A stretch of 64,000 nt of DNA from Edaphobacter sp. (lineage in GTDB: Bacteria > Acidobacteriota > Terriglobia > Terriglobales > Acidobacteriaceae): NCBI GenBank assembly GCA_025462645.1, contig JAOAPB010000045.1, positions 62,001 through 126,000 on the forward strand. The letters run 5' to 3'. A program made the translations under genes and the position numbers. Under the pieces are notes generated by a model that worked only from the letters and a program-made list of their open reading frames with translations, searched no databases and was not told the origin of the DNA. Positions 1 to 64,000 of the stretch are shown piece by piece. The first letter of the stretch is position 1. Every line of letters starts with the position of its first letter.

Positions 1-1
1 T

Positions 2-931
2 ACCCTCGAGTGCGCACCGGGCCAACTGACGGATGAAACGCTGGCGGAGCTTTTACAGCAGGGCATGAACCGGATCAGCTTTGGCGTGCAGTCCTTCGTG
101 GACAGGGAATCGGCTGCTGTCGGCCGTCTCCATACGCGACAACAATGCGAGGCGGAGATTACGCGTCTGCGTGCTGCGGGTATTCACGAGATCAATCTGG
201 ACCTGATCGCCGGACTGCCTCATCAGACCGCAGAGAGCTGGCAGTACTCCGTCGAACAGGCCATCGCCACTGCCGTGCCGCATGTCAGCGTCTACATGCT
301 GGAGGTGGATGAGGAGTCGCGGCTGGGCAAGGAGATGCTGGCCCATGGGACGCGCTATCACGCCTCGGCGGTTCCTTCGGAGGATGATGCTGCCGCCTGG
401 TATCAATCTGCCTGTGAAGCCTTCGACGGGGCTGGGCTGCGGCAGTATGAGATCTCGAACTTCGCACGGCAAGGACATGCGTCGCGTCACAACCTGAAGT
501 ATTGGCGACGGCAGCCCTACATAGGCTTCGGTCTTGATGCGCACTCCATGTTGTCGAATAGCACCGGCGCCGTACGGTTTGCGAATACGAGCGATATGGA
601 CGCCTATCTTGGCAGTGCCGCCGATGCGAGCCCTTTGCCAATCCTCCCTGAGATGGGAGGCTCGACCAACGTCGATGCGAAGATTATTAGCCGCGAAGAG
701 GCCTTCGAAGAGTCGCTCTTCCTAGGGTTGCGTCTGAACGACGGCGTCAGCCTCGGCGCGCTGCGCGGTGAGTTCGGCGAGGCAATGATCTATGAGACGA
801 TGCCGGCCCTGCTTGAAGTCCGCGACGCCGGCCTCGTGGAGCTGGGCTCCGACCAGATTCGCCTGACCGCCCACGGACGAATGGTCTCGAACGAAGTCTT
901 CAGCCGTCTGTTGCTTGGCTCGGCGGCATAA
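2..931 (+). CDS. hemW: HemW-like radical SAM haem chaperone (5' truncated by window edge)
   Basis: The reading frame is open from base 2, so the N-terminal part, including the radical SAM CxxxCxxC cluster motif, lies outside the window. The visible part starts with TLECAPGQLTDETL, then GMNRISFGVQSF, and continues with INLDLIAGLPHQT and QYEISNFA. These are hallmarks of the HemN/HemW family. HemW is the oxygen-independent coproporphyrinogen oxidase-like protein now regarded as a haem chaperone rather than an oxidase. The C-terminal HemN_C-like region (LFLGLRLNDGVSL) is present. The next gene starts 31 bases downstream, so co-transcription is likely. HemN itself is less likely because the C-terminal pattern fits HemW. 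Confidence 0.88.
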   Translation, partial: TLECAPGQLTDETLAELLQQGMNRISFGVQSFVDRESAAVGRLHTRQQCEAEITRLRAAGIHEINLDLIAGLPHQTAESWQYSVEQAIATAVPHVSVYMLEVDEESRLGKEMLAHGTRYHASAVPSEDDAAAWYQSACEAFDGAGLRQYEISNFARQGHASRHNLKYWRRQPYIGFGLDAHSMLSNSTGAVRFANTSDMDAYLGSAADASPLPILPEMGGSTNVDAKIISREEAFEESLFLGLRLNDGVSLGALRGEFGEAMIYETMPALLEVRDAGLVELGSDQIRLTAHGRMVSNEVFSRLLLGSAA

Positions 932-962
932 CCCAGACAACCCAGAGGAGCGAACGAACACC

Positions 963-1991
963 ATGATCGATCTACGCAGCGACACCGTCACCCGGCCTAC
1001 TCCCGCCATGCGCGCGGCGATGGTCTCCGCCGAAGTAGGTGACGACGTCTATGGAGAAGACCCAACGATCAACCGGTTGGAGAAGGAGGCCGCCTCCATC
1101 TTCGGCAGGGAGGCAGCCATCTTTGTCCCCACCGGCACGATGGGCAACCAGATCGCCATTCGCCTGCATACGGAGCATGGGCAGGAGGTCATCTGCGAGG
1201 CGCGGTCGCACGTTCTGGATTGGGAGATGGCCATGGTGGCTGCGTTCTCCGGGTGCCAGGCGCGAACGGTTGCGGCAGATCGCGGCATTCTCACCTGGAG
1301 TCACGTCAAGCAGGCTATCGGGCCGAAGATCTACTACCGTGCGCAGACCGGCCTGATCTGCCTGGAGAACACGCACAATATGGCTGGCGGTACGGTTACT
1401 CCTCTTGCCGTTCTGGAGGAGATATGGGATGGCGCTCGCGAAGCTGACCTGCCGGTACATCTCGATGGCGCTCGCGTCTTCAACGCAGCTACCGCGCTAG
1501 GCATCAGTGTCGCGGAGCTAACGCGCGGCTTCGACACGGTGATGTTTTGTCTGTCGAAGGGACTGGGCGCTCCTGTCGGCTCCATGCTGGTAGGGAGCAG
1601 GGAAGCTATCGACCGGGCGCGAATCCATCGCAAGGCATTAGGCGGCGGAATGCGGCAGGCCGGTGTTCTGGCTGCTGCCGGCTTGATCGCACTGAAGGAG
1701 ATGCCGGCGCGACTGACAGAAGACCATGCGAATGCCCGTCTACTCGCGGAGGTCATCGCAGCTGAGCCAGGCGCGGAGATCGACCGGGACGCCGTGCAGA
1801 CGAACATTGTGATCTTCAAACTCCGAGACAATAGCGATGCCGCAGCCTTTTGTGTTGCGCTGCGACATAAGGGAATACTCGCCAGTGCCGTGGGGCCGCA
1901 CTCAGTCCGTTTCGTCACGCATTTTGACGTCGACCGCAAGGACTGCGAGCAAGCGGCGTCTGTTGTCTCTGAGCAGTTGCGCCTGCTGTAG
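963..1991 (+). CDS. ltaE: Low-specificity threonine aldolase
   Basis: This 342-residue PLP enzyme cleaves L-threonine or L-allo-threonine to glycine and acetaldehyde in the cytoplasm. The N-terminus MIDLRSDTVTRPTPAMR is the family signature. VHLDGARVFNA and the PLP-lysine segment MFCLSKGLGAPVGSML match the aldolase fold. The ATG at 963 is preferred over the in-frame upstream ATG at 915 because AGAGGAG lies just before it and the family begins with MIDLRSDT. Length is normal for the family. It lies 31 bases after hemW on the same strand. Confidence 0.93.
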   Translation: MIDLRSDTVTRPTPAMRAAMVSAEVGDDVYGEDPTINRLEKEAASIFGREAAIFVPTGTMGNQIAIRLHTEHGQEVICEARSHVLDWEMAMVAAFSGCQARTVAADRGILTWSHVKQAIGPKIYYRAQTGLICLENTHNMAGGTVTPLAVLEEIWDGAREADLPVHLDGARVFNAATALGISVAELTRGFDTVMFCLSKGLGAPVGSMLVGSREAIDRARIHRKALGGGMRQAGVLAAAGLIALKEMPARLTEDHANARLLAEVIAAEPGAEIDRDAVQTNIVIFKLRDNSDAAAFCVALRHKGILASAVGPHSVRFVTHFDVDRKDCEQAASVVSEQLRLL

Positions 1992-2004
1992 CGAAGAGGA
2001 GGAG

Positions 2005-3801
2005 TTAGTCGCCGCCAGCGTTAATGGTCGGCTTCGTTGCCAGGAAGACGCTGACTACCGTGCCATGCGCCGCTTCGCTTGTGTCGCTGACCAGTTCGAT
2101 GCTGCCGCCGTGTTTGTTGATAATTCCGCGACTCACCCAGAGGCCCAGCCCGGTGCCGTTCTCACCTTTCGTGGTGAAGAAGGGCTGAAATAACTGTGGA
2201 CGGACACTCTCGGGAACGCCTACGCCGTTGTCCGTGATGATCACTGTAGCGCCCGCCTGCAACTTGTGGCCATCGACATCGACACCGGCCGCCTGAGGGG
2301 AGATACTGACCCGCACCTCGCCGCCCGGACTCGCCGCCTCGGCAGCATTCGTTATGAGATTGGTGAAGACCTGGCGAAGCTCGGCAGGGAAGGCATCCAC
2401 CGTGACGGCGGAGGGCAGATTGGGGCGCATGGTTACATGTAGATCGCTGAACCTTCGCTCCATCAGCAGGAGGATCTCCTGCAGCATCTCCTTCAGATCG
2501 ACCTGAACGGGTGCCTTGGATTCGCGGTATAGCCCAAGCATGGCGCGGCTGATCTGAGTCACGCGCGTCAACTCCTGCTCGGCCATATCCATAAACTGCT
2601 TCGACTCTTCTTCGGAGGCTCCTGTGCGCATGAGGTAAAGGAGGTTAGATACGGAATCGAGCGGGTTGTGGATCTCATGGGCGATTGTTGCCGCCAGCCT
2701 TCCGGCTACAGCAAGCTTCTCGCTCGCCAGTAAGGCCTCCTGAGTGCGTCGCTCCTTGGTGATGTCGCGAAATACGAGGACGATGCCAGCTGTACCACCG
2801 GTCTGGTCACGGATGGGAGCGCCACTGTCGGCGACATACAGCTCGGTTTCATCCTTGCGAATGAGTACGGTATGGTTAGCCAAATCGACGATGCTGTTCA
2901 GACGTTTTACCTTGGCGACAGGATTCTCCATGACCGCGCGGGTTGTCTCGTGGACGATGCGGAAGACGTCTTCGAGGGGGCGGCCTATGGCCTCCGTCTC
3001 GCTCCAGCCCGTCAACTCGCGAGCTACAGGGTTCATCATCTGTATCCTGCCGTCGACATCGCAGCTGATCACGCCATCCCCGATGGAAGCTAGCGTAGTG
3101 CGGAGCTGCTGTTCAGACCGGAAGATCTCCTCTGCACGTCGGTTCAGCACATCCAACGACGTCTTATAGGCATCGGAGACGGCGTGCAGGCGGCTGCGAG
3201 TAAACATGCCGATCAGAATTCCCATGCTGAGGGCCAGCAAGAGAAGCCCGACCAGCATGTCATGAACCTGTTGATGCCATAAAGAAATGCGCGCCGTGCG
3301 ATGCTCTTCGGCGTTATGGATGATTGAGTTGATATCGTTTCGAACCTTATCCATTAGGGACTTGCCCTGAAGATTCAACTCGACATCGCTGGTCTGGCCG
3401 CCTGCGCGAACTGTAGCGATGACGGGCAGAGCGAAGGCATCCCGCCATGTCTGGTGCTCGTTCTGCATATCCGCGATAAGGTTCTTCTGGTCGGGATCCG
3501 AGCCGGCAACCTTATCGAGTCGCTGAAACTCGGCCTGCATATGTGATTCAGCTTCGATGTAAGGTTGAAGAAACCGAGTGTCCGAGGTCGTCTCATAGCC
3601 CCGGAGACCAGACTCCTCATCCACCATGAGTTTGGCGATAAGGGCAGCCTGAGCGATGCGCGCATCAGACTCCTGAATCAGGTTGACGGTGGCGTTGGCT
3701 CCCCGTATCTGCCAGTAGAGAGCCCCGGCCGTGAGTAAGAGCGCCACCACAGGCAGCAGGAAGACCTGGCGGAGGATACGATTGAATTGGGATAGATTCA
3801 C
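2005..3801 (-). CDS. CHASE3-PAS hybrid-type sensor histidine kinase (no receiver)
   Basis: A 598-residue membrane kinase starting with GTG at 3801. The first transmembrane segment is at about residues 11-30. A CHASE3-like four-helix sensor follows (about 35-175), then a second membrane segment (about 181-200), a PAS domain (about 232-348, ending FRDITKE), HisKA with the phospho-acceptor in IAHEIHNPLDS (His375), and an HATPase domain with ITDNGVGVPE and GTGLGLWVSRG. It lies 24 bases downstream of a single-domain response regulator on the same strand, so the two probably form a two-component pair. The sensed signal is not evident. Confidence 0.9.
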   Translation of the reverse strand: MNLSQFNRILRQVFLLPVVALLLTAGALYWQIRGANATVNLIQESDARIAQAALIAKLMVDEESGLRGYETTSDTRFLQPYIEAESHMQAEFQRLDKVAGSDPDQKNLIADMQNEHQTWRDAFALPVIATVRAGGQTSDVELNLQGKSLMDKVRNDINSIIHNAEEHRTARISLWHQQVHDMLVGLLLLALSMGILIGMFTRSRLHAVSDAYKTSLDVLNRRAEEIFRSEQQLRTTLASIGDGVISCDVDGRIQMMNPVARELTGWSETEAIGRPLEDVFRIVHETTRAVMENPVAKVKRLNSIVDLANHTVLIRKDETELYVADSGAPIRDQTGGTAGIVLVFRDITKERRTQEALLASEKLAVAGRLAATIAHEIHNPLDSVSNLLYLMRTGASEEESKQFMDMAEQELTRVTQISRAMLGLYRESKAPVQVDLKEMLQEILLLMERRFSDLHVTMRPNLPSAVTVDAFPAELRQVFTNLITNAAEAASPGGEVRVSISPQAAGVDVDGHKLQAGATVIITDNGVGVPESVRPQLFQPFFTTKGENGTGLGLWVSRGIINKHGGSIELVSDTSEAAHGTVVSVFLATKPTINAGGD

Positions 3802-3825
3802 AGCCTTCTGATCCTGACCCTCTCG

Positions 3826-4200
3826 CTATGATGCATTTACTGGATGAAGTAAGCGTCCTAACTTATTTAGAAGAGTAGGTGCACCCTCACCTTTAGTCAT
3901 ATACAGGTCAACCAGGGAGGTAACCTCGGCTGGAAGGCCAATATAAGCTGAGAGCAGGAGTATGGGAATATGAGGCTTGGCCTGACGCATTCTGGACGCA
4001 ACTTCGCCTCCGTGCATTCCTGGCATGGAATAGTCCAGGATAACGGCCTCTACAGGCTCTCTTGAGAAAACCTCCAGCCCCGCAGCCCCGTTGAGCGCCG
4101 TCAATACTCGATAGCCGGCACGCTCCAACAGGATCTTTCGAACCCTCAGGCCGACCAGTTCGTCATCCACGCAAAGGATGAGGTGGGACTCGTGTGACAT
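3826..4200 (-). CDS. Single-domain response regulator (CheY-like receiver)
   Basis: A 124-residue receiver domain with no output domain. CVDDE supplies the acidic pocket, and the phospho-acceptor is the Asp in VILDYSMPGMHGG. LLLSA and YMTKGEG supply the Thr/Ser and Lys positions. A longer reading would begin at TTG 4218, but the ATG at 4200 has a GAGAGA ribosome site and places the receiver normally. It precedes the CHASE3 kinase by 24 bases in the same orientation. Its output is probably by protein-protein contact or phosphotransfer. Confidence 0.85.
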   Translation of the reverse strand: MSHESHLILCVDDELVGLRVRKILLERAGYRVLTALNGAAGLEVFSREPVEAVILDYSMPGMHGGEVASRMRQAKPHIPILLLSAYIGLPAEVTSLVDLYMTKGEGAPTLLNKLGRLLHPVNAS

Positions 4201-4245
4201 AGATCTCTCGTTCGGCAACAGTAGCGTTACAAAGTTAATCTAGAG

Positions 4246-4273
4246 TATACGTAGGCATGTTCTCCTATACGTA
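4246..4273. promoter_or_regulatory. Direct repeat TATACGTA in divergent intergenic region
   Basis: TATACGTA occurs at 4246-4253 and again at 4266-4273, exactly 20 bases apart. They lie between the minus-strand receiver gene and the plus-strand phoB-like gene. Two helical turns of spacing in a divergent promoter region suggest an operator for a dimeric regulator. This is a pattern only; the binding protein is unknown. Confidence 0.35.
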
Positions 4274-4373
4274 CTATGGGTCATTGACGATTCATCGTAC
4301 GTTTGCAAAGAATCAACTTGCAATGGGTTAGCCTGAAGACGGTAACGTCGCGTAAACGATCGAGGTCTACGAA

Positions 4374-5078
4374 TTGAGTCAGACGATTTTTGTGTTGGAA
4401 GATGATGCAGACATCTCCCGTCTAGTCCAGTACCATCTGGAGAGCGCCGGTTTTACAGTTCGCCCCTATTTGACCATTGGTCAGATTCTTCCTGACGCCG
4501 AGCGTCAACCGCCTGCGCTGTTTCTGCTGGATATCATGGTCCCGGGTGGCGATGGTCTGGACCTGTGCCGTAGACTGCGCCAGAATCCCACCCTTAGCAT
4601 TGTCCCCATCATCTTCCTGACCGCCCGCGCCGCCGAAAATGACCGCGTGCACGGCCTGGAGATGGGTGCGGACGACTACATCACCAAGCCCTTCGCCACG
4701 CGCGAGCTGGTGGCTCGGGTTAAGGCTGTCCTTCGCCGTTTCGAGCGACCTACAAGCCCATCTGTCATCAAGTTCGAGAACATCGAGATCGACGCCAGTG
4801 CGATGCAACTGCGGGTCGATGGCGATCTGGTGACGACGACCGCGACCGAGTTTCGCCTTCTCGACTATCTGGCACGTCATCCGGGCCGGGTCTTCAGCCG
4901 TGACCATCTGCTGGATGCGGTGTGGGGAGATGCGCGCTTCGTGACGCCGCGCTCGGTTGACGTCTATGTCCGACGCATCCGGGAGAAGATCGAGGTTGAT
5001 GCCGAAACGCCGCGCTACCTTAAAACGATGCGCGGTGCCGGCTACCGGTTCGAGATTCCGAAGATGGCACAAGCTTAG
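4374..5078 (+). CDS. phoB: PhoB-type response regulator
   Basis: A 234-residue OmpR/PhoB-family regulator. The receiver domain (1-120) has FVLEDDADI, phospho-acceptor Asp53 in LLDIMVPGGDG, and FLTARAAENDR. The winged-helix output domain (about 130-232) has TATEFRLLDYLARHPGRVFSRDHLLDAVWG and the ending RGAGYRFE. The start is TTG at 4374 with GAGG upstream, and no better ATG is in frame. It is followed by a phoR-like kinase and the pst operon, so phosphate control is the likely role. Its target could be the site at 6749-6770. Confidence 0.9.
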   Translation: MSQTIFVLEDDADISRLVQYHLESAGFTVRPYLTIGQILPDAERQPPALFLLDIMVPGGDGLDLCRRLRQNPTLSIVPIIFLTARAAENDRVHGLEMGADDYITKPFATRELVARVKAVLRRFERPTSPSVIKFENIEIDASAMQLRVDGDLVTTTATEFRLLDYLARHPGRVFSRDHLLDAVWGDARFVTPRSVDVYVRRIREKIEVDAETPRYLKTMRGAGYRFEIPKMAQA

Positions 5079-5222
5079 GCGCAGCGTCTGCCGAAAGTTT
5101 GCCCTGCTGTCTCGCTCTACGCACGGCTTCGTCCGTGTTGTAAGAGTTCTCTTTGTTGCAGCTTTGGCCGCTGAGGCCCAGGTTCTTCGATATGGGCCGC
5201 AGCATCTTCTAAGGGGCAGTTC

Positions 5223-6590
5223 GTGACGCGTGGTCTCTTCTTCTCGTTCTTCATCCGAATAACGATTGCTTTGGCATTCGTCGCAGTGATGCGAGTCTGG
5301 TTCACCCCACACTGGATAGTGGGTTCCATCCTTATTCTTACCTGGGCCGCTATCAATGCCTTTTTGCTGACTCGTTCCGTGCGGCGCAACATTGCTCTGC
5401 TTCAGACTTCCACTGCGGCAATTCCCGAACGTCCCGTCGGCGTTATGGCACATCAGTACAGCGATTTCGACGGCCTCGCCCAGGCCATTTCGCTGGCCTC
5501 GGGTCATGTGGAGCGGGTGTTGACCGATGCATCTGAGAGCCGCCGCGAGTTGGAGGCGATGATCGACAGCATGCAGGACGCCGTCGTCGCGGTTGATCCC
5601 GCTGGACGCATTCAGTGGACCAATCAGCGGATGCAGCGGCTAATGCCGGGCGCGTCGGTCAGCAGCGCTGTGCGGGTCGGGCACTCTCTGGTCCAGACCA
5701 TCCGCGACCCCGACGTTCTCGCATGCGTTAGGACGGCCCTCGAGGAGCGTGTGGTCAGTGAGCGCCGCTCGACCTCGCTTCTGCCGGGTCGGATCTTCGA
5801 GGTTGCTGCCTCACCGATGCCCGGTGGAGGAGCGGTCGCCGTGTTGCACGACATCACCCGGATTGAGCAGGTTGAGCGCACTCAGCGGGACTTCGTCGCC
5901 AACGTCTCCCACGAACTGCGCACTCCACTGACGTCGATCACCGGCTATGTCGAGACCTTGCTGGACCATGAACCCTCTCTGAGCTCGCAGGCCCGCGAGT
6001 TCCTGACGACGATCTTGAAAAACGCTACCCGGATGAACCGCTTGACCGAGGACCTTCTGGTAATGGCCCGGGTCGAGTCCTCCGAACAGGAGCTTCATCC
6101 AGGGCCGGTACGCGCGGACATCCTGGTCTACGACGCCATCCAGGCCATGAGCGGTCTCGTCCAGGATGAGGAGGCCGTTCTTGAGACCGGGGAGCTGACC
6201 GAGGCCGACGTCTTCGCCGATACCGATGCCATCCTCCAGGTGCTTAGCAATCTGATTGAAAACGGCATCAAGTACGGTCGAGCCCGCAATGAGCTGCACT
6301 GTCGGGTAGTCGTCAGCGCGCGCGAGATCTCCGACCCCATCGAGGCGGTGGAGTTCAGTGTCCGCGACTTTGGCCAGGGGATTGCTTCAGAACACCTCAA
6401 CCGGATCTTTGAGCGCTTTTACCGTGTTGACAAAGCCCGTTCGCGGGAGTCTGGCGGAACTGGCCTGGGCCTAGCCATCGCACGGCATATGGTGCAGACT
6501 CAGGGCGGTACGATCAGGGCCGAAAGTGAGCTGAACTCCGGAAGCACATTCATTTTTACCCTTCCGAAGCCACAATCTCCCGTCAATTGA
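5223..6590 (+). CDS. phoR: PhoR-type phosphate sensor histidine kinase
   Basis: A 455-residue kinase starting at GTG 5223 with AGGGG seven bases before it. Two short N-terminal membrane helices (about 6-25 and 32-50) leave almost no periplasmic domain, as in PhoR. A PAS domain (about 108-212) precedes HisKA with His230 in NVSHELRTPLTSI. The HATPase domain has NLIENGIKYG and the G box GGTGLGLAIA. It lies 144 bases after phoB and directly before the pst genes. PhoR normally reads phosphate through PstSCAB and PhoU, all encoded here. Confidence 0.9.
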   Translation: MTRGLFFSFFIRITIALAFVAVMRVWFTPHWIVGSILILTWAAINAFLLTRSVRRNIALLQTSTAAIPERPVGVMAHQYSDFDGLAQAISLASGHVERVLTDASESRRELEAMIDSMQDAVVAVDPAGRIQWTNQRMQRLMPGASVSSAVRVGHSLVQTIRDPDVLACVRTALEERVVSERRSTSLLPGRIFEVAASPMPGGGAVAVLHDITRIEQVERTQRDFVANVSHELRTPLTSITGYVETLLDHEPSLSSQAREFLTTILKNATRMNRLTEDLLVMARVESSEQELHPGPVRADILVYDAIQAMSGLVQDEEAVLETGELTEADVFADTDAILQVLSNLIENGIKYGRARNELHCRVVVSAREISDPIEAVEFSVRDFGQGIASEHLNRIFERFYRVDKARSRESGGTGLGLAIARHMVQTQGGTIRAESELNSGSTFIFTLPKPQSPVN

Positions 6591-6748
6591 AGGTCAAAGG
6601 CATCCGAAAAGTCATGACTCGCTCCGGCCGCGCCGCAAGTATCCTGTCTTGTTTTTGCAGCCTCAGCCACTTAGGCCTGACTTCGTTTGACACACAGTGC
6701 CATCGCTAACTCTATTTTTTCCGTTGTTTTTTGCCGTTTTCACCGGTA

Positions 6749-6788
6749 TGTAACCTCATCGTAACAATTGCCCATCACACTCTATATA
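6749..6788 (+). promoter_or_regulatory. Candidate Pho box and -10 of the pst operon
   Basis: TGTAAC at 6749-6754 and CGTAAC at 6760-6765 form direct repeats with an 11-base period, the spacing of PhoB half-sites. About 12 bases after the 22-base box is TATATA (6783-6788), placed as a -10 element. No good -35 is needed in a PhoB-activated promoter. The pstS start follows about 55 bases later. The half-sites differ from the enterobacterial CTGTCAT consensus, so this is a position-based inference. Confidence 0.55.
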
Positions 6789-6842
6789 GATGCGTCGAAG
6801 GTATTGCGAAGCGGTCGCCGCACCCAATTCGAGGGGGAACAA

Positions 6843-7853
6843 GTGAAACTGAAAGTCATCGCAGCAGCAGGCCTACTGGCTCTGACTGTCGCAGGAGCTA
6901 ATGCACAGAACATTAATGGAGCAGGGGCTACCTTTCCTTATCCCATCTACTCCAAGTGGTTCAGCGAATATAGCCAGCAGCACCCAAGCGTGAAGATCAA
7001 CTATCAGCCCATCGGCTCGGGCGGCGGTATCCGGCAGGTCTCCGAAGGTACGGTCGATTTTGGTGCCACTGACGGCCCCATGAGCGACGAGCAGATCAAC
7101 AGCGCGAAGGTGAAGACGATGCATATCCCCACCGTCCTCGGCGCGGTTGTTCCGGTATACAACATCCCCGGCGTCAGCAAGGATCTCAACTTCTCTGGCG
7201 ACGTGATCGCCGATATCTATCTCGGCAAGATCGCCAAGTGGAACGACGGCCGCATCTCGAAGGACAATCCCGGCGTCAGCCTCCCCGACAAGGCGATCCT
7301 GCCCGTCTATCGCTCGGATGGAAGCGGAACCACCTACATCTTCACCGACTATCTCTCGAAGGTCAGCTCAGACTGGTCTAGCAAGGTGGGTAAGAACACC
7401 TCCGTCAAGTGGCCCACGGGCATCGGTCAGAAGGGAAATGAAGGCGTTGCCGGAATGGTTCGCCAGTCGCCTTACTCCTTCGGGTATGTCGAGTTGATCT
7501 ACGCGACCCAAAACAAGATGGCCTACGGTGCAGTACGCAACGCCGCAGGTAAGTTCCTCAAGGCGACGACTGATGGCGTGACTGCCGCGGCTGCGGCTTC
7601 TGCCAAGACGATGCCTGCCGACTACCGCGTCTCAATAACGAACGCCAGCGGCGCAACCTCATACCCGATCTCCAGCTTTACGTGGCTGCTGATTCCGACC
7701 CACTCGACTGACCCGGCGAAGGCGAAAGCTCTCTCCGACTTCCTAGGCTGGATGCTTGATCATGGTGAAGACGAGGCTGCGGCATTGAGCTATGCTCCTC
7801 TGCCAAAGCCAGTGCAGGCTATGGTCCGAAAGAGCATCGCTCAGATCAAATAG
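6843..7853 (+). CDS. pstS: Phosphate ABC transporter substrate-binding protein PstS
   Basis: A 336-residue exported phosphate-binding protein. The GTG at 6843 follows GAGGGGGAA and is preferred to the upstream in-frame start at 6768, because it gives a normal signal peptide (KLKVIAAAGLLALTVAGANAQ, cleaved after ANA). The mature protein begins with INGAGATFPYPIYSKW. It contains YQPIGSGGGIRQ and DFGATDGPM, which form the phosphate pocket, and YRSDGSGTTYIFTDYL. It is the first gene of pstSCAB-phoU and is separated from pstC by a hairpin. Confidence 0.95.
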   Translation: MKLKVIAAAGLLALTVAGANAQNINGAGATFPYPIYSKWFSEYSQQHPSVKINYQPIGSGGGIRQVSEGTVDFGATDGPMSDEQINSAKVKTMHIPTVLGAVVPVYNIPGVSKDLNFSGDVIADIYLGKIAKWNDGRISKDNPGVSLPDKAILPVYRSDGSGTTYIFTDYLSKVSSDWSSKVGKNTSVKWPTGIGQKGNEGVAGMVRQSPYSFGYVELIYATQNKMAYGAVRNAAGKFLKATTDGVTAAAAASAKTMPADYRVSITNASGATSYPISSFTWLLIPTHSTDPAKAKALSDFLGWMLDHGEDEAAALSYAPLPKPVQAMVRKSIAQIK

Positions 7854-7860
7854 CTATACC

Positions 7861-7903
7861 GCCGCGCGGAACTCATCTTCTACGGGTTCCGTGCGGCTCC
7901 TTT
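7861..7903 (+). terminator. Hairpin between pstS and pstC (probable attenuator)
   Basis: The arm at 7861-7872 pairs with 7886-7897 over 12 base pairs with one G-U pair. The loop is 13 bases and a short CCTTT run follows. It starts seven bases after the pstS stop codon. It could terminate part of the transcripts or protect the pstS 3' end, giving more PstS than PstCAB. Confidence 0.6.
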
Positions 7904-7986
7904 ATCTGCTGATCTCTCATCCCATCGGCCAACTACAATCAGCCATTGAAGCGCCGACAGAAAATCAGCACACAGGAAACAGGATT

Positions 7987-9066
7987 GTGCCCTCGAGCCG
8001 TATGACTACCGAACGAGAACCCGGTTCTTCAATGCCCGCGCCGGCTATCGCACCGGCCATGCCTGCCAGCTTCGCAGCGGACCCGACACCTGTCTCCGCC
8101 AGCGGCCCCCCTTCTCCTATTCGTGCCTATCTAAGCAAGCGCGGCAGCGGCCGACTTGCTGACAACAGCTTCGCCGCAGTCATGCTGCTATGCGCCTGCA
8201 GCATCTTCGCGATTGTCCTCTTTATCTTCAGTATTCTCATTCTTCGCTCCCATCTCAGCCTCGTTCAATTCGGCTGGAAGTTCTTCACCCGTCAGGCATG
8301 GGATCCCGTTGCTGGCGACTTCGGTGCGTTGCCCTTTATCTACGGCACCGTTGCCACTTCGTTACTCGCGCTCTTGATTGCTGTGCCCTTGGCCTTAGGG
8401 GTGGCCGTCTTCATCACCGAGCTCTGCCCTCGGCCCCTGCGCGCTCCGATCTCTTTTCTCACGGAGCTTCTCGCCGCAATCCCCAGCGTGGTCTATGGTT
8501 TGTGGGCTGTCTTCGTGCTTGTCCCACTGATGCGTGAAGTCATAGGCCCATTTCTGATGAAGACCCTCGGCTGGACTGGCTTCTTCGATGGCCCTAACTT
8601 CGGTGTCGGTCTGCTTACCGCTAGCATCATCCTCGCCATCATGATCCTCCCGATCATCTCGTCGCTTACCCGTGACATCATGACGGCGGTCCCCAATACC
8701 CAGCGTGAGGCTGTCCTCGCACTAGGCGCAACACGTTGGGAGATGATTCGCATCGGAGTCCTCCGCAACTCGCGCATCGGTATCGTCGGCGCGATTATGC
8801 TTGGTCTTGGCCGAGCCCTCGGTGAGACCATGGCCGTGACGATGGTCATCGGCAACCATCCTGAGATTCACAAGTCTCTCTTCGCTCCTAGCCACACACT
8901 GGCTAGCGTCATTGCGGGAGAGTTTTCCGAGGCCACCGGGGATCTCTATTTGAGCGCGCTCATCGAGATCGGCCTTGCTCTCTTTCTCGTCACAATCGTC
9001 GTCAACGCGATTGCCCGCCTTATGGTCTGGGCTGTGACGCGTGGCGCACCGGCAAGGGTGGCCTAA
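7987..9066 (+). CDS. pstC: Phosphate ABC transporter permease PstC
   Basis: A 359-residue inner-membrane permease. The GTG at 7987 has AGGA nine bases upstream; the next ATG (8002) has none. An unusually long, Pro/Ala-rich N-terminal tail of about 50 residues precedes the first membrane helix (FAAVMLLCACSIFAIVLF). The EAA loop appears as TQREAVLALGATRWEMIRIGVL, followed by LGRALGETMAVTMVIGN, typical of PstC. It overlaps no neighbour and is followed two bases later by pstA. With PstA it forms the channel energised by PstB. Confidence 0.93.
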   Translation: MPSSRMTTEREPGSSMPAPAIAPAMPASFAADPTPVSASGPPSPIRAYLSKRGSGRLADNSFAAVMLLCACSIFAIVLFIFSILILRSHLSLVQFGWKFFTRQAWDPVAGDFGALPFIYGTVATSLLALLIAVPLALGVAVFITELCPRPLRAPISFLTELLAAIPSVVYGLWAVFVLVPLMREVIGPFLMKTLGWTGFFDGPNFGVGLLTASIILAIMILPIISSLTRDIMTAVPNTQREAVLALGATRWEMIRIGVLRNSRIGIVGAIMLGLGRALGETMAVTMVIGNHPEIHKSLFAPSHTLASVIAGEFSEATGDLYLSALIEIGLALFLVTIVVNAIARLMVWAVTRGAPARVA

Positions 9067-9068
9067 AT

Positions 9069-9983
9069 ATGAGCACTCAACCAGCAGGTCTCCCGCCCGC
9101 GCGGCCTATGGACTTTCAAACCAGGACGATGCGCCTGAACTCGGCTCGCCGAACGGCAACTAACTTTTTTGTGAGCAGCCTCGCGGTCCTCGCGACGATC
9201 ATCGTCATCGTGCCGTTGGTGGCCATCCTCTTCTACCTCATTTATAAGGGCGCAAGTTCGCTGAATGTCGACTTTTTCACTCGCATCCCGGCACCAATAG
9301 GTGAATCTGGCGGCGGCATGGCTAACTCCATTGTGGGCTCCGGAATCATCCTTGCCGTTGCCAGCCTGATGGGTATCCCCATTGGCATTGCCGCCGGAAT
9401 CTATCTTGCCGAATTCGGCCAGGGAACGTTCCTGGCAAATGCTGTGCGTTTCACCGCTGACGTGCTCAACGGCGTCCCCTCTATCGTGATGGGCATCTCC
9501 ATCTACTCACTCGTCGTGATGAATCAGAAACACTTCTCCGCGCTCGCCGGAGGTATCGCCCTCGCAATCATGATGGTGCCCACCATCACCCGCACTACAG
9601 AGGAGATGCTTGCCACAGTCCCACATGCTATCCGTGAGGCAGCTCTCGGCCTAGGCGTTCCCAAGTGGCGCACGGTTATGTCGGTTAGCCTGCGCACCGC
9701 ATCTCCAGGCATCATCACCGGTTGCATGCTCGCCTTCGCCCGCGTCGCTGGCGAGACGGCACCGCTGCTCTTTACCGCTCTCGGCAATCAATTCTGGAGC
9801 TTCAAACTCAACGAGCCCATAGCCGCCCTTCCGCTGCAGATCTTCGTCTATGCCATCTCACCCTATGACGAGTTTCATCGCCTCGCCTGGGCCGGCGCCC
9901 TCGTTCTTATTATTATGATCATGGTTTCAGTCACGCTCGTCCGCATCTTTGCCAACCGCGGCGCACTCAAGGGAGGAAGCTAG
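9069..9983 (+). CDS. pstA: Phosphate ABC transporter permease PstA
   Basis: A 304-residue permease with about six membrane helices, beginning near residue 33. [19 protein letters not shown] is the EAA cytoplasmic loop, and [18 protein letters not shown] is characteristic of PstA. The ATG at 9069 has AAGGGTGG in the end of pstC. The stop codon shares a base with the pstB start, so translation is coupled. It pairs with PstC in the membrane. Confidence 0.94.
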
Positions 9984-10741
9984 TGGGAGTCGGCATTTTA
10001 GTTGAGGACCTGAACGCGTGGTATGGTTCGAACCACACCTTGCAGGACATCAATCTGCACATCCCCGCTAACCACGCGACCGCCCTCATCGGGCCGTCGG
10101 GCTGCGGCAAATCCACCTTCGTTCGTTGCCTCAATCGCATGCACGAGACCAACCCCATTGCGCGAGCCACCGGCGTTGTGAAGATGGGCGAGATCGACAT
10201 CTACAAGGATGCATCTCCGGTCGAAATCCGCCGCCGCGTCGGTATGGTCTTCCAACGACCCAATCCCTTTCCGACGATGTCGATCTATGACAACGTCGTC
10301 AGCGGCCTCAAGCTCAATGGCTTCCGCAATCGCCGCATTCTCGACGAGACCGTGGAACGCTCATTGAAGAGCGCCGCACTGTGGGAAGAGGTCAAGGACG
10401 ACCTCAAGAAGAAGTCTGGCGCCAGCCTCTCCGGTGGCCAGCAGCAGCGCATGTGCATCGCGCGCGCCCTTGCCGTGGATCCGGAGGTGTTGTTGATGGA
10501 CGAGCCTGCCTCCGCCCTCGATCCCGTCTCCACCTCGAAGATTGAAGACCTCATCTTCCAGTTGAAGAGCCAGTACACAATCGTCATCGTGACGCATAAT
10601 ATGCAGCAGGCCGCTCGCGTCGCGGAGAACACTGGCTTCTTTCTTAATGGCAAGATGGTCGAGTTTGACTCCACCCATAAAATATTTACGAACCCCCGCG
10701 ACAAGCGCACAGAGGATTACATTACCGGGAGGTTCGGATAA
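9983..10741 (+). CDS. pstB: Phosphate ABC transporter ATPase PstB
   Basis: A 252-residue ATPase with a GTG start overlapping the pstA stop codon. Walker A is [14 protein letters not shown], the signature is [16 protein letters not shown], and Walker B is [13 protein letters not shown]. The PstB-typical [16 protein letters not shown] and the H-loop [15 protein letters not shown] are present. It energises the PstCA channel. Length is normal. Confidence 0.96.
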
Positions 10742-11406
10742 TGCGCGTCAAATTCCACCAAAGCCTCGACGACTTGAAGGAACGCCTCCTGGTCATGGCA
10801 GGCATGGCCGAGCAGGCAATCCAGCGCTCTATCGAGGCCTATCGCACCCGCGACCTTAGCATCTGTGAACTGGTCTTCCGCTCCGAGCCCGCGATCAATC
10901 GCCTCGAGCGCGAGATCGACCAGCTCGCTCTCGACCTACTTGCTATGGAACAACCCATGGCCATCGATCTCCGTTTCATCCTCTCCGTCATCCGTATCAA
11001 CGCCGATCTGGAGCGTGTCGGCGACCAAGCCGTCAATATCGCTATCCGCGTCCGTGAGATGGGTGCCTTCGCCAACATCGATCTCCCTGTCGATATCCCC
11101 AAACTCGCATCGCTGGCCTCCGCTATGGTCCGCAAATCCCTGCAGGCCTTCATCGAGGCAGATGCCGAGCTAGCCAACTCCGTTCTCCTGCTCGACGATC
11201 AGGTGGACGAGATGAACGACGCCGCGTTTTATGCGCTCAGCACCCTGATCAAAGACAAACCCGAGCTGACTCCTCAGTCACTCAACGCCTTAATTATCGC
11301 CCGCAACCTGGAACGAGTCGGTGACCACGCCACGAACATCGCAGAAGACGTCATCTTCTGGGTCCGAGGCGCTGACGTCCGCCACAATCCACCCGCCACT
11401 GTTTAG
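10741..11406 (+). CDS. phoU: Phosphate signalling protein PhoU
   Basis: A 221-residue all-helical protein made of two repeated three-helix bundles. Both metal-binding repeats are visible: NADLERVGDQAVNIA (first half) and ARNLERVGDHATNIAED (second half). The ATG overlaps the pstB stop codon (TAATG). PhoU links PstB and PhoR and keeps PhoR in phosphatase mode when phosphate is plentiful. It ends the pst operon; AddA is convergent 145 bases downstream. Confidence 0.95.
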   Translation: MRVKFHQSLDDLKERLLVMAGMAEQAIQRSIEAYRTRDLSICELVFRSEPAINRLEREIDQLALDLLAMEQPMAIDLRFILSVIRINADLERVGDQAVNIAIRVREMGAFANIDLPVDIPKLASLASAMVRKSLQAFIEADAELANSVLLLDDQVDEMNDAAFYALSTLIKDKPELTPQSLNALIIARNLERVGDHATNIAEDVIFWVRGADVRHNPPATV

Positions 11407-11550
11407 AACAGGGCCGCTGGGATCTCGTCTATCAAGATTTGTCATCTCAGACCGACGCAACGGACACCTTTATCGTCCGCTGAGCAGTGGGGGAGACCTA
11501 CGCATTTACCTTGCCGTCGCCTGTTCTAATCCGCGTTCCTTCGAATGTCG

Positions 11551-14500
11551 TCAATCCGACTCCGGTGTCCACCAGATCAGCTTCGGCAGCATCGGATAAT
11601 AAAGCCCCACTCGTATCTGCATCGCGCCCTTCATGATTCGCGCATAAGCCTCCATCTGCGCTACATACTTTGCTCGTTCCTTCCCCATGAACTCATCAAT
11701 GCCTTCACTCCCATGCATCGTTGTCTTGTAGTCCACAATCCACAGACAGTCGGTTCCGGCGGCCAGCGGTGCTGTTCCCGCGCGAAAGACTCGATCGAGC
11801 CGCACGCTGCTGCGGCTCGCTGTCCAAGAGGTCAGCGCATACTCGCTGGCGGCATCATCGTGCGCGCGTAATACCCATAACCCCTCGGCGTCACGCAGCG
11901 CGCTTTCGAGTGCGGTCCTAACTTTTGGCGCGAGCCTTTGCACGGACGCGGGTGGCAGACCATCGCCACGCAGCACGGTCTCTATTCGCGGATTCCAGCT
12001 GGCAAGCTCCCTCAGCAGCGTGTCCGCAGCAACCCCCTCACCTAGTGACTTCGCCAGTGCTTCAAGGAAAGCATGCACTGTATTGCCGAAGGCTCGCGCC
12101 TCAAAGGAGCCTTCCGGTCTCTCAAGGTGGACGGCTTGAGACTCCATGCCTGTATCTCCATATGGGAGTCTCCGCGCGGTCTCAAACCGAGCTAAGGGGT
12201 TGAATCCGACAGGCAATCGCTGCAGCATGGGAATCTGTACCGCATCGTCGCCACCTGCTGCCAGCTGGCCAACATACTCTTCCTCTACCGAAGCAGCTGC
12301 AGGCATGATGAATACCTTAGCCAAGGCCTCCGGAGCCTGTGCGGCAGCCTCGGTAAAATGACTCTCCGCCGCCGGCCACGCTGCGCCCAACAGACTGCCC
12401 GCAGCCAGACTCACGGCTCCATCGGCCCTCGCATCGGGAGACGCGAACAGATGCAGCTCCTCTCGGGCCCGCGTACACGCCACGTAGAACAGTCGCCTTC
12501 GTTCTGCCGCCTCGCGCGCACTGTGGATACTCTTCAGCCAGTCGTTCAACTCCCTCGAACCCTCTCCCTTGCCTGTGATCGGAGCCAGCACCACATGCGC
12601 CACAGCTTCACCGCCCGCTTCATAGCCGGACTCGATCTCACTCCAGGTCAGCAGGCGGCTACTTGTCACCTTCGCCGTCTTATGTAGCGCAGGAACTATC
12701 ACGACATCCCACTCCAGGCCCTTCGCTCCGTGGATGGTCATCAGATCGACTGCATCGGGGCTTGCCGCCGGCTCCGCGTACAGCTTGCCGAGGCGGCGTT
12801 TCAGCAGCTTCAGGTCGAGAGTTCCGCTCTGCTCCTCCACCTCATCCAGCAGTTGGAGATATCGCCGTGCATTCACCAGCTCCTCCGCCGTCAAATAGGC
12901 ATCGCCCCCCAGCGAGCGCCATGTTCGCTCTACCCACTGTGCTGCTGTCAGACGCGACCGCTGTCCTGCCGCGGCTCGCAGCACAGTCCACAGCCGCTGC
13001 AGCCTCTCGCAACTCTCCTCGCTCAGCAGATGCCCGCGTTCCTCGATCACATCCTCAATCGAGCGTTCCGCCCAGGCAGGATCGTCCGCTCCTGCCAGTA
13101 GATGTAGCTCTGCAAGCCCGAGCCCGCACCACGGGGCATGGAGTACCGCCAGCCACGCCACGCGGTCTGCCGGATGCAATAGAGCTCGCGTCAACGCGAA
13201 GAGATCCAGCACCTCCTGCCGCTCGCCCAGCGCTTCAATCTCAACGGCTCGGAAGGGAATCGCGCCTTCGCCGCCGTCCTGCTTCAGCGCAGCGACGATG
13301 TCGAGCAGATGATTGCGGCTTCGTACAAGCACCGCAATCTTCCACGGCTCGTTGCGCCCCTCTGGCAGGGGCCGAGCCCGCCATTGCTTCACGACTTCAC
13401 GCACCCTCTGTGCATCGAGCTTTGCCTGCTGTCGTCGCGCATGTTTCGACTCGTCAGTTGACAACTCCGCTGGCATCACATTCGCATGCCAAACAACGCC
13501 GAGCACTGTGCCTTCAATCCGAGATGGCCCGTTGACTGCAATGGCTGGGACGTAAGGCACCTCATCAGGATTTGCTGCGTTCGCATTCGTCGAAAACAGT
13601 AAAGAAAAATCCTCATTGAACGCATCCACAAGCTGGCTCTGCGAGCGGAAGTTCGCTGTCAGTCGCAGACATCCTACCGGCAGGTCGCCCAACTGCTCAG
13701 CCACCATCGTCCGCACAAAACGCTCCACCCTCGCCTGACGAAACAGGTAGATCGATTGCTTGGGATCACCCACCAGGAACACGGTCTGGCTCTGCCCGTC
13801 CCAGCCCTGCGTCAGCAGTTGAATTAACTCATACTGGCTCGTCGAGGTATCCTGCATCTCGTCCACGAGAAGATGCTGCAGCTTCATCCCCAACGCCGCT
13901 GCCAGATCATCGACAGCGCCCTCCCGCCGCAGTGCACCTTTGGCCAGTAGGCCAAGCTCGGCGAAGTCACACTCACCGCGTTGTGCGAAGACAAGCTGTA
14001 ACTCAGCCAGCGCCCGGTTCAACACGCGGAACAGCGCCTTCGCCACGACCCACTGTTCCTGTGGATACGCAGCAGGCGGCAGGTGCTTCACACGCTTAAT
14101 TGCCTGCAGCAGGTCGTCCTGCCCATGAAGCCTCTCGAACAGCCTCTTCAGTTGCTCGGAGTGTCTCTTCTCAATCTCGAAGCCAAGATCGCTCCGCGCC
14201 GCCCTCGACCGCCACTTGGTCTCCTTCGTGGTAAGCAGGTGTATGAGCGCCCGCCAATGCGCGAGATGCTCAGCAGTCTCGCCCGGAAGCCTATCCAGCC
14301 CGGCGCAGATAGCAATCGGCGAATTGCCCTTGAAACCTACGGCATGCCCCATCTCCCCGGCAAGCTGCGCCAACTCATGCAGGATGTCCCCAGGTATCGC
14401 CGCCGCAAATCGAGTCAACCCGGAACACACCGCCTGCTCAAGCGCACGCTCCAGCCGAGGCAGCACCACTCCATCGAGATACGCATCATCCAGATCTCGA

Positions 14501-15186
14501 CGCCCCAATGGAACCAGCTCTCCCCATTGGTCGCGCAGCGCCAGCATCTCAGTCAGCAGCCGTTTGCAGTCCCGGAGATTGCCATCACGGTGCAGCAGAA
14601 CCGTGCGCAGCGCGGCATTCAATGTTTGGTCCTCGCCACCGAGTTGCAGCAGCGTCTGTCTCGCCGCCTCACGGTATAAATCGGTCGCATCCTCTACCGG
14701 GACCTGTCCTCCGCCTCCAGACAGCACCGGTAGCGAACGCGCGATCTCCGCGCAGACCGAGTCGATAGTCTGCATCTTCAACCTGCGCGGATTCTCCAGC
14801 AATCCCCATCCCAACATCCTGTCGCGTTGCAACACAGACTCGGCGAGCGTCCGCGTCTGCCGCTCGAAGTCGCTGTCGTTCTTCAAAGGCTCGTTTCGCA
14901 TCGCGCCTTCCAGTTGAGCCACGACACGATCTCGAATCTCCGATGTAGCCTTCCTTGTAAAGGTGATGGCCAGCACCTGCTCTGGTTCGCTGACGCTCTC
15001 GTCCGCCAGCAGCTTCAGATACCGTTGAATCAGCAGCCCCGTCTTGCCAGACCCAGCCGGAGCCTCGACAATCCACGACTGCCGAACGTCAAGTGCCAGC
15101 CTCCGAGCCTCCCAGTCCGGTGGTCGCAGACTCTTTGCAATGGACTCCATTCCTTCTGCCGGGTGTACGACGAACAGATCAGCCAT
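11551..15186 (-). CDS. addA: AddA-like helicase-nuclease
   Basis: A 1211-residue UvrD-family enzyme for end processing of double-strand breaks. Walker A is EAPAGSGKTGLL (about residues 41-52). Other helicase motifs include ITFTRKATSEIRDRV, LLVDEMQDTSTSQYELI, VGDPKQSIYLFRQA, LTANFRSQ, DLMTIHGAKGLEWDVV and FYVACTRARE. The C-terminal PD-(D/E)XK nuclease core appears in GNTVHAFLE and LWIVDYKTT. Start ATG 15186 overlaps the end of the addB-like gene by eight bases, with GGAGGTGA upstream. The order addB-addA and the overlap indicate a coupled heterodimer. Confidence 0.92.
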   Translation of the reverse strand: MADLFVVHPAEGMESIAKSLRPPDWEARRLALDVRQSWIVEAPAGSGKTGLLIQRYLKLLADESVSEPEQVLAITFTRKATSEIRDRVVAQLEGAMRNEPLKNDSDFERQTRTLAESVLQRDRMLGWGLLENPRRLKMQTIDSVCAEIARSLPVLSGGGGQVPVEDATDLYREAARQTLLQLGGEDQTLNAALRTVLLHRDGNLRDCKRLLTEMLALRDQWGELVPLGRRDLDDAYLDGVVLPRLERALEQAVCSGLTRFAAAIPGDILHELAQLAGEMGHAVGFKGNSPIAICAGLDRLPGETAEHLAHWRALIHLLTTKETKWRSRAARSDLGFEIEKRHSEQLKRLFERLHGQDDLLQAIKRVKHLPPAAYPQEQWVVAKALFRVLNRALAELQLVFAQRGECDFAELGLLAKGALRREGAVDDLAAALGMKLQHLLVDEMQDTSTSQYELIQLLTQGWDGQSQTVFLVGDPKQSIYLFRQARVERFVRTMVAEQLGDLPVGCLRLTANFRSQSQLVDAFNEDFSLLFSTNANAANPDEVPYVPAIAVNGPSRIEGTVLGVVWHANVMPAELSTDESKHARRQQAKLDAQRVREVVKQWRARPLPEGRNEPWKIAVLVRSRNHLLDIVAALKQDGGEGAIPFRAVEIEALGERQEVLDLFALTRALLHPADRVAWLAVLHAPWCGLGLAELHLLAGADDPAWAERSIEDVIEERGHLLSEESCERLQRLWTVLRAAAGQRSRLTAAQWVERTWRSLGGDAYLTAEELVNARRYLQLLDEVEEQSGTLDLKLLKRRLGKLYAEPAASPDAVDLMTIHGAKGLEWDVVIVPALHKTAKVTSSRLLTWSEIESGYEAGGEAVAHVVLAPITGKGEGSRELNDWLKSIHSAREAAERRRLFYVACTRAREELHLFASPDARADGAVSLAAGSLLGAAWPAAESHFTEAAAQAPEALAKVFIMPAAASVEEEYVGQLAAGGDDAVQIPMLQRLPVGFNPLARFETARRLPYGDTGMESQAVHLERPEGSFEARAFGNTVHAFLEALAKSLGEGVAADTLLRELASWNPRIETVLRGDGLPPASVQRLAPKVRTALESALRDAEGLWVLRAHDDAASEYALTSWTASRSSVRLDRVFRAGTAPLAAGTDCLWIVDYKTTMHGSEGIDEFMGKERAKYVAQMEAYARIMKGAMQIRVGLYYPMLPKLIWWTPESD

Positions 15187-17887
15187 GCGTCACCTCCGCA
15201 GCATCTCCTTCGTCCTCCTCCAGCAGCGACACATCCAGTCGGCACAGCGCCCTCTGAGCGCAATGCCTGCACGTCTCCGGATATCTCTTCGGAGCAACCC
15301 GTGCGTCGCCCAGGGCAAACCTCGTCGCCAACTCCTCCAGGATTCGCTGCCAATCCTCCACCTGCGCCTCCAGGCTCGGAGTCTTCAGCTTTGCTGGCTT
15401 CAACAGCACATCGCCACTCGCGGCATAGCCCTTCAACCCCATGTCTTTGCCGGCGCGCACCAGGCCAAACGCGACCCCTTGCAGTTGCTCCGCCTCAGAC
15501 AGCACGGCATACAGCGGCAACTGCGGAGCATCCGGCCGATCTCCCAGCCAGTCATTCGGCGAAGCGCTCCCAGTCTTATAGTCGATAAGGATCTCCCCCT
15601 CGCCAACCATGTCCACTCGATCCACTCTGACACTCAGCCGCAGCGGCCCGATCTGTACGTCGTCGATCTTCTTCTCACTCAGACTTACCTCGAACGCTGG
15701 CCGCTTCAACTCAAGCTCCAGCCACGGTACCAATAGATTTCGCAGTCTCTCGCGCTGCATGTCAACGTAGGCCGCATCCCATGCCGTCGCGCTCAACTCC
15801 CCGATCTTCCTCAAAGCCTCCGCGATGCATCGCCGCAGTATCGCATCCCACTCCACCCGCGGCATGACTTTCAATGCGCTCTGCGTCTTCACCTCATTCC
15901 AGAACAATTCCAATACCTTATGGACCACCGTACCGCTCTCTCTGGCGTCCATCCCCAACTCTGCGCTCTCCAACTCCGTAGCCCACAGGCGCCGCTCCGC
16001 AAACGCGCGAAACCCGCATGCTGCCTGTAGCCGCAGAATCTCTGCGCCTCCATGAATCACCTGATTCGGCAGCGGTAATATCGGCGTTGAATCTTCCACT
16101 GTCTCTATCTCAATCACACTTCGCTCCACCGCAGGCCCAGCAAGCTCGTCCACTCCAACCTCTTCAAGCGCCAACCCTTCCAACGCAGGCGATCGCCGCT
16201 GCCTCCCGTCGGCAGTCTCCTTCGCATAGCTGAAGACCACCATCCCAGCGCTATCCGCAACTCTCTCCGTCATCCGTCGAGCATGTTCTCGATCGGCGGT
16301 GACATCCGTTCCCGGCATCCCCAGCTCTCGCTTCATCTGCCATGGCAGCAGGGAACTGCTCCCTGGCGCAACCGGCCAAATCAAATCGCCACCCCGCAAA
16401 AACCACACCGCATCGAACGTCGCCCCCGCAGCCTCCAGCGGCCCCATCACCTGTACCGGAGCCTCGCGCGACTCCGGCGCGAACATCGTCTGTCGAGCGA
16501 TCCGCTCCAGGCCCTCTAGCGCCCGCGTGAACTCCACCTTCCCTCCATCGAAGTCGAGCGTTGCCAACTCGTCCAGCGCGCCATCCCACTTCCTTCGCGT
16601 CTGAAACTCAACGCTGTCCTCGCCCGAGCCCGTACCCCACCCCGCAACCTCCAGCAGCTCTCGCATCCTCTCGGCCCACTCCGCATGAGTCCGCCGATCT
16701 CCGCCTTCTATTCGATTCGCGATAACAAAGCGCATCGCCCGCAGTCTCGTTAGTAGCCGCCCGAGCTTGGGCGTTCGCTTTGCCCGTTCCACCATCGCAA
16801 CGAACCAATCCAGCGAGACCTCCGGTCGCAGCATCCTCGCCTTGCGCAACTCATACGCGTCGAACTCCGCCCGAGCCCCTCTCTCTTCGCTCGCCATCCC
16901 GAAGTAAGGCGACAGCAACAGTCCGCTCACTCGTTCCAGAGGTAAAGCCTCCCCCGCCCACCGGAGCACATCCAGAGCCACAGCCACCATCGGAGTCTCC
17001 GCTAACACCACTCCCAGCGAAAACTCATAAGGCCCCTCGTCGGCGCCAGCTTCAATACTCTCCAACTCAGGAGCCAGTACCTCCCGAAACACCCGGTCAA
17101 TCTCTGCCCGCTCGTTCTCGAGACCCGGCACAATGACCGCCACCCGCGCCCCGGGCCTCTCCTCGATAACCTGCCGCACCCATCGCGCCGCACCCGACAA
17201 CTCTTCCCGCTCATCCGCCGTCTCCACCAAAGCGCGCATCGCCACGGGAACCCTCAACCGAATCTCCTCCACCCCAACTCCTGCACCCCGAACGGCCTCC
17301 ACCAATCCGGCCTGTGCTGGAGTCATCCCATCAAACCCCACCAGAGCCAGCCCACCCTCTCCAATTGAGACTTGGCCCACCGCCACCGCTGCTCGCAGTG
17401 CCTCCTCCAACTGCGCCCGCGACAGCAACCCCTCCGCCCTGCACCTCAGCTCAAACTTGAGAGCCCATCGCTGAAACGCCCGAGTATCCGCGCTCGTCGC
17501 CGCTCCACGCAGCCGACCCTGCCCGTTATAGCTGCAGAGCCTCCGCCACGCCTCTGCCGCCATCTCCGCCAGCGAGTCGAAACTTCGCAAGCTGGCCAGA
17601 TCTGCATCCGCGGTCAGGATCTCCCGCCAGACCGTATGCTCCTGTGTCCTGTTCAGCAACAGCGGCGAAGCATCTCCGGCGAGCACCAGACCACGCCAGA
17701 GACCCGCCACCCACGCATCCCAGGCCATCACCGCAGGCGGCCGCCAACTCGCGAACCCCATAGCCCGATTCTGCCGGTCAAACGCCCGCCGAAGCGTTCG
17801 TGCCGCCCGCTGATTGCCCGTCACTACCGTGGCCCCCCGCTCCAGAGCCTCCGAGATCTCCACCGGCAGCAAATCCATACCATCCAT
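15179..17887 (-). CDS. addB: AddB-like nuclease subunit (probable DNA repair protein)
   Basis: A 902-residue protein with a C-terminal PD-(D/E)XK nuclease: GTVVHKVLELFW followed by ILIDYKTGSAS. Four cysteines, one in RLQAACGFRAFAERRLW and three in CRHCAQRALCRLD, match the 4Fe-4S cluster that staples AddB nucleases. The N-terminal nucleotide site is degenerate (VVTGNQRAARTLRRAF has no Walker A lysine context), as expected for an inactive helicase subunit. It forms an operon with addA. It belongs to the variant AddB type often just called probable DNA repair protein. The exact start is uncertain between ATG codons at 17887 and 17878. Confidence 0.85.
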   Translation of the reverse strand: MDGMDLLPVEISEALERGATVVTGNQRAARTLRRAFDRQNRAMGFASWRPPAVMAWDAWVAGLWRGLVLAGDASPLLLNRTQEHTVWREILTADADLASLRSFDSLAEMAAEAWRRLCSYNGQGRLRGAATSADTRAFQRWALKFELRCRAEGLLSRAQLEEALRAAVAVGQVSIGEGGLALVGFDGMTPAQAGLVEAVRGAGVGVEEIRLRVPVAMRALVETADEREELSGAARWVRQVIEERPGARVAVIVPGLENERAEIDRVFREVLAPELESIEAGADEGPYEFSLGVVLAETPMVAVALDVLRWAGEALPLERVSGLLLSPYFGMASEERGARAEFDAYELRKARMLRPEVSLDWFVAMVERAKRTPKLGRLLTRLRAMRFVIANRIEGGDRRTHAEWAERMRELLEVAGWGTGSGEDSVEFQTRRKWDGALDELATLDFDGGKVEFTRALEGLERIARQTMFAPESREAPVQVMGPLEAAGATFDAVWFLRGGDLIWPVAPGSSSLLPWQMKRELGMPGTDVTADREHARRMTERVADSAGMVVFSYAKETADGRQRRSPALEGLALEEVGVDELAGPAVERSVIEIETVEDSTPILPLPNQVIHGGAEILRLQAACGFRAFAERRLWATELESAELGMDARESGTVVHKVLELFWNEVKTQSALKVMPRVEWDAILRRCIAEALRKIGELSATAWDAAYVDMQRERLRNLLVPWLELELKRPAFEVSLSEKKIDDVQIGPLRLSVRVDRVDMVGEGEILIDYKTGSASPNDWLGDRPDAPQLPLYAVLSEAEQLQGVAFGLVRAGKDMGLKGYAASGDVLLKPAKLKTPSLEAQVEDWQRILEELATRFALGDARVAPKRYPETCRHCAQRALCRLDVSLLEEDEGDAAEVTHG

Positions 17888-18000
17888 ATCTCGGTTATAC
17901 GCCCAGAGCTCCTGGAAAATCAGTCCCTGCCATTGGACCCTGAGGACCGAAAACCATCTTCTTCGAGGACACCCGTTATCATCAAAGCAGGAGTCCGCCC

Positions 18001-18891
18001 GTGTCCCGCAAGCCCCTCGCTCTCATCGCCTTCCTCTTCCTCCTCGTCGGCTGCCACCAGACCTCTACCCCCTCGAGCTCGAAGTACCCGGAGAAGACCT
18101 TTCCGGTCCGCGGCAGGATCATCAGCACCGACGCCACCCACGTCACCCTTGACCACGAGGCGGTCCCCGGCTTCATGGAAGCCATGACGATGCCCTACAA
18201 GCTCAAGGATCCCAGCATTATCAACGAACTCCACCCCGGCGACCGCATCACCGCCAAAATCGTCGTCCAGCAGGACGCCGCCGGCTTCCGTGACCCGGAG
18301 CTTGATGACGTCGTCGTCATCGCCCAGGCCCGCCCCGACTACAAGCCCGAGATCCAGTACCACGTCCCCCAGCCCGGCGACGCCGTCCCTGACGTCAAGC
18401 TCCTCAACCAGAGCAACCACACGATCCATCTCTCTCAGTTCAAGGGCAAGGTTGTCCTCATCACCTTCATCTACACCCGCTGCCCCCTGGCTGATTTCTG
18501 CCCTCGCATGAGCCGTAACTTTGCCGACATCGACAAAGCCCTCGCCTCCGACCCTGCCCTCTACGACCAGACTCACCTTCTCAGCATCAGCTTTGACCCT
18601 GCCTACGACACCCCCAAGGTCCTCCGCACCTACGGCGGAACTTATACCGGTCGTTTTGCCAAAGAGACCTTCACCCACTGGGACTTCGCCGCACCTACTG
18701 AGAAAGACCTCGCGGCCCTCACCCAGTTCTTCAATGTAGGCGTCACCGGCACCGACCCTAAATCCATCACTCACTCTCTCTCAACCGTCATGATCGGCAA
18801 AGACGGCAAGATAGCGGCCTGGTATCCCACCAACGACTGGGATCCAAAGGAAGTGGTAAACGAAATCAAATCTTCCGCAGCTAAATCTTGA
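18001..18891 (+). CDS. CusF-like plus SCO1/SenC copper lipoprotein
   Basis: A 296-residue two-domain protein. The GTG start at 18001 has AGGAG eight bases upstream. A signal peptide ends in lipobox LLVGC (Cys18). Residues about 33-108 form a CusF-type copper-binding fold with His52, Met59, Met62 and Met64 in DHEAVPGFMEAMTMPY. Residues about 125-290 form an SCO1 thioredoxin fold. The two cysteines are Cys161 and Cys167 in TRCPLADFCPRM, a CX5C spacing rather than the usual CX3C, with the distal copper His258 in SITHSLSTVMIG. The likely role is copper delivery to cytochrome oxidase from the periplasmic side. Confidence 0.88.
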   Translation: MSRKPLALIAFLFLLVGCHQTSTPSSSKYPEKTFPVRGRIISTDATHVTLDHEAVPGFMEAMTMPYKLKDPSIINELHPGDRITAKIVVQQDAAGFRDPELDDVVVIAQARPDYKPEIQYHVPQPGDAVPDVKLLNQSNHTIHLSQFKGKVVLITFIYTRCPLADFCPRMSRNFADIDKALASDPALYDQTHLLSISFDPAYDTPKVLRTYGGTYTGRFAKETFTHWDFAAPTEKDLAALTQFFNVGVTGTDPKSITHSLSTVMIGKDGKIAAWYPTNDWDPKEVVNEIKSSAAKS

Positions 18892-19043
18892 TCCTCTGAC
18901 CGCCAATCTACTCTCCGAGCGCAAAGGCTCTCGACCAGGGGAAAGGCGCTTCGAACCTGTCTTTCGGCCTATCGGGTAAGACGTCACATCGCGCCTGTCC
19001 CATCAAGTATCCTGACTCTTCACCCATTCAAGGAGCCCATATC

Positions 19044-19421
19044 ATGGCAAAACTCACCATCTCCCTCGGCATTCTTCTCATCCTGCTCGCCATCATCGGC
19101 TTTGTCTACACCGGCAGTTCCCATCCGACGGCTCTGATTCCGGCAATCTTCGGCCTTGCCTTCGTTCTCTTCGGCGTCATGGCCAACACGGAGAACTCGA
19201 AGAAGCGCATGCTTTGGATGCACATCTCGGTCACCGTCGCCCTGCTGGCCTTCCTCAGCACCATCAAGGCCGACATCCAGACCGTACAGCTCTCCCGCGG
19301 GGTCGAGTTCCCGCATCCTGCCGCTGTGCTGGAGAAGGCCGCTATGTCGTGGCTCTGCCTCATTTACGTCCTCTTCTGCGTACGCTCTTTCATCGCCGCC
19401 CGCCGCGCCCGCCTTGCCTGA
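19044..19421 (+). CDS. Small four-helix membrane protein, unknown function
   Basis: A 125-residue hydrophobic protein. Membrane segments are visible at about 5-24, 29-48, 57-76 and 95-115. The only conserved-looking feature is the short polar loop NTENSKKRMLWMH. AGGAG lies 11 bases before the ATG. It stands alone between the SCO1-like gene and the ABC exporter. No function is recognised. Confidence 0.7.
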   Translation: MAKLTISLGILLILLAIIGFVYTGSSHPTALIPAIFGLAFVLFGVMANTENSKKRMLWMHISVTVALLAFLSTIKADIQTVQLSRGVEFPHPAAVLEKAAMSWLCLIYVLFCVRSFIAARRARLA

Positions 19422-19568
19422 GCGTAGGTCTTTAAACCTGCATCGACAGTAACCAATGGCCATAAAATATATTGCCGCCTTGGCCGTCTCTAATAGTGAG
19501 CGGCTACCGGCTGCGTCGACCCAATTGGCGACTTGCCCGAACTGCCGCAAGCGTACACTGCAGGTGAT

Positions 19569-21482
<1,914 letters not shown>

Positions 21483-21494
21483 GCGAGCCTCCGT

Positions 21495-23579
21495 TTATAC
21501 CTTCTCCACACCTAACTGCGTCAGCAGAAACGCATAGTCGAACGCAATCTCCTTCAAATAGTCATACCGTCCCGAAGCTCCGCCATGCCCCGCGTCCATG
21601 TTGATGTGCAGCAGCAGAGGAGCGTCATTCTTCTTCAGCGTCCGCAGCTTCGCCACATACTTTGCCGGCTCCCAATACATCACCTGTGAGTCGTTCAGGC
21701 TCGTCTTCACCAGCATCGCCGGATAGCTTCCCGGTTTGAGGTTGTCGTAAGGGGAATAAGACCGCATGTAAGCGAACGCCTCCGCCTCATTCGGGTTCCC
21801 CCACTCCTCATACTCCGCAACGGTCAGGGGCAGCGAGGCATCGAGCATCGTGTTCATCACATCCACGAACGGCACATGCGACAGCACCACCCGGAACAGC
21901 TCCGGCCGCTCATTCACCACAGCCCCCATCAGCAACCCCCCGGCGCTCCCACCCTCAATCGCGACTCGATCCTTTGCCCCATAGCCCTTCTGGACGAGCT
22001 GCTCGGTCACCGCGATGAAGTCGGAAAACGTGTTACGTTTTACCATCATCTTTCCAGCGTCATGCCACGAATCGCCCATCTCTCCACCACCGCGAATGTG
22101 TGCATAGGCCATCATCACACCGCGGTCCAGGAGCGATAGCCGCACCGGGCTAAACCCCACCGGCAAAGGGTATCCATAAGACCCATATCCATATACATAC
22201 AGCGGATTGCTGCCGTCCCGCTTGAACAAATCCCTACGGTAGACCACCGATACCGGCACCTTCACACCATCCGCAGCCTCCACCCAAACGCGCTCCGAAC
22301 CATATCGCGTTGGATCGAACCCACCCGGCACCTCTTGCTGTTTCAGTAACTTGGAGCCTCCCGCCTTCACGTCATACTCATATACCGAAGCCGGCGAGGC
22401 TAGCGATTGATAGTTGTACCGGAGCACACTCGTCACAAACTCCCGATTCAAATGAGCTTGTGCCGAATAGACCGGCTCCGGAAAGCCAATCTCCCTCGAT
22501 TCACCTAAACTTCCATCCACACCAATCGTCGTAACAGTGATCGAAGGCAATCCAAGTTGCCTCCTGGAACTCACGCAAAATGCTTCGAATATGTCGAAAT
22601 CTTCAAGCGGAGCTTCTTTGTCTTCGGCGATCAGCTCAGTCCAGGACTCCCGTCCCTTCCCATCCACCGGCGTCGTGACTACCCTGAAGTTCTTGCCTGT
22701 ATCGTTCACCCGGATATAAAACAATCCACTCCGATGATCGACGTAGTACTCCTGCTCGTCCAGTCGCGGGGCGATCACCTTGAACATCCCGCCCGGAGTC
22801 TCTGAAGAGAGATAACTGCACTCGTTCGTCGTATGGCTTCCTGCCTCCATCAGCAGATATTTGCCATCCCTGGTCTTTCCCACACCCAGGTTGAAGCGCT
22901 CATCCTTCTCTTCATAGACGACCGCATCTTCAGCGACGGTATCCCCCAGTCGATGCCGGAAGAGGTGATCATGCCGCTTGGTCACCTCATCCTCAGTGGT
23001 ATAGAAGAGCGTTCGAGAGTCCGCAGCCCACACGAGGGATCCAACGCGCTCAGCGGTGTCAGGCAGGTCAGCGCCTGTCTTTAGATCGCGGATATGCAAT
23101 GTGTACTGCCTGAAGCCGGTGTTGTCGGTGGAGTAAGCCAGCTTCTCCCCATCCGGACTCACGCTCATCCCCCCGACGGCCATGTAGGGCTGTCCCTCCG
23201 CCAGTTGGTTCACGTCCAAAATGACCTGCTCCGTCTGGGATTCGTCGAAGGCCTCTCCAGCGGCAATTCGGCGGCAATGGATGGGGTACTGGCTCCCCTC
23301 TACTGTACGGGTGTAGTAGTACCAGCCGTTCTCCCGATAGGGGACCGATACGTCAGTCTCTTTTATGTGCGACAGCATCTCCGCGTAAAGCTTCGCCTGC
23401 AACTGCTCCGTTGGGGCCATCACGGAAAGGGTATAAGCGTTCTCCTCCCGCAGATGAGCGATCAGTTCGGGAGACTCTTTCTCCCTCATCCACTGGTAGT
23501 TATCCTCGAGTGTCTGTCCATGCAGTGTTGTCGGTGTCGGTTTTTGGCGGGCAACTGGCGGCGTAGCACTTTGTGTCAT
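21495..23579 (-). CDS. ptrB: Oligopeptidase B-like prolyl oligopeptidase (S9A)
   Basis: A 694-residue serine peptidase with an N-terminal beta-propeller (about 75-410) and a C-terminal alpha/beta hydrolase. The N-terminus contains LEDNYQWMREKESPE, typical of the family. Catalytic residues fit Ser545 in EGGSAGG, Asp630 in SLNDSQV and His665 in DAGHGGASGRYD. It cleaves short peptides after basic residues in the cytoplasm if it is a true PtrB. No signal peptide is seen. It is divergent from the DUF4142 gene. Confidence 0.9.
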   Translation of the reverse strand: MTQSATPPVARQKPTPTTLHGQTLEDNYQWMREKESPELIAHLREENAYTLSVMAPTEQLQAKLYAEMLSHIKETDVSVPYRENGWYYYTRTVEGSQYPIHCRRIAAGEAFDESQTEQVILDVNQLAEGQPYMAVGGMSVSPDGEKLAYSTDNTGFRQYTLHIRDLKTGADLPDTAERVGSLVWAADSRTLFYTTEDEVTKRHDHLFRHRLGDTVAEDAVVYEEKDERFNLGVGKTRDGKYLLMEAGSHTTNECSYLSSETPGGMFKVIAPRLDEQEYYVDHRSGLFYIRVNDTGKNFRVVTTPVDGKGRESWTELIAEDKEAPLEDFDIFEAFCVSSRRQLGLPSITVTTIGVDGSLGESREIGFPEPVYSAQAHLNREFVTSVLRYNYQSLASPASVYEYDVKAGGSKLLKQQEVPGGFDPTRYGSERVWVEAADGVKVPVSVVYRRDLFKRDGSNPLYVYGYGSYGYPLPVGFSPVRLSLLDRGVMMAYAHIRGGGEMGDSWHDAGKMMVKRNTFSDFIAVTEQLVQKGYGAKDRVAIEGGSAGGLLMGAVVNERPELFRVVLSHVPFVDVMNTMLDASLPLTVAEYEEWGNPNEAEAFAYMRSYSPYDNLKPGSYPAMLVKTSLNDSQVMYWEPAKYVAKLRTLKKNDAPLLLHINMDAGHGGASGRYDYLKEIAFDYAFLLTQLGVEKV

Positions 23580-23716
23580 CAGTAAAACTCCAATGGACAG
23601 GATACAGTGTCAGGACCAATCGAAAGGGGCAACCCGAAGCCCCGCCCGTACACCAAACTAGATGCGACCATGGCGGCTCGCGAACTCTTAGAGAAGCCCG
23701 CCAAAGGAGCCCCGTC

Positions 23717-24376
23717 ATGACCTATTCCTCCATTCGAAATATTCTTCTTGGCACCGCGACAACGCTTTGTCCGATCACCCTCCTGGCCCAGAATCCAATG
23801 GGACCACCCTCGTCAGGTACGCAACCGAACCAGCCGCAGCAGACCCAACCCATGCAGGACTCCTCTACTGCCATGGGCAACAGCGATTCGAACCAATCGA
23901 TGAAAGACAAGATGTTCGTGCGTAAGGCGGCCGAGGGCGGAATAGCAGAGGTACAGCTTGGCCAACTCGCTGCGGAGAAGGGCAGCAGTCAGGACGTCAA
24001 GGACCTCGGGCAGAAGATGGTGACCGACCACACCGCCCTTAATAACGATATGGCGCCGATCGCACAGTCCATGGGCGTCGCAGTACCAAAGAAGCTGAAT
24101 AAACAGCATCAGGCAGACTATGACAAACTTAATGCGCTGTCCGGCGAAGAGTTCGACAAGGCGTACATCACCGCGATGATGAAGGATCACCATAAAGATC
24201 TGCGCGAATTCCGGGATGAGGCGACAAGTGCCTCTGATCCTACCTTGAAGGCGGCCGTCGAGAAGGGCGTCAAGGTGATCAGTGAACACACGGCGATGGT
24301 CGATAAGCTTGCCAAAGACAAAGGCATATCGATGCCAGGTCACACTGGCAAGCAGGAAACTCCTCCTACCCAATAG
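23717..24376 (+). CDS. DUF4142 exported ferritin-like protein
   Basis: A 219-residue exported protein. ATG 23717 has AAGGAG nine bases upstream; the longer open frame from 23573 has no ribosome site. The signal peptide is NILLGTATTLCPITLLAQ, followed by a Pro/Gln-rich linker. The DUF4142 helical bundle spans about residues 65-205, with FVRKAAEGGIAEVQLGQLA and ISEHTAMVDKLA. Family members are periplasmic four-helix bundles of unknown biochemistry. A strong terminator follows. Confidence 0.88.
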   Translation: MTYSSIRNILLGTATTLCPITLLAQNPMGPPSSGTQPNQPQQTQPMQDSSTAMGNSDSNQSMKDKMFVRKAAEGGIAEVQLGQLAAEKGSSQDVKDLGQKMVTDHTALNNDMAPIAQSMGVAVPKKLNKQHQADYDKLNALSGEEFDKAYITAMMKDHHKDLREFRDEATSASDPTLKAAVEKGVKVISEHTAMVDKLAKDKGISMPGHTGKQETPPTQ

Positions 24377-24401
24377 CTTGGTTCATCTGATAGATACAAA
24401 C

Positions 24402-24436
24402 GGCAGGGCACCAGATTCTGGTGCTCTGCCTTGTTT
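24402..24436 (+). terminator. Rho-independent terminator after the DUF4142 gene
   Basis: GGCAGGGCACCAGA pairs with TCTGGTGCTCTGCC with almost no loop, and TTGTTT follows. It begins 26 bases after the stop codon. Confidence 0.8.
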
Positions 24437-24995
24437 AACCACCTGTCGTATCGTATTAAGTAGCGACATTACTGCCCCAACTCAGTTGGGGGATTAGAGG
24501 CTGTAATGCACTTGCGAACTGGCCTGCGCCTCAACCATTGAGCCCTTTGCTGTTGACGCAGTTGTTGTCCTCTGCCCCTGAGCCCCGCTCCCTGTTTCTC
24601 CTGTCAAGCCCCTACAGCCGAAACTAAGACGCATCTCCGAACGCAAATCCAACAAAAACAATACCTTAGCCTCCCAAAATGATCTTCCGCAAAGTGGCAT
24701 AGTAGTTTTACTCAATCGGTTATAGTTAATACAGAGTCAGAAAAAGCCCCGGCCAACCACCGGGCTTTTCTCTTTAGACCAATAAACCTTTTAGAAAGAC
24801 GACTTTAGCCGTAACCAGTTTAGAATGACTAACTTGCAGCGATGGATTCGTTAACTTGCTGAATTAACAGGACTTGCAGTCAAAGTACCCGGGGGGGAGG
24901 GTCTAAGGGAAGCAGTGATCGTAGTTCATAACAGGCTCTAGTAACAAACCCTCCTTTACCACCTGGTACAGTCGTACAGCGTAGAATGACGGTCA
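24437..24995. other. Gene-poor interval with two hairpins
   Basis: No convincing protein or known RNA is seen in this stretch of about 560 bases. It contains a 7-bp perfect hairpin at 24475-24491 (CCCCAAC/GTTGGGG with a TCA loop) and a terminator-like hairpin near 24741-24774. It also has a G-run around 24889-24897. An unrecognised small RNA ending at the second hairpin is possible. A 73-codon minus ORF inside (24494-24715) lacks a family signature. Confidence 0.4.
24741..24774 (+). terminator. Terminator-like hairpin
   Basis: AAAAGCCC (24742-24749) pairs with GGGCTTTT (24762-24769), and TCTCTTT follows. No annotated gene lies directly upstream on the plus strand, which hints at an unseen RNA or at bidirectional use. 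Confidence 0.6.
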
Positions 24996-25784
24996 ATGAA
25001 GCACATCTTACGCTGGTTAGCCGTTGTTCTTCTGGTGCTCACACCGGCAACCTTTCTGACTGCGGAAAAGGTCAGCGAACTCCCGGCTCCGTCCGGCTAC
25101 GTCAATGACTTCGCCGGCGTCCTATCGCCATCCGTAAAGCAGAAAGTAGAAGCTCTCTGCACCCAGGTCGACCGGCAGGCGCACGCGCAGATTGCCGTTG
25201 TCACCATCAAAACCCTCGATGACGATCAGTCGATAGAAGAATTCGCCACGCAGTTGCAGGACAAGTGGAAGGTTGGCGCCAAGGGTACCGACCGGGGCGT
25301 CCTGATGATCTTCGTGATGACGCCCAGGCGGGGCCGCATCGAAGTGGGTTATGGTCTTGAAGGCATTCTGAACGACGCCAAGGTTGGCGACATTGGCCGC
25401 TCCATGGTGCCCGCTGCCACGCAGGGAGACTACAACACAGCCATTCCGCTAGGTGTTGGGCAGATTGCACAGGTTATAGCCAAAGACGCAGGTGTTACCC
25501 TGCTTCAGCCTGAACTCCAGCACCAGTACCATAGGGAGCCCCAGCAGGAACCCATCCATCTGAGCTTCTTCCAGCTTCTCCTCGGTGGCGGAGCCATCCT
25601 GCTGATCCTCTTCTTTCTCATCAAAACCGGCAATCTCGGTCTAATCTTCTTCCTTCTGGGAAATCTGATGGGCGGCGGTGGAGGAAGCCGTGGCGGTGGT
25701 GGAGGCCGCGACCGAGATGGTGGTGGCTTTGGAGGATTTGGTGGCGGCAGCTCCGGTGGGGGTGGAGCGAGCGGAGACTTTTGA
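24996..25784 (+). CDS. TPM-domain membrane protein (YgcG-like)
   Basis: A 262-residue protein with signal peptide (KHILRWLAVVLLVLTPATFLTA) and an exposed TPM domain (about 35-165). VNDFAGVLSP, IAVVTIKTLDDD, EEFATQLQDKW and RRGRIEVGYGLEG are typical. One or two membrane segments follow at about 191-225, then a Gly-rich tail with many GGG runs ending SGDF. Such tails are common in YgcG-like proteins. It is followed by lemA, a recurrent pairing. The role is thought to be in envelope maintenance, but no reaction is established here. Confidence 0.88.
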   Translation: MKHILRWLAVVLLVLTPATFLTAEKVSELPAPSGYVNDFAGVLSPSVKQKVEALCTQVDRQAHAQIAVVTIKTLDDDQSIEEFATQLQDKWKVGAKGTDRGVLMIFVMTPRRGRIEVGYGLEGILNDAKVGDIGRSMVPAATQGDYNTAIPLGVGQIAQVIAKDAGVTLLQPELQHQYHREPQQEPIHLSFFQLLLGGGAILLILFFLIKTGNLGLIFFLLGNLMGGGGGSRGGGGGRDRDGGGFGGFGGGSSGGGGASGDF

Positions 25785-25908
25785 GGGCACAATGTAAATA
25801 AATTTGCGGCAAAGAAGGGCAGTTCCATTTGGCATAGTGATAAAGTACAGCCGGATAGACCTGCCATGAATCGCATCGAAATCTAGACGAAGGGAAGTTC
25901 GAGAAAAC

Positions 25909-26493
25909 ATGAAATCTTTATGGATTGTGCTTGGTATCGTGGGTCTTCTTATTCTTGTATTGCTTTTTGCCGGGGGGAGCTATGTCGGGGCGAAGAACAC
26001 GCTCGTCCAAAAAAATGAGGCTGTCAATCAGTCCTTCTCTCAGGTCAACGTCGTTCAGCAGCGCCGTCTCGACCTGATTCCTAACCTCGTAGCGTCGGTC
26101 AAGGGTTATGTCGCCGAAGAGTCTACCATCCTGACGAATATCGCCAACGCCCGCGCCGGAGTCCTTGCCGCAGGCTCTGACCGCGCAAGCAATATCAATG
26201 CCAATGCCAAGCTTGACGTCGCCCTTGGGCCATTCTTCCGCCTACAGGAGCAGTATCCCAATTTGAAGGGCAACGAGCAGTTCATCCGCCTCACCGATGA
26301 GCTGGCCGGAACCGAAAACCGGATCGCTGTCGAACGCCAGCGTTACAACAAGACGCTCGAGGACTATAACGTCTATGTGCGGCAGTTCCCCAACAGCATC
26401 TGGGCCAACTTCGCCGGCTTCCACTACCGGGACGAGTACTTCAAGGGCAATCCGGATAACAATGTTGCGCCGAAGGTCGACTTCTCGAAGTAG
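25909..26493 (+). CDS. lemA: LemA family membrane protein
   Basis: A 194-residue protein with one N-terminal membrane helix (about 4-25) followed by a long helical domain. KNEAVNQSFSQVNVVQQRRLDLIPNLV is cut by the usual LemA core pattern; ENRIAVERQRYN and the ending region NSIWANFAGF match as well. AAGGGAAG precedes the ATG. It lies 124 bases after the TPM gene. LemA proteins are periplasm-facing helical bundles of poorly known function. Confidence 0.9.
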   Translation: MKSLWIVLGIVGLLILVLLFAGGSYVGAKNTLVQKNEAVNQSFSQVNVVQQRRLDLIPNLVASVKGYVAEESTILTNIANARAGVLAAGSDRASNINANAKLDVALGPFFRLQEQYPNLKGNEQFIRLTDELAGTENRIAVERQRYNKTLEDYNVYVRQFPNSIWANFAGFHYRDEYFKGNPDNNVAPKVDFSK

Positions 26494-26518
26494 GCGAAGC
26501 GACGGAACCTCGGAAAGA

Positions 26519-26552
26519 GAAGGCCGTCGCAATCGCGACGGCCTTCTTCCTT
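26519..26552. terminator. Strong terminator between convergent genes
   Basis: A perfect 12-bp stem (GAAGGCCGTCGC with GCGACGGCCTTC) has a four-base AATC loop. CTTCCTT follows on the plus strand. It lies between the lemA stop codon and the convergent STAS gene, and probably serves lemA. Confidence 0.8.
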
Positions 26553-26568
26553 ATGAGAATAAAAGATA

Positions 26569-26916
26569 TTACTTGGTAAAAGAAGAGATCGCGGAAGCCT
26601 CATCGTCCTTGATGTCGAAGACGGTATAAAGCTTCGTGATCTGCAGTAGGTCGTGCACCTTCTTGGTCAGGTTCAGCAACTTCAGTTCGCCGCCGCTGTT
26701 CCGTACCGTCGTAAAGGCACTGACAAGCTCGCCGATACCCGAGCTGTCGATGTAGGTGATATCGCCCAGATTGAGCAAAATCTTGTTGGAACCTTTTGCG
26801 AGCACATCGCGAACCGCGTCGCGAATCGTTACGCTGCCTTCGCCGAGGGTAATGCGACCGCTGAGGTCCAGAATGGTGATGCCGTCCACTTGGCGAGTCT
26901 GTACTTTCATGCTCAT
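26569..26916 (-). CDS. STAS-domain anti-sigma factor antagonist
   Basis: A 115-residue single STAS domain. [16 protein letters not shown] carries the phosphorylatable serine (Ser58/Ser59) of the SpoIIAA/RsbV class. AAGGAG lies before the ATG. It follows an RsbW-like kinase by 14 bases on the same strand. The pair would form a partner-switching module, but no cognate sigma factor or phosphatase is seen in the window. Confidence 0.9.
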
Positions 26917-26930
26917 GTGTAGTCTTCTCC

Positions 26931-27482
26931 TTAAGTCCCCGGCTGTGCGGGTGTTCGATGCTTGATAAGGGTCAGTTCCGTCCCGGGGTGTAACTGCCGA
27001 AAGTGTACCTCATCCATGAAGGCGCGGATGAGAAAGATGCCGCGACCCGAGCCCCGAAGGATATTTTCCGGTGCTAATGGATCGGGAATTGTGCTTGGGT
27101 CAAGCCCTGGTCCCTGGTCTGCTATGCGGATAATCACCGAATCGGACGTCATTTCAAATGATGCAGTAATGTGCTTGGTCGTGTCGTAGGCATTCCCATG
27201 CAGGACAGCGTTCACCGCAGCCTCGCGCACCGCCATGGCGATATGCGGGATAGTGTCTTCGTCGAACCCTGCCCGCTGTGCGATTTGCTCTGCAGTTTGC
27301 TCTATCTTATTGACGCTATCTAAGGTCGAGTCAAGTGTGAAACTGACACGGCTTGTCGTTGAGTCGGCCAAAGCGGTCCTTGCATTACTCGTATGCCAGT
27401 CGTCAACGGCAGACAACAGCGATGATGGCAGTGTGCTTGTGGATGTTCGGAATGTCAAGGACGCCCGGTCTCTCTTTCTCAT
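26931..27482 (-). CDS. RsbW/SpoIIAB-like anti-sigma serine kinase
   Basis: A 183-residue HATPase_c protein. [15 protein letters not shown] is the N box, [10 protein letters not shown] the G1 box, and [16 protein letters not shown] the G2 region. The N-terminal 40 residues are Ser/Thr-rich and not conserved; an internal start is possible. It is cotranscribed with the STAS antagonist downstream. It probably phosphorylates that protein and controls an unlinked sigma factor or other partner. Confidence 0.85.
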
Positions 27483-27733
27483 CGATTCTCCATTTATCGC
27501 GCCTTTGTTACCAGCATGTCACAACCTGGACTATATCGACAGGCATGTAAAGTAACATGCGGAGACAAGGATTATCGAATGCTGACCTTTAGTCCTTGTT
27601 TTTGCTTATCGTTTTTGCTTATCGCCTCTTGCATGGAGTCACGCTGTAAAAGCCCTTCGGTTGCTGGGACGGGACAACCCATGACAAAAAGCGCAAGCAT
27701 GTAAGGTCTGATAGTGCACGGCTTAAGCCAGTT

Positions 27734-29005
27734 ATGACGAAGCATGCAAATCAAAAGACGAGCGTCGCCGCCTTGATGGGAACAGCTGTCATCGATGCGA
27801 AGGGAACTGCAGTCGGCCATGTGCGCGAGTTTGTCGTCGCACCGGCGCTGGATGCCTCCCATGTCCATGGTCTCGTCATTAAGCTTGTCTCCGCCAGGCG
27901 AGGCGACAAGTTCTCTCTTGTCCTTGCGACAGACATCCAGCTCACCCCAGACTGCGAGATGCAGTTACGCGAGAGCGCTCGTCCCTCCATCCTGCCCGAC
28001 GACGAGACCTATCTGTTTCTTGAGCGCGATCTTCTCGACCAGCAGATCATCGACGTCCATGGACGCAAAGTAGTACGCGTCAATGATGTAAATCTAATAT
28101 GGGAGCCATTGGTTGAAGATAAGGAAGACCTCTCGCTTCGCATCGCCGAGGTAGAGGTTGGTCTCCGCGGAGCAGTCCGGCGCCTTCTGAAGGGTTTGCC
28201 GATGACGACCATAGATAGCCTTGCTACGCGCTTCAATCCTAGCGTCATTCCTTGGGATTTCGTCGACCTCATCGACCCCTCACGTCGTGTCCACCTCAAA
28301 GTCGATCAGGACCGCCTCTCTCAGATGCACCCCTCCGACATCGCCGACATTCTTGAGGAGCTGGCTCCACTCGAGCGCCAGGCTCTCTTCCAGAGCCTCA
28401 ATGAGGAGGTCGCCGCCGAGGCCCTTGAAGAGATCAAACCTAAGATGCAGCAGTCGCTTATCGAATCCCTCGACTCTGAGCAAGTTGCCGGCATCGTGGA
28501 GGAGATGGATCCCGGGGCCGCCGCCGATCTCCTCGCCGAATTACCCGATGAGCGCTCCGAGGCCATCCTCGATGAGATGGACCCGGAAGAGCGCCAGGAG
28601 GTCGAAGAGCTCCTCGAGTTCTCCGGAGACTCCGCCGCCGGCCGTATGACTACCGAATACATCGCTCTGCCAGCCACGGCTACAGTAGCCCAGGTCATCG
28701 ATGCACTCCACGGGTTTGAGGGAGACATCGAAACCATCACCGACATCTACCTCCTCGACGAAGAGGAAAAGATCACCAGCCTCATCCCTCTCGTCCGGCT
28801 TATCCTTGCAGCTCCTCACGCCGCGCTATCCGACCTTCCGCACGGCCATCTCGTATGCTGCGACACAAACGCCAACGGTCGCAAGGTAGCCGAGCTCTTT
28901 GACAAATACAACCTGCGCTCTCTTCCTGTCGTCGATCAGGAAAAACATCTGGTAGGCGTCGTCCACGCCGAACAAGTCATCGCCCTCCTCCGCTCCAACC
29001 GCTAA
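27734..29005 (+). CDS. Soluble PRC-barrel/MgtE-N/CBS protein without the MgtE channel
   Basis: A 423-residue protein with three regions. A PRC-barrel-like N-terminus (about 10-80) begins VAALMGTAVIDAKGTAVG. The MgtE_N superhelix (about 195-305) has MHPSDIADILEELAPLERQALF, PGAAADLLAELPDE and ILDEMDPEERQEV. Tandem CBS domains (about 308-423) run from AAGRMTTEYIALPATATVAQV to LRSLPVVDQEKHLVGVV. No membrane helices are present, so this is the sensory half of an MgtE magnesium channel alone. An NRAMP-type transporter lies two genes downstream. It probably senses a divalent ion and gates or regulates a separate carrier. Confidence 0.85.
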   Translation: MTKHANQKTSVAALMGTAVIDAKGTAVGHVREFVVAPALDASHVHGLVIKLVSARRGDKFSLVLATDIQLTPDCEMQLRESARPSILPDDETYLFLERDLLDQQIIDVHGRKVVRVNDVNLIWEPLVEDKEDLSLRIAEVEVGLRGAVRRLLKGLPMTTIDSLATRFNPSVIPWDFVDLIDPSRRVHLKVDQDRLSQMHPSDIADILEELAPLERQALFQSLNEEVAAEALEEIKPKMQQSLIESLDSEQVAGIVEEMDPGAAADLLAELPDERSEAILDEMDPEERQEVEELLEFSGDSAAGRMTTEYIALPATATVAQVIDALHGFEGDIETITDIYLLDEEEKITSLIPLVRLILAAPHAALSDLPHGHLVCCDTNANGRKVAELFDKYNLRSLPVVDQEKHLVGVVHAEQVIALLRSNR

Positions 29006-29065
29006 ATCCTGTTGCGCTCTCGCCTTTTGCTGTTTCTGAGAGGCCTCCGCGATAATCAAAGACGA

Positions 29066-30118
29066 ATGAAGATCCTCTACGCTGCAGGCCTCTCCCCCAA
29101 CGACTCGTCCCTCTACCGCCTCTGGGCATTGGAGCGGCTAGGTCATCAGGTTATCCCCTTCAACGCGTACGAGTACCTTCCCCACAACCCACTCCTGCGC
29201 AAGATCGTCTTCCGTCTCTCCGCAGGTCCCGCGGTCAATCGTCTCAACCACGATCTCCTCCGCGTCGCCGAATCCGAGAAGCCTGATCTCCTCTGGACCG
29301 ACAAGCTCCTCTGGATGAGACCCAAGACGCTCGACCGCCTCCGAGCCATGGGCATCGCTACTGTCAGCTACATGATTGACAACCCCTTCGGCCCCCGTCA
29401 GGACCCAGGCTGGCGGCTCTACATGAAGGACATTCCCCACTACGACCTCCACGTCGTCCAGCGCGACAAGAATATCGCCGACTATCGCAGCCACGGAGCC
29501 CGCGACGTCATCAAGATACAGACTGCCTACGAGCCCACCATTCACTTTCCTCCCCCAGCAGGCTGGACCGACCGGAACCGCAATCGCGACGTCTCCTTCA
29601 TAGGCACCCCGTACGACGATCGCGCAGCCACACTCGATAACCTGTCGAAGCTGAACGGGTTTCAGGTGGCTATATCCGGCAATAGCCGCTCATGGGAGCG
29701 CGCCCTCTCACCCGAAGCCTTCACGCGCCTCTACCGCGAAGGCGAGCTTTACCAGCAGCAATATCGCGAAGCCATCTGGCGCTCAAAGATCAATCTCAGC
29801 TTCATTACCCGCTCTAATCAAGACGAATTCGTCCACAAGAGCTTTGAGATCGCCGGCTGTGGAGGCTTTCTCCTCGCCGAGCGCTCAGATGGACACCTGC
29901 AGCGCTTCCGTGAAGGTGAGGAGGCGGTCTTCTTCTCCACCTACGACGAATGCGTCGAAAAAATCTCTCGATATCTTCCCGACGCAGCTGCCCGGACCCG
30001 TATCGCCGCTGCAGGCCAGGCCAGAGCCCTCCGCGATGGCTACCACAACGACCATCAGGTTAGCCTGATCGTCGAACGCGCCGCCAAAATTGTGCAGAAG
30101 ACAAGGCCAGCTAGGTAA
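29066..30118 (+). CDS. CgeB-like glycosyltransferase family protein
   Basis: A 350-residue protein. The N-terminal half has MKILYAAGLSPNDSSLYRLWALERLGH and later SYMIDNPFGPRQDPGW. The C-terminal half has FVHKSFEIAGCGGFLLAE and VFFSTYDECVEKI, the Glyco_trans_1_2/CgeB pattern. ATG 29066 fits the family start better than the in-frame 29012. It lies between the MgtE-N/CBS gene (60 bases upstream) and the NRAMP gene. It may be only a neighbour in that cluster. The sugar acceptor is unknown. Confidence 0.72.
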   Translation: MKILYAAGLSPNDSSLYRLWALERLGHQVIPFNAYEYLPHNPLLRKIVFRLSAGPAVNRLNHDLLRVAESEKPDLLWTDKLLWMRPKTLDRLRAMGIATVSYMIDNPFGPRQDPGWRLYMKDIPHYDLHVVQRDKNIADYRSHGARDVIKIQTAYEPTIHFPPPAGWTDRNRNRDVSFIGTPYDDRAATLDNLSKLNGFQVAISGNSRSWERALSPEAFTRLYREGELYQQQYREAIWRSKINLSFITRSNQDEFVHKSFEIAGCGGFLLAERSDGHLQRFREGEEAVFFSTYDECVEKISRYLPDAAARTRIAAAGQARALRDGYHNDHQVSLIVERAAKIVQKTRPAR

Positions 30119-30186
30119 AACCTCACACCTACCTCTCCTTTCTCACGCTATCTTTCCGTAGGAACGCTATAAAAGAGCTTTTTCCA

Positions 30187-30238
30187 GTAAGCTATTTTAA
30201 ATGAATGGCTTACAAGCGAGCATCCCTCGTAAGCTATT
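30187..30238 (+). promoter_or_regulatory. Repeats in the NRAMP leader region
   Basis: GTAAGCTATT occurs at 30187-30196 and 30229-30238, and GCTTAC at 30208-30213 is inverted to both. They lie 110-165 bases before the NRAMP start. They could be a metal-regulator operator or part of a structured leader. No known metal riboswitch core is recognised. Confidence 0.35.
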
Positions 30239-30349
30239 GCAGGAACATAACTTGCAACTACTGCCTTGGGATAAGTAGCGGGTGCGATCGAGTTAGCCTG
30301 AAAAAGCGAGCTGATGCCCTCTTCCGACATCAATACAAAGGAACCAGCA

Positions 30350-31600
30350 ATGACGGTGTGGCGCACGTGGAGAACCCGGCTTATTTTGTTCTTCGCCGTC
30401 CTTGGCCCCGGCTTTATCACCGCAAACGTGGACAACGATGCCGGGGGTATTCTCACCTACTCCCAGGCGGGAGCGCAGTTCGGCTACACGCTTCTCTGGA
30501 CGATGATCCCCATCACCTTGGCGCTCATCGTCGTCCAGGAGATGTGTGCTCGTATGGGGGCTGTTACCGGCAAAGGCCTCAGCGATCTCATTCGCGAGGA
30601 GTTCGGTCTTCGCATCACTTTTGTCGTAATGATCCTGCTGGTCATCGTCAACTTCGGCAACGTCATCGCCGAGTTCTCCGGCATCGCCGGCAGTATGCAA
30701 CTCTTCCATGTCAGCAAGTACATCAGCGTACCGCTTTGTGCTTTTATTGTCTGGATACTCGTCGTCAAAGGCGACTACAAGAGCGTCGAAAAGGTCTTTC
30801 TCATAGCCAGCGTCTTCTACATCGCCTACATCATCGCAGGCGTGCTCAGCAGGCCCGACTGGCACCTGGCCCTCGTCCAGACGGTAAAGATCCCAACACG
30901 CCACGTCTGGAGCGACAAGACCTACGTCTACATGGTCGTTGGCGTCATCGGAACAACGATTACTCCCTGGATGCAGTTCTACCTGCAATCCTCCATCGTG
31001 GAGAAGGGAATTACTGTCCGCCAATACAAGCACTCCCGATGGGACGTCATTGTAGGCTCCATCTTCACGGATATCGTCGCCTGGTTCATCGTAGTCGCCT
31101 GTGCCGCCACCCTCTACACCCATGGCATCCGCAACATCGCCGACCCATCGGACGCCGCCGGAGCCATGAAGCCCCTGGCTGGCGACTACGCCTTCATCCT
31201 CTTCGCCGCCGGCCTCTTCAATGCCTCGCTCTTTGCAGCCTCCATCCTGCCCCTGTCTACCGCCTACACCGTCTGCGAGGGCCTGGGCTTCGAGAGTGGA
31301 CTCGACAAGTCGTTTAAAGAAGCGAAGTTCTTCTACTGGTTCTATAGCCTATTACTGGCTGCCGGAGCAGCCGTAGTCCTCATTCCCAACTTCCCGCTGG
31401 TCAAGTTCAGCATTCTGTCGCAGGTATTGAACGGCGTCCTTCTGCCAATCGTCCTTATCTTCATGCTCCGGCTCATCAACAAGCACGACCTGATGGGAAA
31501 GTACACTAACTCCCACTGGTTCAACATCATCGCATGGCTCACAGCCGGTATTGTGATAGCACTGTCGGCTATATTGCTATGGAATGGTCTACACGGCTGA
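30350..31600 (+). CDS. Atypical NRAMP-family divalent cation transporter
   Basis: A 416-residue protein with about 11 membrane helices. ATG 30350 has AAAGGAA and is preferred over ATG 30314. The family fold is clear: FFAVLGPGFITANVDNDAGG in helix 1 and VQEMCARMGAVTGKGLSDLIRE after helix 2. The helix 1 motif DPGN of manganese/iron NRAMPs is replaced by DNDAGG (28-33). The helix 6 MPH motif is replaced by TPWM (205-208), so the sulphur ligand is not in its usual place. This suggests a non-Mn/Fe substrate, perhaps magnesium. The nearby MgtE-N/CBS gene supports that reading. Confidence 0.85.
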   Translation: MTVWRTWRTRLILFFAVLGPGFITANVDNDAGGILTYSQAGAQFGYTLLWTMIPITLALIVVQEMCARMGAVTGKGLSDLIREEFGLRITFVVMILLVIVNFGNVIAEFSGIAGSMQLFHVSKYISVPLCAFIVWILVVKGDYKSVEKVFLIASVFYIAYIIAGVLSRPDWHLALVQTVKIPTRHVWSDKTYVYMVVGVIGTTITPWMQFYLQSSIVEKGITVRQYKHSRWDVIVGSIFTDIVAWFIVVACAATLYTHGIRNIADPSDAAGAMKPLAGDYAFILFAAGLFNASLFAASILPLSTAYTVCEGLGFESGLDKSFKEAKFFYWFYSLLLAAGAAVVLIPNFPLVKFSILSQVLNGVLLPIVLIFMLRLINKHDLMGKYTNSHWFNIIAWLTAGIVIALSAILLWNGLHG

Positions 31601-31636
31601 TGCAGGGAAGGGTATCGAAGCGGAGAAGTGGTTAGC

Positions 31637-32155
31637 TTAAAGCAGCTTTCCCTCCGACAGATCCCGGATCAGGCCAAGGTCTGCGGCAAGGAAATCGTAG
31701 TTCGGCAAAGTTGCCAGCGGAGCCCACCGTATCTCATTGAAAATCCGGTTCTCCAACTCCCCATTGAACTCATGCACGACAAAGAACTGCAGATCGATGG
31801 ACCCGCCATTCCGGTATTTATGCCGAACCTGGGCCACTTGCCGGCCTATGACTGCCGTAATCCCCAGTTCTTCGTTCAATTCACGCGCCAACGCGTCTTC
31901 CGGAGTCTCTCCTGGTTCGATCTTGCCACCGGGAAACTCCCACTTCAAGCTCATGGGCTGATCCGGCTTGCGCTGGCAGATCAGCACCTCAACCCCGGAC
32001 CCGGCTTCGCCAGCCGCTTCTCGCAGGATGAGCGCCGCCACCACAAGCCGCAGAGGCTTGAGAGCCGCTACATCGATATGTTGGTCCAACTTGCGAATGG
32101 TCTCTTTCACCTGACTACAGTTTAGACTCCAACTGCACGTCAACGGCTTCACCAT
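31637..32155 (-). CDS. MutT-like Nudix hydrolase
   Basis: A protein of up to 172 residues with a full Nudix box: GGKIEPGETPEDALARELNE followed by ELGI. MSLKWEFPGGK is typical of the MutT (8-oxo-dGTP) subgroup. The first 35 residues are poorly conserved, and the true start may be later (for example a GTG coding VKETIRK). It starts four bases after the end of the HAD gene, so the two are an operon. The exact nucleotide substrate is not proven. Confidence 0.85.
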   Translation of the reverse strand: MVKPLTCSWSLNCSQVKETIRKLDQHIDVAALKPLRLVVAALILREAAGEAGSGVEVLICQRKPDQPMSLKWEFPGGKIEPGETPEDALARELNEELGITAVIGRQVAQVRHKYRNGGSIDLQFFVVHEFNGELENRIFNEIRWAPLATLPNYDFLAADLGLIRDLSEGKLL

Positions 32156-32158
32156 CCC

Positions 32159-32914
32159 TTACTTAGGCTGAGCAACCGACGCTGGATAGTAAACGGCCCA
32201 GCCTTCCAGCGCACTACGTTCCAGCAGTGCAGGTGTCGGATTGACGGGAAAGGCCCGCCGTGCAAGAGCCAGCATGGCCGCATCATGCACGGAGTTGCCA
32301 AACACCGCATCCGGCGCCGTAACACCGACACGAGCCAGCGCTGTCACCTTGCCCTCATCCGTCGGAACGTCCTGGATGACATCGGAAACGATGCCATTCT
32401 TCACCTGCACACGAGCGGCAAGGACACGATCGGCCGTTATCCCGAACCGCCGCACCCCCTCCTCGATAACCCAGTCATTCGTCGAGCTGACCGCCCAGAC
32501 GTCCACGCCTCGACTCTTCAGCTCAGCCACCAGCTCCAGCATCTCCGGGAAGATATTCCGCTCGATGCGGCTTGCAAAGAACTCTCGTGCCGCCCTGCGC
32601 ATCTCCTCCTCGCGCAGCCCCTGGTAGAGCTGCACCATCTCACCGCAGATGGCGAGCTCCGAGACCTCGCCCCGCTTGTACCCGCGATACCGCCCGTCGA
32701 TCCAGTCCGCAGCCTCGCGAGAGACCAGACCCGTATCGACCGTCCAGTTCATAAATGACGAGCCAGCATCACCAGACCAAAGCGTACCGTCGCAGTCGAA
32801 CACGGCCACAGCAGGAGACAGGGCATAGACCGATGCATGAAAATCTTTCGTATCGAGAAGCTTGGCAACCAGCGTATTGCTCACGGAAGGGCTCAACTTT
32901 TCTGCGCAACGCAC
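32159..32914 (-). CDS. HAD-superfamily phosphatase (SerB-like, HAD-IB)
   Basis: A 251-residue HAD hydrolase. Motif I is VFDCDGTLWSGD, motif II lies in VWAVSSTNDWVIEEGV, and motif IV is FGNSVHDAAML. The cap resembles phosphoserine phosphatases (HAD-IB). The given start is GTG 32914; a later start is possible because the first 30 residues look nonconserved. The substrate is unknown. Confidence 0.8.
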   Translation of the reverse strand: MRCAEKLSPSVSNTLVAKLLDTKDFHASVYALSPAVAVFDCDGTLWSGDAGSSFMNWTVDTGLVSREAADWIDGRYRGYKRGEVSELAICGEMVQLYQGLREEEMRRAAREFFASRIERNIFPEMLELVAELKSRGVDVWAVSSTNDWVIEEGVRRFGITADRVLAARVQVKNGIVSDVIQDVPTDEGKVTALARVGVTAPDAVFGNSVHDAAMLALARRAFPVNPTPALLERSALEGWAVYYPASVAQPK

Positions 32915-33110
32915 CGTCGCGCGTCGAATTTAAACTACTCAAAGTTAGTTCAATTTTACTCCCGCCGATGCAGCCACCCCTCGCCTTCCACTTACTCCCA
33001 AAGCTCTTGGCCCATTGATATCGGATGCATGGCAAGCGAATAACCTATAAATAGTGAGGTATTCGATCCAACGAAAAGATTATAAAATTGCTGCTAATTT
33101 AGGTGTGCCA

Positions 33111-34280
33111 ATGCCAACTGCAAGCAGCCAACTTCGTCTGAGCAATATTTCGCCGCTCATTATCCAATCCGAGATTCGCGCGATGTCGGTCGAATGTGAC
33201 CGTGTTGGCGGGATCAATCTCGCCCAGGGAATATGCGACACCGACCTGCCTTCCTCTGTGGCCGACGCAGCGATCAAAGCCATCCAGCAGGGATACAACA
33301 TCTACACTCGGCTCGATGGCATCCAGGTGTTGCGTCAGGCGATCGCCGCCAAGCTCAATCAGTACAACGGCATCTCCGCCGATCCGGATTCAGAGATCCT
33401 CGTGACTGCTGGAGCCACGGGCGCTCTATATGCCGCCGGCCTGGCTCTGCTCAACCCTGGAGACGAGGTGATCGTCTTCGAACCGTTCTACGGCTATCAC
33501 CTCAACACACTTCTGTCCCTCCGCGTGCAACCGGTTGCTGTCCCGCTCACAGCGCCTGACTGGCAGCTCGATCTCGATCGCCTCCGCGATGCGATTACTC
33601 CGCGCACCCGTGCTGTGATCGTCAATACGCCATCGAACCCCTCGGGAAAGATATTTATTCTCGAAGAACTGCAAGCCATCGCCGACCTTGCGATTCAACA
33701 TGACCTCTTCGTCTTCACCGATGAGATCTATGAGTACTTTCTCTTCGACGGCGCGCGCCACATCAGTCTCGCCACACTGCCTGGAATGGCGGAACGGACC
33801 ATCACGATCTCCGGCCTCTCAAAGACATTCAGCATCACCGGTTGGCGGATCGGCTATCTTGCCGCAAGCAGGCAATGGATCCCATCGATTGGATACTTCC
33901 ATGACCTTACCTATGTCTGCAGCCCTGCTCCCTTGCAGCATGGCGCGGTGGCGGGTCTGGTCGAACTCCCGCAGTCGTTTTACGACGAGCTCTCAACCGA
34001 GTATCAGCAGAAGCGCGACCAGCTCTGCAGCGCACTCACCGATGCCGGACTCACCCCATCCATACCGGCAGGGGCCTACTACGTTCTCGCCGATGCCTCT
34101 CGAATAGAGGGGGAGACAGCCCACAAAAAAGCTCGCAACCTCCTTGCTGCCTCGGGGGTAGCCGCAGTTGCAGGATCCGCCTTCTTCACTCCAGGAAGAG
34201 GAGAAAACATGCTCCGCTTCTGCTTTGGAAAGAAGCCTGATGCACTGGATCGAGCTTGTGCCGCTATCAGGAGTCTGTAG
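33111..34280 (+). CDS. Class I/II PLP-dependent aminotransferase
   Basis: A 389-residue enzyme of the AspC/KAT fold. NLAQGICDTDLP is the N-terminal gate, NTPSNPSGKIF and FTDEIYEYFLFD bind PLP, and the Schiff-base lysine is in SGLSKTFSITGWRIGY. The C-terminal Arg lies in MLRFCFG. ATG 33111 has AGGTG upstream; the open frame from 33054 does not. The amino donor and pathway are not determined. A glutamine- or aromatic-specific enzyme is possible. Confidence 0.9.
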   Translation: MPTASSQLRLSNISPLIIQSEIRAMSVECDRVGGINLAQGICDTDLPSSVADAAIKAIQQGYNIYTRLDGIQVLRQAIAAKLNQYNGISADPDSEILVTAGATGALYAAGLALLNPGDEVIVFEPFYGYHLNTLLSLRVQPVAVPLTAPDWQLDLDRLRDAITPRTRAVIVNTPSNPSGKIFILEELQAIADLAIQHDLFVFTDEIYEYFLFDGARHISLATLPGMAERTITISGLSKTFSITGWRIGYLAASRQWIPSIGYFHDLTYVCSPAPLQHGAVAGLVELPQSFYDELSTEYQQKRDQLCSALTDAGLTPSIPAGAYYVLADASRIEGETAHKKARNLLAASGVAAVAGSAFFTPGRGENMLRFCFGKKPDALDRACAAIRSL

Positions 34281-34367
34281 CAAAGAGAAAAGTAGGAATG
34301 ATCTGCGTCGTTGAAGACGAGAGAAGCTTGGCCTTCGCCTCCAAGTAACCGAGGAGAGCTACTTTCT

Positions 34368-35024
34368 ATGTCACGGGATACAAAGAAAACTGCAGCGCCA
34401 TTCGTGCCGGAAGATCGGACATTACCCGTCTTGCGGGAGGCCGTGCAAAAGTGCCGGGGCTGCGACCTTTATCGAAATGCCACCCAGGCTGTCTTCGGAG
34501 AGTTGGAAGACGATAGCAAGCCGAAGATGCCGAAGGTCGCCATCATGATGATTGGCGAGCAACCAGGAGACCAGGAGGACAAACAGGGTCGGCCATTTGT
34601 AGGTCCCGCAGGCAAATTACTGAACAAGTGTTTGGAAGAGGCTGAAATTGATCGCCGGAAAGTCTACGTCACGAATACAGTCAAACATTTTAAATGGGAA
34701 CCGCGTGGAAAGCTGCGTGTCAATAAAAAACCCAACATGGAAGAGATTCGTGCCTGTAGACCGTGGTTGGAAGCAGAACTGGATGTCGTCAGTCCCAAGT
34801 TGATCGTCTGTCTTGGTGCCGTTGCAGCGCAATCGTTGCTTGGTTCTAGCTTTAAAGTTACGCAGTCTCATGGCAAGGTTCAGCAGACCGAAGGCTTCCC
34901 CCCGATCATCGCGACCCTGCATCCTTCCGCGATTCTTCGTGCCCGGACAGACGAAGACCGTCACTCACAGACAAGGACGTTTGTCCAGGACTTGCGGGAA
35001 GCCGCAGCACTCGTAAGCCGATGA
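34368..35024 (+). CDS. UdgX-like family 4 uracil-DNA glycosylase with altered R-loop
   Basis: A 218-residue protein. ATG 34368 has GAGGAG upstream. The Fe-S cysteines fit Cys29, Cys32, Cys130 and Cys148. Motif A is GEQPGDQED (63-71), followed by GRPFVGPAGKLL and VYVTNTVKHFKWEPRGK, and motif B is HPSAILRA (185-192). KHFKWE plus an inserted loop identifies the UdgX group. That group's hallmark loop KRRIH, whose His bonds covalently to the abasic sugar, reads KLRVN here (115-119). It could therefore be a conventional turnover glycosylase. Confidence 0.85.
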   Translation: MSRDTKKTAAPFVPEDRTLPVLREAVQKCRGCDLYRNATQAVFGELEDDSKPKMPKVAIMMIGEQPGDQEDKQGRPFVGPAGKLLNKCLEEAEIDRRKVYVTNTVKHFKWEPRGKLRVNKKPNMEEIRACRPWLEAELDVVSPKLIVCLGAVAAQSLLGSSFKVTQSHGKVQQTEGFPPIIATLHPSAILRARTDEDRHSQTRTFVQDLREAAALVSR

Positions 35025-35311
35025 GCACGGATAGGATGTTCGCTGCACTATGCCATCCGCCTCCAGACGATGTAACTGCTGGCCGCGTATCTTCTGGAGT
35101 GATACTCTGAATTGCGCATTCCAGGTTGGAGAAGCCATCTCTAGGTTCGCTTGTCCCGGTTTCAAGACTAGGAAATTGTCCTCTGCGATTGCGTATTAGC
35201 ATCGCGGCGTGCAGGTCCGTGACAGGCTTATCGAAGCCGTCCTCCGCGAGCTTGAACGTGTCGAAGTGAATGGCGATGCCTTCACTGCTATGCATTGATT
35301 CTAAAGGGAAG

Positions 35312-35387
35312 TGGTGGACGCGGTAGGGATCGAACCTACGACCAGTCGATTAAGAGTCGAATGCTCTACCAGCTGAGCTACGCGTCC
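35312..35387 (-). tRNA. tRNA-Lys(CTT)
   Basis: The minus strand folds as a cloverleaf. The acceptor GGACGCG pairs with CGCGTCC, and the D arm is GCTC/GAGC. The anticodon loop CTCTTAA gives anticodon CTT. The T arm is GTAGG TTCGATC CCTAC, and CCA is encoded at 35312-35314. One mismatch (T-C) sits at the top of the anticodon stem. Confidence 0.93.
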
Positions 35388-35525
35388 AGATTTTTATCTC
35401 CTCCGGGGAGGAGAAGGGAAGTTATTGAGAGCCATGACACGCCGTAAAGCCAGCCTGACTGCAATCAACCAACTCATCAAGAATAACACAGCTTGCAGAG
35501 ACGGAATTGCTCTGCAAGCTGTTTC

Positions 35526-36377
35526 TTAGCCTACGAAATCCACATTCGCTTTGAGCGGAATGATGCCGCGCTCAAAACCCATATCGAGCAGCTTCTTGAT
35601 GGCGACCCTGCCATCTTCTCCGTAGTTGAGAGTGCGCTCATTGACATACATTCCCACGAAGCGATTTGCCAGTGTCGGGTCAAGATCCCGTGCGAACTGC
35701 ATGGCATACGCAAGTGCTTCATCGCGATTATCGAGCGCATGCTGAATGCTGTCTCGAAGCGCATTGGTCGTGGTCAGCAGCGTCTCCGGGCCGAGCGACC
35801 GGCGGATCGCATTGCCTCCAAGCGGAAGAGGCAGACCCGTCTCATCGCGCCACCACTGACCCAGGTCTAGCAGCTTGACCAGGCCGTCGTTGGCATAGGT
35901 GAGCTGGCCCTCGTGAATGATGAGACCGGCCTCGAACTCGCCCGACACGACTGCGGGGATGATCTTGTCGAAAGGCACGACCGCCGTCTCGATCTCCGGC
36001 GCGAACAGTTTGAGGGCCAGATATGCCGTCGTGAGCGTGCCGGGAACGGCGATGCGGGTCTTCTTGACCTCGTCCAGCGTCTGCTTGCGGCTTGAGACGA
36101 TCATCGGGCCGTAGCCCTCGCCAACGCTGCCGCCACAAGCCATCAGGGTGTACTTCTCCTGGAGGTAGGGATACGCATGAAACGAGATCGCCGTCACGTC
36201 GTAGAAGGCTTCATTGATCGCCCGGTGATTCAGCGTCTCGATGTCGGTGAGGGTGTGATTGAACTTGAAGCCGGGGACGCGGATCTTGTTCGTCGCCAAT
36301 CCGTAGAACATGAAGGCATCATCGGAGTCCGGGCTGTGGGCAATGCTGATCTCTTGAATTGCGGTATTTGCTGTCAT
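35526..36377 (-). CDS. mqnD: 1,4-dihydroxy-6-naphthoate synthase MqnD
   Basis: A 283-residue periplasmic-binding-fold enzyme of the futalosine menaquinone pathway. It converts cyclic dehypoxanthinyl futalosine to 1,4-dihydroxy-6-naphthoate. The signature is ISIAHSPDSDDAFMFYGL near the N-terminus; IIHEGQLTY and PLPLGGNAIRR follow. ATG 36377 has AAGGA upstream and replaces the longer frame from 36431. Other mqn genes are not in the window. Confidence 0.92.
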   Translation of the reverse strand: MTANTAIQEISIAHSPDSDDAFMFYGLATNKIRVPGFKFNHTLTDIETLNHRAINEAFYDVTAISFHAYPYLQEKYTLMACGGSVGEGYGPMIVSSRKQTLDEVKKTRIAVPGTLTTAYLALKLFAPEIETAVVPFDKIIPAVVSGEFEAGLIIHEGQLTYANDGLVKLLDLGQWWRDETGLPLPLGGNAIRRSLGPETLLTTTNALRDSIQHALDNRDEALAYAMQFARDLDPTLANRFVGMYVNERTLNYGEDGRVAIKKLLDMGFERGIIPLKANVDFVG

Positions 36378-36480
36378 GATTCGGTAGTCCTTGGGAGAGG
36401 TAAAAGTGATTGAATACGCAACTCGGCGCAATTAGCCAAGTGCTATGAGCAAATGGAAGAGTTACCCAGGGGAAGCCGTT

Positions 36481-37089
36481 CTACGAGCGGCGCCAACGTT
36501 GCATCGTGCTGTAGATACCGGCGGCAGCAGTCACCTTGACAGCCTCTCCCAACAGAAAGGGAGCGACGGCCACATGCCATGCGGCGGGAGCTCCGAGATG
36601 GAGGAGGTATGCCAGCCAACCTGCGCCGAGCGTGAGAATGAGGACCGTGGCAATGGAGGCGGCTAGAATCCCACGCGTGAATCGGGATCCCATCTGCCGC
36701 ATGGCACGTACCACCCAGCCGGCAGATGCTGCGGCCAGCGGATAGGAGAAGAGATAGCCGGCAGTCGGACCTAACAGTTGCGCTATCCCCCCGGGCCCCT
36801 GAGGAGTGAATACTGGCATCCCCATTGCTCCCTCGGCAAGGTACAGAACCATCGCCGAAAAGCCGGCGATAGGTCCAAGGACCATACCGACAAGGATGAC
36901 GGCGAAGTTCTGGAGCGTCAGCGGCACCGGAGTGAAGGGAAGCGGCAGCGACACATGGGCGCATACAGCGACCAGGCCACTCGCGGCAACCGAAAGAGCG
37001 ATCTTGCCCGGCAACGACTCCGGCAAGGATTCCAGGAGAGACTTTGAACTATGTGTGAGACCGGAGGGGGAGCTGATAACGGATTGCAT
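36481..37089 (-). CDS. bioY: BioY-type biotin transporter S component
   Basis: A 202-residue membrane protein with about six helices. FTPVPLTLQNFAVILVGMVLGP and LAEGAMGMPVFTP are the BioY signature, and GPTAGYLFSYPLAA follows. AAAGGA precedes the ATG. No ECF ATPase or T component is near, so it may use shared components or act alone. It is 18 bases downstream of a small membrane-protein ORF. Confidence 0.92.
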   Translation of the reverse strand: MQSVISSPSGLTHSSKSLLESLPESLPGKIALSVAASGLVAVCAHVSLPLPFTPVPLTLQNFAVILVGMVLGPIAGFSAMVLYLAEGAMGMPVFTPQGPGGIAQLLGPTAGYLFSYPLAAASAGWVVRAMRQMGSRFTRGILAASIATVLILTLGAGWLAYLLHLGAPAAWHVAVAPFLLGEAVKVTAAAGIYSTMQRWRRS

Positions 37090-37107
37090 GGTGCAGGTCC
37101 TTTCGCG

Positions 37108-37380
37108 CTAAGAGCGCTTCGGTGAAGTTGCCTCGGCGCTGAAGCTGGCCCGAAGGCGCTTGGGCTGAGAAGTGTCGGACAGATCGCCTGAACCGTTACT
37201 GGAGTAAGCCATGCTTCCATCTTCGATTGCCGCAAAGAGATGTTGGGCAAAATCACCCTGCGATGGAACAGGTGCTTGACCGCCCTTGTGGCCGATATGA
37301 ATACGACGAGCGATCGCTACTCCCCACGCCCAGACGAGGACGAAGGAGCAGAGCGCCGAAATGGCAAGGAGGATATGCAT
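37108..37380 (-). CDS. Small single-helix protein upstream of bioY
   Basis: A 90-residue ORF from ATG 37380 (TTG 37401 would add seven residues). One N-terminal membrane helix (HILLAISALCSFVLVWAWGVAIA) is followed by a basic, polar tail. No family is recognised. Its short distance to bioY and same strand suggest an operon, and it could be a small accessory protein. The ribosome site is weak. Confidence 0.45.
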   Translation of the reverse strand: MHILLAISALCSFVLVWAWGVAIARRIHIGHKGGQAPVPSQGDFAQHLFAAIEDGSMAYSSNGSGDLSDTSQPKRLRASFSAEATSPKRS

Positions 37381-37614
37381 AGCGCTTAGCAAGAATACCA
37401 AGGTGCAAAGGCTTCGTGCACCTTATTCGAGCACTCGCTGCAATTTGCGCGAAATCATGGGAAACGCAGCAGAGATCAAGGGTGCCTGCCTGCGTGATAG
37501 GTCAATCCAAGTCAAAGTGGTTAGCAGTCGTCAGTACGAACTTGGTACGCGTCTGCGGTGAAGCAGTTTTCCACTTGACGGCGTGCACCGCGAAAATTTG
37601 TACTTGATAAAGAT

Positions 37615-38010
37615 ATGACTCGGCCGAGCTCAACGCGCATAGAGACAAAGCAGTCCGTCATCGTGCGTCTGTACGGACGGGCTCACCGCGGCTGGCGAAA
37701 GATCGCCACAGCGGCTGCTGCCATACTCGCAATTGCACTGGGCTATCACGTCGTCTTCGGACAAAATGGGCTTACGGTCTATCAGCAGAAACGGCAGGAT
37801 GCGCAGGCGCTGCAAGGCCAACTGCAGAGCCTGCGGAAGGAAAACGACCTGCTGAAAGGCCATGTCGAGCGGCTGCAAAACGATCCGAATGCCATCGAGC
37901 ATCAGGCCCGGGAGGAGCTGCACTATACCCGACCGGGCGAAGTGATCTATACGCTCCCGGCAGCCGCCCCTTCCAAAGATGCAGCGAACCAGGTCCTCCC
38001 AAAACCCTGA
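37615..38010 (+). CDS. FtsB/DivIC-like septum formation initiator
   Basis: A 131-residue bitopic protein with one membrane helix (about 30-48). A short coiled coil follows (QQKRQDAQALQGQLQSLRKE to about residue 90), then HQAREELHYTRPGEVIY, the typical DivIC/FtsB ending. It would act in the divisome with FtsL and FtsQ homologues. It has a positively charged cytoplasmic N-terminus. It stands alone here. Confidence 0.85.
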   Translation: MTRPSSTRIETKQSVIVRLYGRAHRGWRKIATAAAAILAIALGYHVVFGQNGLTVYQQKRQDAQALQGQLQSLRKENDLLKGHVERLQNDPNAIEHQAREELHYTRPGEVIYTLPAAAPSKDAANQVLPKP

Positions 38011-38092
38011 CACTGCATGCGATATCTCATCTCTTGAAATCCAATTAGATATCGCAGCTTCGTTATCGGTAAGATAGGCAGAGGAAGCAGCC

Positions 38093-38731
38093 ATGAAGTT
38101 CGACCTTGAAAAGGCTACGGCACGTGAGACCTATAATCTGTTAATTGGATTGGTTGCACCCAGGCCTATCGCTTTGGTGACGAGCATGAATGAGGATGGT
38201 CAGCTGAACGCCGCCCCTTTCAGCGCCTACAATTATCTCTGCACCGACCCGCCGATTATTGGAATAGGCGTGACCAACCGGCCAACGGAGAACTTCGTCC
38301 CAAAGGACACAGCCAGGAATATCCGCCGTACCGGTGAGTTCGTTGTTAATGTCGTGACAGAGGATCTGGCGCAACAGATGAATATCTGCGCTACCGACTT
38401 CCCGGCGGAGATCGACGAACTGGAGATGGCCTGCCTGACCACCGCGCCCTCTCAGATTGTGAAAGTCCCGCGCATCCATCAGGCCCACGCAGCGTTGGAG
38501 TGTAGGGAGCACACCACCATGGAGATCGGCAGATCGCGGATCATCCTCGGCAGGGTCGTCGCAATCTATATCGAAGATAAATTTGTCGATCCGGCAGGCC
38601 CATACGTGCGGGCTGAGGAGTTACATGCCATTGGCCGGATGAATGGTCTGGGATCCTACGTCAAGACCAGGGATTCCTTTCTGAACATACCGCGCATTCC
38701 CTATGTGGAGTGGAAGAAAGGGAAGCGCTGA
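38093..38731 (+). CDS. Flavin reductase-like FMN-binding protein
   Basis: A 212-residue split-barrel flavoprotein. LVAPRPIALVTSMNEDGQLN and NAAPFSAYNYLCTDPPII match the flavin-reductase-like domain. RNIRRTGEFVVNVV is also typical. AGAGGAAG precedes the ATG. The physiological partner is not indicated. The mlaF-like gene is convergent six bases away. Confidence 0.88.
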   Translation: MKFDLEKATARETYNLLIGLVAPRPIALVTSMNEDGQLNAAPFSAYNYLCTDPPIIGIGVTNRPTENFVPKDTARNIRRTGEFVVNVVTEDLAQQMNICATDFPAEIDELEMACLTTAPSQIVKVPRIHQAHAALECREHTTMEIGRSRIILGRVVAIYIEDKFVDPAGPYVRAEELHAIGRMNGLGSYVKTRDSFLNIPRIPYVEWKKGKR

Positions 38732-38737
38732 CCCCCA

Positions 38738-39583
38738 TCACGACAGGTACTCCTTCAGCCATGGATCGGTGGTATGCACCAACTCCAGCGTAGTGCCGTC
38801 AAAGACGATCTTGCCCTCGTTCAGCACAAGAAACTTCGTGCTGTCGTCGATGCCGCGATTCGGGAGGGGCTCAATCTTGCCGGTCTCCGCGTTGAAGCGG
38901 CTCATCGCGAGCAGGAAGGCATCCTGTAGACGATGCGTGATCAGCAGAGAAGTCGTATGCGAGACGTCGCGCTGTTTGATTACAAGCTCGTCGATCGTCG
39001 TTGAGGTGATGGGATCGAGCCCCGCAGTTGGCGAGTCGTAGAGAATCAGATCGGGCTTGCTGATAATGGCGCGCGCGATGGAGACACGGCGGCGCATCCC
39101 ACCCGAAAGTTCGGACGGAAACTTCGAGATCGCCTGTTCCAGCTCGACGAACTGAAGCACTTCTACCACCCGTCTGTGCGCCTCCTCTTCAGGAACGCGC
39201 TCTTCGTGGAGACGATAGGCGACGTTATCCTCGACCGAGAGCGAGTCAAACAGAGCCGACTCCTGAAAGACCATACCGATGCGCGCGCGGAGTTTGAAGA
39301 GATCCGTCTCGCTCATGGCGGTCACGTCCTCGCCGAAGACATGAATCGTGCCGGAATCAGGTCGCATCAGCCCGTTGGCAAGCTTCATCAGGACCGATTT
39401 TCCCCCGCCGGCAGGTCCGAGAATGATACGGGTCTCGCCGCGCTGGACATTAAACGAGATGTTCTGCAGTACCGTTTTTTCGTCGAAGCTGATGGAGACA
39501 TCGTTGAACGCAACCACAGGCTCCGCCGGGTTGGAGCTCTGGCTGTCTTGCTGGACGTCGTTGCTGGCTAGGTCTTCGGGCAT
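38738..39583 (-). CDS. MlaF-like ABC ATPase lacking the catalytic glutamate
   Basis: A 281-residue ATPase of the phospholipid/toluene-tolerance (Mla/Ttg2A) type. Walker A is GPAGGGKSVLMK, the Q-loop is MVFQESALFDSLSV, the signature is ELSGGMRRRVSIARA, and the H-loop is LLITHRLQDAF. Walker B reads LILYDSPTAGLDP, with Ser184 where ABC ATPases carry the catalytic Glu. An N-terminal extension of about 20 polar residues is present. It lies eight bases after mlaE on the same strand. Confidence 0.88.
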   Translation of the reverse strand: MPEDLASNDVQQDSQSSNPAEPVVAFNDVSISFDEKTVLQNISFNVQRGETRIILGPAGGGKSVLMKLANGLMRPDSGTIHVFGEDVTAMSETDLFKLRARIGMVFQESALFDSLSVEDNVAYRLHEERVPEEEAHRRVVEVLQFVELEQAISKFPSELSGGMRRRVSIARAIISKPDLILYDSPTAGLDPITSTTIDELVIKQRDVSHTTSLLITHRLQDAFLLAMSRFNAETGKIEPLPNRGIDDSTKFLVLNEGKIVFDGTTLELVHTTDPWLKEYLS

Positions 39584-39591
39584 GGTCTGGT

Positions 39592-40371
39592 TTACTTGCC
39601 AAAGATGCCGATCATGGCACGGCTGACGATAAAGTCGACGACGATGATGAATACTGACGAGACCACCACCGCCTGGGTGGTAGCCCGTCCTACGCCCTGG
39701 GTGCCGCCCTTCGTGTTCATGCCGAAGTAGCAGCCCACGGTGGCGATAATGAAGCCGGAGAAGAGCGGCTTGGTGAGACCTTGAACGATATCGCCATAGG
39801 CAAGCGCCCTATACGAATTGTGGAAGTAGGACCATCCATTCAGCCCAAGCAGCGCGATGCTCACCAGCGCGCCGCCCGCGATCCCAACGGCATCCGCTAC
39901 GATCGTGAGAAAGAACAGCATGAAGACAGTCGCGTAGAGCCGCGGGGTGACGAGTTTGCGCAATGGGTCCGTCCCCAGAGCTCGCATCGCGTCGATCTGC
40001 TCGGTTACCTTCATCGAGCCCAGCTCGGAAGCCATGCCCGAGGCATTCCGGCCCGAGACCATAAGACCCGTAAGCACTGGCCCAAGCTCCTTTACCATAG
40101 AGAGCGCAACCAGGTTCCCGGTCAAACTCACCGAGCCGAACGCCTGCAGCGAGGTAGCCGATTGCAGGGCAAGAACGCAGCCCGTGAAAAAACCCGTAAG
40201 CACCACGATCGGCATCGAGCCCACGCCGATAGAGTCCATCTGGGTGAAGACGTCCGCCCAATAGCGCGGGCCGGAAAAGATATTGGCGATCGCACGCCAT
40301 GAGAGGACGGAGTAGTCCTGGACGGCGGCAATCTTCTGTTTGGCGAAGACCTCTGGGGAGACGAAGGGCAT
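39592..40371 (-). CDS. mlaE: MlaE-family ABC lipid transporter permease
   Basis: A 259-residue permease with five to six helices. VVLTGFFTGCVLALQSA, ELGPVLTGLMVSGRNASGMASELGSMKVTEQ (core of the family) and LVTPRLYATVFMLFFLT are characteristic. With the downstream ATPase it forms the inner-membrane part of a retrograde or anterograde lipid carrier. The MCE-domain partner MlaD is not adjacent and must be elsewhere if present. Confidence 0.92.
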   Translation of the reverse strand: MPFVSPEVFAKQKIAAVQDYSVLSWRAIANIFSGPRYWADVFTQMDSIGVGSMPIVVLTGFFTGCVLALQSATSLQAFGSVSLTGNLVALSMVKELGPVLTGLMVSGRNASGMASELGSMKVTEQIDAMRALGTDPLRKLVTPRLYATVFMLFFLTIVADAVGIAGGALVSIALLGLNGWSYFHNSYRALAYGDIVQGLTKPLFSGFIIATVGCYFGMNTKGGTQGVGRATTQAVVVSSVFIIVVDFIVSRAMIGIFGK

Positions 40372-40490
40372 GTTGGTATCTGGCTCAATGTATCAGATGC
40401 GCGAGCAAGTCTGACGATTGCATCTTGTTGAGACGATTGCTGGCATCCTGGGGATGCGAACCTATAGCCGAGAATGAGAAGATAGTAGGG

Positions 40491-41558
40491 ATGATCTCTC
40501 AGATGACAGCTGCGGTGCTCTACGGCAAAGAAGACCTCCGGCTGGAGCAGGTAGCGATACCACAGGCGGCGGCTGGCGAGCTTCTGGTCCGCGTCTGTGC
40601 AGCGCTTACCTGCGGGACCGATCTGAAGGTCTACCGGCGTGGTTACCACGCCATGATGCTGAAGCCGCCGATTCTCTTCGGGCACGAACTTGCCGGGGTC
40701 GTCGCAGAGGTTGGTGCCGGAGTCACCGCCTTCCGCGAGGGAGACCGAGTCGTAGCCTTGAACTCCGCTCCCTGCGATCGTTGCTTCTTCTGCACACACG
40801 GCCAGCAGAATCTATGCGAGGAGTTGCTCTTCAACAACGGAGCCTACGCCGAATACATTCGCATTCCAGCAAGAATCGTCGAAAAAAACACCTTGCTGAT
40901 TCCTGACGGCATTCAGTTCGAGCACGCCGCCCTTACCGAGCCCCTGGCCTGTGTCGTCCGGGGCCTCGAGGAGAGCGGAGCCCAGCCCGGCGATACGATG
41001 GTCGTCATCGGAGCAGGCCCCATCGGCCTGATGTTCATGCATGTGGCAGAGCTTGCCGGTGTCAACGTCATCGCAGTCGTCAAGCGCGAGGACCAGATCG
41101 CCACGGCCAGACTATTCGGAGCGACCAGCATCGTGCAGATAGGCACCGTGCAGGATATAGTCGCAGCAACTCGCGCGCTGACCCCGCAGGGCAGGGGAGC
41201 CGACATCGTGATCGAGGCCGTAGCCACCCCCGGGACCTGGGAGTGGGCCGTCGATATGGTACGCAAGGGCGGCGTCGTCAACTTCTTCGGAGGCCCTCCC
41301 AGCGGGACCAAGGTTCAGCTCGATACCAACCGGATCCACTATGGCGATATCACTTTGAAGGCCAGCTTCCATCACACCCCGGCAACCTGCAGAACCGCCT
41401 TTGAGCTTGTCGCCAGTGGTCGGTTCAAGTGTGCCGATTACATCACGGGGCGTGTCGGTTTGGAGAAGGTCCCTGAGGTCTTCGCCCGGATGATGAGCCG
41501 GAACAATGGTTCACGTGACATTAAGACCGCGGTCTTTCCGGAAGGGGAGCCGAAGTGA
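40491..41558 (+). CDS. Zinc-dependent MDR alcohol dehydrogenase in the hpn operon
   Basis: A 355-residue medium-chain dehydrogenase. Catalytic zinc ligands are Cys in LTCGTDLKV, His in FGHELAGVVAEVG and a distal acidic residue. Structural zinc cysteines are in CDRCFFCTHGQQNLC. The Rossmann motif is VVIGAGPIGLMFMHVAELAG. ATG 40491 is used; ATG 40503 is also possible. Its stop overlaps the hpnC GTG start, so it is coupled to the squalene genes. Its substrate is unknown but may be a hopanoid or isoprenoid alcohol. Confidence 0.85.
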   Translation: MISQMTAAVLYGKEDLRLEQVAIPQAAAGELLVRVCAALTCGTDLKVYRRGYHAMMLKPPILFGHELAGVVAEVGAGVTAFREGDRVVALNSAPCDRCFFCTHGQQNLCEELLFNNGAYAEYIRIPARIVEKNTLLIPDGIQFEHAALTEPLACVVRGLEESGAQPGDTMVVIGAGPIGLMFMHVAELAGVNVIAVVKREDQIATARLFGATSIVQIGTVQDIVAATRALTPQGRGADIVIEAVATPGTWEWAVDMVRKGGVVNFFGGPPSGTKVQLDTNRIHYGDITLKASFHHTPATCRTAFELVASGRFKCADYITGRVGLEKVPEVFARMMSRNNGSRDIKTAVFPEGEPK

Positions 41559-42496
41559 GCGAGATCACAGTATCCCAGCATGCCCTTCTGGGTGCCCCAC
41601 CGGACTACCTGACCCCTCTGGAGCGGCCAACCCTCCAGGAGGCACAGGCATGGTGCCGTCAGCTCGCGACATCGCACTACGAGAACTTTCACGTGGCCAC
41701 CTGGTTCCTGCCCAAAAAGGTAAGGCCGCACTTCGAGAGCATCTACGCCTACTCCAGAGTGGCAGACGACCTCGGTGACGAGGTTCCCGACAAGCTCGTC
41801 GCCATGCGCCTGCTGAATGCCTGGGGCTCCATGCTCGACGAGTGCTACGACACTCCGGAGCGCTCGATGCATCCGGTATTCGTCGCCCTGCACGAGACCA
41901 TCCGCGAGTGCGGTGTTCCCCGCGAGCTCTTCGCCGATCTTCTGCACGCCTTCCGTATGGATCAGGTCAAGGCCGAGTACGACACCTGGGATGAACTCCT
42001 CGAATACTCGCACTATTCAGCCAATCCCGTCGGACGCCTGGTTCTACAGGTCAGCGGCTACAAGGAAGAGCCACTCGCCTTGCTGTCCGACAAGGTATGC
42101 ACGGCGCTTCAACTCGCCAACTTCTGGCAGGACGTAGTCGAAGACGCCGAACGCGGCAGACGTTACATCCCGGCCGAGTCCATGATTCGCTTCGGCGTAG
42201 ACGAGGGGCAGATCGAGGGACGAGTCTTCACCCCCGAGTTCCGCGCCATGATTCAAAGTCTGGTCGTCCGTACCCGAGAGATGCTGCGCGAAGGCGGCAC
42301 AATCAGCGCACACGTCGATAGAGAGCTGGCTGTAACGCTCGACCTGTTCCGCAAGGGTGGAGACGCCATTCTCGACGGCATCACCTTAGAGAACTTCGAC
42401 GTCCTGCGGGGAAGGCCCGTAGTCTCGAAGACGAAGAAGTTAAGCCTCCTTGCAGGAGCATTCATGAGCAAGCTGCGCGCGGGGCTGTCACGGTGA
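41555..42496 (+). CDS. hpnC: Squalene synthase HpnC (hydroxysqualene to squalene pathway)
   Basis: A 313-residue trans-isoprenyl diphosphate synthase fold. The two Asp-rich motifs are YSRVADDLGDE and NFWQDVVEDAERGR. The GTG start overlaps the previous stop (GTGA), with GGGGAG before it. In the HpnCDE route, HpnD makes presqualene diphosphate, HpnC makes hydroxysqualene and HpnE reduces it to squalene. All three genes are here in that order. Confidence 0.93.
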   Translation: MSEITVSQHALLGAPPDYLTPLERPTLQEAQAWCRQLATSHYENFHVATWFLPKKVRPHFESIYAYSRVADDLGDEVPDKLVAMRLLNAWGSMLDECYDTPERSMHPVFVALHETIRECGVPRELFADLLHAFRMDQVKAEYDTWDELLEYSHYSANPVGRLVLQVSGYKEEPLALLSDKVCTALQLANFWQDVVEDAERGRRYIPAESMIRFGVDEGQIEGRVFTPEFRAMIQSLVVRTREMLREGGTISAHVDRELAVTLDLFRKGGDAILDGITLENFDVLRGRPVVSKTKKLSLLAGAFMSKLRAGLSR

Positions 42497-43401
42497 CAAC
42501 TGCCGAAGCCTACGCCGTCTGTCGTGCCATAGCCCAACGCGAAGCAAAGAACTTCTACTATGCCTTCCGCGTCCTGCCGGAGCACAAGCGAAACGCCATG
42601 TGCGCGGTCTACGCCTTCATGCGCCGAGCCGATGACATCGCCGACGACGAATCGATGCCCATCCCCGAGCGCCGGATCGTCATGGCCAATTGGGTCGCAA
42701 CCTGGCGCATCGCTCGCGCCTCTGAAACCTCCGACGATCCCGTCTTCCTCGCCCTGAACGACACCCAGAGACAATTCGCGATCCCCGACGCCCTGCTCGA
42801 GGAGTTGGTGCAGGGAACCACCATGGACCTCGACCCTCAGTCCACGCCGACAAACCAGCTCCAGACCTTCGCCACCTTCGACGATCTCTACCGCTACTGC
42901 TACCTCGTAGCCTCGGTCGTTGGCCTGGTCTGCATCCGTATCTTCGGCTACACCGATCCCCAGGCAGAAAAACTAGCCGAAGAGACGGGCATAGCCTTCC
43001 AGCTAACCAACATCCTGCGCGACGTGAAGGAAGACGCCGAGCGCCGACGCATCTATCTCCCTCTCGATCTCCTGAGCGAATTCGGTGTCAGCCTCGACCG
43101 CATCCACGCACTGGTCAAGGGAGCCAGCCTCCAGTCCAACGAGCGCGCCGCTCTCCAGGCCCTCGGCTCACGCGCCGAGCAATACTACGCCTCCGCCGAC
43201 CGTCTTCTGCCCCTGATCGATGCCGACAGCCGCGCCGCGCTCTGGGTGCTCGTCACCATCTACCACCGTCTCCTCCATAAAATCAGTGCTGCCGACAGCG
43301 ATGTCTTCAGCAAGCGTGCCCGCGTCCCCACACCGGAGAAGCTGCTCATCCTCGCTCAGGGTGCCGTGATGGGACTGCGCAACCGCGGAGCATCACGGTG
43401 A
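42493..43401 (+). CDS. hpnD: Presqualene diphosphate synthase HpnD
   Basis: A 302-residue squalene/phytoene synthase homologue. The motifs are FMRRADDIADDE and NILRDVKEDAERRRIYLPL. The GTG start overlaps hpnC by four bases (GTGA). It condenses two farnesyl diphosphates to presqualene diphosphate. Length and motifs are normal. Confidence 0.94.
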   Translation: MTTAEAYAVCRAIAQREAKNFYYAFRVLPEHKRNAMCAVYAFMRRADDIADDESMPIPERRIVMANWVATWRIARASETSDDPVFLALNDTQRQFAIPDALLEELVQGTTMDLDPQSTPTNQLQTFATFDDLYRYCYLVASVVGLVCIRIFGYTDPQAEKLAEETGIAFQLTNILRDVKEDAERRRIYLPLDLLSEFGVSLDRIHALVKGASLQSNERAALQALGSRAEQYYASADRLLPLIDADSRAALWVLVTIYHRLLHKISAADSDVFSKRARVPTPEKLLILAQGAVMGLRNRGASR

Positions 43402-44795
43402 CGAAACTTCGCGACGCCATCGTGGTAGGCGGAGGCGTAGCCGGCCTCGCCGCCGCCACAGCCCTTGCTGGAGCGGGAGCAAGCGTCACCCTCCTCGAGC
43501 GCCGCCCCTACATCGGTGGCCGCGCCTACTCCTACGACCACCCTGCGCTCGACGAGACCATCGACTCGCAGCACGTAGTCCTCGGCTGCTGTACCAACAT
43601 CCTCGATCTCTGCCAACAGGCCGGCATGGCCGACACCATCCGCTGGTACGACGAACTGGTCTTTATCGAACCCAACGGCCGCCGCAGCCCTCTGCGCTCC
43701 AGCGGTCTCCCCGCTCCAGCCCATCAGGCGGTGAGCTTCCTTCGCGCCTCCATGCTCAGCCTGCGCGACAAGGCTGGCATCGCCACCGGCCTCGCTCGCT
43801 TCCTCCGCGGATACCCGGCCCACGACACCGAGAGCTTCGCCAACTGGCTCCGGCGCACCGGCCAGACCGAGCGTGCCATCCGTCACTTCTGGGAGCCGGT
43901 CGTCGTCGGTGCCCTCAACGACAGCTTCGACCGCTGCTCCGTGAAGTACGCAGGCAAAGTCTTCCACGAGTCCTTCCTCCGCTCCCCGGAGGCAGGCCGC
44001 CTCGGCATCCCGGCAGCACCCCTCAGCGACTTCTTCACTCCAGTAGCCGAGTTCGCGCGCAGACAGGGCGTAGACGTAAAGCTCAAATCCGGGGTCGATC
44101 GCATCGACCAGACAGCGGATGGCCGCTGGCGCATCCTCGCAGGTGCAGAAGGGCACACCGCCGACGCTGTAGTCCTCGCCACCGACTTCAAGCAGACGAA
44201 GACCCTCCTGGCCAGCCTGCCGTCGGCATCAGACAACCCCGATCTCTCCACCACAGACTTCGACCAGTTCATCCCCGCCCCCATCACCACGATTCATCTC
44301 TGGTACGACCGCGACGTCACGCAACTCGACCACGCCGTCCTGCTGGACACCCGTATTCAGTGGGTCTTCACCAAGTCGCGCATTCGCCGCTGGCCTGCTG
44401 AGCGTGGCTGCTATCTCGAACTCGTCATCAGCGCCTCATGGGCAGAGCTCAACATGAACAGGGAAGAGATACTCTCCTCCGCCCTGCAGGAGTTCGAGAC
44501 CTTCTTCCCGGCCGCGAAACAGGCAAAGCTTCTGAAGAGTGGCATCCTGAAGGAAGCCCGCGCGACCTTCTCCGTAACCCCGGGGCTGGACAGCTTCCGC
44601 CCACAACAAGCCACCCAGTGGCCCGGCCTCTACCTGGCAGGCGACTGGACCGCAACCGAATGGCCTTCAACGATGGAGGGAGCCGTACGCAGTGGCAGGC
44701 TAGCCGCTGGAGCCCTGATGGGCGACACCACCCGCTTCATGTCTCCTGAAACTCCCGCCACCGGCCTGATGAGTTGGCTCAGCAAATCACCCTGA
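43398..44795 (+). CDS. hpnE: Hydroxysqualene dehydroxylase HpnE
   Basis: A 465-residue FAD-dependent amine-oxidase-type enzyme. The dinucleotide fold is AIVVGGGVAGLAAATALAG followed by LLERRPYIGGRAYSY. The C-terminal FAD contact is LYLAGDWTATEWPSTMEGAVRSG, typical of HpnE. GTG start overlaps hpnD. It uses FAD to reduce hydroxysqualene to squalene. No squalene-hopene cyclase is present in the window. Confidence 0.94.
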   Translation: MTKLRDAIVVGGGVAGLAAATALAGAGASVTLLERRPYIGGRAYSYDHPALDETIDSQHVVLGCCTNILDLCQQAGMADTIRWYDELVFIEPNGRRSPLRSSGLPAPAHQAVSFLRASMLSLRDKAGIATGLARFLRGYPAHDTESFANWLRRTGQTERAIRHFWEPVVVGALNDSFDRCSVKYAGKVFHESFLRSPEAGRLGIPAAPLSDFFTPVAEFARRQGVDVKLKSGVDRIDQTADGRWRILAGAEGHTADAVVLATDFKQTKTLLASLPSASDNPDLSTTDFDQFIPAPITTIHLWYDRDVTQLDHAVLLDTRIQWVFTKSRIRRWPAERGCYLELVISASWAELNMNREEILSSALQEFETFFPAAKQAKLLKSGILKEARATFSVTPGLDSFRPQQATQWPGLYLAGDWTATEWPSTMEGAVRSGRLAAGALMGDTTRFMSPETPATGLMSWLSKSP

Positions 44796-44830
44796 CCATC
44801 TTGCTGTCGCCGTTGCTCTTGCTTTTCAGT

Positions 44831-44998
44831 TGTCATCCTTCGCCGAAGGCGGAGAACCTGCTTTTTCGTCATCATCCTGAGCGCCTTTTACATTGTTATT
44901 CTGAATGCCTTTTACATTGTCATTTTGAGCGCCTTACATTGTCATTCGGAGCGTCTTTTACGTTGTCATTCTGAGCGCAGCGAAGAACCCCCGTATTT
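44831..44998. repeat. Degenerate 22-24 bp tandem repeat ending in a dispersed repeat copy
   Basis: Units starting TGTCATTCTGAGCGCC(TTTTACA) recur at about 44894, 44918, 44940 and 44964, with weaker copies from 44831. The last copy (44965-44998) continues into a 34-base sequence that matches 55011-55044 with two differences. The block fills most of the 320-base gap between hpnE and the convergent EamA gene. No gene is seen in it. Confidence 0.8.
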
Positions 44999-45115
44999 AC
45001 GAGGGGAGCGTAGCGACCCGAGTGCTTCTAAAACGTAAAGAATCACCCCGAACGAAAGAGCACACGTTGAGTGTGTTGAATAAGCCGCTCTGCCGAAGGG
45101 CGAATCAGAAGAAGC

Positions 45116-45502
45116 TTACCTGGCCAGCAGAGCCACACCAGCACAGACGAAGAGCGCAGCCAGCCACCGCCGCTTGTCTACATTCTCCTTAAGAAAGACC
45201 TTGGCAGCCGCGGCAGTCGTGACAAAGGTAAGCGAAGCCGTCGCTGGAGCGATAAGACTGAGGTCCGCATCGGAGAGCGCGAACAGGAGCGAGAAGAAGC
45301 TCAGCGCCATGCAGCAGATGCCCAGCAGAAACATGGTGCTCGAGAGCACAGCCTTGATCGCTCCAACAAGGCCGGACTTGGCCCGGATATCGTCGAGATC
45401 GCCGAGCTTGCGCATCCCTCCGGCGATGAGAATGTCTCCTGCGGTGGCGGTGATGACGACAGCAAAGATCGTGCTCCAGGTATGCAACGTAGCAGGGTTC
45501 AA
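45116..45502 (-). CDS. Half-size EamA/SMR-like transporter, second of pair
   Basis: A 128-residue protein with four predicted membrane helices (about 10-28, 48-66, 74-98 and 108-127). SLIAPATASLTFVTTAAAAKVFLKENV resembles the last helices of DMT transporters in pattern. It overlaps the upstream EamA gene by four bases. Two different half-size units in tandem suggest an antiparallel heterodimer, as in ArnE/ArnF or EbrAB-type pairs. It is in the hpnJ operon. Confidence 0.75.
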   Translation of the reverse strand: MNPATLHTWSTIFAVVITATAGDILIAGGMRKLGDLDDIRAKSGLVGAIKAVLSSTMFLLGICCMALSFFSLLFALSDADLSLIAPATASLTFVTTAAAAKVFLKENVDKRRWLAALFVCAGVALLAR

Positions 45503-45912
45503 GGGGCAATCTCCGGAACAGGGTGTTCAGTACGGGACGGGCCATTGGCGACGAAACCGACGCCGATGACGATCAGCGCGATGCCGAGCCACCGCGAGGC
45601 CGAGACATGCTCATTGAGCCAGAACTTCGAGAGCAGGGTAACAATGACGTTGCCGAAGGCAGTAGCAGGCAGCACAAAGGTGATATCGGCCCAGCTGAGC
45701 GCCGTCATGTAAGACGCCATAAAGCCCAGCAGAACGACGATGCCGGAGATAATCCACGGACTCTTCAGAGCGAAGAAGAGCGTGCCTAGGTGAGCGAGTG
45801 AGACCGGCCCTATCTGCTTCATGCCGATGCCGAGCAGAGCATCCCCAATGGAGGCCCCAAGCATGACGGCAAGCAGGACAAGCCAGCGGCGGGGTGTCAG
45901 AGTGTGTTGCAT
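45499..45912 (-). CDS. Half-size EamA/SMR-like transporter, first of pair
   Basis: A 137-residue protein with four membrane helices. ITFVLPATAFGNVIVTLLSKFW followed by LNEHVSASRWLGIALIVIGV is typical of DMT/SMR half-units. It lies 72 bases after hpnJ on the same strand and overlaps the next half-unit by four bases. Resemblance in organisation to lipid-linked sugar flippases (ArnE/ArnF) and the location suggest transport of a lipid or its head group. No substrate is shown by the sequence. Confidence 0.75.
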   Translation of the reverse strand: MQHTLTPRRWLVLLAVMLGASIGDALLGIGMKQIGPVSLAHLGTLFFALKSPWIISGIVVLLGFMASYMTALSWADITFVLPATAFGNVIVTLLSKFWLNEHVSASRWLGIALIVIGVGFVANGPSRTEHPVPEIAP

Positions 45913-45984
45913 CAGTAATGGATCCGTTCAAGAGAAAGCGGTCAGCATGGTTCATGCTGACCGCTGTTGAGTTCTAAAAGAAAA

Positions 45985-47463
45985 CTACGCGTTCATGCTG
46001 ACGGATTCCTGAGCCTTGAGCGCGTTCTCTTCCTTCTTGGCGCGAGCAGCCTTGTTGCGCTGCGAGCGGAGCTTCATGAACGCCTTGGCCTCGACGTAGA
46101 GCCGGGGAACGTCGCGGTTGACGACGGCCTTCCAGACCACGCGGAACGCGGCCTTCGGGCGGAAGTAGTACTCATCGTAGAACTTGTGTACCATCTCCAT
46201 CACATACTCGGTGGGGAGACCGGGATACTCGATGTGAGCCATCTGATGTCCGCCGCCGTCTTCCATCTTCTCGTTGGTGATGAAGCCGTTCTTGTGGGCG
46301 AAGTCGTAGAACTCCGTGCCAGGATAGGCGTGGGCCACGGAGACCTGAATCGTCTCGCAGTCCAGCGTCTTGGCGAAGTTGATCGTGTTGCGAATCGACT
46401 CCCTGGTCTCGCCCGGCAACCCGAGGATGAAGTCGGCATGGATGATCAGGCCGAGGTCGTGGCAGTCCTTGACGAAGTCGCGTGCACGCTCGACGGTGGC
46501 GCCCTTCTTGATGTTCTTGAGAATCTGCGGATCGCCAGACTCGAAGCCGACGATAAGCAGACGGCAACCCGCCTCCTTCATGGCCTTGAGCGTGTCGCGG
46601 TCGGTTGTAACGCGCGACGTGCAGGACCAGGTGATGCCGAGCGGCTTCAGCTTCTCGCAAAGCTCGATGGTGCGCACCTTCTGGATGTTGAAGGTATCGT
46701 CATCGAAGAAGAACTCCTTCACATGCGGGAAGTTCTCCTTGGCCCACTTCATCTCGGCGGCAACGTCGTCTGTAGATCGTTTGCGCCAGGCGTGGCCCGA
46801 GAGCGTCTGCGGCCACAGGCAGAACGTGCACTGCGCCGGGCAGCCACGCGTGGAGTAGAGCGAGATGTACGGATGCAGCAGGAACGGCACGTTGTAGCGC
46901 GTCACATCCATATCGCGCTTGTAGATCTTCGTCGCCCAGGGCATCGCGTCGAGGTCTTCGACCTGCGGACGATCCGGATTATGCTGAATCACCCCGCCTG
47001 CATCCTTGTAGCTGATGCCGAGGATCTCGTTCAGCGGCTTGCCGTTCGCATACTCCACCACGGAGAAGTCGAACTCGCGGCGGCAGACGAAGTCGATCAC
47101 GGCGCACTCGTTCAAGGCGCGATCCGGGTCAGTCGTCACCGGAGGCCCGACGAAAGCAATCTTGACGGTCGGATTCGCACGCTTGATGGCCTCTGCGAGG
47201 GCGTGATCGCCGCTCCAGCCGACGGTGGAGGTAAACAGCACGAGGAACTCGTAGCCCTTGGCGATCTCGATGGTCTCGTCCGCCGAGACGTGGTGCGGCG
47301 GCGCATCCAGCAGCTTCGAGCCCTCCAGCATGCCGGCAGGATAAGCCAGCCACACCGGGTACCAGTAAGACTCGATCTCGCGGGTAGCGGGCCAGCGGGA
47401 GCTGGCACCACCGTCAAAGTTCTCAAAGGAGGGCGGGTTCAGAAACAGTGTCTTCAAAGGCAT
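45985..47463 (-). CDS. hpnJ: Hopanoid-associated B12-binding radical SAM protein HpnJ
   Basis: A 492-residue enzyme. The N-terminus KTLFLNPPSFENFDGG and WPATREIESYWYPVWLAYPAG are HpnJ signatures. A B12-binding-like domain (about 1-150) is followed by the radical SAM core with cluster motif STRGCPAQCTFCLWP. GLPGETRESIRNTINFAK is also typical. HpnJ is associated with making the cyclitol ether head group of composite bacteriohopanepolyols. It heads an operon with two EamA half-transporters and converges on hpnCDE. Confidence 0.92.
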   Translation of the reverse strand: MPLKTLFLNPPSFENFDGGASSRWPATREIESYWYPVWLAYPAGMLEGSKLLDAPPHHVSADETIEIAKGYEFLVLFTSTVGWSGDHALAEAIKRANPTVKIAFVGPPVTTDPDRALNECAVIDFVCRREFDFSVVEYANGKPLNEILGISYKDAGGVIQHNPDRPQVEDLDAMPWATKIYKRDMDVTRYNVPFLLHPYISLYSTRGCPAQCTFCLWPQTLSGHAWRKRSTDDVAAEMKWAKENFPHVKEFFFDDDTFNIQKVRTIELCEKLKPLGITWSCTSRVTTDRDTLKAMKEAGCRLLIVGFESGDPQILKNIKKGATVERARDFVKDCHDLGLIIHADFILGLPGETRESIRNTINFAKTLDCETIQVSVAHAYPGTEFYDFAHKNGFITNEKMEDGGGHQMAHIEYPGLPTEYVMEMVHKFYDEYYFRPKAAFRVVWKAVVNRDVPRLYVEAKAFMKLRSQRNKAARAKKEENALKAQESVSMNA

Positions 47464-47523
47464 AATAATTAGTCCAATTTTACCATTCAGTTAAGGGGTT
47501 AAGGGGAATTTCTGGTGTCACGT

Positions 47524-47844
47524 CTATGGTTCCACCTGGCTCGATGTCGCTGTAGCCTCGTTGGTTCCATCAAAGAACACGAGCCAGTAGCGATGGCGCA
47601 GAGGCGCGAAGCTTGATCGGTACACAAAGACATGGTCGCAATTTGGCGTCACTTGCGTGTCATACGCCCGGCAAGGCCGCTCAATCGCGCTGGGAGCTCC
47701 CATCGCCGCCCTCACCTCCGCTTCGCTGGCTTGATGGTTGATCGTCGAGAAGGCTCCAGCCAAACGCTGGTCGCGGAGCATACCCCATAAGCTTCCAAGA
47801 ACCAGAAGAGCAAATAGGACAGCGATGATCGCCCTGATCCTCAT
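47524..47844 (-). CDS. Small exported or membrane-anchored protein after tolC
   Basis: A 106-residue protein with an N-terminal membrane helix (IIAVLFALLVLGSLWGML). A short domain follows that resembles BamE/SmpA-type small folds only in outline (QASEAEVRAAMGAP). Two cysteines (CRAYDTQVTPNC) could form a disulphide outside the membrane. It overlaps the TolC gene by four bases. Function unknown. Confidence 0.65.
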   Translation of the reverse strand: MRIRAIIAVLFALLVLGSLWGMLRDQRLAGAFSTINHQASEAEVRAAMGAPSAIERPCRAYDTQVTPNCDHVFVYRSSFAPLRHRYWLVFFDGTNEATATSSQVEP

Positions 47845-49163
47845 TCTGATTTAGATGCGGCGGAGGGCTGTGACAATGTTGTCGATTTCAGCCAGTCTTC
47901 GAGCTGACCATTGGAACGCAGAAGGTTGATCTGCGTTTGCCGGAGCTGGAGGTCTGTATCTAGAAAGTCGAGGTAGCGGGCCCGCTCCTGAATGCGGGCG
48001 TTTTGTTCTTCCTTGGGGCTGACAGGCTGACCGCCTGGGTTGCCGTCACGAAGTTGAATACGAACGACGTCAACCTGATTTTGAGCGAGTTCTCGTTCAA
48101 GTGAATCTACCTCCGCGCGAGCCTGAAGTTCCCGGATGGCGGTACTGATCTTCTGGCGGCCTTCAAAGAACTGGTTGCGTGCCTGGTCAGCTTCATGAAC
48201 GCTGCGATTGGCTTCGGCGAGGGACTCGCGTGCCTTCGCGCGCTTGGTGGCGTCAAAGATGGGAAGGTTGAACTGGAGGCCAATCTGGACGCTGTTGTAA
48301 TTGTCAAAGGTCAGATAATACTGCTGGTAGTTGTTGAAGCTGGCAAGGCGGCTGTACTGGACTCCCAGCCCTATCTGTGGGCGGTATAGTTTACGTGAGT
48401 CGCCGAAGGCGGACTGTAATTTGGACTGGGCAACCGAGTAGGCAGCCTGTATCGACTCCGGAAGCTGTGTATTGCTGGCCGGAGAGCGGTTCAATGGCGG
48501 AAGCAATGGGATGCTTGCGTGGTCGGTCGTTATGTCGTCGGCGGAAAGGCCGGTCAGATGGGCAAGATGAAGGCGCTGATCGCTGACGTCATCTTCAAGC
48601 TGGATCTGGCGAAGCTGAAGATTGGCCGATGTAATCTTCGAGCGCGTAAGTTCGACTTGTGTGTCTTGTCCTGCTTCGAGCCGTTGCTGGATGATTCTCG
48701 TTAACTCACCTGCAAATCTCGATTCCTCTCCCGCAGCCTTGATACGTTCAAGGTCGGCATCGAGTGAGAGGTATGTTGTGGCGGCGTCTTGCATAATCTG
48801 TTGCCGAACATCGCTCAGACTATGATTCGCTGCCTCCAATCCCGTGCGGGCAGCGCGAATGTAATTACGCTGAGACTCATCGAAGAGAAGCGATTGCGCA
48901 GTGATGTTAAAGAGTGAAGGAGCGCCGAAGGGGAAACCGTAGGTATAGCCAAGGCCAGAGCCGATGCTGAAAGCCGGTATGTATACGTCCTTGGTCTGTT
49001 CCAATACCGCGCGCGCCTTTGCGACGTCGGCCTCCGCCACCCGGACCTTAGGGCTGTTCTTGAGCGCAAGATCCACCGCTGTGGTGAATGAGATCTGAGC
49101 GATGGCGGGCGTCACCGCAAGGGCGAGCACAGAAGACGTAACAATTAGGTGAAGACGGGTCAT
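47841..49163 (-). CDS. TolC-family outer membrane efflux protein
   Basis: A 440-residue exported protein. Signal peptide TRLHLIVTSSVLALAVTPAIAQ, then ISFTTAVDLALKNSPKVRVAEADVAKA, typical of TolC-family repeats. The second repeat begins YSVAQSKLQSAFGDSRKLYRPQIGLG. Long coiled-coil regions are visible around 110-210 and 315-400. It is in an operon with an adaptor and a TPR protein. No inner-membrane pump is encoded next to them. Confidence 0.88.
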   Translation of the reverse strand: MTRLHLIVTSSVLALAVTPAIAQISFTTAVDLALKNSPKVRVAEADVAKARAVLEQTKDVYIPAFSIGSGLGYTYGFPFGAPSLFNITAQSLLFDESQRNYIRAARTGLEAANHSLSDVRQQIMQDAATTYLSLDADLERIKAAGEESRFAGELTRIIQQRLEAGQDTQVELTRSKITSANLQLRQIQLEDDVSDQRLHLAHLTGLSADDITTDHASIPLLPPLNRSPASNTQLPESIQAAYSVAQSKLQSAFGDSRKLYRPQIGLGVQYSRLASFNNYQQYYLTFDNYNSVQIGLQFNLPIFDATKRAKARESLAEANRSVHEADQARNQFFEGRQKISTAIRELQARAEVDSLERELAQNQVDVVRIQLRDGNPGGQPVSPKEEQNARIQERARYLDFLDTDLQLRQTQINLLRSNGQLEDWLKSTTLSQPSAASKSE

Positions 49164-49217
49164 ACGTCCTGAAGGCTCCTGCGAGATCGACTGAACACCA
49201 TGGTATAGCCTTTCCTC

Positions 49218-50192
49218 CTACAATCCCTGCATCGCCTTGCGGGCAGGGGCATAGTTGGAGGCCAGAGCGAGTGCAGCGGCATACTCCCGTCGTGCGCCTG
49301 CGGAGTCGCCGCGATGTAGAAGAAGATCGCCAAGCTGGAGATGTACCTTGAATGCAGGTGCGCTATCCGACTTCGCGGTGGAGGCAAGATAGTCACGCAG
49401 GAGCTGTTCTGCCAGCCCCGGAGCGCGTTGTGCCGTAGTGAGGATACTTGCCGCATCGACCAGTGCGCCATCTTTCATGGCGTCCGCAGCTATGCCGGCC
49501 TGCAGTGCGGCAACTGCCTTATCCGGCTGGCCATGTTCTTCATAGAATTGACCGAGATCGATGAAGGCTTCGGGTGCCTTCCCTGCAGTTGCAGCCTTGA
49601 ACTCCGCCTCCGCGGTACCGGTATCCTTCCTCTTATTGGCCATAAATCCTCGCAGACGATGCGCCTGCGACGGAAACCGAGGCTGCATCCGTTCAGCAAG
49701 CGCCTCCGCTTTACCCAGACCCCCGCCAACAAACCCTGGGGCGGCCACATAATACTGCCCAAGATCGCTCATCGCATGGACATTGGAGGGATTCAGCTCG
49801 ACGGCGCGTTCGAAGGACGATCGAACCTTCTTTGCTAGACCATAGGCAACCAGGGGGTTCGCCTGCGATGCCTTCAGTCCATAGGCGCGTCCCAGCCACA
49901 TCTGATGGTCGCTCTCCGCAGGAGCGTTCGAGGCCGCCAATTCGCATTCATGGATGGCCGGGTCCGCCATATCCTGCGCGTAGTACACCCGGCATAGAAG
50001 CTGGTGTGCCATGGCATCGCCGGGCTGTGCCGACAGAGCCTGATGCAGCAGATTGGCTGCATCATCCACCCGGCCCTGCTGCAGAAGGGCGCTTGCCTGT
50101 GCATTCTCCGCATGGAGGGGCTTCGTGACGGAGATCAGAGCGAAGACCAGGGACGCCAGGCGAAGAGAGATCAGACGAGTCGTCAAGACCAT
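49218..50192 (-). CDS. Exported TPR-repeat protein of the efflux operon
   Basis: A 324-residue protein with a signal peptide (LISLRLASLVFALISVTKPLHA). TPR-like helical pairs recur: ALLQQGRVDDAANLLHQALSA, YEEHGQPDKAVAALQAGIAAD and LLLHRGDSAGARREYAAALAL. It lies two bases after the adaptor gene stop and 54 bases before tolC. It probably serves as a periplasmic scaffold for this efflux or secretion system. Confidence 0.82.
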   Translation of the reverse strand: MVLTTRLISLRLASLVFALISVTKPLHAENAQASALLQQGRVDDAANLLHQALSAQPGDAMAHQLLCRVYYAQDMADPAIHECELAASNAPAESDHQMWLGRAYGLKASQANPLVAYGLAKKVRSSFERAVELNPSNVHAMSDLGQYYVAAPGFVGGGLGKAEALAERMQPRFPSQAHRLRGFMANKRKDTGTAEAEFKAATAGKAPEAFIDLGQFYEEHGQPDKAVAALQAGIAADAMKDGALVDAASILTTAQRAPGLAEQLLRDYLASTAKSDSAPAFKVHLQLGDLLLHRGDSAGARREYAAALALASNYAPARKAMQGL

Positions 50193-50194
50193 AG

Positions 50195-51433
50195 TTATTC
50201 GACTATCTTCACCGCAAGACCGTTGGATAGATCACGGTTGCTGGTCGCATTCAGTGCGACCGTATCCTTCTCGGTAAGTCCACCGGTAATCTCTACGCGG
50301 GTCAGGTTCACCACTCCAACCTGTACAGGCGTTCGCACGAGCTTGCCGTTGACGACACGAAAGACAAAGTCGCCCCCTTCAGCATGCAGGGCCTCACGAG
50401 GCACACTGAGCACGTTGAATCGTTGCGATGTCGTGACCGTGACCGTGACGTTGGTATTCGGCAGCAGATCGCCCTTGGCATCGTCCACCGTGATAATGCA
50501 CTCACCGACGTTCCGAGTCCCGTATGTGATCACCGTGGTGGGGGCACGGCTGATATGTCCATGCCAGGTCTGGTTTGGCTTCGCGTCCCAGACGATCTTG
50601 ACGGCTTGGCCGACAGCCAGCTTCCCGATCTCTGGCTCGTCGAAGTAGGCACGAACCAGGAGCCGATTCAGATCGGCAACGTCCATCAGATCTTCTCCAG
50701 CCGGAACAAAATCGTAGGTAGACACTGGAATGGAGTAGACACTTCCGTTCAGCGGCGAGCGAATATTCGCGGCGGCATAGCTGCTGCGCGCAGCGGCCAC
50801 ACCGGCTTTGGCGTCGGCAAGTTGAGCCTGGGCCCGTTTCAAATCGCCTGCGCTATAACGCGCCGTGCCGCGTTGCTGGATACTTTGCAGCGCACTGGTT
50901 GCCTCTTGCAGTCGTTGTTCTGCCGATACGACCTCCGCAGGGGAGGCGGCACCTTTCTGTTGGAGCTGGCGTAGCGCGGCCAGATCGGTCTGGGCCTGTC
51001 TCTGACGCGTCTCGGCATGACTGAGATCGGCTGCCAGGGCGAGACGCTCTTCTTGCGATCCGTTACGATTAATGTTCTGCTGATTCAACTCAGCGGAGCT
51101 CAAAGCAGAGGTTGCCGAGGCCAATCGAGCCGCTGGGTCGGCATCATCCATCTTGACCAACAGGTCTCCGGTCCTGACCTTTTGTCCCACTTCAACATAG
51201 ATCTTGGCTACAACTCCCGCCGCGGGCGCGTGTGCTTGGAAGTACTCTACGGGCTCAACCCTGCCGTTGGTCGAAACCGTGCTCAATAGATTCTGGTGAT
51301 TCACAGCCGCTACCCGAACTTCAACGGTATCGCGGGTGAAGCTGCGAATACCCATAACGAGCAGCACGATGACTGCGAGCACGATGCCCCACAGCACAAC
51401 AGGATTCAGGCGTCTTGTCTCGGTAGTCGGCAT
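50195..51433 (-). CDS. HlyD/RND-type periplasmic adaptor
   Basis: A 412-residue membrane fusion protein. One N-terminal membrane helix (about 12-28). Biotinyl-lipoyl-like segments GRVEPVEYFQAHAPAAGVVAKIYVE and NIRSPLNGSVYSIPV flank a coiled coil (about 95-205). A beta-barrel domain follows (LLVRAYFDEPEIGKLAVGQ). It heads an adaptor-TPR-TolC operon. An ABC permease is a usual partner, but none is adjacent. Confidence 0.88.
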   Translation of the reverse strand: MPTTETRRLNPVVLWGIVLAVIVLLVMGIRSFTRDTVEVRVAAVNHQNLLSTVSTNGRVEPVEYFQAHAPAAGVVAKIYVEVGQKVRTGDLLVKMDDADPAARLASATSALSSAELNQQNINRNGSQEERLALAADLSHAETRQRQAQTDLAALRQLQQKGAASPAEVVSAEQRLQEATSALQSIQQRGTARYSAGDLKRAQAQLADAKAGVAAARSSYAAANIRSPLNGSVYSIPVSTYDFVPAGEDLMDVADLNRLLVRAYFDEPEIGKLAVGQAVKIVWDAKPNQTWHGHISRAPTTVITYGTRNVGECIITVDDAKGDLLPNTNVTVTVTTSQRFNVLSVPREALHAEGGDFVFRVVNGKLVRTPVQVGVVNLTRVEITGGLTEKDTVALNATSNRDLSNGLAVKIVE

Positions 51434-51536
51434 TAGATTGAATCGTCAGTATATAAGACGCGAAAGCATTGAAAACGAAGCAGAAGATTTCGCTGGCCAA
51501 ATTCGAGCGAGGGGAAACTGCTCGTATACCCCACAC

Positions 51537-53405
51537 TTAAGCTCCACTTAAGTGTCCGGTAGGTGAAGCAGCCAGCCGCAGATCGATCAACTCCAGTTCA
51601 AGGCCTGGAAACTGCGGATTCGCCTTCGTCTTCAATCGGTAGGCAACGTCAATACGAGAGCCCAGACCCAGCGCCAGCTCTTCACAGCGCATCGGCCAGT
51701 TCACTGTACGGCTCCAGCCGAGCGCGCTGAAGCGCTGGGTCTTCCCCTCCTGCTGCACTTGCAGGCAGATATGCCGCTCCTTGATCAGGCGCACCTCAGC
51801 TGTAAGCGTAACCTCGCGAGAGACGAAGATAGGCTCCCGGTTCCCGATGCCAAATGGTCCACACCGTGTGATCCAGTCGAAGAAGTCCTGGGTCAGCTCG
51901 TCCAGCGAGACCTCAGCGTCACACTCCAGATTTGGTGTCAGCAACTGTCCGGTCAACAGGGAAGCGCCATACCGCTGCAGCCGCTCCCGCAAAACTCCCA
52001 CTCGGTCAGACGGCAGTGAGAAGCCCACCGCATGGGCATGTCCTCCGAAGCGGCTGAACAGACCGGCATCCGCCTCCATTCCATCGACACGATCGGAGAC
52101 GATATGAACAGCCGTCAGTGCCTCCAGCAGATGAAAGCCCTGAATCGACCGTCCCGACCCATGCGCCTGTCCATCCTCATGGGTCAGCACCAGTGCCGGA
52201 CGCCCTGTGCGATCCACCACCCGCGAGGCAAGGATCCCCAGGACTCCGCGATGCCAATCGGCGTCGTCCAGAACGATGCAATCAGCCGGAAACTCCTCAG
52301 ACTGCCCGCGAAGCGCATTGAGCTGAATCTCGATTGCCTCGAGTGCCCTCGTCTCTGTGGCCCGCCTGTCGTCATTCAGACGATTCAGCTTCTCCGCCAG
52401 CTCCGCCGCGCGCTCTGTATCCCTTGTCAAAAACAGCTCGACGACGTCGCTGGCGATATCCATACGACCGGCCGCATTGATGCGCGGAGCCAGCCGGAAT
52501 CCTACCTCCGTCGCGGTCGGCGCACGATTGATGGGAATCTGGGCCACCTGCATCAGCGCCCGCAACCCTGGCTGCACCGGGTTCCGCAGCTCGCGCAGCC
52601 CCAGTGCTGCAATCACCCGATTCTCGCCCTCAAGCGGCACCGAGTCCGCAATCGTCGCAATGGCTACCAGCTTCAGAAAAGAGGGAATCAGCCCTCGCTT
52701 CAGCCGCTCTCGCTCCGCATCCGTCTCTGCCGCCGCAGCCAGAATGGCATGAGCCAGCTTGAAGGCCACGCCCGCGCCGCACAACGATTTGAAGGGATAC
52801 GGACACCCCTCCTGCGCAGGGTTCAACACCGCGATCGCCTCTGGAACGCCCTCGCACTCATCCGGGAGATGATGGTCGGTAACGATCAGGTCCAGTCCAA
52901 GCGCCTTGGCCTCTGTCGCTGCGGCAAAGGCCCGAATCCCCGTGTCGACGCTGATCACCAGCCGCACCCCGGAGACTGCCGCCTGCCCCAGCACGCCCGC
53001 CTGCATCCCATATCCTTCGCGCAGCCGGTGCGGTACATGGTACGTCACGATAGCCGGTAGTTCTTTCGTGGCAATCCGCTCGATTGCCGTCTTCAACAGC
53101 ACCGTTGCGGTCGTCCCATCCACGTCGTAGTCGCCATAGATCAGGATTGGCTCGCCCGAGCGTACCGCCTGCTGTATCCGCGAGACGGCAACCCTCATGC
53201 CCAGCATCAGCATGGGATCGATCAGGTCATCGACACAAGAATGAAAAAAACTCTTCGCCTCACCCGGCTCGACGATACCCCTCGTCACAAGCAGCTCGGC
53301 AATGGCCCGTGGACAACCTGTCGCCTCAACGAGACGCGCCACTGCGTCAGTGTCGTGTGGTCGAATCGTCCATTGTTGTTGCGGCCCAGCCTGGGCGGAG
53401 ATCAT
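51537..53405 (-). CDS. recJ: Single-strand DNA exonuclease RecJ
   Basis: A 622-residue DHH-family 5'-3' exonuclease. Motif I is IYGDYDVDGTTATVLL, the DHH motif is LIVTDHHLPDE, and GAGVAFKLAHA follows. DHHA1 signature residues lie in GSGRSIQGFHLLEAL and FGGHAHAVGFSL. It recycles or degrades single strands in recombination and mismatch repair. A small unknown gene precedes it by eight bases. Confidence 0.94.
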   Translation of the reverse strand: MISAQAGPQQQWTIRPHDTDAVARLVEATGCPRAIAELLVTRGIVEPGEAKSFFHSCVDDLIDPMLMLGMRVAVSRIQQAVRSGEPILIYGDYDVDGTTATVLLKTAIERIATKELPAIVTYHVPHRLREGYGMQAGVLGQAAVSGVRLVISVDTGIRAFAAATEAKALGLDLIVTDHHLPDECEGVPEAIAVLNPAQEGCPYPFKSLCGAGVAFKLAHAILAAAAETDAERERLKRGLIPSFLKLVAIATIADSVPLEGENRVIAALGLRELRNPVQPGLRALMQVAQIPINRAPTATEVGFRLAPRINAAGRMDIASDVVELFLTRDTERAAELAEKLNRLNDDRRATETRALEAIEIQLNALRGQSEEFPADCIVLDDADWHRGVLGILASRVVDRTGRPALVLTHEDGQAHGSGRSIQGFHLLEALTAVHIVSDRVDGMEADAGLFSRFGGHAHAVGFSLPSDRVGVLRERLQRYGASLLTGQLLTPNLECDAEVSLDELTQDFFDWITRCGPFGIGNREPIFVSREVTLTAEVRLIKERHICLQVQQEGKTQRFSALGWSRTVNWPMRCEELALGLGSRIDVAYRLKTKANPQFPGLELELIDLRLAASPTGHLSGA

Positions 53406-53413
53406 CTGTGCGT

Positions 53414-53878
53414 CTACTCGTCGCTCTCTCGGTCATCCACCACGATGCCACCCAGATCCGTCGCCATCTCCATCAAATTCTGAAAGCTGTCGTACCAATC
53501 CGTTGCGACCTCGAAGAGGAACATCACTCCCTGGTGCGCGAACCCCAGCTGCAGATAGCCCACCTTGCCCACATGGTTGATCAGGTACTCGGCGTCGTCG
53601 AGCTCCTGCGCATCGTCGTCCGGAAACGTCTGGTCGCGCAGCTGCTCCAGCAGCAAGGCGATGTCCGACTTCTCCAGAACGACCTCGCTCATCGTGACGA
53701 ACGGTGCGCCTGCCGCCTTGGCGAGCTCTACGAAATCCTTCCAGCCGTCGGAGTTCTCTTCTTCAAACAGGACCGTGGGAACATCTTCCGTGACATAGCC
53801 GTTCAGTCGGCGCATACCGTGGCCGGCGATGAACGCCACCATATCGTCTTTCAGCGAGATAAGATTGTCTGATTGCAT
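53414..53878 (-). CDS. Conserved-looking hypothetical protein upstream of recJ
   Basis: A 154-residue soluble acidic protein. ATG 53878 is chosen; TTG 53881 would add one residue. MSEVVLEKSDIALLLEQLRD and a run DDDAQELDDAEYL are visible, with no recognised family. It ends eight bases before recJ and probably shares its transcript. It is divergent from the ferredoxin gene. Confidence 0.7.
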   Translation of the reverse strand: MQSDNLISLKDDMVAFIAGHGMRRLNGYVTEDVPTVLFEEENSDGWKDFVELAKAAGAPFVTMSEVVLEKSDIALLLEQLRDQTFPDDDAQELDDAEYLINHVGKVGYLQLGFAHQGVMFLFEVATDWYDSFQNLMEMATDLGGIVVDDRESDE

Positions 53879-53949
53879 CAAGCAGCTATTGTCTCAGAAA
53901 CCCCCGTGTGTCGCACGTTCAAGGCGGCCAAAGGGAAGGGAAGCTCTCA

Positions 53950-54315
53950 GTGCCGAAGTTCGACCGCCATATCTTCATCTGCACCAACGAGCGAGACGAG
54001 AGTGCCTCGCGCCCCAGCTGTCTCCCCGGCGGCAGCAAAAAGCTCAAGTCGGCCTTCAAGGATGCCATCAAGGAAGCTGGCCTCAAGCACCACATCCGCG
54101 CCAACGAGTCCGGCTGCCTCGACCAGTGCGAGCATGGGCCCGTCGTCGTGGTCTATCCCGAGGCCGTCTGGTACGGCTTCGTCCAGCTCGACGACGTCCG
54201 GGAGATCGTCGACGAACATCTCCTGCACAATCGCCCCGTCCAACGCCTTCGCCTGCCGGATACTTGTCTCAATACCGAGCGTTGCCCCCACAAGCCCGCC
54301 CCGAAACAGAAGTAA
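53950..54315 (+). CDS. Thioredoxin-like [2Fe-2S] ferredoxin
   Basis: A 121-residue protein. GTG 53950 is preceded by AAGGGAAG. The cluster cysteines fit Cys11, Cys24 (C-x12-C) and Cys56, Cys60 (GCLDQCEHGP). This is the thioredoxin-like 2Fe-2S ferredoxin arrangement. VVVVYPEAVWYGFVQLDD is the typical strand after the cluster. Its redox partner is unknown. It is followed by two DUF507 genes. Confidence 0.87.
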   Translation: MPKFDRHIFICTNERDESASRPSCLPGGSKKLKSAFKDAIKEAGLKHHIRANESGCLDQCEHGPVVVVYPEAVWYGFVQLDDVREIVDEHLLHNRPVQRLRLPDTCLNTERCPHKPAPKQK

Positions 54316-54366
54316 ATCTGTACCCGCTTTCGTTGATTCGTCATGGTATATTCGAATTAAAGTCAA

Positions 54367-54645
54367 ATGATTTTTTCAAAAGATTACGTTGGATATCTGG
54401 CACGCCAGACCGTAAAACATCTCATCGCCGAGAAGATGATTGACACCGAGAAACCGGCGATCCTCAACGAGCGCGTAGCTATAGCGATGGTCGATGAGTT
54501 GTCCCTCGAAGACCGGATCAACGATGAGGTCCGCGTCATCCTCGAGGCCTTCCAGGATGACATGCGCAAGACCGGCGCCAGCTACCCCGAGATGTTCAAG
54601 AAAGTAAAGAACGAGCTCGCCCGCAAGTACAAGGCGGTCCTGTGA
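54367..54645 (+). CDS. DUF507 protein, first copy
   Basis: A 92-residue protein with DUF507 pattern (FSKDYVGYLARQTVKHLIA, then KKVKNELARKYKAVL). It overlaps a second DUF507 gene by four bases. Function unknown; the family is mainly found in Acidobacteria and Deltaproteobacteria-like genomes. A TTAAAG-rich region precedes the ATG with no clear ribosome site. Confidence 0.85.
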   Translation: MIFSKDYVGYLARQTVKHLIAEKMIDTEKPAILNERVAIAMVDELSLEDRINDEVRVILEAFQDDMRKTGASYPEMFKKVKNELARKYKAVL

Positions 54646-54917
54646 GAATCTCTCGCGATAAGCTCAACAAGCTCGCCCACACCGTAGCCGACACCCTTGC
54701 CGAGATTCCCGAGTGCGACTTCCTCGAAGACCGCAACACCATCCGGCAGGAGGCCCGCAAGGCTCTCGAAAAGCTGCTTCTCGAAGAGACCAGGATCGAC
54801 GCCGCTGCTCGCCAGAAGATCGCCTCGCAGCGCAAGATCATCCTCGAAGGCTCGCAGGAGTGGGACATCCTCTACCGCAAGTACTACAACGACGAAGTCA
54901 AGAAGCTCGGCCTCTAA
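54642..54917 (+). CDS. DUF507 protein, second copy
   Basis: A 91-residue protein with GTG start overlapping the first DUF507 stop. Its core (RISRDKLNKLAHTVADTLAE and EWDILYRKYYNDEVKKLGL) is similar in layout to the first copy. Tandem paired paralogues suggest a heterodimer. No biochemical role is known. Confidence 0.85.
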   Translation: MRISRDKLNKLAHTVADTLAEIPECDFLEDRNTIRQEARKALEKLLLEETRIDAAARQKIASQRKIILEGSQEWDILYRKYYNDEVKKLGL

Positions 54918-54968
54918 ACTAAAAAGCTCGGCATCAAGACTCTGTTGTCCAAAAGAGCCTGTCCTTTT

Positions 54969-55007
54969 CCGCTGTTGCTCAAAAAATCCGCTGTTGCTCA
55001 AAAAAAT
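54969..55007. repeat. Tandem repeat CCGCTGTTGCTCAAAAAAT (two copies)
   Basis: Unit one spans 54969-54987 and unit two 54988-55007 (one extra A). They directly precede a dispersed-repeat copy. A weaker related stretch (TCTGTTGTCCAAAAGA) lies at about 54941. Confidence 0.8.
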
Positions 55008-55010
55008 CGT

Positions 55011-55044
55011 GTCATTCTGAGCGCAGCGACGAACCCCCGCATTT
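55011..55044. repeat. Dispersed repeat, second copy in window
   Basis: Thirty-four bases starting GTCATTCTGAGCGCAGCGA match 44965-44998 with two differences. Both copies are intergenic and adjoin short tandem arrays. Confidence 0.85.
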
Positions 55045-55143
55045 GTTTTTGTTGTTGTCTGTTCTCTTCAACCTTCCAACAAAAACACCCTTAAGTCCTG
55101 CTATAATCGTTCTATCGCAACAGAGGGTCTCTTCTCTCGTTCT

Positions 55144-55220
<77 letters not shown>

Positions 55221-55242
55221 AAGCCTTCAAGTTCGTTTTTTT

Positions 55243-55319
55243 GGCGCCATGGTGTAACTGGTTAACACGCGGCCCTTTCAAGGCTGAGAGTCCGGGTTCG
55301 AGCCCCGGTGGCGCTACCA
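55243..55319 (+). tRNA. tRNA-Glu(TTC), probable integration target
   Basis: The acceptor GGCGCCA pairs with TGGCGCT, and the anticodon loop CTTTCAA gives TTC. The T arm is CCGGG/CCCGG, and CCA is encoded. It lies 22 bases after tRNA-Glu(CTC). The integrase gene starts 160 bases downstream, so its 3' end is the likely attachment core. Confidence 0.95.
55297..55319 (+). other. Candidate attL core (tRNA-Glu 3' end)
   Basis: The T-loop and acceptor 3' end of tRNA-Glu(TTC) are the usual site for P4-type integrases. The integrase faces away from the tRNA and its element extends to the right. No second copy of this segment is seen inside the window, so attR would lie beyond 64,000. Confidence 0.45.
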
Positions 55320-55389
55320 TCCCCCTTCAGAACTCCCGTAAACTCGACACTCCCCCGTTGAAACGAGGGGATTTAGGTCAAAAGTTACT

Positions 55390-55429
55390 CTCACGCGGTC
55401 TCACCCAATCTCACTAGGTCTCACTAGGT
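55390..55429. repeat. Four tandem 10-bp repeats beside the integrase
   Basis: TCTCACGCGG, TCTCACCCAA, TCTCACTAGG and TCTCACTAGG follow each other without spacers. They lie between the tRNA end and the integrase start. One helical turn per unit fits protein binding along one DNA face. They may be integrase arm-type sites or a regulatory array for int. Confidence 0.7.
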
Positions 55430-55479
55430 TCGGGTACACTGCTGGGAGTACCCCCAAGCCTCTCAGGAGAGTGTCCCCC

Positions 55480-56721
55480 ATGCCGTTATCCGACCTGCGC
55501 GTAAAAACAGTAAAGCCCGCCGCCGCCAAGCGCATAAAGCTATTCGATGAGCGCGGACTGTACCTAGAAGTGTCCCCAACCGGTGGCAAGTGGTGGAGGT
55601 TGAAGTATGTTTACGGCGGCAAAGAGAGGCGATTGTCGCTTGGAGTGTACCCTGACGTAGGCTTGAAGGACGCCCGCGAGCGCCGCGATGCAGCCCGTAA
55701 ACTCCTCGCAGATGGTATTGACCCCGGCCAACACCGAAAAGAGAAGGCTGCGAATAACTTTGAAGCCGTCGCCCGCGAGTGGTTCGCCAAATTCACCACC
55801 GGCTGGGCTCCCGGCCATCAGCTGAGAGCACTCCGGCGCTTTGAGCGTGAAGTATTCCCACTCGTCGGCAACCGAGCAATAGCAGATATCAAACCGCCGG
55901 AGGTGCTGGGAGTCATCAGGCGCATAGAGACGCGCGGAGCCATCGACACGGCCCACAGGGTGCTGGGAGCGTGTTCCCAGGTCTTCCGCTATGGAGTCGC
56001 TACGGGGCGCTGTGAGAGTGATCCATCTCGGGACTTGCGGGGGGCTCTGCCACCAAAGAACGGCTCACACTTTGCCGCCACGACAGAGCCCGCCGCGCTC
56101 GCCGGTATATTGCGGGCGATGGATGGCTATGAGGGAACCCTGACGGTGAGCTGCGCTCTCCGCTTGGCTCCGCTGCTCTTTGTACGCCCTGGAGAATTAC
56201 GCCACGCGGAGTGGAAGGACGTTGATCTCGATGGCGCGGAGTGGCGCTACATGGTCACCAAGACGAAGACTCCGCATATTGTCCCGCTCAGCACACAAGC
56301 TGTGGCCATCCTTCGAGAGCTCCATCCGCTCACCGGCGGCGGGCGCTACGTCTTCCCCGGAGCTCGCAGCGCTGCGAGACCCATGAGCGACAACACCATA
56401 CTCGCGGCCATGCGACGAATGGGAATAGGTAAAGAGGAGATGACCGGACACGGCTTCCGAGCGGTGGCTCGCACTATCTTGGATGAGGTGTTGCACATTA
56501 GGCCGGACTTCATAGAGCATCAACTAGCCCACGCTGTCCGCGATCCGAATGGACGCGCATACATCCGCACAGCGCACCTCGCCGAGCGTCGGGCGATGAT
56601 GCAAAAGTGGGCGGATTACTTGGACGGCTTAGTGTGGCCGGCGACGCCCGCGCCTCTCGTGAATGATTCCCACAGTAAGGGCGATGACTCCAATGCTGAG
56701 CACGCCACCGAGCAACATTGA
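55480..56721 (+). CDS. int: P4-type tyrosine integrase
   Basis: A 413-residue tyrosine recombinase. ATG 55480 has AGGAG nine bases upstream. The N-terminal DUF4102 arm domain is clear (LSDLRVKTVKPAAAKRIKL, RGLYLEVSPTGGKWWRLKY, LGVYPDVGLKDARERRD). The catalytic domain has the Arg in FVRPGELRHAEW, HGFRAVARTIL (box II His-x-x-Arg), HQLAHAVRD, and the nucleophile in GRAYIRTAHLAERRAMMQKW. It is located beside tRNA-Glu(TTC) and would insert and excise the element to the right. Confidence 0.94.
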   Translation: MPLSDLRVKTVKPAAAKRIKLFDERGLYLEVSPTGGKWWRLKYVYGGKERRLSLGVYPDVGLKDARERRDAARKLLADGIDPGQHRKEKAANNFEAVAREWFAKFTTGWAPGHQLRALRRFEREVFPLVGNRAIADIKPPEVLGVIRRIETRGAIDTAHRVLGACSQVFRYGVATGRCESDPSRDLRGALPPKNGSHFAATTEPAALAGILRAMDGYEGTLTVSCALRLAPLLFVRPGELRHAEWKDVDLDGAEWRYMVTKTKTPHIVPLSTQAVAILRELHPLTGGGRYVFPGARSAARPMSDNTILAAMRRMGIGKEEMTGHGFRAVARTILDEVLHIRPDFIEHQLAHAVRDPNGRAYIRTAHLAERRAMMQKWADYLDGLVWPATPAPLVNDSHSKGDDSNAEHATEQH

Positions 56722-56790
56722 CCAAGTTTCAAAGGACGTTTGAATCATTTTGCAAACCTCCGCTCAAAATCGAGTATAGCGCCGCAAGCC

Positions 56791-56997
56791 CTATAGTTCA
56801 GGCAAAGTGAACGCTGGAATGGTGGTGTACTCCACAGGTGGCAAGCCCTGCTCACAAGCGTTGATGTAGTTGAGGGCTTTAGGGACGCCAGCCGCTAGGC
56901 GCTCTTTGGCAGCGTCCACCTGTTGCGGCGATAGAGAGGGCTTGCGGTCCTTGTAGACTCCAGCCTTCTTGGCGATGGCGCTCACGGTCGAGCGCAT
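56791..56997 (-). pseudogene. Serine-resolvase C-terminal remnant
   Basis: A 68-codon ORF. VSAIAKKAGVYKDRKPSLSP and AAKERLAAGVPKA match the linker and start of the helix-turn-helix of serine resolvases. It resembles residues about 130-165 of the intact resolvase at 61651-62217 (KGRVKVLDADKV, VKERIAAGVSKAK). The recognition helix is then lost and replaced by an unrelated tail (LNYINACEQGLPP). The catalytic domain is missing. It overlaps the terminase-like ORF in another frame. Confidence 0.6.
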
Positions 56998-57124
56998 CAG
57001 TCACGACCTTAGCGAAGGCCGACAACTTATAAGCGGGCATCGTGTATTTGATATAAGCGAGGAGCCCCTTACGCGCTTGTCGTAGCGCAAGGAGCTCCAA
57101 TGATGCTTCCTCAAAAGTAAGCAT
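56879..57124 (-). pseudogene. Terminase large-subunit N-terminal-like fragment
   Basis: An 81-codon ORF whose ATG overlaps the stop of the SGNH gene (TAATG). EASLELLALRQARKGLLAYI and KYTMPAYKLSAF resemble the first 40 residues of phage large terminases. From about residue 48 the frame runs out of phase over the resolvase remnant (57,000 and below), so the rest is likely noncoding noise. No ATPase motif is present. It looks like a recombination junction rather than a working gene. Confidence 0.5.
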
Positions 57125-60042
57125 TATGGCGTGTACCCGATGTTATAGACGAGTGCTTGCGGAGTTGCCGCAATAGCTGCGCACACGTCTATTTTGATTG
57201 TGCCGGGACTAGTTACATAAGCCTTGTAAAAGATCGCCGGGCCTGGGTCGCCGCCCCCCGATGTAATTGTTATCTTGCCGAGAGTCGAGCCCGCGCCCGC
57301 CACTGTGACAGTACCGCTCGAGCAAGCCCCTGCAGCGAGCGGGCTACCTCCTATGGCTCCTGATACCACTGTTACCGCGCCGTTGGTCGGGCAGTTAGTC
57401 CCGTCGACCAAACATATAGCCTTATTCGCTAAAGTGACATCGGCGGGCATTCTCACGTATCCCATCGTGTCTAGCCTGAAGCCGAAAGCGCAAGTAAATG
57501 AGCAGAAGTTTACCGCCGCGTGAGTTAGTTGTAACTCATCACTTTGACCCGATAGACCATTGCCTAAATTCTTGTTGATAAATCGATATTCAGATGTACC
57601 CGAGCCACGCTGATTGCCGTCGTCAATCCATATGGCAGCCTGTAACGCTAATATCGATGAAGGTTGATTCAGGGCTAGAGTTGCATCGAGGTATGAACGA
57701 ATAGTCGTCTTTGAAAAAAACTTATTCTCAAATGTGGGATAGAAGCCAAAGAGGTTACTCACGCTGCTACCCGCGAATCCAAAATTGATCGTATCTGCAC
57801 TCAGGCCAGTCTCAAACAGGGTGTCAATGAAACGGACAGGACAGGAGTAGCCAGAGAGCAGGGTGGGAATATACTGACCGGTCTTAGCGCGGCAGATGGA
57901 CCACCCCGTTACTCCTGGAGGGACATACTGGGTGATGCCCCCCATGGTGGAGAAGCCTGTACCCCAAAAGTTACGCGAATCAGACGACCATGCAATGCCG
58001 TTCCGTATGTGAATCGTGTCGCTGCCTGAGTTAAGACCATTCGGATTCCACCAACGATAAGGGGGCTGTAGAGTCGTCGGATAGCCTGACGCGGGGCTAT
58101 TCGCGATGTCTTGGGGCGAGCCGTTCGCGAGCGCTTGCCCGTTGAAATTCATTGCAGCAATCTGCGACTTCCAATATGCGAACATCACAGCCTGACCGAA
58201 GTTATTCGGGTGAACGTCGCCCGCGTAGCAATTCGCGAGCATTGTCGTCGAGTTACCATTGCCGCAATTGACCGAAGCTGCGAAGGTGAACGTCTTCGCC
58301 GTATCTGCCGAATTGAAAGTGTAGATGCCGCCCGCGACCGCGTACTGACCGACAGCGGGAGCCGACGCAACTTTGACTAAGGCCGGTCCCGAGGGGTAGT
58401 AACTCACGCCCATATCAGAGAGCCATCCCGGTACGGTGAAGGTCGCAGCGCTGAGGGTTTGGTCGACGGTGATGCTCTGCACGGAATCGAGCAGGGCGTT
58501 TTGTGTGTCCATAAAAAACACATTCAAACCGTCGCTCGCGAGGTTGGTTACATCAGTCTTCTCGTATCCGGTGAAGGTGGCCACAAAGGGAGCTCCCGGC
58601 GAGCTCGGCGGCTGCAGCGGTAGGCCGGTCATAAACATGTAAGGGTTATTGCTCGCCGGGGCGGGGGCGGCCGCCACTAATACAGGTTCCATGAGCGCGT
58701 TAGTGCCTGTAGCTGCTGAGGCGAAAGCTATCGTGTGATTGCCTACAGCCTTACCGGTGAAGCGAGCGCACGCGACCGCCTGACTCTGACCGGTCCCGAT
58801 GAAGCCCCCGCCGTCGCCGTGCCCCTGCCAAGTAGTGTTACCGGTGAAAGGGTCTGCTGCAGGAGTACCGTCGACGGAGATAGTAAAGGTCGACGATTGC
58901 ATGAGGTCGTTTATCACGTAGCAGGCGTAGAGAGTACCGCTCGAGCCCGTCGGCACATTGACAGTACACGTAAGCGTGTTACCCGTCCCGTTCGTGCTGA
59001 CCGCGTTGCCTTCACCATAGGTATTGTCGACCGTCCACACTCCACTAGTCTGAGTACACGCCTGAGCCGATACCACTGAAGGAAGCGCGGGATAGAGCAA
59101 GTTGGCGAGGGCGATACGCTGAAAGATGAGATTCAAATTCGCGTTGCCTAGATACGCGAGCGTGTCGTTTGTACCGCCGCCCCAGTTGTAAAGGGGAGCA
59201 TTCAGCCCAGGCCGAACCGTCGAGAAAATAATATTGTTCTGCATGAAGGCGTAGGTCCCGCCGACCGCCGTATTGAGATAGGGGCCGCCGAGGTATTTCT
59301 GTAACCTCAAGGCGTAGCCGACTTGTCGCGAGTCTAGGCCGGGGCCTGGGGAGACGCAGCCATTAGAACAGGCCGTGATTGAGTCGCCAAAATGTACTTG
59401 CCCCTTCGCTCGCGAAAGAGTCGCGCTCACTTCGCGAGGGGTCGCCGCCATAAAGCGGCCCGTGCTATCGGCGGCCTGCAAGGTTCCGACTTTACCCTGA
59501 CTGAGTGAGCCTGAGATTTGGTCGAAGCTGTAATCTCCGGTCTGTGCTGTCACGGTCCCCGCTCGCCCGAACACCGAAGCGACCGCGCCGCCCCCGCCGG
59601 TGGCACTCTGAATGTAATTGACCCCATCAGAGAAGACGGTCGCTGACGTGCCGCTTGTGACAGTGACACCCGTACCGGTCGCGCCGATGACGACGATGCT
59701 CTGACCGCCCGTCGTGCTGTTCTCAATGTTGAACTCTTGGCCTTTATTGAGAGGAGCGATGATGCTGCGAGTCGCGCTGAGAGATACCCCGCTGGTGATG
59801 ACGAGCGTCTTATTAGCCCATTGCTGAGCACTCAGAGTGAAATTAGCATCAGCGGGCATCTGCACTGTCAGCCCGCCGAGGATGGCCGCGCTTCCGGGGA
59901 GGCCGATGCTTCCGATGAGGGGGATCTGCACGGGTACCTGGGCGAGCAATAGGTACGGGAAGAATGCCTTGATAGCAATGAGAGCAATGAGCTCGATAAG
60001 GCCGAGGCGGGAGAGAATGGGAGTGAGGCGGCGAGAGGTCAT
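57124..60042 (-). CDS. Tail-fibre-like SGNH/GDSL esterase
   Basis: A 972-residue protein. An N-terminal hydrophobic segment (about 13-34) precedes a phage tail-type region with VASVFGRAGTVTAQTGDYSFDQ (about 155-176). The SGNH hydrolase follows: block I HFGDSIT (Ser221), block III GGTND (289-293) and block V DVHPNNFGQ (Asp609, His611). A beta-rich insertion of about 250 residues sits between blocks III and V. The C-terminus is Gly/Thr-rich. It would de-esterify surface polysaccharide during phage contact. The membrane-like N-terminus is unusual for a virion fibre. Confidence 0.78.
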   Translation of the reverse strand: MTSRRLTPILSRLGLIELIALIAIKAFFPYLLLAQVPVQIPLIGSIGLPGSAAILGGLTVQMPADANFTLSAQQWANKTLVITSGVSLSATRSIIAPLNKGQEFNIENSTTGGQSIVVIGATGTGVTVTSGTSATVFSDGVNYIQSATGGGGAVASVFGRAGTVTAQTGDYSFDQISGSLSQGKVGTLQAADSTGRFMAATPREVSATLSRAKGQVHFGDSITACSNGCVSPGPGLDSRQVGYALRLQKYLGGPYLNTAVGGTYAFMQNNIIFSTVRPGLNAPLYNWGGGTNDTLAYLGNANLNLIFQRIALANLLYPALPSVVSAQACTQTSGVWTVDNTYGEGNAVSTNGTGNTLTCTVNVPTGSSGTLYACYVINDLMQSSTFTISVDGTPAADPFTGNTTWQGHGDGGGFIGTGQSQAVACARFTGKAVGNHTIAFASAATGTNALMEPVLVAAAPAPASNNPYMFMTGLPLQPPSSPGAPFVATFTGYEKTDVTNLASDGLNVFFMDTQNALLDSVQSITVDQTLSAATFTVPGWLSDMGVSYYPSGPALVKVASAPAVGQYAVAGGIYTFNSADTAKTFTFAASVNCGNGNSTTMLANCYAGDVHPNNFGQAVMFAYWKSQIAAMNFNGQALANGSPQDIANSPASGYPTTLQPPYRWWNPNGLNSGSDTIHIRNGIAWSSDSRNFWGTGFSTMGGITQYVPPGVTGWSICRAKTGQYIPTLLSGYSCPVRFIDTLFETGLSADTINFGFAGSSVSNLFGFYPTFENKFFSKTTIRSYLDATLALNQPSSILALQAAIWIDDGNQRGSGTSEYRFINKNLGNGLSGQSDELQLTHAAVNFCSFTCAFGFRLDTMGYVRMPADVTLANKAICLVDGTNCPTNGAVTVVSGAIGGSPLAAGACSSGTVTVAGAGSTLGKITITSGGGDPGPAIFYKAYVTSPGTIKIDVCAAIAATPQALVYNIGYTP

Positions 60043-60126
60043 ATGTCAATATTTAACATATGCTCCAACATAATACAACATAGTATCGTCTCCTTTAGTA
60101 TAAATTACCGCTGACGGATTCGTCAA
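60040..60126 (-). promoter_or_regulatory. Promoter/leader region of the SGNH gene
   Basis: On the minus strand TTGACG (60126-60121) and TATACT (60102-60097) are 18 bases apart. AAGGAG (60095-60090) is eight bases before an ATG at 60081. That ATG opens an 11-codon frame (MLYYVGAYVKY) whose stop is three bases before the SGNH ATG. The predicted transcript start would fall inside AAGGAG, so promoter and leader cannot both be right as drawn. CATATGT/ACATATG inverted arms (60040-60062) also overlap the start codon. Confidence 0.45.
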
Positions 60127-60443
60127 TACTAAAACTCTCAGAAAGTCTCAGTCCCGCTAAAGGTTATTGAGCTCCATCACCGCTGACGGTGAGGGCTTTT
60201 AGAGATATCCACAGATGGACATTGACAATTATGTACTTATAAGCAGTAATCGCCGCTAATCGCGCTGGTATTGGTCAATTTGAAAATAAATATTGAGCTA
60301 AGCCAACATCCGGCACGAAAGGGTAGTAATTTACCGCCCACCGCTGAGCACGTTCCAGGTAGCGAATTCACTGACAATTGCATTACGCGCAAATGGACCC
60401 TACGGGACCGGAGGAAAGTACAATCTTTGAGAGGGAAAACGTA
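60127..60443. other. Intergenic region of the phage-like element
   Basis: No gene is supported here. CCGCTGACGG occurs at about 60108 and again at 60179, the second as a 6-bp inverted repeat (TCACCG/CGGTGA) followed by GGGCTTTT. ATATCCACA (60205-60213), one mismatch from a DnaA box, occurs again at 62429-62437. The region is AT-richer than the flanks and is probably regulatory. Confidence 0.4.
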
Positions 60444-60743
60444 ATGGCTGGAGTTTTGATCCTGTTCGTTTTGATTGGTTTACCTGCGATGGTCCTTATC
60501 GTGTCACGCACGAAAGCTCAAAGATTCGGACCTGTAAATCCTGCGATGAAATGTCCTCATTGCGAAAAAATGGGAGCAATCAGAACAAAGCGGGTCAGAC
60601 GATCAAAGGGTATCAGCGGGGGTAAGGCTGCTGCCGCCCTGTTGACCGTCGGGGCTTCTATGCTGGTCACCGGGGGATTATCGAGACGAGAGCGAGAAAC
60701 TCAGGTCTATTGCGGGAATTGCCGTAACGTCTGGCATTTCTGA
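60444..60743 (+). CDS. Small membrane-anchored zinc-ribbon protein
   Basis: A 99-residue protein. ATG 60444 has GAGAGGG upstream. An N-terminal membrane helix (AGVLILFVLIGLPAMVLIV) is followed by MKCPHC (CxxC) and a second CxxC in VYCGNCRNVW, so a split zinc ribbon is likely. A hydrophobic patch (KAAAALLTVGASMLVTGGL) lies between. It is on the opposite strand to neighbouring phage genes and may be a cargo gene. Confidence 0.65.
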   Translation: MAGVLILFVLIGLPAMVLIVSRTKAQRFGPVNPAMKCPHCEKMGAIRTKRVRRSKGISGGKAAAALLTVGASMLVTGGLSRRERETQVYCGNCRNVWHF

Positions 60744-60834
60744 TATTTTTTGCCGCGCCGTTGACAGAATGAGTATTTCATTGTGGCTTCTTCCATAGGT
60801 CAGCGTGAGCATACCAGCGGGCGGCGGTTACAAG

Positions 60835-61050
60835 TTAGAGGCCCGGCTCTCGGGTCTCCATAGGTTGCACATCCGGGTATCGGCGACCACAGTCGAGTTC
60901 GCGGCACAGAATGAACTCCTGCCTGGGCGTAAGGGGTTCTTCTGACCAGAACTGCTGGTGCCGCGCTGCGCGACGCTGGGCGTCCTGTTCGTAGTCGTCT
61001 CGGCTATGCTGTGAGAGCGCGGGTTCGGCGACACCTTGGCGGGTGTGCAT
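60835..61050 (-). CDS. Small hypothetical phage protein
   Basis: A 71-residue polar protein. The ATG at 61050 has a strong AGGAGG at the right distance. RDDYEQDAQRRAARHQQFWSEE and PRQEFILCRELDCGRRYPDVQ are visible. Two cysteines (LCRELDCG) might bind metal. No family is recognised. A plus-strand ORF across this region has no support. Confidence 0.6.
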   Translation of the reverse strand: MHTRQGVAEPALSQHSRDDYEQDAQRRAARHQQFWSEEPLTPRQEFILCRELDCGRRYPDVQPMETREPGL

Positions 61051-61168
61051 GATGGCCTCCTGATAAGGCTGTTGTGCGGGCTGGGCTCGCGTTTAGGTTT
61101 ACCGCCGTCTAACCCGTTGGCGCGGGGGACGGCGGCCAAGTTTCGATTGTTTTGTCGTTGGCTGATGC

Positions 61169-61525
61169 CTACCCTACATGCTCAAATTGACGCCCTCGCC
61201 CCTCAGTCTCGGCGCTGTAGCTGGTGGCGGCCATCCTCACGGCATCAGCCAACTGGAAGCCGTTGCGGTCGCACCAGTGGCCCATTCGACGCAGCAGATC
61301 GCTTAGAGTCTCAAGGTTTATGTCATCGTCTTCTCCGCGTTGACGTGCGAACGATACCAAGGTATCGTCGGCCTGCTGAGCGCGGAGATCGTTCAAGTTG
61401 TCGGGATCGGGCGGTAGGTTGGCTACGGTGGAATGGGCTACATCGGGATAAGGCACCTGAAGGCCGCTCTTCATGTTCGTGTTGTCGTGATTGGATGGCA
61501 GGGTGGCTACAGTGTCAGCGTGCAT
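61169..61525 (-). CDS. Small hypothetical phage protein
   Basis: A 118-residue acidic protein. GGAGAG precedes the ATG at 61525. The first half is low in order; the second half (LETLSDLLRRMGHWCDRNGFQLADAVRMA) looks like a helical domain. No family is recognised. It lies between the resolvase and the 71-residue gene on the same strand. Confidence 0.6.
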   Translation of the reverse strand: MHADTVATLPSNHDNTNMKSGLQVPYPDVAHSTVANLPPDPDNLNDLRAQQADDTLVSFARQRGEDDDINLETLSDLLRRMGHWCDRNGFQLADAVRMAATSYSAETEGRGRQFEHVG

Positions 61526-61650
61526 GGTGTTCTCTCCAGTTGCTTGGGTAGTGTGTGTAGTTATGCGAGGTGATTAGGTAAGCGGCGGCATGGGGAGCCC
61601 GTCGCTCGACTCTACCGGCTCAGCCGGTGGCCGCCACTCCCACGATTGTG

Positions 61651-62217
61651 CTATGAGGTATCGGAGAGATAGGCGTAGAGCGTTGGGCGGCTGATACCGA
61701 ACTCCCGCGCCACCTTCGCCTTACTCACACCGGCGGCAATACGCTCTTTGACTGCGACCACTTTGTCCGCGTCCAGTACCTTGACGCGCCCTTTGTAGGT
61801 GTTCTTTTGGCGAGCAATGGCGATACCTTCGCGTTGGCGTTCGCGGATAATGCTGCGCTCGAACTCCGCGAAGGCTCCCATCACAGAGAGCATCATCTTG
61901 GCCATGGGATTGGAGTCGCCGGGGGCGAAGGTCAGACCCTCTTTAACAAAGGTCACGGTCACACCCTTATCCGCCATACCGAACACCAGCGAGCGGAGGT
62001 CGTCCAGATTACGGGCCAGGCGGTCGAGCGAGTGAACCTTCACAGTGTCACCGCGCCGGACATACGCAAGCATTTCTTGCAGTGCGGGGCGGTCGGTATC
62101 CTTGCCGCTAACCTTGTCCTCGAAAGTGCGCTCTACGTCCACACCGTCGAGTTGACGCTCCGTGTTCTGAAGAGTGGAACTAACCCGGATGTAACCGACT
62201 ACTTGACCCGTGCCCAT
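61651..62217 (-). CDS. Serine resolvase/invertase
   Basis: A 188-residue small serine recombinase. The catalytic Ser13 is in GYIRVSS, with VHSLDRLARNLDDLR and FAEFERSIIRERQREGIA further on. The C-terminal helix-turn-helix is VKERIAAGVSKAKVAREFGI followed by SRPTLYAYL. GGAGAAAG precedes the ATG. A promoter-like TTGACA-18-TATTCT lies at 62285-62256. It may resolve dimers of the element or act on a nearby site. It shares its C-terminal region with the remnant at 56791-56997. Confidence 0.93.
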   Translation of the reverse strand: MGTGQVVGYIRVSSTLQNTERQLDGVDVERTFEDKVSGKDTDRPALQEMLAYVRRGDTVKVHSLDRLARNLDDLRSLVFGMADKGVTVTFVKEGLTFAPGDSNPMAKMMLSVMGAFAEFERSIIRERQREGIAIARQKNTYKGRVKVLDADKVVAVKERIAAGVSKAKVAREFGISRPTLYAYLSDTS

Positions 62218-62255
62218 GTGTCTTTCTCCGTTGCCCTAACGTGTAAGGCAAATAC

Positions 62256-62285
62256 AGAATATGGCATGACTTACACTTGTGTCAA
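62256..62285 (-). promoter_or_regulatory. Sigma-70-like promoter of the resolvase
   Basis: TTGACA (62285-62280) and TATTCT (62261-62256) on the minus strand are separated by 18 bases. The expected transcript start is about 30 bases before the resolvase ATG. Confidence 0.6.
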
Positions 62286-62286
62286 T

Positions 62287-62390
62287 AACATAATTCAACA
62301 TTGATTATATTTACACTTTCGGGCGATGTTTGACCTGTAAAGAACGGGTGTACCCTACATTTACATGGGGCTACATGGGGCTATATCGGA
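62287..62390. repeat. Short repeats upstream of the resolvase
   Basis: AACATAATTCAACAT (62287-62301) matches AACATAATACAACAT at 60067-60081, upstream of the SGNH gene. Further out, TTACATGGGG, CTACATGGGG and CTATATCGGA (62361-62390) form a 10-bp tandem array. The interval 62218-62547 has no gene. It may hold the recombinase's crossover or accessory sites, or operators. Confidence 0.5.
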
Positions 62391-62504
62391 CTATCGGCAA
62401 CTTACTAGTGCGCTGGCGACTGGCGGTGATATCCACAGTGGGATGTGATAGGGAGGATATACTTTGACTTGCGAGCGTACCGCATGCGCTCGACCACCAC
62501 AGCG

Positions 62505-62533
62505 CCCCCGGGAATGAGCTCCCCGGGGGTTTA
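62505..62533 (+). terminator. GC-rich hairpin downstream of the zinc-finger gene
   Basis: CCCCCGGGA (62505-62513) and TCCCCGGGGG (62520-62529) form a strong stem followed by TTTA on the plus strand. It follows the end of the minus-strand gene that stops at 62548, so its direction of use is uncertain. Confidence 0.45.
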
Positions 62534-62547
62534 CTGTTGCGCTCAGC

Positions 62548-62745
62548 CTACAGCTTACTTGTAGGTTGTCGGAATCTATACCTTGCGAGCGCTCGCAAGG
62601 TGCTGCCGAGCGTCCAGGGGGCGCTAGTAAGCCACCCCGAGCCTCGGCACGGCCAACAAATGAAGGTAATCGTCCCGGAGTCCCCCGTGCCATCACACCG
62701 GGAACATGGGCTGTACGAATGGCCACCGGGGGCGTGGCTAGCCAT
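62548..62745 (-). CDS. Small DnaJ-type zinc-finger protein
   Basis: A 65-residue protein with two CxxCxGxG units: CSRCDGTG (Cys14, Cys17) and CWPCRGSG (Cys30, Cys33). This is half of a DnaJ central zinc domain. The ATG overlaps the previous stop (TAATG), with GGAGG ahead of it. It is cotranscribed with the terminase small subunit and the 80-residue gene. Its role is unknown; a nucleic-acid or protein-binding factor is likely. Its 3' end holds a 22-bp perfect palindrome. Confidence 0.7.
   Translation of the reverse strand: MASHAPGGHSYSPCSRCDGTGDSGTITFICWPCRGSGWLTSAPWTLGSTLRALARYRFRQPTSKL
62580..62601. repeat. Perfect 22-bp palindrome
   Basis: The sequence built on ACCTTGCGAGC/GCTCGCAAGGT is a perfect inverted repeat without spacer. 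A half-site-like ACTTGCGAGCG lies at 62467-62477. It falls in the 3' part of the zinc-finger gene, where it encodes LRALARY. Confidence 0.75.
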
Positions 62746-62987
62746 TAGCGGCCTCCAGGGAGCGCTAAGCCATCCAGAGCGCCTGAGGGTGGCTGAGGGT
62801 CCACCGGTGGCGTGGCGGGGCTCAGAACCCTATCCCACTGTTGGTCTGTAAGCACAGTGCCATCGGGCAAGCCTAGCCCTTGGATGACTATCCGCTGGAG
62901 TTGGTCCTCCGGGGTTTGGCGGGCCTCCTGCGCCCCCAGGGCGGCGGCGGCTTCGAGTAGTTGTGTTCTGTAATCCTTATCGCTCAT
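62745..62987 (-). CDS. Small hypothetical protein after terminase small subunit
   Basis: An 80-residue protein. ATG 62987 has GGAGG and overlaps the terminase small-subunit 3' end by 11 bases. The frame extends upstream to 63125, but without a ribosome site. YRTQLLEAAAALGAQEARQTPEDQL suggests helices; the C-terminus is Pro-rich. No family is recognised. Confidence 0.6.
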   Translation of the reverse strand: MSDKDYRTQLLEAAAALGAQEARQTPEDQLQRIVIQGLGLPDGTVLTDQQWDRVLSPATPPVDPQPPSGALDGLALPGGR

Positions 62988-63792
62988 TCGTGGCCTCCAG
63001 TGCCGGTGCAGGTTGGGGTTGAGGTAAAGCCATTCCCTTGTCGCGGAGGATGGCCTCCAGTTCTTCGTTCGACAGGCTTGTGAGGGCCACGGCTGCCACG
63101 GTCTGCATCTGTAGGGGAGCTCCACCCGGCCCGGAGAGTTCGGTCCGGTCGCGGAAGAGGCCCACTACTTTGCCTAGCGCCAATATCGCCCCGTCCTGAT
63201 CGCGAGTCTTTATCTCTACGCCCTCCTTGGTGTTCTTCATGCTCGCCAGGAGCCTCGCGGCGGCGCGGGATAGCTTGGCGCTGGGCGTCACGGTGACGTG
63301 CTGGATGCCCCTACCATGGCACTCAGAGCACGACTCTACGGGCGGCCGCCGAGGGTCGAAGCCTAGCCCACCTTCGAGTTCCGGAGTGGGCTCGTCGGCG
63401 GCCAGGGCTTTGTTGAGCGCCCGCTTATACTCGCCGCGAGTCCACTGTCGCAAATTATCTAGACCGTAGCAATGGCGGCAGCAATCAATCGTCACGCTCA
63501 TCAGGTCGCGAGGGTCGGCCGTGGCCACGTCGTATAGCTCTTTGATGACCATGGCACCGTCAACTTGCTCCATCGCCGCGAGTTGCTCCTGTCGACGTTC
63601 GACAGCAGCACGTACATTAGGGAACGTGAGGAGCTCCGATGCAATCTCTTTAGCCGATGCCACGGCGTATCCCGCTCTAATCGCGGCCTGAGCGCCGCAG
63701 TAATCTTTCACATACTCCATGGCGAAGCGGGCCTGCTTATCGGTTCGCAATCCGTCCGCTCTATCTTGCGCTGTTAAAGTTACGCTTGCCAT
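62977..63792 (-). CDS. Phage terminase small subunit
   Basis: A 271-residue protein. ATG 63792 has GGAGG; the longer frame from 63885 does not. The Terminase_2 helix-turn-helix lies in TDKQARFAMEYVKDYCGAQA followed by AIRAGYAVASAKEIASELL. A zinc-binding middle region has CCRHCYG and CSECHGRG. It recognises the packaging site and recruits the large subunit, which is not intact in the window. It is the first gene of a three-gene overlapping operon. Confidence 0.85.
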   Translation of the reverse strand: MASVTLTAQDRADGLRTDKQARFAMEYVKDYCGAQAAIRAGYAVASAKEIASELLTFPNVRAAVERRQEQLAAMEQVDGAMVIKELYDVATADPRDLMSVTIDCCRHCYGLDNLRQWTRGEYKRALNKALAADEPTPELEGGLGFDPRRPPVESCSECHGRGIQHVTVTPSAKLSRAAARLLASMKNTKEGVEIKTRDQDGAILALGKVVGLFRDRTELSGPGGAPLQMQTVAAVALTSLSNEELEAILRDKGMALPQPQPAPALEATNER

Positions 63793-63894
63793 GTTGCCAC
63801 CTCCCTGAATTTGTCCACGTTGCTCATTCCATTCCCCTAAGTTGTTGATTCTAAAGCATAAATTAACGAAGTCCTTTGTTATCAATCATTTAAC

Positions 63895-63989
63895 TTTTGT
63901 AACCGTGTGTAACCGCCCATATATAAGTAGTAGGATTTTTATGATTTTCTCTATACCTTTTATAAGGGCGGTTACACGCGGTTACAAAA
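63895..63989. repeat. 24-bp inverted repeat with internal GTAACCG iterations
   Basis: The arm 63895-63918 (TTTTGTAACCG then TGTGTAACCGCCC) is inverted at 63966-63989 with one difference. Each arm holds two GTAACCG elements 10 bases apart, so four sites point inward. The 47-base AT-rich spacer (63919-63965) contains runs such as TATATAAG. It lies about 105 bases before the terminase small subunit. It could be a replication origin, a packaging site or an operator. Confidence 0.8.
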
Positions 63990-64000
63990 CCTAGAATCAA

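Follow-up and report, generated by a model that had tools for sequence, protein, structure and literature searches.

A channel-less MgtE-type protein accompanies an NRMT-type NRAMP carrier in Edaphobacter and other Acidobacteriota

Introduction

The pairing of NrmT, an NRAMP-related carrier, with an MgtE-like fragment was reported in 2014 by Shin et al., who tested an acidobacterial pair, ACP_2976/ACP_2977 of Acidobacterium capsulatum; the clostridial case is the Ca_c0685 operon of Clostridium acetobutylicum (PMC4072509). Feedback regulation was proposed, with metal-chaperone activity named as an alternative. The A. capsulatum carrier was functional without its partner in B. subtilis; it fully rescued a Mn2+ transport defect, whereas a Mg2+ transport mutant was rescued only partly and only at low millimolar Mg2+, and co-expression of the partner did not improve the Mg2+ rescue (PMC4072509). 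Clostridial NrmT proteins are reported to have allowed a mutant defective in Mg2+ import to grow again, with no import of Mn2+. The EleNRMT study (PMC8806188) gives the NRMT signature as DxxG in TM1 plus TxxA/T in TM6, replacing DxxN and A/CxxM; it reports that EleNRMT, which bears this signature, transports Mn2+ as well as Mg2+, and that EcoDMT given NRMT residues gained no Mg2+ transport. An M-box marks some NRMT members but does not define the whole group (PMC4072509).

In the open-licence PMC literature we found no paper later than Shin et al. 2014 on the function of the MgtE-like fragment. The terms NrmT and MgtE appeared together only in that paper and in PMC8806188, within the accessible text of these sources, and Nramp and MgtE in an Acidobacteri context only in the former; no PRC-barrel with an MgtE or CBS domain was among the matches listed. 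The arrangement analyzed here was called new in a sequence-only reading of the locus, but the pairing has been known since 2014, complete with its proposed feedback regulation. What we add is its distribution across 149 genomes and the residue-level erosion of the partner protein.

Results

The carrier has NRMT motifs and scores

The carrier gene is found at 30350..31600 on the plus strand of the window, the whole 64,000-nucleotide stretch of Edaphobacter sp. DNA that was analyzed, and encodes 416 amino acids (longest frame from 30314). Pfam Nramp (PF01566) matched the frame scanned from 30314 with 331 bits. In pairwise scoring against solved relatives, the carrier gave 375 bits with EleNRMT (7qia) and 108 bits with the best MntH, and the MntH model PRK00701 reached 158.6 bits against a cut-off of 430. 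The TM1 metal loop reads D30-A-G-G33 (DxxG; 30437..30448, plus strand), and the TM6 metal loop, T202-T-I-T205 (TxxT; 30953..30964, plus strand), is followed by P-W. The genome also encodes a canonical MntH (locus L001), in which TM1 reads DPGN and TM6 ATVMPH. The carrier instead has DAGG and TTITPW; it possesses both parts of the NRMT signature and lacks DPGN, the Met ligand, and MPH. On its motifs and scores, therefore, the carrier is an NRMT-type protein, in agreement with the sequence-only reading, which had noted the missing Mn/Fe motifs and likened the protein to NRAMP-related magnesium transporters. That reading also took loss of the sulphur ligand to remove the preference for manganese and iron. 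The Met ligand is indeed gone, but its loss leaves room for Mn2+, which EleNRMT carries too. We suggest that the carrier imports Mg2+, with Mn2+ as a probable second substrate.

The carrier at locus L184, which we take to be that of A. capsulatum, shares 70 percent identity with that of the window and has the same gene neighborhood. This kinship, together with the full rescue of the Mn2+ mutant by the A. capsulatum carrier, the eroded Mg2+-sensing residues of the partner (see below), and the lack of any M-box match (RF00380) in the window, its own genome, or the 149 phylum genomes, would fit a mainly Mn2+ (transition-metal) importer whose partner answers Mn2+ or some other cue, the view proposed by Shin et al. 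for A. capsulatum. We regard this as rather unlikely. The A. capsulatum carrier falls in a single clade of 8 rows (SH-aLRT 99) whose TM1 loop is DPNG, whereas the window carrier has DAGG, as in EleNRMT; the genome already possesses a canonical MntH at L001; and genomes with NRMT tend to lack the MgtE channel.

The partner is a channel-less MgtE-type protein with an added N-terminal region

An open reading frame at 27734..29005 (plus strand, 423 amino acids) encodes the partner, whose identity was established with Pfam, NCBIfam, AlphaFold, Foldseek, and orthologs. As the sequence-only reading had stated, it consists of MgtE_N and CBS parts without a channel. Pfam places MgtE_N at residues 198-297 (28325..28624, plus strand; 101.7 bits) and a CBS domain at residues 366-419, within a CBS pair spanning about residues 300-421 (28631..28996, plus strand). 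The NCBIfam mgtE model scored 152.9 bits (cut-off 232.75) and aligned only over positions 25-253 of 450, so the channel half, including the transmembrane domain, is missing. Hydropathy scanning found one marginal segment in the partner, compared with three to six in 19 channel-bearing MgtEs. As a cytosolic-domain homolog without a channel, beside an NrmT with one gene between them, the protein belongs to the NrmT-associated MgtE-like fragments.

The first 190 or so residues (27734..28303, plus strand) form a PRC-barrel-like region, probably of two barrels. Pfam PRC matched residues 14-49, under its curated cut-off. Foldseek matched the AlphaFold model (mean pLDDT 83) to 8qzo, a complex of CdpB1 and CdpB2, with an rmsd of 7.8-12.2 Å over 191-197 columns, the aligned query range not being given. 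CdpB proteins are PRC barrels, and on that basis we would place the match on the N-terminal part. Nine residues of this part (D102, Q104, D107, V114, V116, D118, R149, R150, and W174) are invariant in 19 of 19 sequences.

Most MgtE Mg2+ and ATP sites are lost from the partner

For each of the cytosolic Mg2+ sites Mg2 to Mg7, the comparison covered the positions at which mutation disables the site in MgtE; by this measure the partner retains two of the six. Mg7 (E229, equivalent to E59 of Thermus thermophilus MgtE) and Mg6 (D265, equivalent to D95) are kept. Mg4 is lost, with G261 for D91 and Q414 for D247, and so is Mg5, with N393 for D226 and A417 for D250. There is no plug helix for Mg2 and Mg3, since the protein ends about four residues past the equivalent of T. 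thermophilus MgtE position 252, before plug-helix residues 258/259. D226N/D250A is a published MgtE mutant that does not close on Mg2+, and the Mg5 letters of the partner match it. The side chains that bind ATP in MgtE (Y170, R187, D188, N203, and F227; PMC5529423) are replaced by D337, V354, R355, H370, and L394; V374 corresponds to V207, which binds via its main chain (PMC5529423). Neither the mutated-residue set Mg2 to Mg7 nor the ATP-site side chains thus identify the partner as an MgtE-type Mg2+ sensor.

Loss of Mg5 residues and retention of those of Mg6 and Mg7 recur among 90 sequences, and a Bryobacterales homolog still has the Mg4 pair. The position of D250 is Asp in none (Glu in six) and that of D226 is Asp in two, whereas D95 of Mg6 is retained in 87 and an acidic residue at E59 of Mg7 in 81. 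The sequence-only reading had spoken of magnesium-sensing parts: the folds are present, but most tested Mg2+ ligands are gone. A Mg2+-gated partner, as drawn there, is not supported by these residues, because only two of six sites are kept and Mg5 has the same letters as a non-closing mutant.

That the N-terminal residues are invariant while the Mg5 ligands are lost would also suit a scaffold or chaperone, acting through the PRC-like part in membrane insertion or localization of the carrier and sensing nothing, a role akin to the metal-chaperone activity named by Shin et al. (PMC4072509). We consider it doubtful, given that retention of D95 and of acidity at E59 hints at metal binding in the N domain and that the A. 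capsulatum carrier worked in B. subtilis without a partner.

A glycosyltransferase gene separates the pair

The gene between the two, at 29012..30118 on the plus strand (likely start 29066), encodes a Glyco_trans_1_2 glycosyltransferase (PF13524, 97.8 bits), as had been noted from the sequence. It is a lineage-specific insertion outside the ancestral pair. A promoter scan of 27400-31800 found no promoter-like sites, and a terminator scan of the same interval found four terminator-like sites against 3.1 expected. A conserved regulatory motif 5' of the carrier gene was considered and rejected, 14 aligned upstream stretches having no conserved block except at the gene start. A natural NRAMP-MgtE fusion was likewise rejected: the five long-frame loci inspected (L166-L169 and L171) are canonical MntH proteins with a C-terminal extension, which in L166 and L169 matches Usp in Pfam.

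Carrier and partner co-occur across Acidobacteriota

Our survey comprised 149 Acidobacteriota genomes, 44 with and 105 without NRMT. The channel-less partner is present in 41 of the 44 and in none of the 105. Linkage across genomes, by which the sequence-only reading could be judged, was found: the pair lies within 5.6 kb in 33 of 44 NRMT genomes, always on one strand (33/33), with the partner first in 23 and the carrier first in 10. The two genes are apart in eight of the 41 partner-bearing genomes. Of 80 named loci, 53 have the partner upstream in the same orientation; when only the 52 with at least 6.9 kb of upstream sequence are counted, 35 have it there and 17 do not. Co-occurrence and linkage are far above expectation under independence, with P values that take no account of descent, and they support the partner as a near-obligate companion of the carrier.

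A third, unrelated gene between the pair in this genus and separation in some relatives might suggest chance neighbors or passengers without a functional link. Such an explanation is very improbable in view of the 41/44 versus 0/105 distribution, the linkage of both gene orders on one strand, and the published pairing in Clostridium (PMC4072509).

The MgtE channel has the inverse distribution (7/44 NRMT genomes versus 79/105 others; by family, 4/16 versus 41/47), and no PF01769 (MgtE transmembrane domain) match was found in the window's own genome, which does carry a CorA. CorA is not associated with NRMT (25/44 versus 65/105, p 0.59, descent not accounted for), and MgtA is positively associated (10/44 versus 7/105). 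In the family to which the window belongs, 7 of 15 genomes, all NRMT-bearing, are without CorA, the MgtE channel, and any MgtA over cut-off. This absence proves little, because six of the 105 non-NRMT genomes also lack all three, three of these six being only 64-77 percent complete.

Discussion

We interpret the window as an Edaphobacter NrmT and MgtE-fragment system, that is, a Mg2+ carrier with a dedicated subunit and a later glycosyltransferase insertion, and give this reading a probability of roughly 55 percent. The soluble MgtE_N-CBS protein is likely a dedicated regulatory or assembly subunit, which may bind the carrier, because co-occurrence is near-perfect and linkage is found in both gene orders. 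The system may go back to an arrangement that joined a cytosolic gate of the MgtE type to a carrier with a different fold; most of the genomes concerned have no MgtE channel. MgtE-like gating would be impossible in this lineage, which has lost the plug helix, the ATP-site side chains, and the ligands tested for Mg4 and Mg5; because of these losses, any metal response would have to run through the remaining N-domain sites, Mg6 and Mg7, or the PRC-like part.

The EleNRMT score, the DxxG and TxxT motifs, the reported clostridial Mg2+ rescue, the 41/44 versus 0/105 count, the inverse MgtE-channel distribution, and the partial Mg2+ rescue by the A. capsulatum carrier favor this explanation. Against it stand the lack of gain from the co-expressed A. 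capsulatum partner, the full Mn2+ rescue, the EcoDMT result cited above, the CorA and MgtA distributions, the genome's own CorA, the lack of an M-box, and the unpaired loci. A more specific history, possible but tentative, is that the gate was swapped between folds and then de-tuned: an NRAMP-fold carrier would have replaced the MgtE channel, with the MgtE-type gate kept as a separate obligate subunit; in the window's lineage this subunit, because it has the mutant-like D226N/D250A letters and has lost Mg4, would now read another signal or act constitutively.

Co-occurrence, the inverse MgtE-channel distribution, and the lost Mg2+ sites make the question raised in 2014 directly testable. An MgtE_N/CBS protein is not automatically a magnesium sensor, and the A. 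capsulatum Mn2+ result should not be extended to all acidobacterial NRMTs.

Among known systems, A. capsulatum and C. acetobutylicum have the same pair as the window. Locus L184, presumably of A. capsulatum, has STAS, HATPase, NUDIX, and HAD neighbors in common with it; unlike A. capsulatum, the window has a glycosyltransferase between the two genes and DAGG rather than DPNG in TM1. Ca_c0685 has an M-box, whereas the window does not. Canonical MntH shares PF01566 with the carrier, which lacks its DPGN, Met ligand, and MPH. EleNRMT of Eggerthella lenta (7qia), also an NRAMP, resembles the window carrier in its TM1 motif DxxG, in the T-x-x-A/T pattern of TM6, and in the Trp after Pro, the TM6 motif being TxxT in the window and TxxA in EleNRMT. 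The cytosolic domain of T. thermophilus MgtE (2yvy, 2yvx) has the MgtE_N and CBS fold of the partner (Foldseek rmsd 1.9-2.2 Å over about 230 columns); the partner differs from it in lacking the plug helix, the channel, the tested Mg2-Mg5 ligands, and the ATP-site side chains, and in its added PRC-like N-terminal region.

Conserved pairing of the carrier with a soluble MgtE-like partner

The window is part of contig C47 in a draft genome of 5.96 Mb. An ORF check placed its three genes where the sequence-only reading had put them. The partner gene (27734-29005, plus strand, 423 aa) encodes MgtE_N and CBS parts in a soluble protein without a channel, as had been read and as Pfam, hydropathy and NCBIfam agree. 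It is followed by a Glyco_trans_1_2 glycosyltransferase gene (29012-30118; Pfam) and the NRAMP carrier gene (30350-31600, plus strand, 416 aa; Pfam). A STAS protein and a HATPase, encoded divergently from the partner gene at 26569-27482, are found beside the partner gene in many relatives.

The partner-carrier pairing is real and conserved, and has already been published. Both proteins were used as queries against 149 Acidobacteriota genomes. Genomes with a carrier match above 200 bits, a threshold set after the table had been seen, plus one with a carrier cut off at a contig end, were classed as NRMT (Nramp-related Mg2+ transporter) genomes (n = 44); a partner was counted if the match included the N-terminal part, starting before residue 100. 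The partner is present in 41/44 NRMT genomes and in 0/105 others; by taxonomic family, scored on at least half of its genomes, the counts are 14/16 and 0/47. Of the three genomes without a partner, G136 is 67 percent complete and carries a truncated gene, and the carriers of the other two, G009 and G095, which sit on a very long branch of the carrier tree, may not be true NRMTs. Linkage across genomes is likewise conserved: 33 of the 44 pairs lie within 5.6 kb, all on the same strand, with the partner gene first in 23 and the carrier gene first in 10. Of the remaining 11 genomes, 7 have the two genes on different contigs, one has them 199 kb apart, and 3 have no partner. At least 590 named loci encode a relative; among the best 80, a same-strand upstream partner occurs in 53, and among the 52 of these 80 with at least 6.9 kb of upstream sequence, in 35.

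MgtE Mg2+-site positions in the partner

An AlphaFold model of the partner, built from an alignment of 19 of the 30 partner loci (A2), had a mean pLDDT of 83.3 and a pTM of 0.46. MgtE cytosolic domains match this model at 1.9-2.8 Å over about 230 columns. The archaeal CdpB1/CdpB2 complex matches 191-197 columns, query range not given, with an rmsd of 7.8-12.2 Å, and Pfam returns a weak PRC match at residues 14-49. CdpB proteins being PRC barrels, we infer from both matches that the N-terminal part of the partner is PRC-barrel-like.

In a mutational study of Thermus thermophilus MgtE (TtMgtE), the cytosolic Mg2+ sites are represented by E258 (Mg2) and D259 (Mg3), both in the plug helix, D91/D247 (Mg4), D226/D250 (Mg5), D95 (Mg6), and E59 (Mg7) (PMC5882242); our comparison covers these residues of each site. 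The window partner has G261/Q414 at Mg4 and N393/A417 at Mg5, the same letters as in the D226N/D250A mutant reported not to close on Mg2+, and retains D265 (Mg6) and E229 (Mg7). It ends about four residues past TtMgtE position 252, ahead of the plug helix. The ATP-site side chains, taken from PMC5529423, are replaced; V207 alone, a main-chain contact, stays V.

The same positions were compared in 90 partner rows (92 collected, two too short; some duplicate loci) and in 19 of 20 retrieved MgtEs with a channel from the same phylum (one was not aligned). D250 is Asp in 0/90 partners (Glu in 6) vs 18/19 channels, and D226 in 2/90 vs 10/19. D247 is kept in 45/90 and D91 in 39/90 partners, each vs 18/19 channels, and the E59 position is acidic in 81/90 vs 18/19. 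By alignment, the Mg5 pair is lost throughout the sample and Mg4 in about half of it, chiefly in the window's part of its family. D95 is kept in 87/90 partners and only 9/19 channels, and this better retention of Mg6 argues against simple decay. In a set of 51 named partners, those within 500 bp of the carrier make up 27/28 with the Mg4 pair kept, both with one residue kept and 5/21 with both lost, a pattern that tracks the clades and does not count as an independent test. The sequence-only proposal of a Mg2+ sensor gating a Mg2+ carrier is upheld in one half, the partner being tied to the carrier, and weakened in the other, as in the window's lineage the partner lacks most of the tested Mg2+-sensing residues of MgtE.

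Carrier type and other Mg2+ importers

Among solved structures, the carrier matches the Eggerthella lenta NRMT (EleNRMT, PDB 7qia) best, at 375 bits, the best MntH following at 108 bits. It has D30-A-G-G33 in TM1 and T202-T-I-T205 in TM6 (alignment A1, 20 of 30 carrier loci), fitting the signature DxxG and TxxA/T (PMC8806188), and is assigned by sequence to the NRMT type. Its nearest named relatives include those of Edaphobacter lichenicola (88 percent identity), Acidobacteriaceae KBS 89 (87) and E. modestus (85), pointing to Edaphobacter or a close relative as the source. The NRMT signature is no proof of Mg2+ and does not exclude Mn2+: uptake of Mn2+ into proteoliposomes is reported for EleNRMT itself, and EcoDMT carrying NRMT residues gained no Mg2+ transport (PMC8806188). 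Loss of the Met ligand, previously read as pointing away from Mn2+, is compatible with Mn2+ transport, since EleNRMT imports Mn2+ with the same signature. The carrier is a putative Mg2+ or Mn2+ transporter.

The genome also encodes a canonical MntH with DPGN and MPH (L001), and a third, divergent NRAMP (L003, G000:C88:5299-6390) with TM1 DDDCSA, which shares 29 percent identity with the window carrier and is nearest to EleNRMT among solved structures (154 bits). With the carrier as query, 249/250 sampled genomes of the window's family give an NRAMP match of some kind, canonical MntH counted in. Canonical MntHs of ~640-655 aa with a C-terminal extension occur in several Acidobacteriota (L166:1344-3275, L169:2171-4090, also L167, L168, and L171); in L166 and L169, the two put to Pfam, the extension holds a universal stress protein (Usp) domain.

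An MgtE channel is found in 7/44 NRMT genomes vs 79/105 others, with one of these 79 matches falling short of the curated cut-off (odds ratio 0.06, p 1.9e-11, ignoring descent), and by family in 4/16 vs 41/47 (p 7.9e-6, also ignoring descent). MgtA over cut-off is commoner with NRMT (10/44 vs 7/105, p 0.009), and CorA showed no association (25/44 vs 65/105, p 0.59). All three importers are missing from 12/44 NRMT genomes, including 7/15 of the window's family, and from 6/105 others, three of which are 64-77 percent complete. The window's own genome has a CorA gene (G000:C115:1202-2065); in the phylum sample, CorA occurs in 5/8 genomes of the genus, with no match in the other 7 of the family. 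On this distribution, it is plausible that the carrier replaced MgtE.

The intervening glycosyltransferase gene

The partner-carrier gap is at most 500 bp in 34/53 named loci and under 500 bp in 23/33 linked pairs of the phylum sample; short-gap pairs include L184 and those Bryobacterales loci showing a partner. Edaphobacter, Terriglobus roseus, some Granulicella and close relatives of these carry a homologous glycosyltransferase gene after the partner gene: 12 of the best 80 named loci, and 8/8 Edaphobacter genomes of the phylum sample, counting that of the window. It is missing from L086, whose carrier is 86 percent identical. In the two loci scanned with Pfam, L195 (6265-10538) and L188 (6311-8890), glycosyltransferase, GMC oxidoreductase and aldo/keto reductase genes stand in this order between partner and carrier, and the L195 insert holds a further 523-aa protein with no Pfam match. 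In G061, the glycosyltransferase stays beside the partner with the carrier 199 kb off. The gene is best read as an inserted cassette or its remnant.

Comparison with the Acidobacterium capsulatum pair

The arrangement, earlier thought new, was reported by Shin et al. 2014 (PMC4072509): most NrmT members have beside them a gene for a homologue of the MgtE cytoplasmic domain, and feedback regulation is offered as speculation. The same paper describes clostridial NrmT proteins that restored growth of a Mg2+ mutant without importing Mn2+, and an assay of the A. capsulatum pair ACP_2976/2977, whose carrier rescued a Mg2+ importer mutant at low millimolar Mg2+ only, no better with the partner co-expressed, and fully rescued a Mn2+ mutant (PMC4072509). 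Among the matches listed, no later work on the partner was found in open-licence PMC literature.

From 140 carrier translations, duplicate loci included, 123 TM1 loop matches were obtained, 8 of them DPNG; the other 17 translations are mis-framed, carry a long leader sequence or are genuinely without the motif. The pair at about 3.45 Mb in G191 (L184), which we take to be that of A. capsulatum ATCC 51196, has a carrier with D-P-N-G in this loop, whereas the window carrier has D-A-G-G; the L184 carrier, too, matches EleNRMT best (355 bits). In a carrier tree of 132 rows (123 different; 8 dropped for length), the 8 DPNG carriers form a single branch (support 99) apart from the Edaphobacter/Granulicella/Terriglobus group that includes the window carrier (support 94); a larger group (support 100) encloses the two. 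L097 (record titled Rhodanobacteraceae) and L136 (Bifidobacterium breve) group inside Acidobacteriota and are probably mislabelled bins. Because the clade of the tested carrier is altered at the metal loop, its Mn2+ result cannot simply be transferred to the window carrier, nor is Mg2+ transport thereby demonstrated here. Although L184, unlike the window, shows no glycosyltransferase match, the two loci share STAS, HATPase, NUDIX, and HAD neighbours.
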